Under the pieces are notes generated by a model. It had not been told where the DNA came from. It worked only from the letters and a program-made list of their open reading frames with translations, and ran no database searches. This document shows positions 1-51,948 of a stretch of 51,948 nt of DNA, piece after piece. Both the position numbers and the translations under genes were made by a program. The stretch comes from Bryobacterales bacterium (GTDB taxonomy: Bacteria; Acidobacteriota; Terriglobia; Bryobacterales; Bryobacteraceae), in the NCBI GenBank assembly GCA_003167255.1, contig PMTR01000159.1, forward strand, positions 8,131 through 60,078, given 5' to 3'. How positions within the stretch are numbered: position 1 is the stretch's first letter; every line of letters begins with the position of its first letter.

Positions 1-57
1 AGTGCCGACGCGGCACGCATGAGTGCGTGCGCCACAGAGAGCGGGCTAGCTTCATGA
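1..57 (+). CDS. Possible C-terminal end of an upstream operon gene (partial)
   Basis: Frame 1 is open from the window edge to a TGA at 55-57. That TGA overlaps the hpnA ATG (54-56) in an ATGA arrangement, the same coupling seen at hpnA/hpnG and hpnC/hpnD. The 18 visible codons are too few to identify a family. That it is a hopanoid gene is inferred only from position; an open frame this short could also be chance. Confidence 0.3.
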   Translation, partial: SADAARMSACATESGLAS

Positions 58-1049
58 GACCTGCGCTGGTTACGGGCGCCTCAGGGTTTGTTGGATGGCA
101 TGTGGCGCGCGTGCTGCGGGAGCGTGGTTACCGCGTTCGGGCGCTGGTGCGCGCGGGCAGCCGCGTGGATGCGCTGGATGTCGAACCCGTGACCGGCGAT
201 CTGCGCGACGCCGACTCGCTCGCCCGCGCGGTTGCGGGCTGCGGCCTGGTGTTCCACGTAGCCGCCGACTATCGGCTGTGGGCCAAAGAGCCGGCCGAAC
301 TTTACCGATCGAACGTGGATGGCACGCGCAATCTGCTGGAGGCTTCCCGGCAGGCCGGGGTGGAGCGGGTGGTCTACACCAGCACGGTCGGTTGCATCGG
401 CGTCCCGGATGGCGGCATCGGCAATGAGGACTTGCCGGTGTCTCTCGCAGAGATGGCGGGCGATTATAAGCGCTCCAAGTTTCTGGCCGAACAGGTGGCA
501 CTCGAATTCGCGCGCGGCGGGCTCCCCGTGGTGATTGTCAATCCCACGGCGCCGGTGGGCGATCACGACGTTAAACCCACGCCCACCGGCAAGATCGTGG
601 TGGACTTCCTGAACGGCGACATGCCGGCCTTCATCGATACGGGGCTGAACGTGGTGGATGTGCGGGACACCGCGGAGGGTCACTGGCTGGCGTGCGAGCG
701 TGGGCGCCCGGGCGAGCGCTATATCCTGGGTTCGGAGAACCTGACGCTGGCGCAGATTCTGCAAGAACTGGCTCAAATTACGGGCCGCCGGGCTCCCACC
801 ACGCGGCTGCCGTACGCAGTGGCCTGGTGCGCCGGGGCGTGCAGCACGGCCTGGGCCGGGGTCACCGGGACGCCGCCGCGCATTCCCATGGAAGCCGTGC
901 GCATGGCCAGGAAAAAAATGTGGGTGACCCACGAGAAGGCGCGCCGCGAACTGGGCTTCGCGCCCGGCCCCGCGCGGCAGGCGCTCACCCGCGCGGTCGA
1001 GTGGTTCCAAGGGGCAGGGAGGCGGCCTGTCCAAACGCCGGCGGCATGA
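54..1049 (+). CDS. hpnA: HpnA, hopanoid-associated sugar epimerase-like SDR
   Basis: Extended short-chain dehydrogenase/epimerase of 331 residues, a cytoplasmic NAD(P)-dependent enzyme. The N-terminus carries the nucleotide-binding glycine motif TGASGFVG (residues 7-14). The catalytic Tyr/Lys pair lies in YKRSK (Y138, K142), after a TSTVG active-site strand. The family is recognised as HpnA because it is the first of a run that continues with hpnG, hpnC and hpnD. HpnA is known from hopanoid clusters, but its substrate is not firmly defined; a role in side-chain maturation is inferred. The ATG at 54 is preferred over an in-frame start at 27 because it begins right at the Rossmann strand and overlaps an upstream stop. 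Confidence 0.85.
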   Translation: MRPALVTGASGFVGWHVARVLRERGYRVRALVRAGSRVDALDVEPVTGDLRDADSLARAVAGCGLVFHVAADYRLWAKEPAELYRSNVDGTRNLLEASRQAGVERVVYTSTVGCIGVPDGGIGNEDLPVSLAEMAGDYKRSKFLAEQVALEFARGGLPVVIVNPTAPVGDHDVKPTPTGKIVVDFLNGDMPAFIDTGLNVVDVRDTAEGHWLACERGRPGERYILGSENLTLAQILQELAQITGRRAPTTRLPYAVAWCAGACSTAWAGVTGTPPRIPMEAVRMARKKMWVTHEKARRELGFAPGPARQALTRAVEWFQGAGRRPVQTPAA

Positions 1050-1741
1050 AGCTACTCCTGATCGCCTCCGATCGAATGGAATTCCAAGGCCTGCTGCGGC
1101 GCTGCGAGCAGGCGCGGCGAGCCGCTTTGTCCGTCGATTGGTCGCGTCTGGCGCGCCTGGGAGACCATGACGTGTTGCTGGCCGCCAACGGAGTGGGCGC
1201 CCGGCGAGCCGCCTCCGCGGTGGAGGCAGCCTCGGCCATCTTTGCGGCCGACGCCATTGTCAGCCTGGGCTTCTGCGGCGCCCTGGCGCCGGAACTGGGG
1301 GTGGCCGATATTGTAGTGGCGACCGGCATCGCAGCCGGGGACGGTAGCTTCGCCGCCCAACTGCCCGCTGCGGCGCCGGTGCACCGTGCCGGAACGGTCT
1401 GCTCGCTCGATCATGTGGCCCGCACCACCGAAGAAAAGCGCGGGCTCCACGCCGCGGGCTCGATCGCGGTCGAAATGGAAGCCGCGGGAGCAGCCGCGCG
1501 GGCCGAAGCGCTGGGCCGCCCGTTCTACTGCATAAAGGCGGTCACCGATCTGGCTGGCGAAAGCATGGCCAACGACTTCAATTCCGCACTGCGTCCCGAC
1601 GGTCACTTCGATACAATGGAGATTCTAAGGTCTTCATTGCGCCATCCTTCGGTCCGGCTCCCGGAGCTGTTCCGTTTGCGCAAGCGTTGTCTGCGAGCTT
1701 CTGAAGTTCTGGGAGATTTTGTTGCCGATTGCCGATTCTGA
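1046..1741 (+). CDS. hpnG: HpnG, hopanoid-associated nucleoside phosphorylase-like protein
   Basis: A 231-residue phosphorylase-superfamily protein. In bacteria with characterised hopanoid pathways HpnG acts on adenosylhopane, removing adenine on the way to ribosylhopane. Visible motifs are a central VSLGFCGAL strand-loop and the VEMEAAG ribose-site motif typical of purine nucleoside phosphorylases. The ATG at 1046 overlaps the hpnA stop (ATGA), so I take it rather than the longer open frame starting inside hpnA. The last residues overlap possible early starts of the next gene. No signal peptide, so it should be cytosolic. Confidence is high for the family and good for the pathway because of the flanking hpn genes. 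Confidence 0.82.
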   Translation: MKLLLIASDRMEFQGLLRRCEQARRAALSVDWSRLARLGDHDVLLAANGVGARRAASAVEAASAIFAADAIVSLGFCGALAPELGVADIVVATGIAAGDGSFAAQLPAAAPVHRAGTVCSLDHVARTTEEKRGLHAAGSIAVEMEAAGAAARAEALGRPFYCIKAVTDLAGESMANDFNSALRPDGHFDTMEILRSSLRHPSVRLPELFRLRKRCLRASEVLGDFVADCRF

Positions 1742-1763
1742 GGTGAGCGCCATACCGGAAACC

Positions 1764-2819
1764 ATGCACGCGGCCGTGTATCGAGGCCAGAGTGCGGTTC
1801 AGGTGGAGGAAGTTCCGACGCCGCGGATCGGCGCGGGCGAAATCCTCATTCGCGTGGAAGCTTGCGGCATCTGCCATACCGACCTGAAGAAGATCGAGCA
1901 CAACCTGCTCGCGCCGCCGCGCATCTACGGGCACGAAACCGCCGGCACGGTGGCCGCCGCCGGCTCCGGGGTCACCCGTTTCCAGCCGGGCGACCGCGTG
2001 GTGGCCTTCCACCATATCCCGTGCCTGGAATGTTTCTACTGTAGATGCAACCACTATGCACAGTGCGCCGTTTATAAGAAAGTGGGGATTACAGCGGGCT
2101 TCGAACCGGCCGGGGGCGGGTTTGCGCAGTACGTGCGGGTGATGGATTGGATTGTGGAGCGCGGCGTCGAAAAGATTCCCGATGGCGTACCTTTCGAGCG
2201 CGCGACGTTGGTGGAGCCGCTCAACACTTGTTTGAAGGCCGTGGTGGAATGCGACCCGCAGCCCGGCGAGCGAGTGGCCATTTTGGGGCAAGGGCCCATC
2301 GGGCTGATGTTCACGATGCTGGTGAATCGCTCGGGAGCGCGCATCGCCGCCACCGATACGATCCCCGAGCGGCTGCGCCTGGCAGCGCGGTGTGGCGCGG
2401 AATTCGCTTGGGACCCGCGGCGGACCAATGTGCCCGAGGAAATCAAGCGTCTCACCGGCGGGCGCGGGGCGGACCTGGTGATAGTAGCGGTATCGGTTCC
2501 GGGGATTGTCGATCAGGCCATGGCCTGCTCGCGGCCGGGCGCACGCATCCTGCTGTTTGCCCAGACTTCCGCCACGGAGCGCGTTGAGGTCTCCGGCGCC
2601 GACATTTGTGTTTTCGAACGCACCCTGTTCGGATGTTATAGTGCTTCTGTGGATTTACAAAAAGAATCCGCAAATCTGGTTTTCGGCGGCGAGTTGCCCT
2701 TGCAGGAACTGATCTCGCATCGGCTGCCGCTGGCGGAAATCCGGTCGGGGATTGATCTGGCGTTGCATCCCGGGCCCAAATCATTGAAAATAATCGTTCA
2801 GCCACAGAGGTGGTCATAG
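1764..2819 (+). CDS. Zinc-dependent medium-chain dehydrogenase, hopanoid operon, first copy
   Basis: Alcohol/polyol dehydrogenase of the MDR superfamily, 351 residues from the ATG at 1764. The catalytic zinc site is represented by CGICHTD and GHET. The four-cysteine structural zinc lobe follows as CLECFYCRCNHYAQC. The coenzyme-binding motif is GQGPIG. In-frame TTG (1719) and GTG (1743) codons upstream would add an N-terminus the family does not have. It lies between hpnG and hpnC on the same strand, followed after one base by a second, different MDR enzyme. Such dehydrogenases are not among the named hpn genes. A role in oxidising or reducing a hopanoid side chain is inference from position; the substrate cannot be read from the sequence. 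Confidence 0.85.
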   Translation: MHAAVYRGQSAVQVEEVPTPRIGAGEILIRVEACGICHTDLKKIEHNLLAPPRIYGHETAGTVAAAGSGVTRFQPGDRVVAFHHIPCLECFYCRCNHYAQCAVYKKVGITAGFEPAGGGFAQYVRVMDWIVERGVEKIPDGVPFERATLVEPLNTCLKAVVECDPQPGERVAILGQGPIGLMFTMLVNRSGARIAATDTIPERLRLAARCGAEFAWDPRRTNVPEEIKRLTGGRGADLVIVAVSVPGIVDQAMACSRPGARILLFAQTSATERVEVSGADICVFERTLFGCYSASVDLQKESANLVFGGELPLQELISHRLPLAEIRSGIDLALHPGPKSLKIIVQPQRWS

Positions 2820-2832
2820 AGTGGACAATCAC

Positions 2833-3861
2833 ATGATGGCTGCTGTGCTATACGGCAAGGAACACTTGCAAGTGGAGCCGGTAGCCGTTCCGACAATCGC
2901 GAGCGGTGACATTCTCGTACGGGTAAAAGTGGCGTTGACGTGCGGTACGGACGTCAAGGTTTTCCGCCGCGGTTATCACGCGCGTATGATCGTGCCGCCC
3001 GCCGTGTTCGGGCATGAACTGGCCGGCGACGTTGTCGCCGTGGGCTCGGGTGTCACGCGGTTCAGCATCGGGCAGCGAGTGGTGGCAGCCAATTCCGCGC
3101 CCTGCGAAAACTGTTTCTTCTGCCGGCGCGGTTTGCAGAACCTGTGCGAAGACCTGCTTTTCAACAACGGTGCGTACGCCGAATACATCCGCATTCCGGC
3201 ACGCATCGTGGAGCGTAATACTTATGTGATTCCGGCGCAGGTGGGGTATCGCGACGCCGCGCTGGTGGAGCCGCTGGCCTGCGTGATTCGCGGCCTGGAA
3301 GAGACTGCTCCGCAGGCGGGCGATACGGTGGCGGTGATCGGACTCGGGCCAATTGGCCTGATGTTCGTGAAACTGGCCAAACTATACGGCTGCCGGGTCA
3401 TCGCCGTGGGACGGCGCAGGCAGCAACTCGAGCGGGCGCAAGCGCTGAGCGCCGACGAGCTGATTGTGGGCAACGATCATTCGAACCCCGTCGAGACCAT
3501 CCGCAACTCGACCCACGGGCGCGGCGTGGATATCGCCATTGAGGCCGTGGGCAAGCCGCAGACCTGGGAGTGGGCGGCCAACATGGTGCGCCGCGGCGGC
3601 ACCGTAAACTTCTTCGGCGGCTGCCCCAACGATAGCCGCGTGCACCTGGATACGGCCCTGCTGCACTATTCCGAGATCACGTGCAAGGCGAGCTTCCACC
3701 ATACCCCGACGTTCATCCGCAAGGCGCTCGACCTCATCAGCGCCGGCCACATTACCGCGTCGTTCTTCGTCAATCGCGAGGAGCCGCTGGCCAATCTTCT
3801 GGAAGTGATGCGCCACCTGATGAGCCATAACGGCCACCTGAAGACGGCGATCGTGCCATAG
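2833..3861 (+). CDS. Zinc-dependent medium-chain dehydrogenase, hopanoid operon, second copy
   Basis: Second MDR alcohol dehydrogenase, about 342 residues, closest in layout to threonine/sorbitol dehydrogenases. It has the catalytic zinc motif CGTDVK and GHELAG, structural cysteines in CENCFFCRRGLQNLC and the nucleotide-binding motif GLGPIG. Start options are GTG 2821, ATG 2833 and ATG 2836; I choose 2833, since the conserved first strand (MAAVLYG) begins here. The preceding gene stops at 2819, so the two dehydrogenases are surely co-transcribed. They differ clearly in sequence, so this is not a recent tandem duplicate. The function is probably paired with the first copy, on the same or sequential oxidation states. 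Confidence 0.85.
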   Translation: MMAAVLYGKEHLQVEPVAVPTIASGDILVRVKVALTCGTDVKVFRRGYHARMIVPPAVFGHELAGDVVAVGSGVTRFSIGQRVVAANSAPCENCFFCRRGLQNLCEDLLFNNGAYAEYIRIPARIVERNTYVIPAQVGYRDAALVEPLACVIRGLEETAPQAGDTVAVIGLGPIGLMFVKLAKLYGCRVIAVGRRRQQLERAQALSADELIVGNDHSNPVETIRNSTHGRGVDIAIEAVGKPQTWEWAANMVRRGGTVNFFGGCPNDSRVHLDTALLHYSEITCKASFHHTPTFIRKALDLISAGHITASFFVNREEPLANLLEVMRHLMSHNGHLKTAIVP

Positions 3862-3872
3862 CGGCGGTCGAG

Positions 3873-4787
3873 ATGCCGCTTCCGCCAGTCGAGTTCGTCC
3901 GCTCGCCGGAGGCCTTGCAGCGCATCTACACGCCCGCCGAGGCTTGCGATTACACGCGCTGGCTGGCCACCCACCACTACGAGAACTTCCACGTGGTGAG
4001 CTTCCTGCTGCCCAAGCGCCTGCACCAGGATTTCTATAACGTCTACGCGTATTGCCGTTGGGCCGACGACCTGGGCGATGAAATGGGCGACCGCGCCGAA
4101 AGCCTGCGACTGCTCGACTGGTGGCGTTCGGAACTGGACGCCATGTACGAGGGGCGCGCCACGCATCCGGTGTTTGTGGCGCTGCTCGATACGGTGCGGA
4201 AGTACGGAATTCCCCGCCAGCCTTTTGCCGACCTGATCCAGGCTTTCGTGCAGGATCAAACCGTCACGCGCTACCGCAATTGGGACGAAGTGCTGGCTTA
4301 TTGCCGGTATTCGGCGAATCCGGTGGGCCGCCTGGTGCTCTTTCTGTGCGGCTATTCCGATGAGGAGCGGCAACGGCTTTCCGACGCCACCTGCACGGCT
4401 CTGCAGCTCGCCAACTTCTGGCAGGACGTGACGGTGGATCTCCTGAAGGACCGCATCTATATCCCGCTCGACGTGATGGAGCGGCACGGATACACGGTGG
4501 AGGAATTGTTGGCGCGCCGCTTCACGCCGGCGTTTCGGGAAGTGATGCGCGAACTCGTCGAGAAGGCGCGCGGCCTGTTTCTGGAAGGCGCGCCGCTGGC
4601 CGGGCGACTGGAACGGCGGCTGGCTCTCGATATCGATCTCTTCAGCCGCGGGGGCATGCGCGTGTTGCGGAAGATCGAAGAGCAGGGCTATGACGTGCTG
4701 GCCGCGCGCCCCGCCATTTCGAAAGCCGAGCGCATGGGCCTGCTGCTGGGGTCCCTGTTTCGGGTGGCCTTCAGGCGGGCGGCATGA
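3873..4787 (+). CDS. hpnC: HpnC, hydroxysqualene synthase
   Basis: Squalene/phytoene synthase-family protein of 304 residues. In the HpnCDE route HpnD makes presqualene diphosphate from two farnesyl diphosphates, HpnC converts it to hydroxysqualene, and HpnE reduces that to squalene. The first aspartate-rich motif DDLGDE is at residues 65-70; the second is NFWQDVTVD near 181-189, the form typical of HpnC rather than HpnD. The ATG at 3873 follows the dehydrogenase stop by 11 nt. The stop overlaps the hpnD start as ATGA, indicating translational coupling. Assignment is strong from the paired motifs and gene order. Confidence 0.92.
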   Translation: MPLPPVEFVRSPEALQRIYTPAEACDYTRWLATHHYENFHVVSFLLPKRLHQDFYNVYAYCRWADDLGDEMGDRAESLRLLDWWRSELDAMYEGRATHPVFVALLDTVRKYGIPRQPFADLIQAFVQDQTVTRYRNWDEVLAYCRYSANPVGRLVLFLCGYSDEERQRLSDATCTALQLANFWQDVTVDLLKDRIYIPLDVMERHGYTVEELLARRFTPAFREVMRELVEKARGLFLEGAPLAGRLERRLALDIDLFSRGGMRVLRKIEEQGYDVLAARPAISKAERMGLLLGSLFRVAFRRAA

Positions 4788-5623
4788 GGAACGCCATCGA
4801 TCAATCGTACGAATACTGCCGGCGCGTGGCGCGCCGCCGCGCCAAGAATTTCTACTATTCGTTCGTGCTGCTCTCCGGCCCGCAGCGCCGCGCCATGTGC
4901 GCCATTTACGCCTTCATGCGCTACTGCGACGATCTGAGCGATGAACCGGGCGCCACCCGGGCCGCCTTGGAACGCTGGCGCGCCGAATTGGAAGATGCGC
5001 TGGCCGGCCGTTTTAGCGGCCACCCGGTGTGGCCCGCTTTCCATCACACGGTTCGGCGTTTTCGCATCCCGCACGAGTATTTCCGCGCGATGATCGACGG
5101 GGTCCTCTCGGATCTGGAGCCGCGCGAGTTTGAGACCTTCGATCAGCTCTATCGCTATTGCTACCAGGTGGCGTCGGTGGTGGGGCTGACCACGGTCCAC
5201 ATCTTCGGCTTCGATACGCGCAGCGCGCTGCCGCTGGCCGAAAAATGCGGCGCGGCGTTCCAGTTGACCAATATCCTGCGGGATATCCGGGAGGACGCCG
5301 CGCGCGGCCGGATTTATCTGCCCGCCGAAGACCTGCGCCGCTTCGGGCTCACCGCCGGAGACATCCACGCAGGCAAGCGCAGCCAGCCTTTTCTCAACAT
5401 GATGCGATTCGAAGCGGAGCGGGCGCGCGCCTACTACAACGAGTCGCTGCCGCTGCTCGACCTGATTCACCCGCGCAGCCGCCCATCGCTGTGGGCGCTG
5501 ATCGGTATCTATTCGCGGCTGCTGGAGCGGATTGTGGAGAGCGATTATGACGTCTTCGCGCGGCGCGTGCGGCTGCCGCTGTGGGAAAAGTCATGGATTG
5601 TGGTGAGGGCGCTGGTGGGGTAG
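4784..5623 (+). CDS. hpnD: HpnD, presqualene diphosphate synthase
   Basis: A 279-residue head-to-head prenyl synthase condensing two farnesyl diphosphates into presqualene diphosphate. The two Mg-diphosphate binding motifs are DDLSDE (residues 49-54) and NILRDIRED (163-171), followed by ARGRIYLP, a signature of the HpnD branch. The start overlaps the hpnC stop. Unusually, the flavoprotein HpnE, which normally completes the trio, does not follow; a toxin-antitoxin pair starts 45 nt downstream. HpnE and the squalene-hopene cyclase must be elsewhere, probably upstream of the window or at another locus, or be replaced. Confidence 0.92.
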   Translation: MRNAIDQSYEYCRRVARRRAKNFYYSFVLLSGPQRRAMCAIYAFMRYCDDLSDEPGATRAALERWRAELEDALAGRFSGHPVWPAFHHTVRRFRIPHEYFRAMIDGVLSDLEPREFETFDQLYRYCYQVASVVGLTTVHIFGFDTRSALPLAEKCGAAFQLTNILRDIREDAARGRIYLPAEDLRRFGLTAGDIHAGKRSQPFLNMMRFEAERARAYYNESLPLLDLIHPRSRPSLWALIGIYSRLLERIVESDYDVFARRVRLPLWEKSWIVVRALVG

Positions 5624-5655
5624 GCGGACGAGCTTGAGCGAGCGGGAATGAGCGA

Positions 5656-5676
5656 ATAGTCATATAATATGACTAT
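5656..5676. promoter_or_regulatory. Perfect 21-bp palindrome over promoter and start of Phd/VapC
   Basis: ATAGTCATAT and ATATGACTAT form a perfect 10-bp inverted repeat around one central base. It contains the -10 box TATAAT (5663-5668) and ends on the antitoxin start codon ATG 5675. This is the expected place for an autoregulatory operator bound by the Phd-type antitoxin or the TA complex; occupancy would block RNA polymerase directly. Binding itself is inferred. Confidence 0.75.
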
Positions 5677-5890
5677 GGCGAGATTCAGTCTGTCCGAAGC
5701 CAAGGCGCGGTTTTCCGAGTTGGTTCAAAAAGCCATGCTCGGCGAAGAGGTCATCGTCGCTAAAGAAAACAAGGCCGTGGTTCGGATCGTGCCGATCAAA
5801 CCGGTACGACGGAAGCCGGGGACTGGGAAAGGCATCTGGATGGCTCCCGATTTTGACGAGCCGCTCGATGACTTCCGGGAGTACCGGTAG
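5675..5890 (+). CDS. Phd/YefM-family antitoxin
   Basis: A 71-residue antitoxin. The N-terminus (MARFSLSEAKARFSELVQ) is the classic Phd/YefM DNA-binding fold, followed by VIVAKENKAVVRIVP; the C-terminal tail should wrap the toxin. ATG 5675 is preferred to ATG 5669 because the TATAAT box ends at 5668, so the predicted transcript starts at about 5675 and is leaderless. The stop TAG (5888-5890) shares one base with the GTG start of the PIN toxin. It probably represses its own operon through the palindrome it overlaps. Confidence 0.85.
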   Translation: MARFSLSEAKARFSELVQKAMLGEEVIVAKENKAVVRIVPIKPVRRKPGTGKGIWMAPDFDEPLDDFREYR

Positions 5891-6273
5891 TGGAGCGGGT
5901 TCTGCTTGATACGCATGCCTTCCTGTGGTGGTGCGAGGGTTCTTCTGAACTATCCGGGAAGGCGCGCCGCAGCATCTCACAAGCAGAGTGTTATGTCAGC
6001 CTCGCCAGCTTGTGGGAAATCGCCATCAAGATCAGTCTCGGGAAGTTGAAGCTGCCTGCCAGCTTTGACCGGTACATTCCAGAGCAGATCCTGCTGAACG
6101 GTTTTTCCCGGCTGGAGATCGGGTTCCGCCATATTGCGGGTTGCGCTAAACTGCCGTGGCATCACCGCGATCCATTCGATCGACTGCTTGTGGCGCAGGC
6201 CATTGAAGAAGGCCTGAGCGTGGTTTCACGCGACCCCATATTCGGGCAGTACGGCGTTCAGCGGATCTGGTAG
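5890..6273 (+). CDS. VapC-like PIN-domain toxin
   Basis: PIN-domain ribonuclease of 127 residues. The Mg-binding acidic residues are visible: D7 in LLDTHAFLWW, the Glu of SLWEIAIKISLGKL and the aspartates of RDPFDRLLVAQA, with a final SRDPIF strand. This motif set is the subfamily usually paired with Phd/YefM antitoxins. It starts with GTG overlapping the antitoxin stop, so translation is coupled. VapC toxins generally cut tRNA or rRNA; the target here is unknown. It appears intact. Confidence 0.85.
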   Translation: MERVLLDTHAFLWWCEGSSELSGKARRSISQAECYVSLASLWEIAIKISLGKLKLPASFDRYIPEQILLNGFSRLEIGFRHIAGCAKLPWHHRDPFDRLLVAQAIEEGLSVVSRDPIFGQYGVQRIW

Positions 6274-6360
6274 AGAGAGTGAGCCGGGGCGGGTGACAGA
6301 CGACAAAACCCGATCGTCTGTCCCACGTCTGGCGCAGACGCGATATACTTCTGAAAACCC

Positions 6361-7284
6361 ATGAAGAATGCGTTGTTCATCGCCCTAGGCGTCTTTACTG
6401 TGAGCTACCTCGCGATCTGGCTTACGGCCATCTCCCGGGGAGACGGGCACCGCCGCCGAGCGCCGGGGCCGCTCGATGCGGGGATCGGATTCATCACGAA
6501 TTTTCTGGACACGCTGGGCATCGGCTCGTTTGCCACCACCAGCTCGCTGTTCAAGCTGTGCTCGCTGGTCCCCGACGAGCAGATTCCCGGAACGCTGAAC
6601 GTGGGGCACACGCTGCCCACGGTGACCGAAGCCTTGCTTTTTGTGGGATTGGTGCAGGTGGACCCCACCACGCTGGTTTCCCTGATTGCGGCTTCCGCGG
6701 TGGGAGCGTGGCTGGGGGCCGGAGTGGTGAGCCACTGGCCGCGCCGCAAAGTGCAGATCGGCATGGGGAGCGTGCTGGTGCTGGCGGCGTGCCTGATGCT
6801 GATGAGTTTGTTTCATTGGGGGCCCGGCGGCGGCAACGCCATGGGACTCGCCGGCCCGAAACTGGTGGCGGGCATTTTGGGCAACGCTTTACTGGGCGCG
6901 CTGATGACGCTGGGCATCGGCCTCTATGCGCCTTGCATGATTCTGATTTACCTGTTGGGGATGAATCCGCTGGCGGCCTTCCCCATCATGATGGGGTCAT
7001 GCGCGTTCCTGATGCCGGTGGGCAGCGCCCGGTTCATCCGGACGGGAAGCTACAATCTGAAATCGGCGCTGGGGCTGGCGGCCGGCGGAATCCCCGGGGT
7101 GCTGGTCGCCTTCTATCTGGTGAAGTCACTGCCGCTCGATGCGGTGAAGTGGCTGGTGGTCGCGGTGGTGCTTTATACGTCATTCATGATGCTGCGGTCG
7201 GCGCATAAGGAACGCGGCACGCGGCTGGCGGAAGCGCACGCGGACCTGCCCGCCGATGCCACCGCGGAAGCTTCGGCGGAATAG
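6361..7284 (+). CDS. TauE/SafE-family anion (sulfite-type) exporter
   Basis: A 307-residue polytopic inner-membrane protein with about eight hydrophobic segments. The GxGxGF-like start of the domain (LDAGIGFITNFLDTLGIGSFAT) and the later repeat with GIGLYAPCMILIYLLGMNP fit the two-repeat TauE/SafE permease fold, which exports sulfite, sulfoacetate or related organosulfur anions. The C-terminal tail is soluble and Ala/Glu-rich. A TATACT box lies at 6344-6349, 11 nt before the ATG, so it probably has its own promoter. It sits between two toxin-antitoxin modules with no sulfur genes nearby, so the substrate cannot be inferred. Confidence 0.8.
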   Translation: MKNALFIALGVFTVSYLAIWLTAISRGDGHRRRAPGPLDAGIGFITNFLDTLGIGSFATTSSLFKLCSLVPDEQIPGTLNVGHTLPTVTEALLFVGLVQVDPTTLVSLIAASAVGAWLGAGVVSHWPRRKVQIGMGSVLVLAACLMLMSLFHWGPGGGNAMGLAGPKLVAGILGNALLGALMTLGIGLYAPCMILIYLLGMNPLAAFPIMMGSCAFLMPVGSARFIRTGSYNLKSALGLAAGGIPGVLVAFYLVKSLPLDAVKWLVVAVVLYTSFMMLRSAHKERGTRLAEAHADLPADATAEASAE

Positions 7285-7289
7285 GGGAA

Positions 7290-7320
7290 TTGTAGTACAA
7301 CCCGCAGTGTTGTATTACAA
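7290..7320. promoter_or_regulatory. Two 11-bp palindromic boxes over the RHH/VapC promoter
   Basis: TTGTAGTACAA (7290-7300) and TTGTATTACAA (7310-7320) share the form TTGTA-N-TACAA. Their centres are 20 bp apart, about two helical turns, so dimers would bind one DNA face. The second box overlaps the -10 TACAAT (7316-7321) and lies 7 bp before the antitoxin ATG. Typical of ribbon-helix-helix antitoxin autoregulation; binding is inferred. Confidence 0.75.
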
Positions 7321-7327
7321 TACGGGT

Positions 7328-7555
7328 ATGAAAGCGACTTTGCAGGCGCGATTGAGCGTGGAGGAGCAGCGGTCTCTGGCGCGCCTGGTAGACCGGTTGG
7401 GCTGGAGCCCTTCCAGAATCGTGCGCGAAGGGCTGCGGCTGGTGTCGGCGGCGCACGGACCGGCCGGGCAACGAATCGCCGGATTGGGGCGATTCGCCTC
7501 CGGGATACCGGACCTCGGCTCGAACAAGAAGCATCTGAAAGGTTTTGGGCGTTGA
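7328..7555 (+). CDS. Ribbon-helix-helix antitoxin partner of VapC
   Basis: A 75-residue protein. The N-terminal strand (ATLQARLSVEEQ) followed by two helices with SPSRIVREGLRLV fits an RHH DNA-binding domain. The C-terminal tail (GRFASGIPDLGSNKKHLKGFG) is a typical VapC-contacting tail. ATG 7328 lies 6 nt after the -10 TACAAT, giving a leaderless mRNA; the longer open frame upstream runs back into the permease gene and is rejected. The stop overlaps the toxin start as TTGA. Confidence 0.8.
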   Translation: MKATLQARLSVEEQRSLARLVDRLGWSPSRIVREGLRLVSAAHGPAGQRIAGLGRFASGIPDLGSNKKHLKGFGR

Positions 7556-7968
7556 CGTCAATACTGCTCGATACGGGCGCCATCGTGGCATTGCTGGATC
7601 GCAGCGAACGATATCACCTGGCCTGCAAGGAGAGCCTCGACACGCTGGCGGCGCCCCTGGTGACGTGCGAGGCGGTGATCGCAGAGAGTTGCTACCTGCT
7701 TCGGCACCTGCCTGGCGCCGCGGAGGAGATTCTCAAGAATGTGGAGTCGGGAGCCTTTCAGATTCCGTTCCGCCTGTCCGGCGCCGCAGGGCAAGTGCGA
7801 CGCATTCTCCGTCGGTATTCGGGCCGCGAGGTTGACCTTGCGGACGCGTGTCTGGTTCATCTGGCGGGAGAGATGGGAACCGGCGACATTCTGACTTTGG
7901 ACAGCGATTTCGAGGTGTATCGCTGGGGTTCCAACAAACGGTTCCACTTGCTGATCCCGTTGCAGTAG
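7552..7968 (+). CDS. VapC-like PIN-domain toxin, second module
   Basis: PIN-domain nuclease of 138 residues with the acidic tetrad visible: D7 in LLDTGAIVALLD, the Glu of CEAVIAESCYLL, the aspartates of VDLADACLVHLA and LTLDSDFEVYR. This is the subfamily that pairs with short RHH antitoxins, matching its neighbour. It starts with TTG at 7552, overlapping the antitoxin stop. It differs strongly from the PIN toxin at 5890-6273, so the two modules are independent acquisitions rather than duplicates. Confidence 0.85.
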   Translation: MTSILLDTGAIVALLDRSERYHLACKESLDTLAAPLVTCEAVIAESCYLLRHLPGAAEEILKNVESGAFQIPFRLSGAAGQVRRILRRYSGREVDLADACLVHLAGEMGTGDILTLDSDFEVYRWGSNKRFHLLIPLQ

Positions 7969-8009
7969 GGATTCCGCCAGTCTTACTCCCCGCGCGGGCA
8001 CTGAAGAAG

Positions 8010-8018
8010 TACACTGTA
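8010..8018. promoter_or_regulatory. TACA-C-TGTA operator-like site on the YefM/YoeB promoter
   Basis: A small perfect inverted repeat with TACA/TGTA half-sites, resembling the TGTACA core used by YefM of enterobacteria. It coincides with the -10 box TACACT (8010-8015). The first ATG is at 8023, 7 nt after the -10, again suggesting a leaderless start. Confidence 0.5.
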
Positions 8019-8022
8019 GTTG

Positions 8023-8232
8023 ATGATGGAAGCTGAGGTCCAGTACGTTTTCAACCAGACCGGAGAGCCGACCGCCGCGATTGTACCGATCTCGTTGTGG
8101 CGCGAAATCGAATCCGAACGGGAAACCGCCTACCTCCTAAAGTCGGAAGCGATGAAGCGCCGGCTTCTGGAAGCCAGAAAGCGTCAACAAGGTCTCTCTT
8201 TGGACGAAGCCATTGAGAATCTTGGAATTTGA
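8023..8232 (+). CDS. YefM-like antitoxin
   Basis: A 69-residue Phd/YefM-like antitoxin. It keeps the beta-hairpin of the N-terminal domain (VQYVFNQTGEPTAAIVPISLW) and a helical C-terminus ending in GLSLDEAIENLGI, but the usual N-terminal helix is short. TTG 8020, ATG 8023 and ATG 8026 are all possible starts; the -10 box favours 8023. It overlaps the toxin frame by about 20 nt. Its identity is supported mostly by the unmistakable YoeB partner. Confidence 0.78.
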   Translation: MMEAEVQYVFNQTGEPTAAIVPISLWREIESERETAYLLKSEAMKRRLLEARKRQQGLSLDEAIENLGI

Positions 8233-8470
8233 CGGCGCTGCTTTCGAGGACCTGGCATGGTGGGTGGAACATGATCGGGCGCAGGCCCTTCGTATCATCC
8301 GTCTGATCCGGGATGTTCAGCGAGAGCCCTTTGCCGGCCCCGGTAAGCCCGAACCCTTGAGGCATGAATTGAAAGGCTGCTGGTCCAGGCGAATCGATCG
8401 GGAACATCGCCTTGTCTACGAGGTATTGCAAGACAAGATTCGGATAGTCGCCTGCCGGTATCACTATTGA
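8213..8470 (+). CDS. yoeB: YoeB/Txe-family mRNA interferase toxin
   Basis: An 85-residue RelE-superfamily toxin, close in length to Escherichia coli YoeB (84). The core GKPEPLRHELKGCWSRRI and the terminal CRYHY are diagnostic. Residues equivalent to the YoeB catalytic set are present: E47 (PEP), R66 (EHRLVYEV), H84 and Y85 at the C-terminus. It should cut mRNA at the ribosomal A site. The start is a TTG inside the antitoxin gene (8213, alternatively 8222). It appears functional. Confidence 0.9.
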   Translation: MRILEFDGAAFEDLAWWVEHDRAQALRIIRLIRDVQREPFAGPGKPEPLRHELKGCWSRRIDREHRLVYEVLQDKIRIVACRYHY

Positions 8471-8507
8471 TCCGGAGTCTTGGGGAGCAACCAGGCGGCT
8501 GGCTTCA

Positions 8508-8765
8508 TTATTCCGGGATCAGGCTCATCTGCCGCGGATCGGTGGCCGGCGGTTTCGGCTTGGCAGGGCGCTGCAAATCGTCGTGGCTGGGATCGAATTT
8601 CCGGATCAACTGGTTGAGCTTGAGGGAGGCTTGCCAGATCTCGAAGATCAGGTTGCATCGCACGCAGCCAGCCTTGATACCGCCTTGGCCGTCGACGGCG
8701 GGATTGTAGCGCTTGTGCCTGGCGCAACGGCCCTCGAACTTCCTGGATCGGATCTTCAAACGCAC
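8508..8765 (-). CDS. Small Cys/His zinc-binding-like protein
   Basis: An 85-residue unrecognised protein on the reverse strand, convergent with yoeB. Cys14-x2-His17 and Cys34-x2-Cys37 flank a segment rich in turn residues (RYNPAVDGQGGIKAGC), suggesting a single zinc knuckle. The C-terminus is basic/proline-rich (QRPAKPKPPATDP). The start is GTG 8765. Preservation of the motif spacing and lack of any opposing gene argue that it is coding. A TACAAT lies only 2 nt upstream of the GTG, so either transcription starts inside or it is used otherwise. Function unknown. Confidence 0.6.
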   Translation of the reverse strand: MRLKIRSRKFEGRCARHKRYNPAVDGQGGIKAGCVRCNLIFEIWQASLKLNQLIRKFDPSHDDLQRPAKPKPPATDPRQMSLIPE

Positions 8766-8799
8766 TTATTGTAACCCGCGACGAGGCGGGGTGGCGCGG

Positions 8800-8805
8800 T
8801 ACAAT
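8800..8805 (+). promoter_or_regulatory. -10 box of the MCE-protein gene
   Basis: TACAAT ends 8 nt before ATG 8814, leaving at most one or two untranslated bases. No Shine-Dalgarno sequence is possible in such a leader. Confidence 0.6.
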
Positions 8806-8813
8806 TCGAGAGA

Positions 8814-9833
8814 ATGCCGTCGGCTGGCCACGTCAAATGGGCGAAGTTCCGGGTGCTCGCCGTTTGCCTGGCGGCGATGGCGGTCCTGGGCACCATGGTG
8901 TATCTGCTGACCGGCGGTTCCCTGCTGGAACAGCGAGCCCAGATCTATCTCTACATTCCCGACGCCACTGGTTTGGAAAAAGGTTCGCCGGTCCGCGTCG
9001 ACGGCATCGATGTCGGCAAGGTGAGCGCGGTAGAGCTCACCGGTTCCAACCAGGCGGATCGCATCGTCCGCGTGACCTTGGCCATCACGCGCGAGCGCCT
9101 GGCCAGCTTTACCGCCGATTCGGTGGCGCAGTTAAGCGCCGATACGCTGGTGGGGGATCAGTTCGTCGACGTCACCAGCGGAACCGCTGCTCAAGCGATC
9201 CGGGACGGGGGCGAGTTGATCTACAAGATCCAGCCCGAGCTGGTGAAGAGTCTCGATCTGACCCAGTTCACCCGGCAGTTGCGCGTGGTGGATGCAGTCT
9301 TGACCGATCTCGAGCAGGGTCGCAGCCAGTTCGGAATGTTTTTTCAAGGCACGGAGTTTTACAACGACCTGAGCCGGCGCCTCAAGGAACTGCACGCTGG
9401 AATCCTGGCAGCGGTCGGCACGAATACTACCGTGGGCAACCTGTTGAACAGCGACCAAATGCACCGACAGGCCGGCGAGTTGCTGGCACACCTGGACCAG
9501 AGCCTGGCGCAGCTCGAATCGGGGCAGGGCGATTTCGGGCGGCTGTTGCGCGACAGCGGCCAGTACGAGCAGCTTCTGGCCAGCGTGCGGGACCTCCACA
9601 AATCCGTCGCGGCCCTGGGTGGCGGCCCGTTTCTGCAATCGGAGGCGCAGTACGCCGAGTGGAATCAAAAGTTGGCCGGATGGATCGAGGGTGTGGACGA
9701 ACTAAACAGCAACCCGATGCTCCTCACTCCGGCGATTTACGAGAACCTGAACGGCGAAGCCCGCGAGCTGCGCGACACGCTGCGCGATTTCCGTGAGAAT
9801 CCGAGGAAGTTCCTGTGGGTAAAAATCTTCTAG
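8814..9833 (+). CDS. MlaD/MCE-domain lipid-transport protein
   Basis: A 339-residue protein with one N-terminal membrane anchor (about residues 12-34, LAVCLAAMAVLGTMVYLLTG). A single MCE domain follows, with VRVDGIDVGKVSAVEL and the later TLVGDQFVDVTSG. The rest is a long helical region with repeated leucines and glutamines, likely a periplasmic coiled-coil needle. MCE proteins carry phospholipids or other hydrophobic molecules between membranes with an MlaE/MlaF-type permease and ATPase, which are absent here. A hopanoid cargo is conceivable given the nearby operon but is speculation; intervening genes make a shared transcript unlikely. Confidence 0.82.
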   Translation: MPSAGHVKWAKFRVLAVCLAAMAVLGTMVYLLTGGSLLEQRAQIYLYIPDATGLEKGSPVRVDGIDVGKVSAVELTGSNQADRIVRVTLAITRERLASFTADSVAQLSADTLVGDQFVDVTSGTAAQAIRDGGELIYKIQPELVKSLDLTQFTRQLRVVDAVLTDLEQGRSQFGMFFQGTEFYNDLSRRLKELHAGILAAVGTNTTVGNLLNSDQMHRQAGELLAHLDQSLAQLESGQGDFGRLLRDSGQYEQLLASVRDLHKSVAALGGGPFLQSEAQYAEWNQKLAGWIEGVDELNSNPMLLTPAIYENLNGEARELRDTLRDFRENPRKFLWVKIF

Positions 9834-9854
9834 CGGGTTGATAAGAAAAGATTG

Positions 9855-9929
9855 GCCGCCGATGAACGCCGATTAACGCAGATCGAAAACAAAATATCTT
9901 ATCCGTGTTCATCTGTGTTTATCGGCGGC
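9855..9929. repeat. 29-bp imperfect inverted repeat (MITE/REP-like hairpin)
   Basis: Arm 9855-9883 pairs with arm 9901-9929: 23 of 29 positions match in inverted orientation, with an AT-rich 17-nt loop. Each arm is itself built of a roughly 12-bp near-repeat (CGATGAACGC, CGATTAACGC). I recognise this kind of sequence as a dispersed intergenic repeat in several phyla. It may serve as terminator for the MCE gene just before the tgt promoter. Confidence 0.65.
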
Positions 9930-9946
9930 TCAAATTGGGTTTAGTT

Positions 9947-9952
9947 TACAAT
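9947..9952 (+). promoter_or_regulatory. -10 box of tgt operon
   Basis: TACAAT ends 5 nt before the TTG start at 9958, so the tgt mRNA should begin at or within a base or two of the start codon. Confidence 0.6.
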
Positions 9953-9957
9953 CTGAT

Positions 9958-11097
9958 TTGCCCCAGATCTCCTTCGAAGTGGTCGCCGAATGCCCTCACA
10001 CGAGCGCTCGCGCGGGTCTGCTCCATACGCCGCACGGCACCATCGAAACTCCCGTTTTCATGCCTGTCGGTACGCAGGCTACCGTCAAGGGGCTCACCCA
10101 ACGCGACCTGGCCGAGGATCTGGGCGTCAAGATCCTGCTGGCCAATACCTATCACCTCTACGTGCGCCCGGGCCACGAACTGATCCGCCAGATGGGCGGG
10201 CTGCACCGCTTCATGTCCTGGCCCAACGCGATCCTGACCGATTCCGGGGGATTCCAGGTCTTCAGCCTCAAAGGGCTTCGCAAAATCACCGACCAGGGCG
10301 TGGTCTTCCAGTCGCACCTCAACGGCGATCTCCACACCTTCACGCCGGAATCCACCGTGGACGCCCAACTGGCGTACGGCAGCGATATCCTGATGGCGCT
10401 GGACGAGTGCCCCGAATACCCCGTGAGCCACGAATACGCCCGCGAAAGCATGCAGCGCACGCTGCGATGGGCCCGCCAGGCCAACCAACACTACCGCGGC
10501 CGCGTGGCCGAGAGCCCCACCCGCCACGCGCTGTTTCCCATTGTGCAGGGCTCCCTGTTCCCCGACCTGCGGCGGGAATGCGCCACCGCCCTGCTGGATC
10601 TCGATAGCGACGGCTACGCCATCGGGGGTCTTTCGGTGGGCGAACCCCGGCCGCTCAGCCTGGAAATGGTGGAAGCCACGGAATCGATTCTTCCGCGCAG
10701 CCGCCCGCGCTATGCCATGGGAGTCGGGATGCCCGACGAATTGCCCGAGTATGTGGCCCGCGGGGTGGACATGATGGATTGCGTGCTGCCCTCACGCAAC
10801 GCCCGTAACGGCTACCTGTTCACGTCGCAAGGCCGCGTCATTATCAAGCACTCGCGCTACCGGGACGACCCGCGTCCGATCGACGAGAAGTGCGAGTGCT
10901 ATACTTGCCGCAACTATTCGCGGGCCTATCTTCGCCATTTGTTCTTATCCGGAGAGATCCTATACGCGTCCCTGGCGACGCGCCACAACCTGCAACGCTA
11001 CCTTGACATAATGGGTGAGATCAGGCACGCTATAATATCGTTTACATTTCCAGAATACTTGCGGTGTGTGCGCTCGGCCGCGGTTGACGCCGGGTAG
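9958..11097 (+). CDS. tgt: tRNA-guanine transglycosylase
   Basis: Exchanges guanine 34 for preQ1 in tRNAs with GUN anticodons, part of queuosine synthesis. The 379-residue protein has the family's length. Visible sites are the nucleophile/substrate loop DSGGFQVFSL (about residue 94), GGLSVGEP, MDCVLPSRNARNG and the zinc site CECYTCRNY with a downstream histidine (RHLFLSGE). Start TTG 9958 gives MPQISFEV, the normal N-terminus, and is positioned 5 nt after a -10 box. The gene leads the conserved order tgt-yajC-secD-secF. Confidence 0.95.
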   Translation: MPQISFEVVAECPHTSARAGLLHTPHGTIETPVFMPVGTQATVKGLTQRDLAEDLGVKILLANTYHLYVRPGHELIRQMGGLHRFMSWPNAILTDSGGFQVFSLKGLRKITDQGVVFQSHLNGDLHTFTPESTVDAQLAYGSDILMALDECPEYPVSHEYARESMQRTLRWARQANQHYRGRVAESPTRHALFPIVQGSLFPDLRRECATALLDLDSDGYAIGGLSVGEPRPLSLEMVEATESILPRSRPRYAMGVGMPDELPEYVARGVDMMDCVLPSRNARNGYLFTSQGRVIIKHSRYRDDPRPIDEKCECYTCRNYSRAYLRHLFLSGEILYASLATRHNLQRYLDIMGEIRHAIISFTFPEYLRCVRSAAVDAG

Positions 11098-11115
11098 CCC
11101 CGATTTGGTCACAAC

Positions 11116-11433
11116 GTGCTCCTAAACTTTTTTCTGCAAACGGCGCCGTCCGGCTCCTCCCTCGTGGGATTGCTCCCGATCCTGCTGATTTTCGGAGTCT
11201 TTTATTTTCTCTTGTTCCTTCCCATGCAGCGCCAGAAAAAGAACACGCAGAAAATGCTGGCGGGTCTTCAAAATGGCAACACGGTGACCACCAGCGGAGG
11301 AATCGTCGGCACGATCGTCGCCATCGACGATGACGACCAGACGCTGGTATTGCGCGTGAAGCCGGACAACATCAAAATCCAGGTTACGCGAGCCTCGGTC
11401 TCGAGCCTGATCTCGAGTGAAGGCAAGAAGTAG
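11116..11433 (+). CDS. yajC: YajC, preprotein translocase accessory subunit
   Basis: A 105-residue protein with one N-terminal membrane segment (LLPILLIFGVFYFLLFLPMQRQKK) followed by the conserved KMLAGLQNGNTVTTSGGIVGTIVAI domain. YajC associates with SecDF at the SecYEG translocon. GTG start at 11116, 18 nt after tgt. Gene order confirms the call. Confidence 0.95.
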   Translation: MLLNFFLQTAPSGSSLVGLLPILLIFGVFYFLLFLPMQRQKKNTQKMLAGLQNGNTVTTSGGIVGTIVAIDDDDQTLVLRVKPDNIKIQVTRASVSSLISSEGKK

Positions 11434-11466
11434 TACGAAAACCTATTTAACAGGCATTTAACTCCC

Positions 11467-13095
11467 ATGCGAAAGAACCTGACGACGCGAACGGTGATTA
11501 TTGTTGTGACGATCCTGGTGTGTATTTTTGGGATCATCGGTATTCCCAAGTCCAAGACGGAGCTGCTCGACAACCTGAAGGAGAACATCCGCCTGGGTCT
11601 GGACTTGAAGGGCGGCAGCCACCTCGTGATGGAAGTCCAGGTGCAAGATGCCGCAGTGGGAGATGCCCGCCAGTCGATCGAGCGCCTGCAGGAAGAGCTC
11701 AAGAAGCAGAACATCAGTTGGACCAGCATGGATGTCAGCGACGCCCATACGGTGGCCGACGCGGACAATGTGGTCATCACCGTCAAGGGCATCGTGGCCA
11801 CGCAATCGGGCGACTTCCGCAACCTCATCGGCGCGAATTATTCCACCTACGTCCTGACGACTCTCAACTCCACCGACTATTCCATGAAGATGAAGCCGTC
11901 CGATCTGAGGGATCTGAAGCGCGAGACGGTGGCGCGAACGATCGACACGATCAACAACCGCATCAACAGTATGGGCGTGGCGGAATCGTCGGTTCAGCAG
12001 TATGGCCAATCCGGTTCCGATTATCAGATTCTGATTCAGTTGCCCGGGGTTGACGATCCGGCGCGCGCCAAGCAGTTGATCGGCACCACCGCCATGCTTG
12101 AGATTACGGGCGTCGACAAGAACCACGACACCGGCTTCCCCAGCCGCGAGGCTGGGCTGGCGGCATTGGGCGGCATCCTGCCGCTGAATGAAAGGCTGGT
12201 GCCGGCCAAGCCGCGGGCCGGATCTCAGGGTCCGGAATGGTTCCTGGTGAACAAAATCCCGGTCATTACAGGCAGGGAAATGCGCAACGCGCGCTCGGGC
12301 CAGGACGATGTGAGGAAGTGGCAGACCAGCTTTACGCTTTCTCCGGACGGCGGCAAGAAATTCGGCAAGTTCACCGGGGAACACGTCAACGACAAGCTGG
12401 CCGTGATCCTCGACAGCCAAATCGTCAGCGTCGCCACCATCAACGAGAAGATCGAAGATTCCGGCCGCATTATGGGCCTGGGCAGCGAGGAAGAAGCTAC
12501 CGATCTGTCACGATACCTGCGGTCGGGATCGCTGCCTGCGGGAGTGAAGCCGCTGGAAGAGAATTCGGTGGGACCATCGCTGGGAGCCGACTCGATTCAC
12601 CAGGGCATCGTGTCCGGTATCGCCGGACTGGTGGCGGTGGTGACCGTAATGCTGCTTTACTACAAGCGTAGCGGAGTAAACGCCGTACTGGCGCTGGTGT
12701 TGAACACGGTAATCCTTTTGGCGGCCATCTCGTACTTCCACGCCGCCTTGACTTTACCTGGAATCGCCGGCGTGATCCTGACCATCGGCATGGCGGTGGA
12801 TTCCAACGTGCTGATTTTCGAGAGGATACGCGAAGAGTTGCGGACCGGCAAGGGAGTCCTCGCGGCGGTTGACACGGGATTCGGCAAGGCGTGGTGGACC
12901 ATCGTCGACACCCACGTCACGACGGTGGTTTCGTGTGCGTTTCTTTTTCTGTTTGGGGAAGGACCGGTGCGCGGTTTTGCTGTAACATTGACGATCGGTC
13001 TGATAGCCAATATTTTCACTGCGGTTTTCGTCTCCCGGACGATTTTCGACTACCAATTGTCGGGGCAGCGGAGGATGGAGACCTTGAGTATTTAG
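11467..13095 (+). CDS. secD: SecD, protein translocase subunit
   Basis: A 542-residue RND-family protein that uses the proton gradient to pull exported proteins into the periplasm. The first membrane segment (VIIVVTILVCIFGIIGIP) is followed by the signature LGLDLKGGSHLVMEV. A large periplasmic domain comes next, then the C-terminal membrane bundle with GIVLTIGMAVDSNVLIFERIRE-like sequence (here GVILTIGMAVDSNVLIFERI). 33 nt after yajC. Confidence 0.96.
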   Translation: MRKNLTTRTVIIVVTILVCIFGIIGIPKSKTELLDNLKENIRLGLDLKGGSHLVMEVQVQDAAVGDARQSIERLQEELKKQNISWTSMDVSDAHTVADADNVVITVKGIVATQSGDFRNLIGANYSTYVLTTLNSTDYSMKMKPSDLRDLKRETVARTIDTINNRINSMGVAESSVQQYGQSGSDYQILIQLPGVDDPARAKQLIGTTAMLEITGVDKNHDTGFPSREAGLAALGGILPLNERLVPAKPRAGSQGPEWFLVNKIPVITGREMRNARSGQDDVRKWQTSFTLSPDGGKKFGKFTGEHVNDKLAVILDSQIVSVATINEKIEDSGRIMGLGSEEEATDLSRYLRSGSLPAGVKPLEENSVGPSLGADSIHQGIVSGIAGLVAVVTVMLLYYKRSGVNAVLALVLNTVILLAAISYFHAALTLPGIAGVILTIGMAVDSNVLIFERIREELRTGKGVLAAVDTGFGKAWWTIVDTHVTTVVSCAFLFLFGEGPVRGFAVTLTIGLIANIFTAVFVSRTIFDYQLSGQRRMETLSI

Positions 13096-13188
13096 CGCCG
13101 GGGGCGGAATACGCCTCGCGCTGACGGGAACAAAGTATAAAGGGCTGGTGTCTCACTTAATGGAGCGCACCGGCACGGCAAACGCTCG

Positions 13189-14427
13189 ATGGAATTATTC
13201 AAGAACACGAACTATGATTTTCTGGGCAAGAAGTGGCCCTTCATTATTGCTTCGCTGGTGCTCTCGGTGGCCGGTCTGACAAGCGTCCTGGTGAAGGGCG
13301 GGCTGAAGTACGGCATCGACTTCAAGGAAGGCGCGCTGATGCAGGTCAAGTTCGCCTATCCGCCGCCGGACAACAAGATCCGGCAGGCGATGTTGAACCA
13401 GGTCAAGGGAGAAGTCAGCGTGCAAGACCTCAGCGGTGGCGGGGTAACGAACGAAGTGGAGATCGCCACCGAGGCCAAGGGCCAGGGGGAAGGCCAGTTG
13501 GCGGCCAATCGCCAGGACATGGAGCGGGTATTGACCGCCACGTTCGGCAAGCCCGACAGCGGCAAACTGGATCTCAACAACGCTTCCCGCGAATCTCTTG
13601 CCACCCGGTTGCGGGAGCCGCTGGCGCGCGCGGGCGTCGCCATGAGCGAAGACCAATTGCAGGCGGTGGTGGCGAACCTCCTGGACGAGATCAATACCAA
13701 GCACTCCGGGCTGATTACCGATTTCAACCAGGTGGCCTCCGTTTCGGGAATGAATGCTGGTATTATGAGCACTCTTCGGCAGGAGTGTTACCTCTCGGAT
13801 TTTCACGTCATGGGCGCGCAAATGGTAGGTCCCAAAGTGGGTGCGCAGTTGCGGCAGAAGGCCGTGCTCGCCACGCTGTACGCGCTGGCGGGAATGCTGG
13901 CCTACATCGCCTTCCGGTTTGAGTGGATCTACGGCCTGGGCGCGGTGATTGCGTGCTTCCACGATACGCTGATCACCATCGGGTTGTTCTCGCTCTTCAA
14001 TAAAGAAATCTCGATGACGGTGATCGCGGCCCTACTGACCCTGGTGGGCTACTCGATGAATGATACGATTGTGATCTTCGATCGAATTCGCGAGAATCTG
14101 AAATTTTCGCATCGCGAGAATTTGGAAACCGTGATGAACCGGGCCGTCAACCAGACTCTAAGCCGGACGATCATGACTTCGGGACTCACGTTCCTGACGG
14201 TGATCGCGCTGTTCATCTGGGGCGGGCCGGTGCTGGGCGGCTTCTCGTTCGCGCTGGTTTGCGGAATCATTGTGGGTACGTACTCTTCGGTGTTCGTGGC
14301 CAGTCCGATCGTGTTGTTCTGGCACAACTACACGGACAAGCCGAAGAGGTCCGGTTCCGGATCGACGGGGCCGTCGGCGCCGCGGGTGGAAACGGCGAGG
14401 AAGAGTCCGACCAAGGCGGCGAAATGA
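13189..14427 (+). CDS. secF: SecF, protein translocase subunit
   Basis: A 412-residue partner of SecD. It has the short N-terminal membrane segment, the KYGIDFKEGALMQV motif and a C-terminal membrane region with YSMNDTIVIFDRIREN. The periplasmic part is longer than in many SecF proteins: an insert around residues 85-180 (Gln/Asn/Leu-rich, LNNASRESLATRL) includes a helix-hairpin-helix-like stretch. The C-terminal tail is Ser/Arg/Lys-rich. The 93-nt gap from secD contains no strong terminator. Confidence 0.94.
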   Translation: MELFKNTNYDFLGKKWPFIIASLVLSVAGLTSVLVKGGLKYGIDFKEGALMQVKFAYPPPDNKIRQAMLNQVKGEVSVQDLSGGGVTNEVEIATEAKGQGEGQLAANRQDMERVLTATFGKPDSGKLDLNNASRESLATRLREPLARAGVAMSEDQLQAVVANLLDEINTKHSGLITDFNQVASVSGMNAGIMSTLRQECYLSDFHVMGAQMVGPKVGAQLRQKAVLATLYALAGMLAYIAFRFEWIYGLGAVIACFHDTLITIGLFSLFNKEISMTVIAALLTLVGYSMNDTIVIFDRIRENLKFSHRENLETVMNRAVNQTLSRTIMTSGLTFLTVIALFIWGGPVLGGFSFALVCGIIVGTYSSVFVASPIVLFWHNYTDKPKRSGSGSTGPSAPRVETARKSPTKAAK

Positions 14428-14500
14428 AATAGGAACCGTTGCGGGCGCATGGGAATTCCGGGGATTGCGGCCGTGGCGGTGGGAATGGAAAGGAGTCGAA

Positions 14501-15265
14501 ATGTTTGAGCAGACATTCGTAGACGGCGTGGGAAAGACGAACAAGACCTGGACGGTGATGGTTTCATTCGCCGGGCAGATCTTGCTGATTGTGGTAGCGG
14601 TGATTATCCCTTTGATCTACACGGACGTACTTCCCGCAAATACCCTAAGCAGTTTCCTGGTGGCTCCGCCTCCGCCGCCTCCTCCGCCGCCGCCTCCGGC
14701 GCAGGCTCCTCCGGTGAAAGTCGTGAAGGTCATCCCGCGGCAGTTCGATGCCGGGAAACTGATGGCGCCGAAGGTGGTTCCCAAGGAAATCGCGAATATT
14801 AAAGAAGAAGAGCTTCCGCCTTCCTCCGCGGGTGTAGGTGGCGTGGTCGGCGGCGTGAGCGGTGGCGTAGCCGGTGGCTCCATGGGCGGCGTGCTCGGCG
14901 GCATCATCGGCGCGGTCCCGACGGCGGCTCCGCCGCCTCCGCCTCCGCCGGCGCCCAAGAAGGAAGCTGCCCCGCAGCGCATCAAAGTGGGCGGCAATGT
15001 TCAGGCCGCCATGGTCCTCAAAAGAGTCCAGCCCATCTATCCGCAATTGGCCAAGTCGGCGCGTGTTTCGGGCGTCGTACACCTGGCCGCCATCATTGCC
15101 AAGGATGGGACCATCCAGGAGCTCCACTCCCTCGGCGGGCCGGCTTTGTTGATTACGGCTGCCATGGATGCGGTGAAACAGTGGGTTTACCGGCCCACCT
15201 TGCTGAACGGCGAGCCGGTGCAGGTGGAAACCACGATTGACGTAAACTTTACCTTGAACCAGTAG
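14501..15265 (+). CDS. TonB-family energy transducer with polyproline stalk
   Basis: A 254-residue TonB-like protein. A membrane segment at about residues 22-42 (SFAGQILLIVVAVIIPLIY) is followed by an uninterrupted run of 11 prolines, a Gly-Val-rich linker (VGGVVGGVSGG) and a second proline run. The C-terminal TonB domain spans YPQLAKSARVSGVVHLAAII to the end. A good AAGGAG site precedes ATG 14501; the longer frame reaching back into secF is rejected. It precedes exbB and two exbD genes, so it should transmit the proton-motive force to outer-membrane transporters or to a TonB-like unit specific to this operon. Confidence 0.88.
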   Translation: MFEQTFVDGVGKTNKTWTVMVSFAGQILLIVVAVIIPLIYTDVLPANTLSSFLVAPPPPPPPPPPPAQAPPVKVVKVIPRQFDAGKLMAPKVVPKEIANIKEEELPPSSAGVGGVVGGVSGGVAGGSMGGVLGGIIGAVPTAAPPPPPPPAPKKEAAPQRIKVGGNVQAAMVLKRVQPIYPQLAKSARVSGVVHLAAIIAKDGTIQELHSLGGPALLITAAMDAVKQWVYRPTLLNGEPVQVETTIDVNFTLNQ

Positions 15266-15333
15266 TAACCCGGCGCGGCAGCTCGAACGTCGGTTATTAG
15301 TACAACTTCAACTCGCAGGAGAGAGATAAAACA

Positions 15334-16065
15334 ATGTTTTTGCAATTGCAAGTTTGGTCGCTTTATTTGCTCCAAGAGGCGGCGGTAGGTTTCGATGTGC
15401 GCTCTTTGTGGCTACAAATGGGTCTGATGGCCAAGATCATCGTTATCGGACTCTTTCTCATGTCGGCCTATTCCATTGGCGTCATGATAGACCGTCTGAT
15501 GGCGTACAGCGCTGCCCGTAAACAGTCGCGCGCATTTGCTCCGGCGGTGGCCGGCGCATTGCGCGAGGGCAAACTGGACGAAGCCGTCAAGATCGCGGAC
15601 CGTTACAAGAAGAGCCACCTCGCCAAGGTTGTGGTGGCCGGTTTGCAGGAGTTCCAGGCTCATCAGATCAGCTCTGAAATCCCGGGCGAAGAGATCGAAG
15701 CCTCCAAGCGGGCTCTGGAACGCGCCGAAGCCATCGTGCACGCCGAATTGAAGCGCGGCATCGGCGGCCTGGCTACCATCGGTTCCACGGCGCCGTTCGT
15801 GGGATTGCTGGGAACGGTGGTTGGCATCATCAACGCGTTCCGCGGCATTTCGACCGAGAAGTCCACCGGTCTGGGCGCCGTGGCCGGGGGTATTTCGGAA
15901 GCCCTGGTGACCACCGCTATCGGTCTGTTCGTGGCCATCCCGGCGGTCTGGATGTACAACTTCTTTACGGGCAAGATTGAAGCCTTTGACGTGGAGATGG
16001 GGAATTCCAGTTCCGAATTGATCGACTATTTCCTGAAGCGTTCGCAGCGCGGCGTACGCAAGTAG
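15334..16065 (+). CDS. exbB: ExbB/TolQ/MotA-family proton channel
   Basis: A 243-residue inner-membrane protein with three membrane segments: one near residue 30-50 and two in the conserved C-terminal half, which has TIGSTAPFVGLLGTVVGIIN and EALVTTAIGLFVAIPAVWMYN. It assembles with ExbD into the proton-driven motor. Preceded by AGGAGAGAG. A GC-rich hairpin separates it from the exbD genes. Confidence 0.92.
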   Translation: MFLQLQVWSLYLLQEAAVGFDVRSLWLQMGLMAKIIVIGLFLMSAYSIGVMIDRLMAYSAARKQSRAFAPAVAGALREGKLDEAVKIADRYKKSHLAKVVVAGLQEFQAHQISSEIPGEEIEASKRALERAEAIVHAELKRGIGGLATIGSTAPFVGLLGTVVGIINAFRGISTEKSTGLGAVAGGISEALVTTAIGLFVAIPAVWMYNFFTGKIEAFDVEMGNSSSELIDYFLKRSQRGVRK

Positions 16066-16114
16066 CGCTCGAAGGTGCCGAGTACGAGAATCGGGAATTT
16101 GGCGAGTTGAAATG

Positions 16115-16138
16115 CGGGAGCTCCGCAAGGGGCTCCCG
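16115..16138 (+). terminator. Intercistronic hairpin between exbB and exbD
   Basis: CGGGAGC (16115-16121) pairs perfectly with GCTCCCG (16132-16138) around a 10-nt loop. No T-run follows, so it is more likely an mRNA-stability or partial-attenuation element adjusting ExbB above ExbD than a true terminator. Confidence 0.5.
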
Positions 16139-16169
16139 TGGTTTCGGCCGATTCCCCAGGGAGAAGACG

Positions 16170-16652
<483 letters not shown>

Positions 16653-16678
16653 CAGGGATTCATAAAAGGAGCATTTTT

Positions 16679-17104
16679 ATGGGAATGGCAGTCGGTGGAC
16701 ACGGCGGTCCCAAATCCGACATCAACATGACGCCGATGATCGACGTCCTGCTCGTGCTCATCATCATCTTCATGGTGATCACCCCGTTGACGCCGAAGGG
16801 CCTCGAGGCCCTCGTGCCTCAGCCGCCGCCGCCCGGTCAAAAGGCGACCTTATCGGACCAGCGCACGGTGGTCATCATCATCGATTCCAACCACAAGTTC
16901 GCGATCAACGGCGAAGATACCGATGAGGCTCACTTGGGTCCGCGTCTCACAGAGATTTTCAAGACCCGCGCCGAACGGGTAGTCTTTGTGAAGGGGGCGA
17001 CGGATCTGGATTTCTTGTGGGTGGCCAAGGCGATCGATATCGCTCACGGCGCCGGCATCGACAAAGTCGGCCTGATGACGGATAAGACGGAGGCCGGTAA
17101 TTAA
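16679..17104 (+). CDS. exbD: ExbD/TolR-family protein, second copy
   Basis: A 141-residue ExbD paralogue with the aspartate motif INMTPMIDVLLVLIIIFMV and a compact periplasmic domain (ERVVFVKGATDLDFLWVAKAID). An AAAGGAG site precedes ATG 16679. It is clearly diverged from the first ExbD in the periplasmic part, so the two are specialised rather than redundant. The stop is immediately followed by the TPR lipoprotein start. Confidence 0.92.
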   Translation: MGMAVGGHGGPKSDINMTPMIDVLLVLIIIFMVITPLTPKGLEALVPQPPPPGQKATLSDQRTVVIIIDSNHKFAINGEDTDEAHLGPRLTEIFKTRAERVVFVKGATDLDFLWVAKAIDIAHGAGIDKVGLMTDKTEAGN

Positions 17105-17932
17105 ATGCGCAAATTGGCGTCTATCCTGCCCGTGGCTGCATTGGCCGCCGTGCTGATGAGCCTTCCGGTCATGGGAACGGGCTGCCAGAAGCTGCAGGCC
17201 CGCGATCAGTTGAATAAGGGTGTCACGGCCTTCAAGAACGCTCAGTATCCTGAATCCGTGGAGCACTTCAAAACGGCCGTCGAGCTGGATCCGAACTTTC
17301 CGACGGCACGGCTGTACCTGGCCATGGCGTACCTGCAGCAGTACATCCCGGGCGCGGAGTCGCCCGAAAACAACAATATGGCCAAGGCGGCCTACGACCA
17401 GTTCAGCGAGGTGCTCAAACTGGACCCGAAGAACACGCTGGCTATCCAATCGATCGCTTCCCTGTATCTGTACCAGAAGAAGTGGACCGAAGCACGTGAA
17501 TGGTATCAGCGGCTGGTCAGCGTCGATCCCAACAACACCGTGGGATACTACAGCCTGGGTTTCATCGCCTGGTCGGAGTGGTATCCGGCGTACGGGACAG
17601 CCCGCATGGGGCTCGGGATGAAGCTCGAAGACCCCGGGCCCATCAAAGACAAGAAGGTCAAAGAAGATCTCAAGGCACGTTTCGGTCCGGTCATCGACGA
17701 CGGCTTGAAGGCGCTCGATAAGGCCCTCGAGATCGACAAAGAGTACGACGATGCGATGGCTTACGAGAACCTGCTGATCCGCGAGCGCGCCGATCTGGCG
17801 GACAGCAAAGAAGAGTACGAACAGCAGATCAAGATCGCGAACGATTGGGTGGACAAGAATCTGGCGACCAAGAAGATCAAGGCTGAGAAGAAGAGCAAGA
17901 CCGCGGGCGGCATCAATACCGAGACCAAATAG
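17105..17932 (+). CDS. TPR-repeat lipoprotein of the exb operon
   Basis: A 275-residue protein with a lipoprotein-type N-terminus (hydrophobic stretch followed by GTGCQK, predicted lipidated Cys). Tetratricopeptide repeats follow: DQLNKGVTAFKNAQYPESVE, a helix pair ending in VELDPNFPTARLYLAMAYL, and further units up to about residue 220. The C-terminus is Lys-rich. It is fused to the exbBDD operon with no gap, so it is probably an envelope-anchored adaptor for the motor. Related TPR proteins accompany TonB systems in Bacteroidetes and Acidobacteria; the partner here is not known. Confidence 0.82.
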   Translation: MRKLASILPVAALAAVLMSLPVMGTGCQKLQARDQLNKGVTAFKNAQYPESVEHFKTAVELDPNFPTARLYLAMAYLQQYIPGAESPENNNMAKAAYDQFSEVLKLDPKNTLAIQSIASLYLYQKKWTEAREWYQRLVSVDPNNTVGYYSLGFIAWSEWYPAYGTARMGLGMKLEDPGPIKDKKVKEDLKARFGPVIDDGLKALDKALEIDKEYDDAMAYENLLIRERADLADSKEEYEQQIKIANDWVDKNLATKKIKAEKKSKTAGGINTETK

Positions 17933-17959
17933 TCCCGGCACTCATTTCGGTTCCTAATG

Positions 17960-18001
17960 CGGGGAGTCTCTTCCACGGGAGGGGCTCCCCGTAATGTTTT
18001 T
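17960..18001 (+). terminator. Terminator of the tonB-exb operon
   Basis: GGGGAG (17961-17966) pairs with CTCCCC (17985-17990), extended by a C-G pair and an inner CTTCC/GGAGG pairing. A short T-run at 17997-18001 follows after a few bases. Confidence 0.6.
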
Positions 18002-18010
18002 GGTCTGCAG

Positions 18011-18129
18011 TGGGCAGACCCCCTGGTCTGCGCGGGACGCCCTCGTCCGCAGCCGGAGCCACGGGTATCGCATTTTGCCAACCCGAGCAGGCCGACGGGG
18101 GCGTCGGCCGCCGACCAGGGGTCTGCCCC
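18011..18129. repeat. Long imperfect inverted repeat, about 119 bp
   Basis: GGGCAGACCCCCTGGTC near 18011 and GACCAGGGGTCTGCCC near 18113 are near-perfect inverted termini. Inside, GGGACGCCCTCGTC and GACGGGGGCGTCGGCC pair again. The layout is that of a small non-autonomous mobile element or REP-like unit. Part of the core (GACGGGGGCGTCGGCC) recurs at 25475-25490. Confidence 0.65.
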
Positions 18130-18142
18130 ACGATCGTCCTGC

Positions 18143-18148
18143 TACAAT
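18143..18148 (+). promoter_or_regulatory. -10 box of relA/spoT
   Basis: TACAAT ends 9 nt before GTG 18158. It sets the gene start downstream of the longer open frame, whose first 67 codons lie in the inverted repeat. Confidence 0.6.
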
Positions 18149-18157
18149 CGAGGTACA

Positions 18158-20404
18158 GTGGCATCAGAGCCCGCGAGTCTTTCCGAAAGCCTGCCTCCGC
18201 AACCGCCTCCCGATCCGGTGGAACATCTCTACCGGGAGTTGGAAGGTAAGATCCGCGAGTACCGGCCCAAGGACGATCTCACCGGCCTCGAAAGGGCTTT
18301 TCGCTTCGCGCGCAAGTATCACGAAGGCCAGACGCGGGACTCCGGCGAGCCCTACATGATGCATCCGCTGATGGTGGCGCACATCCTGGCCGACATGCGC
18401 ATGGACCAAGTGGCCATGCAAACCGGCCTGCTGCACGACGTGGTGGAAGATACCAGCGTCACCGTGGAGCAGGTTCTGAAGGAGTTCGGTGAAGAAGTCG
18501 CGCGCTCGGTGGATGGCGTCACCAAACTCTCCAAGCTGGATTTCTTCTCGGCCGAGGAGCGGCAGGCGGAAAGTTTCCGCAAAATGCTGCTGGCCATGGT
18601 GGAAGACATCCGAGTGATCATGGTGAAGCTGGCCGACCGCATGCACAACATGCGGACGCTCGGATACCTCAGCCCGGAGCGGCGCGAACGCATCGCGCGC
18701 GAGACCATCGAGATCTATGCGCCCATCGCGCACCGGCTGGGAATGGGCAAGATACGCGGTGAACTCGAGGACCTGGCGTTCCAGCACCTCGAACCAGACG
18801 CTTACCGCGAGATTCTGGCGTACGTGGAGGCGAGCCGCCACTCGAACGAAAAGTTCCTGTTAGAGATCCGTCAGGAGGTTGAGACCGAACTGCGCCATGA
18901 GGCCGTCCCGGCGCGCATCGACGGGCGCCTCAAACGGCCCTACTCGATCTTCCAGAAGCTGCGCCGTCAAAAGATCACGGTGGACCAGGTGTACGATCTG
19001 ATGGCGCTTCGCATCATCACGGATTCGGTCAAGAACTGTTACGCGGCGCTGGGCGTGATCCATAATAAGTGGCGGCCGATTCCCGGCCGCATCAAAGATT
19101 TCATCGCCATCCCGCGGCCCAATCTCTACCAATCGCTGCACACTTCGGTGGTGGGGCCGCATGGCCAGACGTTCGAGGTGCAGATTCGCACCGATGAGAT
19201 GCACCGCATCGCCGAGGAAGGCATCGCGGCCCACTGGAAGTATAAGGAGGGCCGCAAAGGCCCCGCCGCCGACGATCAGCGGATCGTCTGGCTGCGCCAC
19301 CTGGTGGAATGGCAGCGCGACGTACAAGATCCCACCGAGTTTATGTCCACGCTCAAAGTGGACCTCTACCCGGAGGAAGTCTATACGTTTACGCCCAAGG
19401 GCAAAGTGCTGGTGCTGCCGCGCGACGCCACACCCATCGATTTCGCCTACGCGATTCACTCCGATGTGGGGCACACCTGCACCGGCGCCAAAGTAAACGG
19501 GCGGATCGTTCCGCTGCGCTCCAGCCTGCGCAATGGAGACATCGTCGAGATCATGACCCAGTCGGGCCACGAGCCCAGCAAGGACTGGCTGGCTTTCGTC
19601 AAGACCTCGCGCGCGCGGAACAAGATCAAGCACGTGATCAATGCCAGCGAGCGGCTGAAAGCCATCGACATCGGGCAGAAGTACCTCGAGAAGGAAGCCC
19701 GCCGGCTGGGTGTGCAACTTGGCAGAGTGGCGCGCGCCGAACTGGAGAATGTGGCGTCCGAATACGGGTACAGCAAGATGGAAGACCTGTACGCGGCGCT
19801 CGGGTACGGGCGGTTTTCGGCGCGGCAAATCCTCAGCAAGGTTGCGCCCGGCGTGGTGAAGGAGGATGTCGAGGAGAAGGGCCCAGGCGGCGACGGTGGC
19901 GTTAACGCACCACAGCCGTCGGGAGCGCCCATGCCCGGCCGGCCCCACGATGGCGATTCCGTGATCAAGGTGCGCGGCATGGACGACCTGATGGTCTACC
20001 GCGCCAAGTGCTGCAACCCGATCCGGGGCGAAGCCATTGTGGGCTACGTGACGCGCGGCAAAGGCGTGGCGGTGCATTCGCGGATGTGCCCCAACGTGCA
20101 GAGCCTGATGTACGACGTGGAGCGCAAGATCGAGGTGGAGTGGGCGCGCGCCGCCGAAGACGCGTTCCCGGTGCGCATCGTGATCCACACGGACGACCGT
20201 CCGGGCATGTTGATGCAACTGACCTCGGTGCTCTCCGACGAGAACTCCAACATCCGCAGCCTGGAAGCCAAGACCGAAACGGACCACGACGGCGGTATTG
20301 TCGAGATGACCGTCGACGTCCGTGACAAGAAGCAACTGGAGAAGCTGGTGGCCGCCATGAGGCGGATTTCCGGTGTACGCGACGTCGAACGGCTTTTCAA
20401 TTGA
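18158..20404 (+). CDS. Bifunctional (p)ppGpp synthetase/hydrolase RelA/SpoT (Rsh)
   Basis: A 748-residue stringent-response enzyme from GTG 18158. In order: HD hydrolase domain with YMMHPLMVA and LLHDVVED (H93, D94), so hydrolase residues are retained; synthetase domain with RPYSIFQKL, DLMALRIIT and RPNLYQSLHTSV; TGS domain (VYTFTPKGKVLVLPRDATP); a helical/zinc-finger region with YRAKCCNPIRGE; and a C-terminal ACT domain (VRIVIHTDDRPGMLMQLTSV). Both catalytic halves look intact, so it should make and degrade (p)ppGpp. The DUF971 gene follows, overlapping or nearly so. Confidence 0.95.
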   Translation: MASEPASLSESLPPQPPPDPVEHLYRELEGKIREYRPKDDLTGLERAFRFARKYHEGQTRDSGEPYMMHPLMVAHILADMRMDQVAMQTGLLHDVVEDTSVTVEQVLKEFGEEVARSVDGVTKLSKLDFFSAEERQAESFRKMLLAMVEDIRVIMVKLADRMHNMRTLGYLSPERRERIARETIEIYAPIAHRLGMGKIRGELEDLAFQHLEPDAYREILAYVEASRHSNEKFLLEIRQEVETELRHEAVPARIDGRLKRPYSIFQKLRRQKITVDQVYDLMALRIITDSVKNCYAALGVIHNKWRPIPGRIKDFIAIPRPNLYQSLHTSVVGPHGQTFEVQIRTDEMHRIAEEGIAAHWKYKEGRKGPAADDQRIVWLRHLVEWQRDVQDPTEFMSTLKVDLYPEEVYTFTPKGKVLVLPRDATPIDFAYAIHSDVGHTCTGAKVNGRIVPLRSSLRNGDIVEIMTQSGHEPSKDWLAFVKTSRARNKIKHVINASERLKAIDIGQKYLEKEARRLGVQLGRVARAELENVASEYGYSKMEDLYAALGYGRFSARQILSKVAPGVVKEDVEEKGPGGDGGVNAPQPSGAPMPGRPHDGDSVIKVRGMDDLMVYRAKCCNPIRGEAIVGYVTRGKGVAVHSRMCPNVQSLMYDVERKIEVEWARAAEDAFPVRIVIHTDDRPGMLMQLTSVLSDENSNIRSLEAKTETDHDGGIVEMTVDVRDKKQLEKLVAAMRRISGVRDVERLFN

Positions 20405-20406
20405 CC

Positions 20407-20757
20407 ATGTCTCTTTCAACCGACCCCGAACACATAGCCATTTCCAAGTCCAAGGGAATCCAGATCGACTGGAAAGACGGGCACCACAGCGATTATGGTC
20501 TCACCTGGTTGCGCGACAAGTGTCCATGCGCGTCTTGCACCGGCGCCCACGGGACAGAGCCACGGAAGCCCGAGACCGGCGCGCCCAGCACGCCCTTTCC
20601 GATGTTTAAGCCGGCGCTCAAGATGCTCGCGGTGGAAGGGGTCGGCAACTACGCCATTCGCATCAATTGGAGCGACGGCCACAATTCGGGGATTTATTCG
20701 TACGAGCACTTTCGCAGCATCTGCCCGTGCAAGCAGTGCAGCGGCGCGACAAAATAA
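20407..20757 (+). CDS. DUF971 (GBBH-like N-terminal domain) protein
   Basis: A 116-residue protein with two copies of a W-S/K-D-G-H core (IDWKDGHHSDYGLTWLRDKCPCASC, abbreviated: WKDGHHSDYG and WSDGHNSGIYS), each followed by a Cys-x-x-Cys-like cluster (CPCASC and CPCKQC). This is the GBBH-like N-terminal domain seen alone as DUF971, often near or fused to Fe-S carrier ApbC. The cysteines may bind zinc or an Fe-S cluster. ATG 20407 is 2 nt after the relA/spoT stop; TTG 20401 is possible. No Fe-S genes nearby to specify the role. Confidence 0.8.
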   Translation: MSLSTDPEHIAISKSKGIQIDWKDGHHSDYGLTWLRDKCPCASCTGAHGTEPRKPETGAPSTPFPMFKPALKMLAVEGVGNYAIRINWSDGHNSGIYSYEHFRSICPCKQCSGATK

Positions 20758-20760
20758 AAA

Positions 20761-20787
20761 CGCCGGCGGCCGAAAAGCCACCGGCGT
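20761..20787. terminator. Bidirectional terminator between DUF971 and TonB-like gene
   Basis: CGCCGGCGG pairs with CCACCGGCG (one mismatch) around an 8-nt loop. On the reverse strand a TTTTTATTTT tract follows; on the forward strand a weaker TTTT tract follows. It serves two convergent genes. Confidence 0.75.
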
Positions 20788-20802
20788 CGAGAATCGCTTT
20801 TC

Positions 20803-21798
20803 TTACAGCAGGCGGAAGTTGACCTCGATCTGGGCTTCCACAATAACCGGCTTGCCATCCTTATAGCCGGGCTTGAACTTCCACTGCTGCACGGCTTCCA
20901 TGGCCTTTTCGTCCAGACCCAGGCCGAGGCTGCGCAGAACCTTCATGTGGATGGCTTTTCCCGAGGTATCGACCTGCACATAGAGAACCACCGTGCCCTG
21001 ATACTTCGCCTTGCGGGCTTCTTCCGAGTACTCAGGCTCTTTCTTGTAGAGCAGGACTGGCGCCGTCACACCGTTGCCGACGCGGAAAGCGCCACCGCCA
21101 ACGCCGCCGCCGGAACCGGGGCCGTAACCTTCGCCATTACCCGAGCCGATGCCGCCACCGTGGCCCGAACCGATACCGCCGCCCGAACCAGTACCGTTCG
21201 AAGGAGTGGTGTATTTGGAGAGCGGGTCGCCATAGTTCAGGCAGCCGGGGCAGTCGGGCAACTTGGCATCCGGCGGAGCGATGATGGTGGGATCCATCGG
21301 CAGCTTGGGATTCAAATTGTTATACACCGCAACCGCGGGCGTGAATTGACGAAGCGCTCTGGGTGGCAACTTGCCGCGGCTTGCCGGCAAAGCAGAACGA
21401 TCGCCGCCGCCACCGCCGCCCATGTCTTTCTTGGGCTGCATTTTGGCTTGATCCAGAGCAGTATCGGTGATCGGCATGAACAGGATGTTCTTCTTGACCG
21501 CATCCTGAACATTCTTGTTGGTTCCTAGAAGCAATACCACCAATACGACTGCGACCTGAAAACCGGTCGACATCATGAACGACTTATTCTGGCGGCCATA
21601 AAGGCCCCAGATGTCCTTCACGGCCACAGGCTTCGACGTGATCTCCAGAGGTGGAAGTTTGGGGGGGTTGAAGGTCTCTTTGACGTTGCGGAAGAAAGAG
21701 CTATACCACGGCTCCCCCTCGCCGTCCACCAGAAGGCGCGACAGATGATCTTCGGCGCTTCCGGGTACCGGATTGTTGGGTTGCGACAAGTCAGCCAT
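20803..21798 (-). CDS. TonB-family protein with glycine-rich linker
   Basis: A 331-residue energy-transducer-like protein. A cytoplasmic N-terminus of about 75 residues, longer than usual for TonB, precedes a single membrane segment (FQVAVVLVVLLLG). A Gly-Ser/Gly-His-rich linker follows (GSGGGIGSGHGGGIGSGNGE), then a C-terminal TonB domain (YSEEARKAKYQGTVVLYVQV to VEAQIEVNFRLL). A GGGAGG site lies before ATG 21798. No ExbB/D is adjacent; it could use the motor encoded at 15.3-17.1 kb. Unlike the TonB at 14.5 kb, its linker is glycine rather than proline rich. Confidence 0.82.
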   Translation of the reverse strand: MADLSQPNNPVPGSAEDHLSRLLVDGEGEPWYSSFFRNVKETFNPPKLPPLEITSKPVAVKDIWGLYGRQNKSFMMSTGFQVAVVLVVLLLGTNKNVQDAVKKNILFMPITDTALDQAKMQPKKDMGGGGGGDRSALPASRGKLPPRALRQFTPAVAVYNNLNPKLPMDPTIIAPPDAKLPDCPGCLNYGDPLSKYTTPSNGTGSGGGIGSGHGGGIGSGNGEGYGPGSGGGVGGGAFRVGNGVTAPVLLYKKEPEYSEEARKAKYQGTVVLYVQVDTSGKAIHMKVLRSLGLGLDEKAMEAVQQWKFKPGYKDGKPVIVEAQIEVNFRLL

Positions 21799-22028
21799 TT
21801 TGGTCCACCAGCCCTCCCTATCAGAGAACCGTTCACTTCGCTACGCCTATTGGACGATTCTCGCTAGCGCGTAGTTACAGGTTTTGGAAAACTCTGTCCC
21901 CAGGGAGGCCTCATGAACGAGTGTACCACAGTTTTATCGCCTTACCAGGCATGAACAAGGACACAATCCGTAAAATGGAAGCCCAAGCCATTGCGGGCGG
22001 ACCCCTGGGTTCGGGACAATCAAGAGTG

Positions 22029-23474
22029 ATGCAGACTACTATCGAAAGTAAGCCATTTGAACAGATTGAGGCCGACGCATTGATTGTGCTGGCCTTTGAG
22101 GGCAAGAGGGAGGAGCGCTTCGGCGCTGGTGAATTGTGTGATGCAGGGGAACTCACCGGCAAGGTGCAGGAATTCACACTATTACACCACCCGGCAGGGG
22201 TGGCTGCTGCCCGGGTGCTCATGGCTGGCGCTGGGAAGCCGGAAAAGTTCGATTCCGCGGAGCTCCGCAGGGTCGCGGGCGCCGCAGTCCGCTATTTGAA
22301 AGCCAAGTCGCTGAAGCGGATCGCCCTGGCTCTTGACCCCGGACAGTCTGGAGTGGAATACGTCAGCGCCGCATTCGAAGGCGCGATCCTGGGTGATTAC
22401 GAACCGGACCGCTACAAGACCGGCGACGACAAGAAGGCCGCCGATTCATTCGCAGTGGTGACGCCGCCGGCGTCCGGGCTGGAAGTTGCTGCCCGGCGCG
22501 GACAGATTCTGGGCGAAGCCCAAAATTTCACGCGCAGCCTGGTAAACGAGCCGGCCAATCGGCTGACGCCCGCAAAAATGGCGGAAGCCGCTCGCCAGAT
22601 GGCGTCCGAATTCCACCTTGAGTGTGAAGTTCTGGAGACCGCGCAAATGGAAGCGCTCGGCATGGGTGCGCTGCTCGGGGTGGCACAAGGCAGCGCGGAG
22701 CCACCTGCCCTGATTGTGGTGCGGTACCGGCCGGAAACCCCCGGCGGCGCGGCGCATCTGGGCCTGGTGGGCAAAGGAGTGACCTTCGATACCGGGGGCA
22801 TCTCCATCAAACCGGCCGATGGCATGGAGAAAATGAAGTACGACATGGCGGGCGGCGCAGCCATGCTGGGCGCCATGCGGGCCATCGCGCAACTGCGGCC
22901 GCCGATCGCCGTGACGGCCTTCATTCCGTGCGTGGAGAACATGCCCGGAAGCCGGGCTCAGCGTCCCGGCGATATTGTGACCGCGATGTCCGGCAAGAGT
23001 ATCGAGGTGATCAACACCGACGCGGAGGGCCGTCTGATATTGGCGGATGCGCTGACTTACGCGCGGCGCCAGGGGTGCACTCACCTGGTGGATGCGGCTA
23101 CTCTCACGGGAGCCGTTGTGGTGGCGCTGGGGCATTTGAATGTCGGGCTGTTCGCCAATAACGACGGCATGCGCGACCGCGTGCTGGCGGCCGCCAAAAG
23201 CGAAGGCGAACGCATGTGGGCCATGCCCCTCGAGGACGATTACAAGGAATACCTGAAGAGCGCCTTTGCCGATCTGGCCAACGTGGGCGGCCGTTGGGGG
23301 GGCGCCATCACCGCAGCGATTTTCCTGAAAGAGTTCGCCGAAGATACGCCGTGGGTCCATCTGGATATCGCCGGGACGGCCTGGTTGGACGACTCGAAGC
23401 CCTATCTGGCAAAAGGGCCATCGGGGGTTCCGGTAAGAACGCTGGTGCGGCTGGCGATGGAGTGGAGGGACTAG
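22029..23474 (+). CDS. pepA: Leucyl aminopeptidase (M17)
   Basis: Cytosolic two-metal aminopeptidase of 481 residues. The C-terminal catalytic domain has the M17 signature NTDAEGRLILADALTY, preceded by GKGVTFDTGGISIKP (metal ligands) and MKYDMAGGAAMLG, so the metal and carboxylate ligands are visible. The N-terminal domain (QIEADALIVLAFEG) is the typical macro-like domain. ATG 22029 begins the conserved region; in-frame ATGs as far back as 21921 add residues with no family counterpart. A GACAAT box ends 8 nt before 22029. Confidence 0.93.
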   Translation: MQTTIESKPFEQIEADALIVLAFEGKREERFGAGELCDAGELTGKVQEFTLLHHPAGVAAARVLMAGAGKPEKFDSAELRRVAGAAVRYLKAKSLKRIALALDPGQSGVEYVSAAFEGAILGDYEPDRYKTGDDKKAADSFAVVTPPASGLEVAARRGQILGEAQNFTRSLVNEPANRLTPAKMAEAARQMASEFHLECEVLETAQMEALGMGALLGVAQGSAEPPALIVVRYRPETPGGAAHLGLVGKGVTFDTGGISIKPADGMEKMKYDMAGGAAMLGAMRAIAQLRPPIAVTAFIPCVENMPGSRAQRPGDIVTAMSGKSIEVINTDAEGRLILADALTYARRQGCTHLVDAATLTGAVVVALGHLNVGLFANNDGMRDRVLAAAKSEGERMWAMPLEDDYKEYLKSAFADLANVGGRWGGAITAAIFLKEFAEDTPWVHLDIAGTAWLDDSKPYLAKGPSGVPVRTLVRLAMEWRD

Positions 23475-23751
23475 TGTGCTGACCGCTAGAAGTTGTTCCG
23501 TCGGCCGGCAACGCTCTCTTACGTTCGCGGCTCTGATCCGAGTCGTGCGCGTCAGGAAGCGGTATTCCAATGGGCTAAAATCTCACGGTCATGGGACTTG
23601 GCCAGATACTGCTCGCTTAAGCCGGTTAGGAGCGGCCGGGCTGCCTGCCGGCTGGCCACTTTCCGGAGAGCCTGGTTTTCGTCCACAACGCCTGTTCTCC
23701 TGGCGGAACACACATCTACGACTCGGCTACGCGGCTATGTGGCGTGGGCGA
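23475..23751. other. Gene-free stretch with possible coding remnant
   Basis: 277 bp between pepA and the convergent hydrolase. No promoter, terminator or RNA is evident. One frame near 23671-23780 reads ESLVFVHNACSPGGTHIYDS before a stop, vaguely reminiscent of the end of Hint/Rhs-type toxin carriers, but no start or further homology is visible. I treat it as non-coding or a decayed fragment. Confidence 0.3.
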
Positions 23752-24981
23752 TCAATCGAGATATTGGATCTCGGGGTAAAGCGGAGAGGAAATCTTGAGC
23801 CGCGAAACGCTCGCCCCCTTGAGGTACGCATCGAAAAAGCTGTGCACGCAGTACGCCGTAACGGCAAGCTGGCGGCGTCCGTCGATACCGACCATGCCTA
23901 ACATACGGAGCGTCCCCATCACGATATGGCTCTTCAACAGCGCCCCGTCGTCGCTGAAGAGGAAGTGGTTCGCGCCACGGATCGCGATGAATAGCCTTCC
24001 ATCAGCGGGCAAGCGATCGTAAATCGATTGGATGTTGGCCAGGATCTTACCGGCTTCCGGGTCGGACTCATGGCTATGGTCACTCATAAGGAACATAAAC
24101 GGCCGATGGATGCCTTCCGTTACGACGCTGCCGAAGGGCGCGCCGTCCACGTCTATTCCCGCCTTGCACCTGGAATCGTCGTGGCAGAATTGCGCGGCTT
24201 GCGCCCCGCCGAACGAATGGCCGAACACGCCCACGCGCGTCGTGTCGAGCCGTCCCGCGAACTTGCCGGATGCGTCCGAGGCATTCAACCGCTCCAACCG
24301 GTCCAGTACGAACGCCATGTCGCCGGTCCACGCCGTCAGCACTCTGTTCACGCAGCGGTCCTGCTCCGGGCCCTCCAGCGCTTCGCAGAGTTCCGGGTTA
24401 TTCTCCGGCATCCGTCTCATCACGCGGCCGTCGGGGAACACCACGGCCCGCGTGCGATAAGGGGCATCCAACCCCACGACGACGTAACCGTGACTGGCCA
24501 GGTCCTCGGCGAGCGACGAGTAATTCCATACCTCGGAGGAAGCGCCCGCCCTCATGATGACCACCGGATATGATGGCTGCCGCGGCGATACGTCGGCGTC
24601 ACGGATACTATGCGCGTGGACATTCGATAGATCTCGCGTCAGAAATCCCATCAGGCCCCCGGCAGGCGCCGCCGCCCGCATCTGGCCGGGCACGTAGTCG
24701 TCCATCGCGGCCGATTGCTCAGCCGCTGACGGGTACCAGATCCAGACAAGTAGCTCGCGCTTCGCTCCCGGAACCGGCGCGAGCATGTCCGCGTGCGCCT
24801 CGTCGGTCCAATCGTAGATCGCGCGGCCAACCGCGAACGGCCCCGTGGGCGCCGGGAGTGCGATCCCGGTCCTGTGCTCCAGCCAGAGCGACCCCAACAA
24901 CACTCCGACTCCGAGAACACCTAACATCGCGAATGCGGCGAGGCCTTTGAATATCCGGCGGGCTAGCCGCGTTCTAGACAT
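23752..24981 (-). CDS. Membrane-anchored alpha/beta hydrolase (PAF-acetylhydrolase/dienelactone-hydrolase-like)
   Basis: A 409-residue protein. The N-terminal membrane segment (about residues 12-32, LAAFAMLGVLGVGVLLGSLWL) acts as an anchor, with the enzyme outside the cytoplasm. The nucleophile elbow is GHSFGGAQAAQFC; GAPFGSVV-like and ANHFLFSD loops may hold the acid and histidine. The order of strands resembles platelet-activating-factor acetylhydrolases, suggesting a lipid or ester substrate. Its ATG overlaps the end of a 29-codon ORF, which has the better ribosome site, so translation is probably coupled. A strong promoter and operator-like repeat lie upstream. Confidence 0.8.
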   Translation of the reverse strand: MSRTRLARRIFKGLAAFAMLGVLGVGVLLGSLWLEHRTGIALPAPTGPFAVGRAIYDWTDEAHADMLAPVPGAKRELLVWIWYPSAAEQSAAMDDYVPGQMRAAAPAGGLMGFLTRDLSNVHAHSIRDADVSPRQPSYPVVIMRAGASSEVWNYSSLAEDLASHGYVVVGLDAPYRTRAVVFPDGRVMRRMPENNPELCEALEGPEQDRCVNRVLTAWTGDMAFVLDRLERLNASDASGKFAGRLDTTRVGVFGHSFGGAQAAQFCHDDSRCKAGIDVDGAPFGSVVTEGIHRPFMFLMSDHSHESDPEAGKILANIQSIYDRLPADGRLFIAIRGANHFLFSDDGALLKSHIVMGTLRMLGMVGIDGRRQLAVTAYCVHSFFDAYLKGASVSRLKISSPLYPEIQYLD

Positions 24982-25063
24982 CCGGCACGACCAAGACCGG
25001 GGTAGCGAGGGACACTGCCAGCGGAAGCAAGGCGTTCGGCTGCTTCGTCGGTGAGACGTTCAT
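24974..25063 (-). CDS. 29-codon ORF overlapping the hydrolase start
   Basis: It begins with ATG at 25063 behind GGAGG (25069-25073, 5-nt spacing) and encodes a short hydrophobic peptide ending in LATPVLVVPDV. Its stop TAG (24974-24976) overlaps the hydrolase ATG by 8 nt. The hydrolase itself lacks a good ribosome site, so this ORF may be a translation-coupling leader or a remnant N-terminus. Peptide function unknown; prediction based on the ribosome site and promoter placement. Confidence 0.5.
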   Translation of the reverse strand: MNVSPTKQPNALLPLAVSLATPVLVVPDV

Positions 25064-25107
25064 CAAGACCTCCACTGCCGGTCACTGAGATAAGCCACAA
25101 TGAAAAG

Positions 25108-25144
25108 TACTTTACATTTTAAAGTATAAACGGTACCTTGTCAA
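25108..25144 (-). promoter_or_regulatory. Strong sigma-70-type promoter with inverted-repeat operator
   Basis: On the reverse strand TTGACA (25144-25139) and TAAAAT (25121-25116) are separated by exactly 17 nt, the best promoter in the window. TACTTTA (25108-25114) and TAAAGTA (25120-25126) form a perfect 7-5-7 inverted repeat covering the -10 box, an obvious repressor site. AAAGTACTTT (25104-25113) is a further palindrome at the expected transcription start. Confidence 0.75.
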
Positions 25145-25436
25145 GGGATATTGGAGCCGGTCCACTCTTGAGAAAACTGCACGAGGGCGGCGTACAATCG
25201 ACCGTTCCGCCATGCAGCCGGAATCGCGCCATTGCCATCCCGAGAGCGTTGGCGTGTCCAAGTGAGAGGGAAATGGGTTTTTCCCGGCAAGTGGCACCAA
25301 GCTGGATGCCTACCCCGTTCAGTGAGCATTGAGAGTAGGCCGCATTTTTCACCAGATCTCTGCTGCGGCGCGCGATAAAGCCGCGTCTGCCCGGATGCGC
25401 TTGCTCGACGTCGTCGACCTGACGGGTGGAATTAAG
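25142..25436. other. Intergenic stretch without recognisable gene
   Basis: About 300 bp upstream of the hydrolase promoter. A TACAAT at 25193-25198 could drive rightward transcription toward ATG 25212, but that frame encodes only 17 codons. No protein family, RNA or transposase remnant is recognised. Confidence 0.3.
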
Positions 25437-25450
25437 GCCGGCAAGAGCGC

Positions 25451-25496
25451 GACCAGGGGGTCGCGCGCGGACGGGGGCGTCGGCCCTCCTGGTCAG
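25451..25496. repeat. Second copy of the GACGGGGGCGTCGGCC repeat unit
   Basis: GACCAGG near 25453 and CCTGGTC near 25490 are inverted termini around GGACGGGGGCGTCGGCC, the same core as in the 18.0-18.1 kb repeat. The copy is shorter, and its right end touches the 3' end of the HEAT/vWA gene. Confidence 0.5.
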
Positions 25497-27238
25497 TCGG
25501 CGGTCGGGATCGAGATGCTGCTTTCTCCCCAACCGGTGGGGGAATTCACGCGCACTCTGATGGCTGAGGCATTGGGAACGACCGGCTGGTAGGTGATGTC
25601 GTAGCGCGCCAGCAGATTCAAGTAGGCCCGCGAAACCAGATCGGCAAGGGCCGCATCGGTATCGCCCATCTGGAAGGTTCCGCCCGTCATGCGGCAGAAA
25701 TCCTGCAGCGCGGAACTGGGTCCGGTGGAGATGACCTGCACGGAAGTGCGCGAGGATATCACCGACGCGACCAGACCGTGCCCGGCGATTCTTCCGATGT
25801 CGCCCGGAGCGAACACGATCAGGTGCCGCTTGCCACGCACCGGACCGGCCTCACTCCGCACGGTACGCCACAGCGCGGTCCAGAAATCGGTGCAGTCCGT
25901 GCGCTTGTGGGGGTTGGTGAAGGAGGCGGCCGCGAGCTGGGGTTGGGCGGAGAAGGGAGGCAACTCCAGATCCAATCCCGGGGCGGGAGCGGAGTCGTCA
26001 TCCGGCAAAAAGGGAACGGTGCACCAAAGATCCGTCGGGCGCTTCCAATCGAGACACCGGAGGGCTCCCTGGTTCCAGGGCGCGAGATCCGGTGTAGTGG
26101 TCCGCGGAAAGACAAAAATCACGGTCATGGCTTCGCGCGCCGGCATCTCGCGAACCTGGTAGGACATGACGGCCTGGTTGTCTTCGCTGACGATGAAATG
26201 TGTGGGCAGGATCTTGAGGTTCTCGCTGCCATTGTCGGGGACCACTGCGACCCGTACCCGGCGCGACGTTTTCTGCGAATCCTTTCCCACCAGGAAAGCG
26301 GACACCAGCCACTCCCGGTTCTGGGCGAGCTGCGCCGCCGCCAGCTTGACTTGAGACACCGCCGCAAAGGCCCGTTTACGCACTCCGGCATTCGAATCGG
26401 CCAACATTCTGCCCAGGACTTCGCTAAAGCGCGGGTCGCCGGTTTCACCCATTGCCCAGGCGGCTGACAGGCGGAACAAGCTGGCATCATGGCCGGCCAT
26501 TTTCACGAGTTCGGAAATCACCGTGCAATCGCCCAGCCAGTACAAGCCGAGGAGCGCGTTGCCGGCGACGCGGTTATTGCCATCGGAGGCGGCAAAGCGG
26601 AGCAACTCGCGGGCTTCCGCCGTATCGACGCCCCACAGGGCTTCCACGGCGTTGGCTCTTACGCGCGCGTCGGCCTCCCCCAGACGGTGCCGCACCCACT
26701 TTACGCTATGGCTGCCGCGCCCGATCATCAGGACGGCTTTGGAGCGCAGATAGGGATTGGCGTTGCGCAGCAGGCGCATCAGGGACGGCAGGATGCGGGT
26801 TCCGTCGGAGATTTCTCCCAGGATTTGCAGGATGCGGCCGGCATCACCCAGGCTGGATGCTTCGGAGTCGGAGACCGCGGCCTCCGCCAGACGCCGCGCC
26901 ACCCCTACATCGACCATGGGATCCACGCGGGCGGCCAGACGGGCTACAGCCAGCGCCTGCTCCGGATTCAGCGCGGGATCGCAAAGCGCGTCGTACAAGA
27001 GGTTTTCGGAAACCAGGAGGGCCAGCAGGTACTGGACGGCGCGCGAATCGGTATCGGATTTTAGAATGCGGACGACATTGGTAAGAAACGCATCGCGATC
27101 GTCGTCCAAGAGCTCACGGATGGAGTGCCGGTAACGGACGGCATCAGAACTGAAGCTCCGCACCATGGCCTCGAGCGCGGCGCGATTTCGCGGCTCCCGG
27201 ATTTGGGGCAGGGACGACACATTGATTAGATCGGCCAA
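25493..27238 (-). CDS. HEAT-repeat protein with vWFA-related C-terminal domain
   Basis: A 581-residue protein with no signal peptide or membrane segment. The N-terminal two-thirds hold helical HEAT/Armadillo-like repeats (VRANAVEALWGVDTAEARELL; LFRLSAAWAMGETGDPRFSEVL; VRKRAFAAVSQVKLAAAQL). The C-terminus resembles the Acidobacteria vWFA-related domain: GKRHLIVFAPGDIGRIAGHG, a VQVISTGP strand and a DFCRMTGGTF motif, ending in a YDITYQPV strand. A complete MIDAS (DxSxS) is not evident. It is divergent from a Ser/Thr kinase gene 94 bp away, so a functional pair is possible. Start TTG 27238; GTG 27220 is an alternative. Confidence 0.65.
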   Translation of the reverse strand: MADLINVSSLPQIREPRNRAALEAMVRSFSSDAVRYRHSIRELLDDDRDAFLTNVVRILKSDTDSRAVQYLLALLVSENLLYDALCDPALNPEQALAVARLAARVDPMVDVGVARRLAEAAVSDSEASSLGDAGRILQILGEISDGTRILPSLMRLLRNANPYLRSKAVLMIGRGSHSVKWVRHRLGEADARVRANAVEALWGVDTAEARELLRFAASDGNNRVAGNALLGLYWLGDCTVISELVKMAGHDASLFRLSAAWAMGETGDPRFSEVLGRMLADSNAGVRKRAFAAVSQVKLAAAQLAQNREWLVSAFLVGKDSQKTSRRVRVAVVPDNGSENLKILPTHFIVSEDNQAVMSYQVREMPAREAMTVIFVFPRTTTPDLAPWNQGALRCLDWKRPTDLWCTVPFLPDDDSAPAPGLDLELPPFSAQPQLAAASFTNPHKRTDCTDFWTALWRTVRSEAGPVRGKRHLIVFAPGDIGRIAGHGLVASVISSRTSVQVISTGPSSALQDFCRMTGGTFQMGDTDAALADLVSRAYLNLLARYDITYQPVVPNASAIRVRVNSPTGWGESSISIPTAD

Positions 27239-27318
27239 TTGTGCCGGAACTTTAGCCGGATGCCTGGAAGGGTCCTGCCTTCGTTCAGCTCCGCGCCGTC
27301 CGACGCGGACCGGTACTG

Positions 27319-27324
27319 TATGAT
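27319..27324 (+). promoter_or_regulatory. -10 box of the kinase-propeller gene
   Basis: TATGAT ends 8 nt before ATG 27333, leaving no room for a Shine-Dalgarno site. Confidence 0.55.
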
Positions 27325-27332
27325 AGTCTGCT

Positions 27333-29978
27333 ATGGCGTTACCCCTGAATACGCGGTTGGGGCCCTATGAGATCATCGGCCCACTGGGCGCCGGCGGCAT
27401 GGGCGACGTCTATAAAGCGCGGGACACCCGCCTTGACCGCACCGTAGCCATTAAGATCTGCGGCGTCCGTTTCACCGACCGCTTCGAACGCGAAGCGCGG
27501 GCCATTTCCAGCCTGAACCACCCGCATATCTGCGCGCTCTACGACATCGGCCGCGAGAACTCGCAGGAGTTCCTGGTGATGGAATATCTGGAGGGCGAAA
27601 GCCTGGAAGAGCGTCTTCGCAACGGACCGCTGCCGGTGGCCGAAGCGCTGCGCATCGCCATCCAGATCTCGGGCGCCCTGGACGCCGCGCACCGCAAGGG
27701 CGTGATTCACCGCGACCTCAAGCCCGGCAACGTCATGCTCACCAGCTCCGGCGCCAAACTGCTGGATTTCGGTCTGGCCAAAGTGGCGGAGGCTCCGACG
27801 CCTTCGGGGAGCAACACGTCCCTGCCCACGGTCGCGCACACGCTCACAACCGAAGGCACGATCCTCGGCACCTTTCAATACATGGCTCCGGAGCAGCTCG
27901 AAGGGAAGGAGTGCGACCCGCGCTCCGACATCTTCTCCTTTGGCGCGGTGCTCTACGAAATGATCACCGGCCGCAAGGCTTTCACCGGCGCGAGCCAGGC
28001 GAGCTTGATCACGGCCCTGATGTCCGCCGATCCACCACCGGTTTCCGCCGCGCAGCCGATGGCCACGCCGGCGCTGGACCGGCTCATCCGGAAGTGCCTC
28101 GCCAAGGCCCCGGACGACCGGTGGCAGAGCGCCCGCGATCTGCTCAGCGAACTGCAATGGATCGGAGAAGCTGGCTCGCAGGCCGGAATTTCCGCGCCCG
28201 CCGCGGCGCAGCGCCACAACCGGCAACGCCTGCCGTGGCTGGTGGCCGGCGCGGTTACAGCGCTGTTCCTGGTGTCACTGGTTTTCACCGTAGCCCATCT
28301 GCGCGAGAAACCTGCGAAGAGCCTGGCCGTGCGTTTCCAGATACCCGCGCCGGATAAACTGAGCTTCCACTGGTACGATCTGCCCGCGGTTTCGCCGGAT
28401 GGCGAGCGCATCGCGTTTACCGCCGCGGCCAGCAGCACGGAACCCAACCAGCTTTTCGTTCGTTCCCTGAGCTCATCCACTGCTACGCCACTCTCCATTC
28501 CGGGTTCTATGGAGTTTCCCTTCTGGTCGCCGGACGGACGGCAGATCGCATTCTTGAACTCGTCCACTTTGCAGAAAGTGGATGTTGCCGGCGGGCCGCC
28601 CATCACCCTCTGCCAGACGCAGGGCGCTTCCTCCAGCGGGACGTGGAGTCGTGATGGCGTAATCCTCCTCCCAATCCGGGGACTGCTGCACCGCCTGCCG
28701 GCGGCCGGAGGCGAACCCAAGCCGCTGGGGTCGCTCGCCAAAGGCGAAATTGAGCAGAGATGGCCTCAGTTTCTGCCGGATGGAAGGCACTACCTGTATC
28801 TGTCCGTGAATGCCCAACCCGCTCTGGGCGGCATTTACGTGGCTTCGCTTGACGGGGGCGAGCGCAAGCTGATCGTCGCCACCCTAGCCAACGCCGTCTA
28901 CGTGCCCTCAGGCCACTTGTTGTTTGTGAGGGGGGACGTGCTCATGGCTCAGCCGTTCGATCTTCGGAACCTGAAGTTGCTGGATGAGCCCCGCCCCATC
29001 GCCGATCATATTTTGATGATGTCCAGCTTTTCGCCCCTGTCGGCCGCCATCTTCGCAGCCTCTCCCAACGGAGTGCTGGTTTGGCGCAACGGCAGCGGCG
29101 GTTCCCAATCCCGACTCCAGTGGTTCGACCGCAACGGCAGGAAGCTGGGCGCGGTGGGCGACCTTGCGGACTTTTCAAGTCCGGCTCTCTCGCCGGATGA
29201 GAAGAAACTGGCCGTCGGCATCATGGATGCCCAGACCAAGACGCGCGACATTTGGGTAATCGACCTGGTGCGCGGTACCAAAACCCGGCTGACGTTCGAT
29301 CCGGCCGACGATTTGAACCCGGTTTGGTCGCCGGATGGAACACGCATTGCCTTCACCTCCAACCGCAAAGGGGAGCGAGATATCTATCAAAAACCGGCGG
29401 ATGGGTCGGGCCAGGAGGAACTCTTGCTGGAAGCCAAGGATGGGCAAAAAAACCTGGAGGACTGGTCCCCGGACGGCAAGTACCTTCTGTACAACCACCA
29501 ACCCTCCGGGCAGACACATCTCTATGTGATGCCTTTCGAAGGAGACCGCAAACCGGTTCCTTTCCTGAAGACCGCATTCCGCACTGACCAGGGTCAATTC
29601 TCGCCCCATGGCCGATGGCTGGCGTATAGCTCGCCCGAATCCGGTAAGCGCGAAGTCTTCGTGCAGGGCTTCAACCTGGACCCGTCGCGTCCTCGCGGCA
29701 AGTGGCAGGTCTCGACTGACGGAGGGACTGAACCGCGATGGCGGCACGACGGCAAGGAGTTGTATTACTACGGCGCCAAAGGCCTCATGGCCGTGGAAGT
29801 GAAAACCGACGGCACATCCTTCGAAGCCGGTATCCCCAAGCCTCTGTTCGACGTCGATATTCCCGCCGGCGGCAGAAACCACTTTCTGGTTAGCAGGGAC
29901 GGCCAGCGCTTCCTGGTAATCGCGCCGGTAGCGGATACCAGTAACTCGCCCATGCAGGTGCTGGTCAACTGGCGCTAG
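27333..29978 (+). CDS. Ser/Thr protein kinase with C-terminal beta-propeller sensor
   Basis: An 881-residue Hanks-type kinase. The catalytic domain (residues 10-275) has the glycine loop GPLGAGGMGDVY, VAIK (K41), HRDLKPGN (about 126-133), DFGLAK and MAPEQL, so all catalytic motifs are present. A membrane segment follows (LPWLVAGAVTALFLVSLVF, about 305-325). The extracytoplasmic half consists of PD40/TolB-like propeller blades, recognisable as FWSPDGRQIAF, VWSPDGTRIAF and WSPDGKYLLY. This receptor-kinase design is widespread in Acidobacteria; the ligand is unknown. The start is set by a -10 box 8 nt upstream. Confidence 0.93.
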   Translation: MALPLNTRLGPYEIIGPLGAGGMGDVYKARDTRLDRTVAIKICGVRFTDRFEREARAISSLNHPHICALYDIGRENSQEFLVMEYLEGESLEERLRNGPLPVAEALRIAIQISGALDAAHRKGVIHRDLKPGNVMLTSSGAKLLDFGLAKVAEAPTPSGSNTSLPTVAHTLTTEGTILGTFQYMAPEQLEGKECDPRSDIFSFGAVLYEMITGRKAFTGASQASLITALMSADPPPVSAAQPMATPALDRLIRKCLAKAPDDRWQSARDLLSELQWIGEAGSQAGISAPAAAQRHNRQRLPWLVAGAVTALFLVSLVFTVAHLREKPAKSLAVRFQIPAPDKLSFHWYDLPAVSPDGERIAFTAAASSTEPNQLFVRSLSSSTATPLSIPGSMEFPFWSPDGRQIAFLNSSTLQKVDVAGGPPITLCQTQGASSSGTWSRDGVILLPIRGLLHRLPAAGGEPKPLGSLAKGEIEQRWPQFLPDGRHYLYLSVNAQPALGGIYVASLDGGERKLIVATLANAVYVPSGHLLFVRGDVLMAQPFDLRNLKLLDEPRPIADHILMMSSFSPLSAAIFAASPNGVLVWRNGSGGSQSRLQWFDRNGRKLGAVGDLADFSSPALSPDEKKLAVGIMDAQTKTRDIWVIDLVRGTKTRLTFDPADDLNPVWSPDGTRIAFTSNRKGERDIYQKPADGSGQEELLLEAKDGQKNLEDWSPDGKYLLYNHQPSGQTHLYVMPFEGDRKPVPFLKTAFRTDQGQFSPHGRWLAYSSPESGKREVFVQGFNLDPSRPRGKWQVSTDGGTEPRWRHDGKELYYYGAKGLMAVEVKTDGTSFEAGIPKPLFDVDIPAGGRNHFLVSRDGQRFLVIAPVADTSNSPMQVLVNWR

Positions 29979-30022
29979 CGAGCGTCGGCTGCGCCTAAGC
30001 GTCTGAAAGGGTCACGTGCCAC

Positions 30023-30028
30023 TATAAT
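30023..30028 (+). promoter_or_regulatory. -10 box of acnA
   Basis: A consensus TATAAT ends 7 nt before ATG 30036. Predicted transcription start coincides with the start codon, and favours ATG 30036 over GTG 30033. Confidence 0.65.
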
Positions 30029-30035
30029 TAGGGTG

Positions 30036-32684
<2,649 letters not shown>

Positions 32685-32735
32685 AAGGAAGCCCAACGTC
32701 TTGGTGGGGTGCTGTGTCAAGAGAAGTGAGGTAGT

Positions 32736-34875
32736 ATGCCCGGATTCAGGTTCGCGAGTGTCCTGTTTCTCGCAGCGTTGCCCGTTCTTGCGCAGCCTTG
32801 CGAAGCTCCTCCCAATGTGAAAGCCGCGATCGATACGGCTACACTCCCGCCTGCGGGGCCGCTCGAAGAACGGGCAGCGGCCGCGAGGCAAGTCCGCGAT
32901 CAGTTCCCGGCGGACTACTACGCGCACCGGTTCTACCAGGAGCAGTACGTGTCGAACGGACTGTTCGCGAAGCCGATTCAAGAGGAATACAAAGCTCTGT
33001 TGGATTCACATGCGGACGATCTGTTGTACCAGATGTTGTATGCCCGCACGTTGAAGGGCACGAATACGCGCGAGGCGATTGCGCTGCTGGATAAGATTCT
33101 CGACAAGCAGCCGGATTACGTGCTGGCGCACCAGAAGCTGACGGAGATTTATTCGGCTCCAGCGTTTCTGGACCTCCAGAAGCTGCGGAACCATCTGGAA
33201 GGCTACTGGAAGGGTTGCCCGTCGTCGTTGACGGGCTACACTCTGGCCGGGCGCATCGTCGACTCGGATTTTGTCAAACGCGCCGCAGCCAACTTGCGGA
33301 AGCTGCTGGCGGAGCGGACGGACAACGAGGCGCTCGGGCTCTACGCCACTTTGTGGTGGCTCGAGTTCAAGAGCGCGCCGCTCGCCGGACAGGATCCGGT
33401 GCGCGAGCGAATCCGCGCCGACGTGACGCGATTGCGGGCGCTGGATTTCGAGGGGCGGCCCCTATTGCTGAACGCGCTCAGCCAGGCGTATCAGGACCTG
33501 GGCGACAAGGAAGGTTCGAAATGGGTGGACGAGCGCTTGCCGCAAAGAGCCTCGCCCGCGTTGCACGCCGCTGCGGATGCGATCAACCAGTGGCGGCGGG
33601 ACCACCCCTACAAAGCGAGTGAGCGTGAGGCTTACCAGGACGGGCTTGTTCTTCAGAGCGCGGAATGGATCAAGCAATGGCCTGACGACCCACAAGCGCG
33701 TTATGAACGCTTCATGGCGCTGCGTGGATCGCAAGATGCGCCGCTCGAAGATACGGTTCAGGCTGCCGTGGATTGGATTCGGGTCTATGCGGCGCATCCT
33801 GCATTTGTTTCCCCGTATATGACGGTCGCGAGCTTCTATTCGCAGCACAATATGCGCTACAGCGAACTGCCCGACCTCTTGGAGAAAGGGCTGGCAGATA
33901 CGTCGTCGGTACAGGTAACAACAGCGCCGGCTGCGCCCGTTTCGGATCTCTACCTACCCAGCATCCGGACGGCGAGCGCGCAAGCTAACTTCGTTACACT
34001 CACCCAAACGAACTCGGCGGTGACTATCTATATCAAGATCAGGAATTACGACAAGGCGCATGAAATGCTGGCCAAGCTGGGTCCGGCGCTGATGGAGGCA
34101 ATGAAATCGGCAACGGAGGCCGAGAGAAAGCAGTGGGGAAGCTCCGAATACCTGTACTGGAACAACATGGCGCGACTGGCGCACCTGGAGGGGCGCAAGC
34201 TGGATGCTCTGGAGGCCGACCGGAATACATATTTTGCCAATCCCTCGTACAACTCTTCGAATAGTGATTACCTTAAGACGGCATTGCGCGAGCAGTGGAA
34301 GGCTGTGAAGGGCACCGAGGAAGGATTTGAAGCGTGGGCGACCAAACCGGGTGAGGCCGCGCCGCCGCCGGCGCCAAGACCAGCGCCGGCCGGAGCGACG
34401 ACAGTTGTGGGTTCGGCGATGGGCTGGACCACTCTGGACAAGCCGCTGCCGGATTTCAAAATGGCGGATGCCGAGGGCAAGACCTGGCAACTGGCGGACC
34501 TGAAGGGAAAAGTCACGCTAATCAATCTGTGGGCCACGTGGTGCGGGCCGTGCCGGGCGGAGCTTCCTTATCTGCAGAAGCTGTTTAACAAGGTGCGGGA
34601 GCGAAAAGACCTGACGGTCCTTACGCTGAACATGGACGACAACCTGGGCCTGATCCTGCCATTCCTCGAAGAGAACAAGTACACGTTTCCAGTGCTCGCG
34701 GCAGACGCCTACGTGCATAAGCTGGTTCCGGAGCTGAGCATTCCGCGGAACTGGATCGTGGACGCCAATGGTATCTTGAAGACCGAACGCATCGGCTTCG
34801 GGAGCGGCGACGACAAGTGGGTGGATGACGATCGCGGTGATGGAGAAGGCGCGCGGCTCGGCTGCGGATCGGTGA
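32736..34875 (+). pseudogene. Secreted TPR/TlpA-type thioredoxin protein, frameshifted near its C-terminus
   Basis: The signal peptide (FASVLFLAALPVLAQ) is followed by about 530 residues of helical TPR-like repeats and a proline-rich linker. A TlpA/ResA-type thioredoxin domain follows with WATWCGPCRAELPYL (C603, C606), predicted to act as an extracytoplasmic disulfide reductase. After codon 698 the frame changes: the +1 frame from 34831 reads IAVMEKARGSAADR and stops at 34873-34875, the normal-looking end. The zero frame runs on to 35273 through repeat DNA. One extra base (or two missing) near 34827-34831 explains this. The catalytic part is intact, so a product with a foreign tail of about 147 residues could still be made; a sequencing error is possible. 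GTGAGG precedes ATG 32736. Confidence 0.7.
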
Positions 34876-34914
34876 ACGTATTACACCTCTTCAAATTCTT
34901 CGCAGCGCGCGACG

Positions 34915-35261
34915 ATTCTGCCGTAACCCTAGCCCCGGAGGGGCATCAGATCGTAGCCCAGTGCGTGAGCACTGGGAACGGCATGAAAGACAGGCGAGCC
35001 CCGGAACGGGGCGGAAGAACTTTCGCCCCGTGCCGGGGCTGGCAAATTTGCTATACGGACCCAGGGCTCGCGCGCTGGGCTATTCTCTTGCGCCCTCCGG
35101 GCTTCGCAAACATTTTATTGGTTGCGGCTATGCCGCTTTGCGGGGCAGCCAATCCTGGCTGCCGCCGGCTTTTAGCCGGCGCTTCGTGCGCGAGGCTGCG
35201 TACACCGGCCCCAAAAGGCCGCCTAAAGGCGGCTGCGGGCAGAATTGCCCGCCCCACGGAC
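34915..35261. repeat. Interspersed hairpin-rich intergenic repeat cluster
   Basis: About 350 bp made of successive GC-rich hairpins: GCCCAGTGCGTGAGCACTGG, GCCCCGGAACGGGGC, GCCCCGTGCCGGGGC, CCCAGGGCTCGCGCGCTGGG, GCCGGCTTTTAGCCGGC, GCCGCCTAAAGGCGGC and GGGCAGAATTGCCC. I recognise the style (AGCCCCGGAGGGGC, GTAGCCCAG units) as a dispersed, transposase-free repeat common in Acidobacteria and Planctomycetes. It probably also terminates the convergent DUF4097-like gene. No ORF here is credible. Confidence 0.65.
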
Positions 35262-36182
35262 TTACCTTCGTAATAGCCGAATGCCGCCATTGGACGTGGT
35301 GAGTTCGATCAGCGGACCGCCGGCGCCGATGACGCCGTCCAGATGATTGCGGCTGATCTCGCCGTGGGCCGTGATTTCAAAATCTGTGGTGACGGAAGAG
35401 TTGGACGTGCGCGCACTGACGCGCGCGTTGGTGCTTTCCGGCAAACGCAGCGTGATGCCGCCATTTTTAGTGCTGACGCGGACATCGCTCGAGAAGTGCG
35501 CCGGAAGAGTCAGTTCCACGCTGTTGTTGGAGGTTTCGGCGCGAACGGAGCGGTCGGGGCGCGTGAGGTCTGCCTGGATGCCGCCGTTCGAAGTGGTGGC
35601 ATCGAGCGAACCGGCCAGCCGATCGGCATGGATGTGGCCGTTCGAGGAATGGACGGTGGCGTCGCCTTCCACATTCAGCAGTTCGATGGCGCTGTTGGAG
35701 GTTTCGGCGTCGAGACGTCCGCGGAAATCCGCGACGTGAATCGAGCCGTTGTTACTCTTCAGGCGCGCCGGGCCAACGCCATCCTGTGTGCGGATGGAAG
35801 CATTGGAAGTGGTGATCCGGCTCAAAGTGGCGTTGCGGGGGATCTTGATGACGAACCGCGCGCCCTCGTTGCGGCCGAGCGACGGGCGTGGGACACGGAT
35901 GGTGACCGAATCGGCGGTGGCATCGATGTTGACCTGGAGATTATCGGCCTCGCTTTGCGTGGGGCCGTACTTGGTGCCGCTGATGTCGACGGTGTCCTGG
36001 TCCCAGCCGGAGATTTCCACGGAACCGTTGAACGTCTCGACAGTGAGCCGCCCGCCGGCCTTGAGCGGGTAGCTGGAGTGGAAGTCCTTGTTGAAATGCT
36101 CGCCCCAGCCGACCCCATCGATGTAGCAGGACGACAGGCAGAGCGAAGAGGCGACGAGCGGAATCAGGAACAGCGGGCGCAT
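35262..36182 (-). CDS. DUF4097-like beta-helix lipoprotein
   Basis: A 306-residue lipoprotein: the signal region LFLIPLVASSLCLSSC ends at a predicted lipidated Cys. The body is a series of short strands with recurring T-S-N-G-G/S units (ITTSNASIRT, LDATTSNGGIQADL, VSTKNGGITLRL, LTTSNGGIRL), the pattern of the DUF4097 putative adhesin/right-handed beta-solenoid family. The function of the family is unclear; roles in envelope-stress or anti-sigma-linked loci have been suggested. ATG 36182 follows GAGG. It is 53 nt downstream of the amidohydrolase-like gene on the same strand, likely one transcript. Confidence 0.75.
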   Translation of the reverse strand: MRPLFLIPLVASSLCLSSCYIDGVGWGEHFNKDFHSSYPLKAGGRLTVETFNGSVEISGWDQDTVDISGTKYGPTQSEADNLQVNIDATADSVTIRVPRPSLGRNEGARFVIKIPRNATLSRITTSNASIRTQDGVGPARLKSNNGSIHVADFRGRLDAETSNSAIELLNVEGDATVHSSNGHIHADRLAGSLDATTSNGGIQADLTRPDRSVRAETSNNSVELTLPAHFSSDVRVSTKNGGITLRLPESTNARVSARTSNSSVTTDFEITAHGEISRNHLDGVIGAGGPLIELTTSNGGIRLLRR

Positions 36183-36235
36183 GGTTGACCTCGAAAGCCA
36201 GCATACGCAGGAATGGCGGGATTTGTTCCGGGAAA

Positions 36236-37156
36236 TCAGCGCACCCAATCGCCTGCCGACATACGCAGCGCCACCCGCGTCAGGTTGCGGATGTCGTCTC
36301 CGGGGTTGGCGGAGAGCAGCAGCAGGTCGGCGCGCTTGCCGGCCTGGATGGTTCCGGCCTCGTTGAGTTGGCGGAGCGCCGCGGCGCCGTGGCGGGTGGC
36401 CGCCACGATGACGTCCAGAGGCGGGATACCGGCGTCCACCAGCAGTTCGGTTTCGCGCCGGATATCGCCGCCGGCCGAAGCTACGGCGATGGGGATGCCG
36501 GCCGAGAACAGATGGCGGGCGTTGCGTTTGGCGACGTCCAGTTGAGGACCGGGACCGACGGCGACCAGTTGGGGCGCTACAAAGATCTGCAGCGTGCTCA
36601 GCAGGGCGACGAAACCAGGGTCGAGGTCTTCGGTATCGGTGACGATGCCGATGAAACCGTCCGCGCCGAGATCCAGCAACCGGCGCGCGTCGGCTTGGGT
36701 CGAGACATGGCCGGCGGCATGGATGCCGGCGCCGCGGGCCGCTTGCAGAGCGGCTCCCGCTATGGCCGGCTCGATCTTCCAGATATGAAGAAGCCCTGCG
36801 TGCCGCGCGGCCAGTTGGGCCACCTGGGCGCGGGCGGCGTCCGCAGTGGCGGGGTGGCCGGGGGTGAAGGCGTCGTCGCCGGCGGCGGCTTGGGGATAGA
36901 CATCGATGAGGCCGGGGACCAGGAACTTGCCGGAGCCATCCACCTTGTCGGCGTCGGCGGGAATCTGCACGGTGGAGAATGGACCGACTTCGCGGATATG
37001 GCTGCCGGCCACCACCACCACGGAATTGCTGAGCGGCGGGCCGCCCAAACCATCAATCAGGACCGCCCCGACGATGGCCTTCATGTGGCTCTCTTCGGTG
37101 GGTTTGCAGGCGCAGGAGAAAATGGCCAGCAGAACGAGGGTGGCGCGCGTCAGCAT
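36236..37156 (-). CDS. Amidohydrolase-like lipoprotein lacking the metal motif
   Basis: About 306 residues from ATG 37156, with lipoprotein-type N-terminus (TLVLLAIFSCACK). The fold elements of metal-dependent amidohydrolases are visible: an early strand VDGSGKFLVPGLIDVYPQ, a mid-barrel HAAGHVSTQADARRLLDLGADGF and the C-terminal ATRHGAAALRQLNEAGTIQAGKRADLLLL. However, the HxH after PGLID is replaced by VYPQ, and other metal ligands are not evident. It is therefore probably a non-catalytic binding protein or uses a different chemistry. TATGAT at 37166-37171 (reverse strand) ends 9 nt before the start, back to back with the promoter of the next gene. Confidence 0.72.
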   Translation of the reverse strand: MLTRATLVLLAIFSCACKPTEESHMKAIVGAVLIDGLGGPPLSNSVVVVAGSHIREVGPFSTVQIPADADKVDGSGKFLVPGLIDVYPQAAAGDDAFTPGHPATADAARAQVAQLAARHAGLLHIWKIEPAIAGAALQAARGAGIHAAGHVSTQADARRLLDLGADGFIGIVTDTEDLDPGFVALLSTLQIFVAPQLVAVGPGPQLDVAKRNARHLFSAGIPIAVASAGGDIRRETELLVDAGIPPLDVIVAATRHGAAALRQLNEAGTIQAGKRADLLLLSANPGDDIRNLTRVALRMSAGDWVR

Positions 37157-37197
37157 GAACCATCCATCATAGTCGAGCGCCGCGCTGCAAGATGCAG

Positions 37198-37203
37198 TAC
37201 AAT
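37198..37203 (+). promoter_or_regulatory. -10 box of the Yip1-like gene
   Basis: TACAAT ends 9 nt before ATG 37213. An oppositely oriented TATGAT (37171-37166) serves the amidohydrolase-like gene, so the 56-bp gap holds two divergent near-leaderless promoters. Confidence 0.55.
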
Positions 37204-37212
37204 CTTGCTGAT

Positions 37213-37971
37213 ATGACACCTGAAAATGCAGCGGCAGTGGAACCCCAGCCCGCGGGAATGGGCGAGCTCGCGCGGCTCACGGGCGTCTTCTTCGAGCCCG
37301 GCAAGACATTTGCGGACGTGGCCCAGCGGCCGAGCTGGTTCGTCCCCATGTTGGTGACGGTTCTATTTGGACTCATCTTCTGCGTGGTGGTGGGGCAGCG
37401 CATCGGCTGGGACAACATCGCCCAGCAGCAGATGGAGAAGCGCATGGCCACGGCGCCGCAGGAGCAGCGCGATGCGATGGCCAAGAACGCCGACCTGACG
37501 AAGAAGATCACAGTGGTTAGTGCGTATGTCATTGCGGTGATCGGGCCGGCGATCGGCTATCTGATCGCGGCGCTGGTGCTGCTGGGGATTGTCGCCGGGA
37601 TCCTTTCGGCCCCGGTGAAGTTCAAACAGGTCTTCGCCATCATGTGCTACTCCGGACTGGTCGGAGTAGTGGCCGCGGTGCTGATGGTGGTGGTGATCTT
37701 CCTGAAGGCGAATCCAGCCGATTTCGATATTCAGCATCCGCTGGCGTTTAACGCGGGCACGTTGATGGATCCAAATGGGCCGCACAAGTTCCAGTTCGCG
37801 CTGGCGAGCTCCCTCGACTTGTTTTCGTTGTGGAAGATTATCTTGATTGCGATAGGGCTGAAGGCGGCCGCGGGCAAGAAGCTGTCTTTCGGCGGTGCGC
37901 TGTTTGCGGTGCTGCTGCCGTGGGCCGTATTGGTGCTGATCGGCGCGACGTTCGCGGGGATATTCGGCTAA
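37213..37971 (+). CDS. Yip1-family-like integral membrane protein
   Basis: A 252-residue protein with five likely membrane segments, the first at about residue 46-65 (FVPMLVTVLFGLIFCVVVG). The start region GELARLTGVFFEPGKTFADVAQRPSW is typical of bacterial Yip1-domain proteins; the rest alternates long hydrophobic helices with a soluble loop around residue 75-105. The function of bacterial members is unknown. ATG 37213 is chosen over 37192 because the -10 box lies between the two. Confidence 0.65.
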   Translation: MTPENAAAVEPQPAGMGELARLTGVFFEPGKTFADVAQRPSWFVPMLVTVLFGLIFCVVVGQRIGWDNIAQQQMEKRMATAPQEQRDAMAKNADLTKKITVVSAYVIAVIGPAIGYLIAALVLLGIVAGILSAPVKFKQVFAIMCYSGLVGVVAAVLMVVVIFLKANPADFDIQHPLAFNAGTLMDPNGPHKFQFALASSLDLFSLWKIILIAIGLKAAAGKKLSFGGALFAVLLPWAVLVLIGATFAGIFG

Positions 37972-38026
37972 AAGATCTCCGACACCGGTTCCGGTAGAAT
38001 GAAATTGACTACGTCTGAGGGATACG

Positions 38027-38599
38027 GTGTCGGCGCCGCAGGAATTCACGCAACTGCTCGTGAGCTGGCGCAACGGGGATAAGTCCGCGTTGGACGCGAT
38101 GACTCCGGTTCTGTACACCGAACTGCGAAAACTGGCGCGCCATCTGCTGGCGGCCGAGCGTCCCGATCATACGTTGCAGCCCACCGCGCTGGTGCATGAA
38201 GCCTATCTCCGCCTGGTGGATCAGAGGTCCGTGGACTGGAAAAACCGTGCCCATTTTATGGGAATGGCCGCGACCATGATGCGGCGCATCCTGATCAACC
38301 ACGCCAAAGCGCATAAGGCCGCCAAGCGGGAAGGGTACGCCGATGCGATCACTCTGGACGACGCCCTGGGGGTTTTTACGAAGCCCCAGGTTGACTTGCT
38401 GGACCTGGACCAATCGCTCGACCGGTTGACCAAACTGGATCCCCAGCAGGGCAAGGTGGTGGAGTTGCGTTACTTCGGAGGCCTGTCGATTGAAGAGACG
38501 GCCGAAGTGATGGGCATTTCTCCAGCCACGGTGAAACGGGAATGGGGGACGGCCCGGCTGTGGCTGATCCAGCAACTGGAGGGGCCCGCCGTACAATGA
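38027..38599 (+). CDS. ECF-type RNA polymerase sigma factor
   Basis: A 190-residue sigma-70-family protein of the group often seen next to kinases in Acidobacteria and Planctomycetes. Region 2 has [18 protein letters not shown] and [18 protein letters not shown]. Region 4 has [34 protein letters not shown], a standard helix-turn-helix (quoted here in part: [17 protein letters not shown]). GTG 38027 follows a GAGG site, so unlike many neighbours it has a leader. The stop overlaps the kinase start (ATGA), so kinase and sigma are made together. Confidence 0.92.
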
Positions 38600-41130
38600 C
38601 CCCGGAGCGCTGGGGCGAGATCAAAGCGGTCTTGGCGGGCGTGCTGGAAACCGACGCCAGCGAACGAAGCGCGACGCTGGACCGCCTCTGCCATGACGAC
38701 GCGGAATTGCGCCGCGAAGTGGAAGCGTTGTTGTCGTTCGAAACGAAAGCAGACGCGGTGTTGAACTCCGTGGTCGCGCCGGGGGCGGCACTGCGAACGG
38801 AGACGCCGGCGCCGTCGGCCATCGGGCCGTATCGCGTGCTGCGCGAAATTGGCCACGGCGGCATGGGAGTGGTCTATCTCGGCGAACGGGCCGACGGGCA
38901 ATTCCGCAAGCAGGTGGCCATCAAGCTGATCACCAGCGGCCGCCACGATGCGGGGCTGGAGCGCCGTTTCCGGCGCGAGCGGCAGATTCTGGCACAGCTC
39001 GAGCACTCCGGTATTGCGCGGCTGCTGGATGGCGGCTCGACCGAAGAAGGCCAGCCGTACTTCATCATGGAGTACATCGAGGGCCAGGGGCTGCTCGAAT
39101 ACTGCGACAGCCATAAGCTGGGCGTCACGGAGCGGCTCCGGCTGTTTCGCGAAGTGTGCGACGCGGTGGCGTACGCCCACCGGCAGCTCATCGTGCATCG
39201 CGATCTGAAGCCGGGCAACATCCTGGTGACAGCGCAAGGCACGCCCAAGCTGCTCGATTTCGGATTAGGCCAGGTGTTGGAAGCGGGCGAAGGCGCGGAG
39301 GAAATCACGCAAGCCGGGTTTCCCATGATGACCCCCGCCTATGCCAGCCCCGAGCAGGCGCGCGGAGAGCCCTACACGGTATCGAGCGACGTCTACTCGC
39401 TGGGAGTGATTCTCTACGAACTGCTGGCCGGGCGCCGGCCCTACAAAGTTCCGACGGGATCTTATATCGAACTGGCGCGGGTGATCTCCGAAGAGGAGCC
39501 GGTGGCGCTGGGACAAGCGGCGGGCAGCGGGACCGCCGAAGCGGCGGAGTTGCGATCGAGCACGCCGGAGCGCCTGCGGCGGCGCCTCTCGGGCGACCTG
39601 GAAAGGATTGTCGCCAAGGCCCTCGCCAAGGACGCGCGGCTGCGCTACGGCGGCGTGCCGGAGCTGGCCGACGATTTGCGGCGGCACCTCGACGGGCGGC
39701 CCGTAAAGGCGCGCCCTGCCACGTTGCGGTACCGCGCCGGGAAGCTGCTGCGCCGCCATCGCGTGATGCTGCCGGCGGTGGCGGCGGCGCTGGTGTTGAT
39801 CTTGAGTTTCGCGGCGGCCACGTGGTGGGAGGCGCGGCGCGCGGAGCGGCGGTTCCAGCAGGTGCGGAGCCTGGCGCATGCGGTGATGTTCGAACTCGAC
39901 GACGCCATTGCCAAGCTGCCCGGCTCAACGGCAGCGCAGGAACTGCTGGTAGCGCGTGCCCTCGAATACCTCCAGAGCCTGGCGCGCGATGCCGGCAACG
40001 ATGCGGGCCTGCAGCGCGAAGTGGCTTTGGGCTACGAGCGCGTCGGCATCGTGCAAGGCTATGCGGCCGAATCCAACCTGGGCCGGGTGCCGGCGGCGCT
40101 GGCCAGTTTTCAAAAAGCGGAGGAGATTCTGGTACGTCTGGTTGCGCGCGCGCCCTCCGACCGTTCCTTGCGCCACGACCACTTCCGGGTTTCGAACGAA
40201 TTAGCCAACATCTACGGGGACAGCGGACAGTTTCAGAAGGCCACGGATATGGTCCGGAGGAATCTGGCGCAGGCGGAAGCCGCCTTTCGGGACGAACCTT
40301 CCGGCGTCGCCTCGATGCAGGCCCTGATTGCGGCCAATTACAGCATGGCCGACCTGCTCACCAATCAGCAGAAGTACGCGGAGGCCATCCCCTTGCGGCA
40401 GCGCGGCCTGGAACTGGCGCGCAAACTGGTCGAGCTGCAGCCGGAAAACGCGGAGGCGGAACGGTCGCTGGCATTGGCGGAGAAAAGACTGGCCGGGTTG
40501 CTGGGTGTATCGCTGCGATACCAGGAGTGCCGCGACGAATATGAGCGGGCGCGCGCCATCGATGAACGTCTGAGCGCGGGAAATCCGTCGAACATGCGGG
40601 CCAAGCTCGACCTCTCGTTCGACTACAGCGATCTCGGTTGGGTGATGGCCCGCATGGGAGCATACACCGAGGCGCTGGCATCGCACCGGCGCGCCCTGGC
40701 GCTGCGCGAGGAAGCGGCCCAGGCTGATCCGAACGATTTTCGGGCGGCAAGATCCGTGGCCAGCAGCACCGCACGCATTGGCACGGTGCTGCGCAGAATG
40801 GGCGATCTCGACGCAGCCCTGGCGGAATCGCAGCGGGCCATTGTCCTCACGGAAGACTTGGCCAAGCGGTCGGCGGCGGACTGGGCGACCGTGGAGGAAC
40901 GGGCCGATGCGCACTCCGATCTGGCGGATACACTCGTGGCCCTGGCGGCGCGGCGCGGCACTCCGGCGGCGCGTCAGCAGGAATGCCGGGCGCGGGCCCT
41001 CGCCGAGTATCAGAAAGCCTTGGCGTTGTATGAGGACTTACGCGACAAGGGTGTGCTTCCGAAAGCCCACGAAAGATACATTACGGAGTTGAAAGAGAAC
41101 GTGGAGAAGGTCAGGCGCGCCGCGCAATGA
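38596..41130 (+). CDS. Ser/Thr protein kinase with TPR C-terminus, sigma-factor partner
   Basis: An 844-residue protein. A short helical N-terminus ([20 protein letters not shown]) precedes a Hanks-type kinase domain with [24 protein letters not shown] and DFGLGQ. A membrane segment follows ([19 protein letters not shown], about 390-410). The C-terminal half is TPR/Sel1-like repeats ([38 protein letters not shown]). It overlaps the ECF sigma stop by ATGA. The pairing suggests the kinase controls the sigma factor by phosphorylation, a known scheme in Planctomycetes; here inferred. Its 3' end overlaps the convergent methyltransferase by about 20 nt. Confidence 0.92.
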
Positions 41131-41662
41131 TCCGGGCTGTGTGACGCGAGCGTTGGGTCTCGCGGCCCTCGCTGTAGAAGAGCACCTTCCAGCCGTCGAA
41201 CTCCGCGCGCAGTTCGCCGGGATGCATCAGAAAATCGGGATTGCGCGGGCGCGTGGTGGGCGCGTCGTCGAACAGGTGAATGGCGCCGGCGAAGACGCCG
41301 CCGGGACCGACGCCCGCGCGAATTTGCGGAAACAGGCTCCGCTGCAGATAAAAGAAATCGCAGATCAGGTGGTAGCCCTCCGGCGCGATGGAGAACTCGC
41401 CCCGCTCGAGGTCGGCGAGTGTGCAGTCTACCGGGAGCCCTGCGGCATGCCGGCGCAGCAGGCCGATGGCAACCGCTGAAGAGTCCACGGCGATGACTTG
41501 CCACCCCAGCCTGGCCAGGTGCAGCGCGTTGCGGCCGGGCCCGCACGCGAGATCGAGCGCCCGTCCCGGCCGCCGCAGATCGGCGGCTTCCACCAGCAGG
41601 GGCTCGGGCGTGAGATCGACGTGATCGGGTTCGGAGTAGTGCGCGTCCCAATTGCGGGGCAA
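41111..41662 (-). CDS. Class I SAM-dependent methyltransferase (TehB-like)
   Basis: A 183-residue enzyme. Motif I is [19 protein letters not shown], followed by the acidic VIAVDSS strand and [17 protein letters not shown] motifs of the TehB/thiopurine-type family. The start WDAHYSEPD is typical. TTG 41662 is used; a GATAAT box (41669-41674, reverse strand) lies 6 nt upstream, so it is probably leaderless. Substrate unknown. Confidence 0.82.
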
Positions 41663-41810
41663 GTATTCATTATCGCGAGACCACGAGGCGCCGCGTGAGC
41701 ATGACCCGGCATGCTCCTACATTTGCAAGGTGTTGGACGATGAACACCCTCGGCGAGTCAACCACGTATAGAATAACCTCAGGCGCAGTTGCGCCCCAGG
41801 GAGCAAACAG

Positions 41811-42737
41811 ATGTTCTGCCAGAGTTGCGGCGCTCAAGTCGCGGGGGCCTTCTGTGCCAAATGCGGGGCGCGCGCGAGCCAGCCGTCACCGCCTTCGGCA
41901 TCCCCGCCGGCTTACACTCCACCGCCTCCTCCCCCACCATACGCGCCACCGCCCCAGTACGCTCAGCCTCTGCCGCCGGCAGCCAAGAGCGGGTCGGGAT
42001 TGAAGATCCTGTTTGTCGTGCTGGGGATTCTCGGTCTAATGGGTGTGCTCGCCATCGGCGGGGTCTGGTTCGCCTTGCACAAGGTCAAGCAAGCCGCCGC
42101 GAATCACGGAATCGATCTGAGCAGCTTCTCCGAAACGCGTCGCGGACCCGCCCGGCGACTCGACGCCTGCGAGTTGCTCACCAAGGAAGACCTGTCGCAG
42201 ATTCTCAACCTCAACATCGAACGAGCGGAAGGCGACGGGCGGTCCACCCATTCCACGTGCCGCTACTACTCGTCCGCGGCACAACAGCGCGCTTCCGATG
42301 AAGCAGCCGCAGCCATGAAGAAACTGCAAGAGGAGACTAAAGCCGGGAACTCCAAAGCCGATCAGTCAGCGGTAATCAACGACTTTGGCAATATGGTTCG
42401 AGGCATCGCCGGCGCTGGCGGCCCTGCCGTGGGTGAGACCAACGGTCTGTTACTGACCGTTGGAATCGACTCGGAGAATGCCAAAGCCGCCATGGCTGGA
42501 TTCAAGCTCGGAGTGAGCCTGACTGGCGCCATCGCGATGAAAGGCGCCGATCCGGAAGGTAAGGCCATGATGCGCGAAGATATAAAAGGAGTGGGCGACG
42601 AGGCGATATCGGGAGCCCTCTTGAGCCTCTTCATGTTTCGTAAAGGCGACGTCAGCGTGCAACTCGACGCGCGCTTGTTGCCCGGCGGACGCGACGCGCA
42701 AATTGCCATCGCCAGGCGCATCATCTCGAAGTTGTAA
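41811..42737 (+). CDS. Zinc-ribbon membrane protein of unknown function
   Basis: A 308-residue protein. The N-terminal zinc ribbon MFCQSCGAQVAGAFCAKCGA has two CxxC knuckles. A proline-rich linker follows, then one membrane segment (about residues 64-87, LKILFVVLGILGLMGVLAIGG) and a C-terminal domain beginning DACELLTKEDLSQILNL, with a CRYYS motif reminiscent of DUF3558-like domains. Topology: ribbon in the cytoplasm, C-terminal domain outside. A GGGAG site precedes ATG 41811. Confidence 0.75.
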   Translation: MFCQSCGAQVAGAFCAKCGARASQPSPPSASPPAYTPPPPPPPYAPPPQYAQPLPPAAKSGSGLKILFVVLGILGLMGVLAIGGVWFALHKVKQAAANHGIDLSSFSETRRGPARRLDACELLTKEDLSQILNLNIERAEGDGRSTHSTCRYYSSAAQQRASDEAAAAMKKLQEETKAGNSKADQSAVINDFGNMVRGIAGAGGPAVGETNGLLLTVGIDSENAKAAMAGFKLGVSLTGAIAMKGADPEGKAMMREDIKGVGDEAISGALLSLFMFRKGDVSVQLDARLLPGGRDAQIAIARRIISKL

Positions 42738-42815
42738 TCGTAAAAAAAGGTGCGAGCAGGCCAAAGGACTTAACCGTTCCGGCAAGGCGGTGCCGCCTGG
42801 CTGCTTCAACCCCGT

Positions 42816-42821
42816 TATGAT
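42816..42821 (+). promoter_or_regulatory. -10 box of P-loop kinase gene
   Basis: TATGAT ends 8 nt before ATG 42830; near-leaderless. Confidence 0.5.
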
Positions 42822-42829
42822 GTGGGCTG

Positions 42830-43267
42830 ATGCGGATCGTCGTGCTGGTTGGTTTGCCGGGCTCGGGGAAGTCCACTTATTTAGAACGGCTGGGCGCGCC
42901 GGCCCTGTCGTCCGATCGGATTCGCGGGCTGCTGGCGGATGACGAAACCGACCAGACGATCCATGATCGCGTCTTCCAGACGGTGCGGTACCTGTTGCGG
43001 CAACGGCTCGAGATCGGGCGCCCGGTGACGTATATCGACGCCACCAGCCTCACGCCCGAAGACCGGCGGCCTTATATCGAGATGGGCCGGTCGCACGGGT
43101 GCGAAGTAGAAGCAGTCTTCTTCGATGTGCCGGTGGCGGTGTGCCGCGAACGGAACGCGGTGCGCAGGCGCGTGGTACCGGAGGAGGCTCTGGTGAAAAT
43201 GGCGGGTAAGCTGGTGCCGCCCTCAGGGGAAGAAGGCTTCGCGCGCGTGACCGTGATTCGTGAGTGA
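42830..43267 (+). CDS. AAA_33/PNKP-like P-loop kinase
   Basis: A 145-residue nucleotide-binding protein with Walker A GLPGSGKST (residues 8-16), then APALSSDRIRGLLADD and VTYIDATSLTPEDRRPYIEM (abbreviated). The lid motif CRERNAVRRRVVPEEAL matches small polynucleotide/zeta-toxin-like kinases of the AAA_33 group. It probably phosphorylates a small molecule or nucleic-acid end; the substrate cannot be told. Not paired with a toxin partner. Confidence 0.82.
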   Translation: MRIVVLVGLPGSGKSTYLERLGAPALSSDRIRGLLADDETDQTIHDRVFQTVRYLLRQRLEIGRPVTYIDATSLTPEDRRPYIEMGRSHGCEVEAVFFDVPVAVCRERNAVRRRVVPEEALVKMAGKLVPPSGEEGFARVTVIRE

Positions 43268-43332
43268 AGGGTCAGCGGCTGAAGACCGCCGTGGCACTTC
43301 GCAAGGCATATAATCAGGTGTGGTGGTTTCTT

Positions 43333-43953
43333 ATGACGAAACTTCCAGGATCCGTGAGCTTTGCTGCCGCCGTTCTAGCATTGGCTTCGTCTGCCAGCCT
43401 TTTCGCTCAGGATGTCAGCGGCCCCTTTGGGCTACACCGGGGAATGACGCTAGAGCAGGTAATTCAAATCGTCGGCAAGGGTGCGGTGAAGGAGACGAAG
43501 AGGGATGATGCCGTACAGCTTTCAACCGTCCCTAAGCCCCATTCGGCATTTGAATTCTATGTGCTAATCTTTTCACCGAAAGACGGTTTGCTGAAGATTG
43601 GGGCAATCGGACACGATATTAATACCAATGGCTTCGGAGAGGCGGTCCATGATTCTTTTGTGGAAATTCGGGATGCTATTTCGCAGACGTACGGCCAGCC
43701 CGAACACAACTTCGACTTCCTCCAATCCGGAAGCATCTGGAAGGAGCCTGAAGACTGGATGATGGGACTACTAAAAGAGGAAAGGACCCTGGCGGCCAAT
43801 TGGAGGACCGCACTCCCCAATCGAATTAATCTCATTCTCCTTGAAGCGAAGGCCTCGTCAACCGAGAAAGGCTACCTCTCGCTCGGATACGAGTTTGACG
43901 GGTGGCATGAATACGCCGATGCGATAAAGAAGAAGGCGGCAACCGTTTTCTAA
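43333..43953 (+). CDS. Secreted hypothetical protein
   Basis: A 206-residue unrecognised protein with a signal peptide (VSFAAAVLALASSASLFAQ, cleavage likely after FAQ). The mature part starts with GPFGLHRGMTLEQVIQIVG, a layout seen in many small periplasmic proteins. TATAAT lies at 43309-43314, 18 nt before ATG 43333; an in-frame GTG at 43318 would give a longer signal region. Base use is more AT-rich than its neighbours, hinting at later acquisition. Confidence 0.65.
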   Translation: MTKLPGSVSFAAAVLALASSASLFAQDVSGPFGLHRGMTLEQVIQIVGKGAVKETKRDDAVQLSTVPKPHSAFEFYVLIFSPKDGLLKIGAIGHDINTNGFGEAVHDSFVEIRDAISQTYGQPEHNFDFLQSGSIWKEPEDWMMGLLKEERTLAANWRTALPNRINLILLEAKASSTEKGYLSLGYEFDGWHEYADAIKKKAATVF

Positions 43954-44027
43954 GCGCGAGAAAACAACACGCCGCCGATACGGAGAAAGTAACCAAAGCT
44001 GATATCAGGCGCAGGAAGCGTTGAGAC

Positions 44028-44387
44028 ATGAACAAACAAAAGGGCAAGAGCGTGGCCGTGGTGGTGAATCTGCATTGGGCGAACCTTCGGGGTGTTAGGA
44101 TTTTCCTTCGACAAAATCAGAATCCGGACCAAGAAATACGCGGGGAAGACGATAGTCACGTTATTTTCGGCAAGCTGTTGGATTATGAAGACCCCAGGGG
44201 CTTATGGATTGAACTCAATTCACACAAGCATCAGCAAGACCCGACCGTTCAGCGTCAAACCTTATTGATTCCGTGGAGCGAGGTTTTGACCCTTGTGCTT
44301 GCGGAGAAGTTCTCGCCGGAAGTTTGGAATGAAGCCAAGAAAATTGGTTTCACATCCGAAGCTGGAAGCGGACCCAGTCAGGAATAA
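44028..44387 (+). CDS. Hypothetical protein
   Basis: A 119-residue soluble protein not recognised as a family. The pattern of alternating strands (VAVVVNLHW, GVRIFLR, VIFGKLLDY, LWIELNSH, LLIPWSEVLTLVLAE) suggests a small beta-barrel or Sm-like fold. It has a weak GGAAG about 15 nt before ATG 44028. Like the previous gene it is less GC-rich than the surroundings; the two may form one small acquired unit. Confidence 0.55.
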   Translation: MNKQKGKSVAVVVNLHWANLRGVRIFLRQNQNPDQEIRGEDDSHVIFGKLLDYEDPRGLWIELNSHKHQQDPTVQRQTLLIPWSEVLTLVLAEKFSPEVWNEAKKIGFTSEAGSGPSQE

Positions 44388-44553
44388 GCGAAGATGACAG
44401 GAACGTGGTCGTCATGGAATGCCCGAACCCCTTCGCGGCGCGCGGTGCGCATTCAGGGCTGGCTTGCCGACAGCAGAACTTCATTTGCAACGGCCGGCTG
44501 AGCCCTGATCCCGGGCCGGCGCGCATTCCGGTCGCTCTTTGTGCAATTCGCGG

Positions 44554-44838
44554 TTAGGGCGCCGGCTGCGTCCGCCTGCCGCGCTGGGCCAGGTAATGTT
44601 GATCGAGAGCCTGCCGGACCAGCGTCTTGATGACCGCCTGGCGACTCACGTTGAGGTCCTGGGCCGCCTTGTCCAGTTCCTCCAGCATGCTTGCGGTGAC
44701 ATCCACGTTGACGCGCTGAATCGGTTGCACCATGCGGCCTTGTCCCTTGAAAAAATGGGAAACGTCCTTGCCTTGATCGGCTAGCCGCGCAATCGCATCG
44801 GCGGAAACCGGTTTTGCGGATTTACGAGTTTTCTTCAT
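44554..44838 (-). CDS. brnA: BrnA-like RHH antitoxin
   Basis: A 94-residue protein. A basic N-terminal tail leads to SADAIARLADQGKDVSHFF, the toxin-contacting segment common in BrnA. A ribbon-helix-helix domain follows (QRVNVDVTASMLEELDKAA, then NVSRQAVIKTLVRQAL). It overlaps the toxin frame by 17 nt, in the brnT-brnA order typical of the system. The antitoxin looks intact although its toxin partner is frameshifted. Confidence 0.8.
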   Translation of the reverse strand: MKKTRKSAKPVSADAIARLADQGKDVSHFFKGQGRMVQPIQRVNVDVTASMLEELDKAAQDLNVSRQAVIKTLVRQALDQHYLAQRGRRTQPAP

Positions 44839-45101
44839 ACAATCGGATCTCCTCCTTCGTGGACCTCCATAGAGTGACGAGGTGCAGAATCTCGCCCACT
44901 TCGTCTTCCCCGATTTCAAAGATGACAGAATACAGCCGGTCACCCACCCAACCGACAGCCAGAAACTGTTCCGGAACGTCGGACCGCTGATCGAGCCAAT
45001 AAGGTCGGGAGAACAACTCGCGTGCCTCCTCGAACCCAATTCCGCGCCTGGGATTCGCTCTGAGCCGTTTGCTCTTCCGAGGACTCGAAGCTAAAGCGCA
45101 T
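44822..45101 (-). pseudogene. brnT: BrnT-family toxin, frameshifted near the N-terminus
   Basis: The C-terminal part (GIGFEEARELFSRP to LWRSTKEEIRLYEENS) follows the BrnT RelE-like pattern. Its frame has no start codon near the expected N-terminus. The expected start ATG 45101 reads MRFSFE in another frame; joining the two frames gives MRFSFE followed directly by PRKSKRLRANP, whereas the family has the form FEWDPxK. A loss of about 5 bp (W-D codons) just after residue 6 explains it. The toxin is therefore probably dead, leaving a lone antitoxin. Confidence 0.7.
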
Positions 45102-45189
45102 GTGATATGACTGTTATACCACTCTGATCCGCGCGGCGCCGGCCCAATCCCGGAAAGCGGGCAAGCTAAAGCATGCCCCACCAAACGTG

Positions 45190-46797
45190 TCAACGGCTGA
45201 ATGAGAAGACCGGCTCGATATCGACCGGGATGTCCTTCGCGGCGGCGAGCGCGGCGGTGAGATCGGGCGGCATCTGGTCGTACTTCGCGAGCAGTGCTTC
45301 ACCGCGAGCGCGGTCGCCGGTGGCTTCGATGGTCAGCAGCTCTTTGGCGAGCGCCGCGATGACTCCGGGGATGCGCGCGTAATCGATGGTGTAGCGGCCG
45401 CTCGAGTGCGTGACCGCGCGGCCTTCCAGCAGATAATTGAATTCCATCATCTCGGCGCGGCCATGGGCCTCGCCGGTGCCGAACCGCAGCGTGCGGAAAA
45501 GGCCGGCAACGTAGGAGGCGTAGTATTCCTCCAGGCGGTCTTTGGGCAGAACCTTGTGATCGACCAGCCATGCCAGGCCGAACATGCCGACCACGTCGGC
45601 CTTGGCTTCTTCGAGGCCCGAATAGGCGGGGCCGAGGGCTTCGTTGATGCTCATCTGCTTACCGTCGCGATGTGCGAATTCGGGGCCGAGTTCGTGGGCG
45701 ATCTCGTGCATCAGCGTGCCGGCCAGGTATCCTTCGCCCGAAGCCTTGGCGGCTTGCGCGGGCTGCATCAGTTTTTGCGCGATGGGCAGAATGATGTAGT
45801 TGACGCGCGCGTCCATAAAATTCTTGAAAAAGATTTTTTTGCTGCCCTTTTTCTGGTGGATGAGCGGATCGTTGGGGAGATTGTCGGCCACCGCCTGGTA
45901 GCCGTGAAGCAGATCGCCCGCGCGGTAGGGCGCATCCATGACTTCCATGGGGGTGAGATGGCCGCGCTTGGATGGCCGCGCGGAGGCTTCCACCGGCAGA
46001 GCGTCCTGGAGTTCGGACACGTATTTCTGGTAGACGGCCAGCTTGCGGCTCTCGGCGTCATTGCGGATCAGCAGGGATGCGCCGTACGAGGTTTTCACGG
46101 CGAGCACGTCGTCGAGGTAAGTTTCGTAGGGGGCGAAGATGACGTCGAACTTGGGATCTTTGAGGTCGAGCCAGGCCAGGTCGCTGCCGTAATACTCGTC
46201 GCTGAGCAGGGCGGAGGCGCGCAAGCGGAGGAAGCTGGCGAAGGCCGGGTCGTCGCTGAGCGCGGCGGCGTCGCGCAGGTCTTTCGCCATGGGCTCGAGG
46301 AATTGCTTGTACTCGGTGTGGTACGGGACCGCGATCAGCCGGTCGCCCTGGCGCTTGATGACGGTGTATGGGTTGTAGATGGCGGCGCGGTCGGTGGGAT
46401 GCTGCGCGCCGTATTGCTCGATTTCGGCGCGCGTCAGGCCGCGGGGATAGAGCTCGTGGCCGGGAGGCATGGCGTCGGAACCAACGAATGGGCGATTCTC
46501 ATCGAGGAGATCCCAGCGGCTGCCCATGATGGCGAGCAGGCGCTTCAACGCGGCATCGCCGGTACTCCGGTAGAGCGAGAGGCCGTCGGCATCGCTCTGC
46601 CGCCAAAAAACTTCATCGAGCAGCCGGCAGGCATGCACCAGCTTGTCGACCATCTGATGCTCTTGAGCGGAGAGCGCGGGCGTTAGCGGCATGTCCACCG
46701 GCTTCCATCGCGCGAGGCGCTCCGCGGGAGTAGTCTGCGCGGCGGCGGAACACGCCAGCAGCAGGACGGCAAACGGCAAGCGGGATTTCCCATTCAT
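45190..46797 (-). CDS. Secreted M49-like (dipeptidyl-peptidase III-type) metallopeptidase
   Basis: A 535-residue protein with a signal peptide (LPFAVLLLACSAAAQ). The zinc site is HEIAH (H364-H368), followed about 30 residues later by LEEAKADVVGMF, whose glutamate is the third ligand, in the manner of M49 peptidases. True DPP III has HELLGH; the HEXXH form here is that of the bacterial relatives. ATG 46797 is 6 nt after TATGAT, so it is leaderless. A decayed partial copy of this gene lies at 49227-49425. Confidence 0.82.
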   Translation of the reverse strand: MNGKSRLPFAVLLLACSAAAQTTPAERLARWKPVDMPLTPALSAQEHQMVDKLVHACRLLDEVFWRQSDADGLSLYRSTGDAALKRLLAIMGSRWDLLDENRPFVGSDAMPPGHELYPRGLTRAEIEQYGAQHPTDRAAIYNPYTVIKRQGDRLIAVPYHTEYKQFLEPMAKDLRDAAALSDDPAFASFLRLRASALLSDEYYGSDLAWLDLKDPKFDVIFAPYETYLDDVLAVKTSYGASLLIRNDAESRKLAVYQKYVSELQDALPVEASARPSKRGHLTPMEVMDAPYRAGDLLHGYQAVADNLPNDPLIHQKKGSKKIFFKNFMDARVNYIILPIAQKLMQPAQAAKASGEGYLAGTLMHEIAHELGPEFAHRDGKQMSINEALGPAYSGLEEAKADVVGMFGLAWLVDHKVLPKDRLEEYYASYVAGLFRTLRFGTGEAHGRAEMMEFNYLLEGRAVTHSSGRYTIDYARIPGVIAALAKELLTIEATGDRARGEALLAKYDQMPPDLTAALAAAKDIPVDIEPVFSFSR

Positions 46798-46803
46798 GAA
46801 GAC

Positions 46804-46809
46804 ATCATA
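46804..46809 (-). promoter_or_regulatory. -10 box of the M49-like peptidase
   Basis: TATGAT on the reverse strand ends 6 nt before the ATG at 46797. It sits exactly at the border of a duplicated segment (46807-46853). Confidence 0.55.
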
Positions 46810-46853
46810 TCCCGCGTCAGCTCTCCATCAGGAAGCGGGCGATTCTGGGGGCC
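46807..46853. repeat. Duplicated esterase 3' end, copy A
   Basis: 47 bp identical at 45 positions to 49426-49472, which is the true 3' end of the YqiA-like esterase gene. Here the fragment stands alone upstream of the peptidase, marking a past duplication. Confidence 0.85.
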
Positions 46854-46992
46854 GGCCAGCATTCATGGAAATGCTCACGGCGCTCCATGCCAACCAGTTG
46901 GAAGAGCCGGAGAAGGGACTCCAAATGAAACTCTCCGGTAGAATTTCAACGTGCAACAGTGTACCCGTCCCAACCGCATTGACACAACCCGC

Positions 46993-49080
46993 CTACGGCC
47001 TTACACGTGTCCATATCGTGGCAGGGGGACTTTGAACATCACCAACCTGCAATACGAGATTGAGTATCGTAAAATTAGCGGTTCCGGTGAGTCCAAGTGC
47101 ATCTGGCCCTGGCAAAAGAAGGTTAACCTGAAGCACCCCGTCCGTCAGGCTCGGCGCCGATCCGGCGTATAGAACGTCGGCTTCGACAAGTGGTTGTAGC
47201 GCTGGCGGCAACAAAACATACGCTTTCACCGGCAACGCCGGATAGGCCAAAGAAATTGGGGATACCTGCCCGGTCTTCAAACTGCCATTCCATGACCCGG
47301 AGCCTGTAGCGAACAGCGTAACGATGGAGCCAAGCGTGACAGGATTGTCGCTCGTGTTGATCGAGCCATCCTGATTGACGGCGGCGGCGTATGTCCCATC
47401 AAACGTCAGAATGCCCGGTTCCGAAGCGACCACTGGCAGTGAAAGAACCTGTGAGGTTCCGGCAGTGCCGGTAATCTGCATCGCCGTGACGCCCTGACCC
47501 GCAATTTCATACGGCACTTGAACGTTCAGTTGGTTCTTTTGCGCCATGATGACCGGCGCAAGCACACCATCGAACCTCACCTGCACTCCGCTAAGTTGCG
47601 TGGCGATGAATCCCGATGGATCGAGAGCCAGTCCAACTGCCTGATCCGGTCCCAGATTCACACCGAAAAGCGAGATGACCTCGCCCGGTGCAACCTGCCC
47701 GTCCACGGACGCTACGGCGGTGATGCCCAGCGCATAAACGGCCGGTACCGCGGAATCCCCCGATCCGAAAATCGTGAGTACACCAGAATCGCCCAGCACG
47801 GCGGGGGTTCGGGATGCGCCCAATGCCACTGCCCCGGCGCTGCCAAATGGCAGCAGAGTCGAGTAAATCAGGGATTTGCCGTCAGCGTTCAGTTGAGCGA
47901 AGTACGTGTCACCAACGGACAATGCGCCGGAAGTCACCGGAAAGGGCCCTAAACCGGCGTATCCGGTGATGCTCAGGTTTCCGGCATCATCAGCGACAAC
48001 GCCGTCCACGTTCCCCGATCCGAGATACGTGCCGTACAGAAGGGCGGAGCCCTGTGAATTCAACCTGGCGATGATCGCGCCCGGAGCATGGGGAGCGGGA
48101 AAGGCCGCTCCGGCCGTGGTCGGAAATGATGTTGAATAGGTGTTCCCAGCGACCAGTGCCTCACCGGAACTGTTCAACATCAGCGTGTTGAGGTATTCGC
48201 CGCTTGCGGTTCCGAGATACGTTGAGTACAGCAATGTGGAACCGTCCGGACTCAGTTTCGAGATGAAGCCATTCGGAGGTGCGCCGGATGGGTTGGGGAA
48301 CTTGGTTTCAAACGCACCCGGCGTCACCGGAAAGTCCGCTGCGTTGGTGACTCCGGCGACGTAGATGTTGCCCGCCGGATCTACGGCAATCGCTCTGCCC
48401 TCATCGCTGTCCCCGATACTGCCGGCAAGGCCAAAGCAACTGGGGCCCGCATTACAGGCGCCGTTTCCGCCAAGGAACGTCGTGAATACGACCTTGCCAT
48501 CCGGACCCAATTTCAAGACGTAGGCATCCGGCCCATGGCTTGTGGGTTGAAATGCTCCAGGCGTGGAGGCAAGGCCGGATGAACTGGCGATCCCCGTCAC
48601 ATAAGCGCTGCCGCCCGAATCAACTGCAACCGCGTCTGCTTCCCCCGTCCCTAGCAGAATTGAATAGACGATTGTGGAACCATCCGGAGAGAGCTTGGCA
48701 CAGAACATCGTTCCCGTGGTTTGGTTGGCGTTTACAACCGGGAAATCGAGGGAAGTCGTGACCCCCACGATGTAGCTGCTGCCCTTGGCGTCCACTGCGA
48801 CTGCCAACGGCCGGTCAACGCCGCTTCCACCGAATGACTTGGAATAGATAACCTTGCCATTCGGGTCCACCTTGGCGACCAGTACGTGGCTTTTCGATGT
48901 GCCGGCGGCATAGAAGTTTCCCGCACTATCGGCGACGAGAGCGACGTTGCTTTGCATACCGAGTGGGACGAATATGCGAGGAGACGGGAGCGTGGAAGCC
49001 GACATCCCAAGCGGGGAAACGAGCTCCGCGCATGCGGAGAGAAAGATCAAGAGGGATGGGGCCGGAAATAAGAGCTTCAC
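46993..49080 (-). CDS. SBBP beta-propeller protein with Solibacter-type C-terminal domain
   Basis: A 695-residue exported protein with a lipoprotein-like start (LFPAPSLLIFLSAC). Propeller repeats follow at about 50-60-residue intervals, each of the form VDAAGNxYVxGxT-S-x-DFPVT, for example DPAGNIYVAGVTNAADFPVT and STYLGTASGEYLNTL. The C-terminus (APGEVISLFGVNLGP to the end) is the IPT/Ig-like Solibacter C-terminal domain with VQVRFDGVLAPVI and LNVQVPYEI. Function unknown; surface display is likely. Start GTG 49080 lies 6 nt after TAGCAT, a leaderless arrangement. Confidence 0.87.
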   Translation of the reverse strand: MKLLFPAPSLLIFLSACAELVSPLGMSASTLPSPRIFVPLGMQSNVALVADSAGNFYAAGTSKSHVLVAKVDPNGKVIYSKSFGGSGVDRPLAVAVDAKGSSYIVGVTTSLDFPVVNANQTTGTMFCAKLSPDGSTIVYSILLGTGEADAVAVDSGGSAYVTGIASSSGLASTPGAFQPTSHGPDAYVLKLGPDGKVVFTTFLGGNGACNAGPSCFGLAGSIGDSDEGRAIAVDPAGNIYVAGVTNAADFPVTPGAFETKFPNPSGAPPNGFISKLSPDGSTLLYSTYLGTASGEYLNTLMLNSSGEALVAGNTYSTSFPTTAGAAFPAPHAPGAIIARLNSQGSALLYGTYLGSGNVDGVVADDAGNLSITGYAGLGPFPVTSGALSVGDTYFAQLNADGKSLIYSTLLPFGSAGAVALGASRTPAVLGDSGVLTIFGSGDSAVPAVYALGITAVASVDGQVAPGEVISLFGVNLGPDQAVGLALDPSGFIATQLSGVQVRFDGVLAPVIMAQKNQLNVQVPYEIAGQGVTAMQITGTAGTSQVLSLPVVASEPGILTFDGTYAAAVNQDGSINTSDNPVTLGSIVTLFATGSGSWNGSLKTGQVSPISLAYPALPVKAYVLLPPALQPLVEADVLYAGSAPSLTDGVLQVNLLLPGPDALGLTGTANFTILNLVLQVGDVQSPPATIWTRVRP

Positions 49081-49086
49081 GTCTTC

Positions 49087-49092
49087 ATGCTA
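49087..49092 (-). promoter_or_regulatory. -10 box of the SBBP gene
   Basis: TAGCAT on the reverse strand ends 6 nt before GTG 49080. Confidence 0.5.
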
Positions 49093-49226
49093 CGCCGCGC
49101 CGGGGCCGGTGATTTCGTTAATCGTGCATCGGATGGGCGATTCACCACGTTTGGGCCAGCGCTTCTTATGCCCGTTTCTGGGGGAGAGTGACACAATCTA
49201 CGGGTCCTCCACTCTTTTGCCGGAAG

Positions 49227-49425
49227 GATTTTCTTGCTGCCCATTTTCTGGTGGATGAGCGGATGGGGGAGATTGTCGGCCACCGCTTGGTAGCCGTGCA
49301 GCAGGTCGCTCGCGCGGTAGGGCGCATCCATGGCTTCCATGGGAATGAGATGGCCGCGCTTGGACGGGCGCGCGGAGACCTCCACCGGCAGAGCGTCCAG
49401 GAGCTCGGATATGTATTTCTGGTAG
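49227..49425 (-). pseudogene. Decayed internal fragment of the M49-like peptidase
   Basis: About 199 bp closely matching 45832-46033 of the intact gene, encoding RPSKRGHLIPMEAMDAPYR and DLLHGYQAVADNLPHPLIHQ. The fragment lacks start, zinc site and C-terminus, and has a 3-bp deletion (PNDP to PHP). It directly abuts the esterase 3' end, as the intact peptidase start does in copy A. Confidence 0.85.
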
Positions 49426-49472
49426 ATATCCCGCGTCAGCTCTCAATCAGGAAACGGGCGATTCTGGGGGCC
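49426..49472. repeat. Duplicated esterase 3' end, copy B (in place)
   Basis: Counterpart of 46807-46853; two substitutions in 47 bp. It contains the esterase stop codon and the last residues (APRIARFLIES). Confidence 0.85.
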
Positions 49473-50065
49473 ATGTAGTCGAGCGCGTTGAGCAACTGGT
49501 GATCGGAGTCGAGAACCTCCAGCGCGGCGTTGGGATGGCCGGCGGAGAATTCGCGCGAAGAGGAAACGGGGACGGCATCGTCATCGATGCCGTGAAAAAT
49601 CAGCGCGGGCTGGGAGAAATCCGGGTAATCTTCGTAGCGGCCGGCATCCGCCAGGAGTTGATAGCCGAGCCGGCAATTGCGATTCTCTCCATAATGGAAC
49701 ACTTCGATCGAGCCGGTGCGGCGCCACTCTTCCACTTGTTCGGCGCCCAGACTGGCGCTCCAAAGCCGCGCGAAAGCGAAGGCCGGGGCCAGCAGAACCA
49801 GGCGGCGGACCTCGGGGTGGCGTGCGGCGTAGAGGGCGGCCAGGTATCCGCCCAGGCTCGAGCCGATCAGCGAGACGGCATCGCCGGCCGCTACTTCGTC
49901 GATGACGGCAAGTTGGCCAGTGATGGTGAGATGCTCGAAATCGCCCGCGGCCAGATCTGGAACGTCCACGCGGGCGCCGGCGTTTTCCAGGTGGTCACGG
50001 AAGTAGCGCGCCTTGCTCGAGGCGGGCGAGGAGGCGAATCCGTGGAGGTAGAGGATGCGGGTCAT
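49436..50065 (-). CDS. YqiA/YcfP-like alpha/beta hydrolase (esterase)
   Basis: A 209-residue cytosolic hydrolase. It begins TRILYLHGFASSPASSKARYF, the oxyanion-hole strand of the YqiA family (quoted in part: LYLHGFASSP). The nucleophile elbow is LIGSSLGGYLAALYA; the acid is in DDDAVPVSSSREF and the histidine in SDHQLLN. The ATG at 50065 is used; the longer open frame runs into the upstream gene, whose stop is 11 nt away, so the two are in one operon. Confidence 0.87.
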   Translation of the reverse strand: MTRILYLHGFASSPASSKARYFRDHLENAGARVDVPDLAAGDFEHLTITGQLAVIDEVAAGDAVSLIGSSLGGYLAALYAARHPEVRRLVLLAPAFAFARLWSASLGAEQVEEWRRTGSIEVFHYGENRNCRLGYQLLADAGRYEDYPDFSQPALIFHGIDDDAVPVSSSREFSAGHPNAALEVLDSDHQLLNALDYMAPRIARFLIES

Positions 50066-50075
50066 TTCTTGCGGA

Positions 50076-50999
50076 TCATTTCTTGATGGGAGCGGGCGGA
50101 GCCGTCGCGGGCGCATCGGTGAATTTGATGTTGGAACTGGTGCTGAATAGCTTGAAGGGCTCGTAGCGGTAGAGGTTTTCGGTCATCAGGCGGCCGTCCA
50201 CCAGGTGGCGATGGACCACCGAAGCGGGCGTAAGGAATCCGTGCGCCGAAAGGATGTACTCCACGTTGGCGTCGTCGCGGATCAAGTGTTTGGCGGGGTC
50301 GGTGTACTCGATCCAGGCGTTGACGCGCAAAGGGAGGCCGTCGGAAGCGCGCACCCATAGCGTGCCCCGCAGGGCGCGCCGCACCGATTCACGGCCGTGG
50401 AATTCGAGCGCGCCTCCGGAGGATGAGGTCTGTTGCCATAAAAGCGTGAGGGCCTCTTCGGTGCCGACCCACGCTGTGCCGAGCGGTGTGATCTTTATAT
50501 TGTTTATGGCGCGTGAGCCGAACATCAGAAGGATGAGGCCGTAGTCGGTGGCGATATCCACCAGGCCGTTCTTGGCGAACTCCTCCAGCATGCGCTTGCG
50601 CGCGCGGTCGTCGGCGGACTGGATGGCGGCCGAAAGCGCGCGGCGGGCGCTCTCCGGGGTCTGCACCGCGCGGCCGTCCACGGAGATCACCTGACGGAAT
50701 TCGAGCAGGTTGTGCGTCGGCGCCTCACTGAGCGCTCCGAAACTGTATTCCGATATGATTTCGCGGATGCGAAGCCTGGAATCGGCGCCGGCGGCCGCGG
50801 ACTCATTGCGAGGCCGAAAGCGGGATGGCGGCATCAGGGCGCGTTGTGCGAGAGTTTCCTGGGTCAGAATCTTGGGCGCATTCTGCTGCAGAACCTCTGC
50901 TTCTTCGGAAACTCGCGCCAGAATCTTGCTGAGCGGGGGCTGCGCGAAGGCCGGCGAAATCAGCAAAACGAACCAAATAACGGCCGGCGCAGAAGCCAT
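50076..50999 (-). CDS. Secreted hypothetical protein
   Basis: About 307 residues with a signal peptide (PAVIWFVLLISPAFAQ). The mature protein has ESAAAGADSRLRIREIISEY and a repeating strand-rich C-terminal half (ALEFHGRESVRRALRGTLWV; LRVNAWIEYTD; VEYILSAHGFLTPASVVHRH), similar in style to outer-membrane-lipoprotein-sorting-like or acidobacterial secreted proteins, but I do not recognise the family. ATG 50999 is chosen over ATG 51008 since TAGAAT (51012-51007 on the reverse strand) overlaps the latter and ends 7 nt before the former. Confidence 0.7.
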   Translation of the reverse strand: MASAPAVIWFVLLISPAFAQPPLSKILARVSEEAEVLQQNAPKILTQETLAQRALMPPSRFRPRNESAAAGADSRLRIREIISEYSFGALSEAPTHNLLEFRQVISVDGRAVQTPESARRALSAAIQSADDRARKRMLEEFAKNGLVDIATDYGLILLMFGSRAINNIKITPLGTAWVGTEEALTLLWQQTSSSGGALEFHGRESVRRALRGTLWVRASDGLPLRVNAWIEYTDPAKHLIRDDANVEYILSAHGFLTPASVVHRHLVDGRLMTENLYRYEPFKLFSTSSNIKFTDAPATAPPAPIKK

Positions 51000-51008
51000 A
51001 GTCTTCAT

Positions 51009-51119
51009 TCTACTGCGCGCGCGCGTATTTTTGTGTAAAGATAAGCTCTTTATTTGCCTAAGGTTCCGGGGCTTTTCCTGGTTTCAGATAAGAACGACCG
51101 ATTTTTCTTGGGCCACCGC
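51009..51119. other. AT-rich stretch upstream of rRNA promoters
   Basis: Markedly AT-rich for this genome (for example TATTTTTGTGTAAAGATAAG), in the position expected for UP elements. No gene seen. Confidence 0.4.
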
Positions 51120-51148
51120 TTGCATATCCGTGACGGTCCTGTTATTCT
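51120..51148 (+). promoter_or_regulatory. rRNA promoter P1 candidate
   Basis: TTGCAT (51120-51125) and TATTCT (51143-51148) with a 17-nt spacer, downstream of an AT-rich stretch. Confidence 0.6.
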
Positions 51149-51203
51149 AATTGAGTCGCCGATTTGGGGGTCTTGTGAGGCATCGCATGCCTTCCCGGAG
51201 CAT

Positions 51204-51232
51204 TTGCGCCGGCACGGCGAAAGTGGTATAAA
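51204..51232 (+). promoter_or_regulatory. rRNA promoter P2 candidate
   Basis: TTGCGC (51204-51209) and TATAAA (51227-51232) with a 17-nt spacer, about 290 bp upstream of the mature 16S end. Confidence 0.6.
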
Positions 51233-51310
51233 GAGAGAGATCCTCTGTAAGGAATGGTAACAAAACTCCGTTCAGGCCACTGATCGGGGCGGAATACGGC
51301 CTTCCTGTTT

Positions 51311-51324
51311 GGCTCTTTTATAAA
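51311..51324 (+). promoter_or_regulatory. boxA-like antitermination site
   Basis: GGCTCTTTTATAAA resembles the NusB/S10 boxA consensus (TGCTCTTTAACAA) and lies between the promoters and the 16S gene, as in other rRNA leaders. Confidence 0.5.
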
Positions 51325-51521
51325 GTTCTCGGATTTTCCGGTTGTGGGCGTGTCCTGTAGGGATGAGTCGCGGCCGGGAGCAAGTTTCGAGGCCTGCCAT
51401 CAATTCAGGTATGAGAATATGCCTGGGTGGGTGCGCGCAGATCATTGACAATCTGGTTGGATGCAGTAAAGAAGAACTCGTCAGTACTCTGAGTAAACCG
51501 GAGCGATAATAACTCATTGAA

Positions 51522-51948
<427 letters not shown>

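Follow-up and report, generated by a model that had tools for sequence, protein, structure and literature searches.

Conserved zinc-dependent polyol-dehydrogenase-type enzymes of opposite predicted cofactor preference in the hopanoid gene cluster of Terriglobia

A cell-free system from Methylobacterium organophilum reportedly reduces ribosylhopane (as the title of a 2015 study by Bodlenner et al. has it), the same reaction that we propose for the gene pair described here. The enzyme converting ribosylhopane to bacteriohopanetetrol (BHT) is not established according to the consulted part of a 2025 paper (PMC12583986), and no ribosylhopane reductase is named in the accessible sections of the open-access literature searched. 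Two genes of this neighbourhood, ug1 and ug2, were already described in 2017 by Sinninghe Damste et al. (PMC5462960). As far as the consulted sections of that paper go, ug1 lies downstream of hpnA-hpnG, and ug2, whose product of ~350 aa often bears the annotation Zn-binding alcohol dehydrogenase, precedes hpnC and is linked to the squalene genes hpnCDE. According to the same sections, every SD1 and SD3 strain contains bacteriohopanepolyols (BHPs) and/or C30 hopenes, and Chloracidobacterium thermophilum, which lacks ug2, still makes BHT derivatives (PMC5462960). They treat ug1 and ug2 as separate genes without giving a function, and do not describe a pair, cofactor types or an occurrence without hopanoids.

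The window, that is, the whole 51,948-nucleotide stretch analysed, comes from a member of Bryobacteraceae, probably a family of SD3. Its hopanoid cluster has the order ispH-shc-hpnH-hpnA-hpnG-MDR1-MDR2-hpnC-hpnD, with hpnA to hpnD on the plus strand; the name ispH is our assumption, assigned from the translation. The hopanoid-associated sugar epimerase gene hpnA (an SDR; 54..1049, +), scanned from an upstream GTG at 27, scores 477 bits with TIGR03466 (cut-off 367.65), and the squalene synthase gene hpnC (3873..4787, +; start codon ATG at 3873) scores 363 bits with TIGR03464 (cut-off 250.45). The hopanoid-associated phosphorylase/nucleosidase gene hpnG (1046..1741, +; TIGR03468, 151.3 bits, E 2.6e-44) falls below its curated cut-off of 187.1, and the presqualene diphosphate synthase gene hpnD (4784..5623, +; TIGR03465, 268.8 bits, E 3.6e-80) falls just below its cut-off of 278.6, yet no other family scores better for either product, and the HpnG cut-off is reached in none of 61 genomes.

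Between hpnG and hpnC lie two dehydrogenase genes, MDR1 (1764..2819, +; ATG start at 1764, stop at 2819, 351 aa) and MDR2 (2821..3861, +; GTG start at 2821 or, alternatively, ATG at 2833, stop at 3861). By their positions, MDR1 probably corresponds to ug1 and MDR2 to ug2 as these are placed in the consulted sections of PMC5462960. The initial annotation had put two zinc-dependent dehydrogenases here on one strand with gaps of about 1-20 nt, and the layout bears this out, with gaps of 22, 1 and 11 nt for hpnG/MDR1, MDR1/MDR2 and MDR2/hpnC. Strand and spacing suggest that the cluster genes form one transcript; a promoter scan of positions 1-6400, which says little, found no sigma-70-like site.

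Both proteins contain ADH_N (GroES-like) and ADH_zinc_N (Rossmann) domains above Pfam cut-offs and, with their zinc ligands, belong to the zinc-dependent medium-chain dehydrogenases/reductases (MDRs). In MDR1, residues C37, H57, E58 and E151 are present in all 143 full-length loci (138 distinct sequences), and each structural cysteine in at least 142 of them. MDR2 retains its His, Glu, Glu and four structural cysteines in 131/131 and its catalytic cysteine in 127/131, with Asp instead in the other 4. In alignments, the invariant E151 of MDR1 and E149 of MDR2 fall on the EP motif that threonine dehydrogenase and ketose reductase carry. Glutamate (EP motif) at the position of the third catalytic cysteine marks the polyol dehydrogenase subgroup, whose substrates are usually secondary alcohols, and in both MDRs it replaces that cysteine of classical alcohol dehydrogenases. 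An NAD-type acidic residue (D or E) occupies MDR1 position 198 in 138/138 distinct sequences (D198 in the window), and a basic NADP-type motif (G-R-R-R after beta 2 in the window) is found in 123 of 126 distinct MDR2 sequences. These pocket motifs suggest that the two polyol-dehydrogenase-type enzymes have opposite cofactor preferences, NAD(H) for MDR1 and NADP(H) for MDR2.

The predicted models have pLDDT values of 94.7 (MDR1) and 92.2 (MDR2), and for each of them all 50 listed PDB matches are zinc-type dehydrogenases (alcohol, polyol, threonine or related); the first Foldseek match of MDR2 is the ketose reductase 1e3j. The NADP(H)-dependent ketose reductase / sorbitol dehydrogenase family (PDB 1e3j, 1pl6) has its fold and zinc-site pattern in common with both MDRs, shares the arginine at the NADP position with MDR2, and gives profile E-values against 1e3j of 1e-57 (MDR2) and 8e-55 (MDR1); identity, however, is only 25-30%, and MDR1 differs by its acidic NAD-type residue. 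L-threonine 3-dehydrogenase likewise shares the MDR fold and the catalytic and structural zinc motifs, but the MDRs score 147-154 bits with its models, whose curated cut-offs are 380 and 458 (TIGR00692: 147 and 154 against 458.35).

No NCBIfam model comes near its cut-off for either protein, the best match of both being scyllo-inosose 3-dehydrogenase IolM (158 and 168 against 450 bits). Equivalog identities as IolM, threonine dehydrogenase or galactitol-1-phosphate dehydrogenase were dropped, the scores for the first two lying far below the curated cut-offs. The only Hpn-named model among the matches listed is TIGR03366, HpnZ_proposed (phosphonate catabolism associated), with 91 and 106 against 328 bits. 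The earlier placement of the dehydrogenases outside the named hpn set is upheld, neither lying near the cut-off of an Hpn family model among the matches listed.

The initial annotation held that its proposal would fall if related genomes did not keep the dehydrogenases close to hpn genes. They do keep them: 59 of 61 relatives have an MDR1 ortholog; in the two without it, neither HpnH nor SHC scores above its cut-off and HpnG has no match. MDR1 and MDR2 adjoin in 123 of 127 scorable loci, a count that takes in overlapping genes, and this conserved adjacency makes them a unit. The gene upstream of MDR1 is hpnG or hpnA in 98 of 113 loci, and hpnG lies at most 1.3 kb away in 101 of 128; these loci were mostly collected via MDR1 and so were not drawn at random. 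In the eight loci of family f34, MDR1 follows hpnA rather than hpnG. Recurrence of the neighbourhood in many other genomes rules out that the dehydrogenases are chance neighbours in a single genome.

The arrangement hpnG-MDR1-MDR2 also outlasts dispersal of the cluster. In eight loci, seven of genus g38 plus G047, it is retained with no other hpn genes found in the fetched flanks, and HpnH and SHC are encoded elsewhere in all eight genomes. Two of these (G038 and G047) lack HpnA above the cut-off, which argues against HpnA as the sole enzyme of the ribosylhopane step.

Our leading explanation, to which we give a probability of about 0.38, is that an NAD/NADP polyol-dehydrogenase couple was recruited to the Terriglobia hopanoid cluster and acts after HpnG, with MDR2 the likelier ribosylhopane reductase. 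HpnG would remove adenine from adenosylhopane to yield ribosylhopane, and MDR1 and MDR2 would then act as one functional unit on the C5 side chain. MDR2 with NADPH would reduce open-chain ribosylhopane (the C-35 aldehyde) to BHT, and MDR1 with NAD(H) may catalyse another redox reaction of that polyol chain. The data show the cluster position, conservation of the pair, intact zinc sites, opposite cofactor motifs and predicted fold. We infer from them what the enzymes act on, in which direction, how they share the work, and that the pair is put to use for hopanoids at all as opposed to mere retention alongside them.

Several features sit less easily with this explanation. Secondary alcohols are the usual substrates of polyol-type MDRs, which counts against reduction of a C-35 aldehyde, and, because a single reduction needs no NAD-type partner, a reductase role alone does not account for an NAD-type and an NADP-type enzyme together. 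The f34 loci with MDR1 after hpnA and the BHT derivatives of C. thermophilum, made without ug2, count against it as well. The distribution gives a mixed picture. In the phylum sample, HpnH occurs in 59 of 65 MDR1 genomes versus 39 of 331 without MDR1, a contrast confounded by shared ancestry (five weak MDR1 matches of 211-223 bits were taken as paralogs and left out of the 65). Yet 39 of the 98 HpnH genomes lack MDR1, and the pair is present with HpnH and SHC not found in 14 distinct genomes, which together count against an obligate ribosylhopane reductase. The earlier proposal that an MDR near hpnG is a candidate ribosylhopane reductase or side-chain oxidase therefore survives in part: conservation by hpnG and the NADP-type motif of MDR2 favour it, and the 14 genomes weigh against it.

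In these comparisons HpnH was taken as absent when nothing matched at E <= 1e-30, and SHC when nothing matched at E <= 1e-15. Fifteen of 18 pair-bearing rows lacked both, with G272 and G463 (identical coordinates) counted once, and G067 and G324, without MDR1, were taken in as a contrast. Completeness is at least 93% for seven of the 14 genomes, the seven for which figures are given. In one of the genera concerned, g42, the pair appears to be maintained by purifying selection: MDR2 gives a dN/dS of ~0.07 (MDR1 dS is saturated in the same comparison), and one close species pair gives 0.14 and 0.46.

These genomes lend weight to a serious rival, which we regard as possible though doubtful. Here the pair would not be specific to hopanoids but would serve generally as a polyol/sugar-alcohol redox couple, or as an NADH/NADPH shuttle by way of a polyol/ketone that both enzymes use; in Terriglobia it would only be kept with the hopanoid genes, perhaps as a source of NADPH. 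Opposite cofactor types within one unit fit such a couple, and six of the 14 genomes have no squalene/phytoene synthase match either. A separate MDR1 branch, mostly from Vicinamibacteria-titled genomes, has no hpn genes nearby (one member, G124, encodes HpnH and SHC elsewhere), and what looks like a proline dehydrogenase gene lies close in 4 of 14 non-hopanoid-context loci (L075, L077, L117, L118), a set in which one genome is counted twice (L076 and L121). A general couple, however, leaves unexplained why hpnG-MDR1-MDR2 stay together after cluster dispersal. Against it, too, are three loci outside Acidobacteriota, from a search that kept the best 80 of 545 and ranked them with a first sequence of Vicinamibacteria type: in two cases the genome also encodes HpnH and SHC, and in the remaining one hpnC-D-E follow downstream. 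A Verrucomicrobiota search returned, among 288 at E <= 1e-60, only an already known genome and one 38% paralog.

A redox epimerase appears improbable. MDR1 with NAD+ would oxidise a side-chain hydroxyl and MDR2 with NADPH would reduce the ketone from the other face, setting BHP stereochemistry. Inositol isomers are known to be interconverted by pairs of NAD- and NADP-dependent dehydrogenases, the adjacent NAD-type and NADP-type genes are conserved as a pair, and both the zinc-site pattern and the resemblance to ketose reductases in sequence and fold are in keeping with secondary-alcohol substrates. However, the known BHT configuration can be obtained from D-ribose without inversion, and four loci have MDR1 beside hpnG with MDR2 not adjoining. 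If true, this reading would mean that an ancient module for general polyol inversion was co-opted for a membrane lipid, completing BHPs and setting their stereochemistry in Acidobacteria.

It is similarly unlikely that the two enzymes work in the squalene branch (HpnC/D/E) instead of on the side chain. MDR1-MDR2-HpnC-HpnD-HpnE are retained with HpnH and SHC not found in g42, g43 and a UBP4 genome, hpnG is also lost in two of three g42 genomes, and the association of ug2 with hpnCDE in the consulted part of PMC5462960 agrees. Of the 61 relatives, however, 56 have HpnE above the cut-off, the window genome and the four g42/g43 genomes among them, so no squalene step is missing there; replacement of a missing HpnE by MDR2 was rejected accordingly, HpnE of the window genome merely lying outside the cluster. 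In g38 and G047, moreover, the pair stands beside hpnG with hpnC and hpnD not in the fetched flanks, and the six pair-bearing genomes without a squalene/phytoene synthase match speak against this branch as well. It is equally improbable that the pair modifies composite hopanoids at a cyclitol or sugar head group by IolM-like chemistry, for although IolM is the top NCBIfam match of both MDRs, its scores are about one-third of the cut-off and threonine dehydrogenase models score nearly as high.

Three loci with hpnG and no MDR (L102, L103, L104) show no clear substitute reductase beside hpnG, except for a gene in L102 whose translation we take to be an LLM-class flavin oxidoreductase and which may be such a substitute. 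The corresponding neighbours are presumably mevalonate-pathway genes in L103 and an amino-acid permease in L104, again named from translations.

The presence of the pair where hopanoid genes were not found urges caution against naming these enzymes from context alone. BHT is the base from which composite BHPs are built, and a pair that lies beside hpnG or hpnA in most loci and is split by cofactor type makes the question of how ribosylhopane becomes BHT a testable one.

Two zinc-dependent medium-chain dehydrogenases, MDR1 and MDR2, had been placed by the initial annotation between hpnG and hpnC on the same strand with small gaps, and this arrangement was confirmed. The window begins within a hopanoid gene cluster in which hpnA (54-1049), hpnG (1046-1741), MDR1 (1764-2819), MDR2 (2821-3861), hpnC (3873-4787) and hpnD (4784-5623) all lie on the + strand; the spacing is 22 nt from hpnG to MDR1, 1 nt from MDR1 to MDR2 and 11 nt from MDR2 to hpnC. 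Both hpnG and hpnD scored under their curated cut-offs, with no better family match. Upstream of the window, the same contig carries hpnH, shc and a gene that we take from its translation to be ispH, and the whole unit reads ispH-shc-hpnH-hpnA-hpnG-MDR1-MDR2-hpnC-hpnD. Strand and spacing suggest that the cluster genes are probably co-transcribed. The hpnE gene of this genome lies outside the cluster (G000:C169); a PIN-domain gene (5890-6273) follows hpnD, in the slot that hpnE occupies in other lineages. The curated NCBIfam HpnG model misses the HpnG type present here: 57 of 61 genomes gave a match, but no match, that of the window included, reached the cut-off.

Among these 61 genomes, comprising the window genome and its relatives, MDR1 was found at ortholog level (at least 373 bits, the next among the matches listed scoring at most 181 bits) in 59; in the two relatives lacking it, neither HpnH nor SHC (squalene-hopene cyclase) exceeded its cut-off and no HpnG match was found. 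HpnH exceeded its cut-off in 51 of the 59 MDR1 genomes and was absent at that level from eight (G010, G017, G048, G049, G050, G052, G053 and G055), the first two of which nevertheless carry SHC. In loci found mostly through MDR1, whose counts describe the company of MDR1 rather than all hopanoid clusters, MDR2 adjoins MDR1 on the same strand in 123 of 127 with enough room, hpnG or hpnA lies upstream in 98 of 113 with enough upstream room, and hpnC or hpnD lies within 5 kb downstream in 84 of 105 with enough room. The four exceptions to pairing (L088, L109, L110 and L111) have hpnG-MDR1 with no MDR2 behind, and in one family, f34 (8 loci), it is hpnA, not hpnG, that precedes MDR1. The expected conservation of the dehydrogenases beside hpn genes in relatives was thus borne out; the observation is sound and extends beyond one genome.

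Both proteins contain both MDR domains, and their predicted folds are confident (mean pLDDT 94.7 for MDR1 and 92.2 for MDR2). The nearest Foldseek neighbor was a Thermus alcohol dehydrogenase for MDR1 and the ketose reductase 1e3j for MDR2; in profile searches, this NADP(H)-dependent enzyme was the top match of MDR1 and came narrowly second for MDR2. No curated family was close to either protein, the top score being that of IolM (scyllo-inosose 3-dehydrogenase; 158 and 168 of 450 bits), whose model matched all members of both alignments. The catalytic Cys, His and Glu and the Glu-Pro motif, a set of the polyol-dehydrogenase type, are invariant in MDR1 (143 full-length loci) and, save for Asp at the catalytic Cys in four, in MDR2 (131 full-length loci). 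These four MDR2s (TDGTD or MDGTD versus TCGTD; L067 10691-11722, L126 2732-3763, L171 11226-12263 and L185 11076-12113) possibly have a changed zinc ligand. Nucleotide-pocket motifs predict the choice between NAD and NADP: the second Rossmann strand closes with Asp or Glu in 138/138 distinct MDR1 sequences (NAD type), and in 123/126 distinct MDR2 sequences Arg or Lys comes after a non-acidic residue (NADP type). Three distinct MDR2s (L080 7255-8289, L132 10594-11619 and L120 4190-5194) carry Asp (DKE or DRK) at the NADP position and may have switched cofactor. A separate MDR1-like subfamily (L089-L093; 36-39% identity) occurs in Acidobacteriota genomes of 1.9-2.8 Mb, where tblastn found no MDR2 at these loci and a weak HpnA-like match only in L092.

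Of 396 evenly sampled Acidobacteriota genomes, 65 had ortholog-level MDR1, 98 had HpnH over its cut-off and 59 had both (Fisher p 9e-37, shared ancestry ignored), leaving 6 with MDR1 and no HpnH and 39 with HpnH and no MDR1. Assembly gaps are possible in two of the latter, because the contig ends just after hpnA in G324 and 2.4 kb past hpnH in G067; a third, G293, is an 81% complete draft from a family whose other members have the pair, and the other 36 fall in other families. Fetched clusters from these 36 read shc-hpnH-hpnA-hpnG (L102, L104) or shc-hpnH-hpnG (L103), without the pair. Among the best 80 of 545 confirmed relatives from a scan of 84,980 species, at least three loci lay outside Acidobacteriota by title. 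The Verrucomicrobia and Chthonomonadales genomes carry HpnH and SHC; in the former, the contig with the MDR genes is only 3.2 kb long, too short to judge linkage, and in the latter, the pair and HpnH are on different contigs. In the third, a UBP4 genome, neither HpnH nor SHC was found, but MDR1-MDR2-hpnC-hpnD-hpnE is present. No further orthologs were found among 288 Verrucomicrobiota genomes.

The pair also occurs apart from hopanoid genes. Seven loci of the same best 80 (L115-L121, titled Vicinamibacteria or Acidobacteria) have no hpn gene nearby, and neither HpnH nor SHC was found in their genomes; the same pair type occurs in G124, which has both elsewhere, and in G272, G386 and G426, which have neither. 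In total, 15 rows, two of them one and the same genome, give 14 distinct genomes that carry the pair and in which neither HpnH nor SHC was found; seven of the 14 are at least 93% complete. Squalene/phytoene synthase was not found in six pair-bearing genomes (G426, G457, G458, G459, G460 and G462). Presumed proline dehydrogenase-like genes close to the pair in L075, L077, L117 and L118, joined in L075 and L118 by what we take to be a WYL-type regulator, suggest another physiological setting. Genera g42 (three genomes) and g43 (one) retain ispH, MDR1, MDR2, hpnC, hpnD and hpnE, with no HpnH or SHC found genome-wide and hpnG missing in two of the four. Between diverged g42 species, dN/dS was 0.07 for MDR2, and MDR1 gave dN of 0.17-0.18 with dS saturated; for a close species pair, with very few changes to count, the ratios were 0.14 for MDR1 and 0.46 for MDR2. 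The pair therefore seems to be retained for some use without hopanoids. An hpnG-like gene persists in g43 and one g42 genome (L052 5922-6977; L053 11073-11819), where SHC and HpnH were not found; the g43 ORF, long at 351 aa, carries additional N-terminal sequence and neighbors a gene presumably of the alkaline phosphatase superfamily. Because the pair is retained where hopanoid genes were not found, a general role in polyol redox, possible though not probable, is the main rival to ribosylhopane reduction.

In a tree of 84 MDR1 representatives and three outgroup paralogs, one well-supported branch (97*) holds the Vicinamibacteria-type proteins; a second (90) unites those of f34 with the Verrucomicrobia, UBP4 and Chthonomonadales proteins, and a third (92) is the main operon-linked group, all three joining in an unresolved fork. 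The SHC and HpnH losses in g42 and g43 are secondary, because their MDR1s nest within the main group. A quicker joint tree gave similar MDR2 groupings, but set the L078 MDR2 apart. This pattern fits a single entry of the pair into the hopanoid cluster with later losses; more than one entry is possible.

In one form of partial cluster break-up, the pair stays with hpnG. Eight loci (seven in genus g38, plus G047) keep hpnG-MDR1-MDR2, with other hpn genes not found in the fetched flanks and HpnH and SHC elsewhere in all eight genomes; this survival favors a step after HpnG. HpnA as sole enzyme of that step is disfavored, because none over cut-off was found in two of these genomes, G038 and G047.

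The association of a zinc dehydrogenase with hopanoid genes is not new: the available text of Sinninghe Damste et al. 2017 (PMC5462960) places ug2 (~350 aa, for which Zn-binding alcohol dehydrogenase is a frequent annotation) before hpnC in Acidobacteria, in all SD1 and SD3 species and not in C. thermophilum, with ug1 after hpnA-hpnG. By position, ug1 and ug2 probably correspond to MDR1 and MDR2. The portions seen of that account and of PMC12583986 (2025) mention neither MDR1 and MDR2 as a pair nor their NAD/NADP split, the hpnG triplet that survives dispersal or their presence where hopanoids are lacking. PMC12583986 describes the enzyme for the ribosylhopane-to-bacteriohopanetetrol step as not established, with no obvious further candidates near the Alphaproteobacteria hpn cluster. 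The initial proposal that a dehydrogenase beside hpnG performs this reduction gains from the eight dispersed loci and loses from the 14 genomes without HpnH and SHC found. Reduction of ribosylhopane by the pair, with MDR2 the likelier reductase, is tentatively the best single candidate, at a probability of about 0.38.
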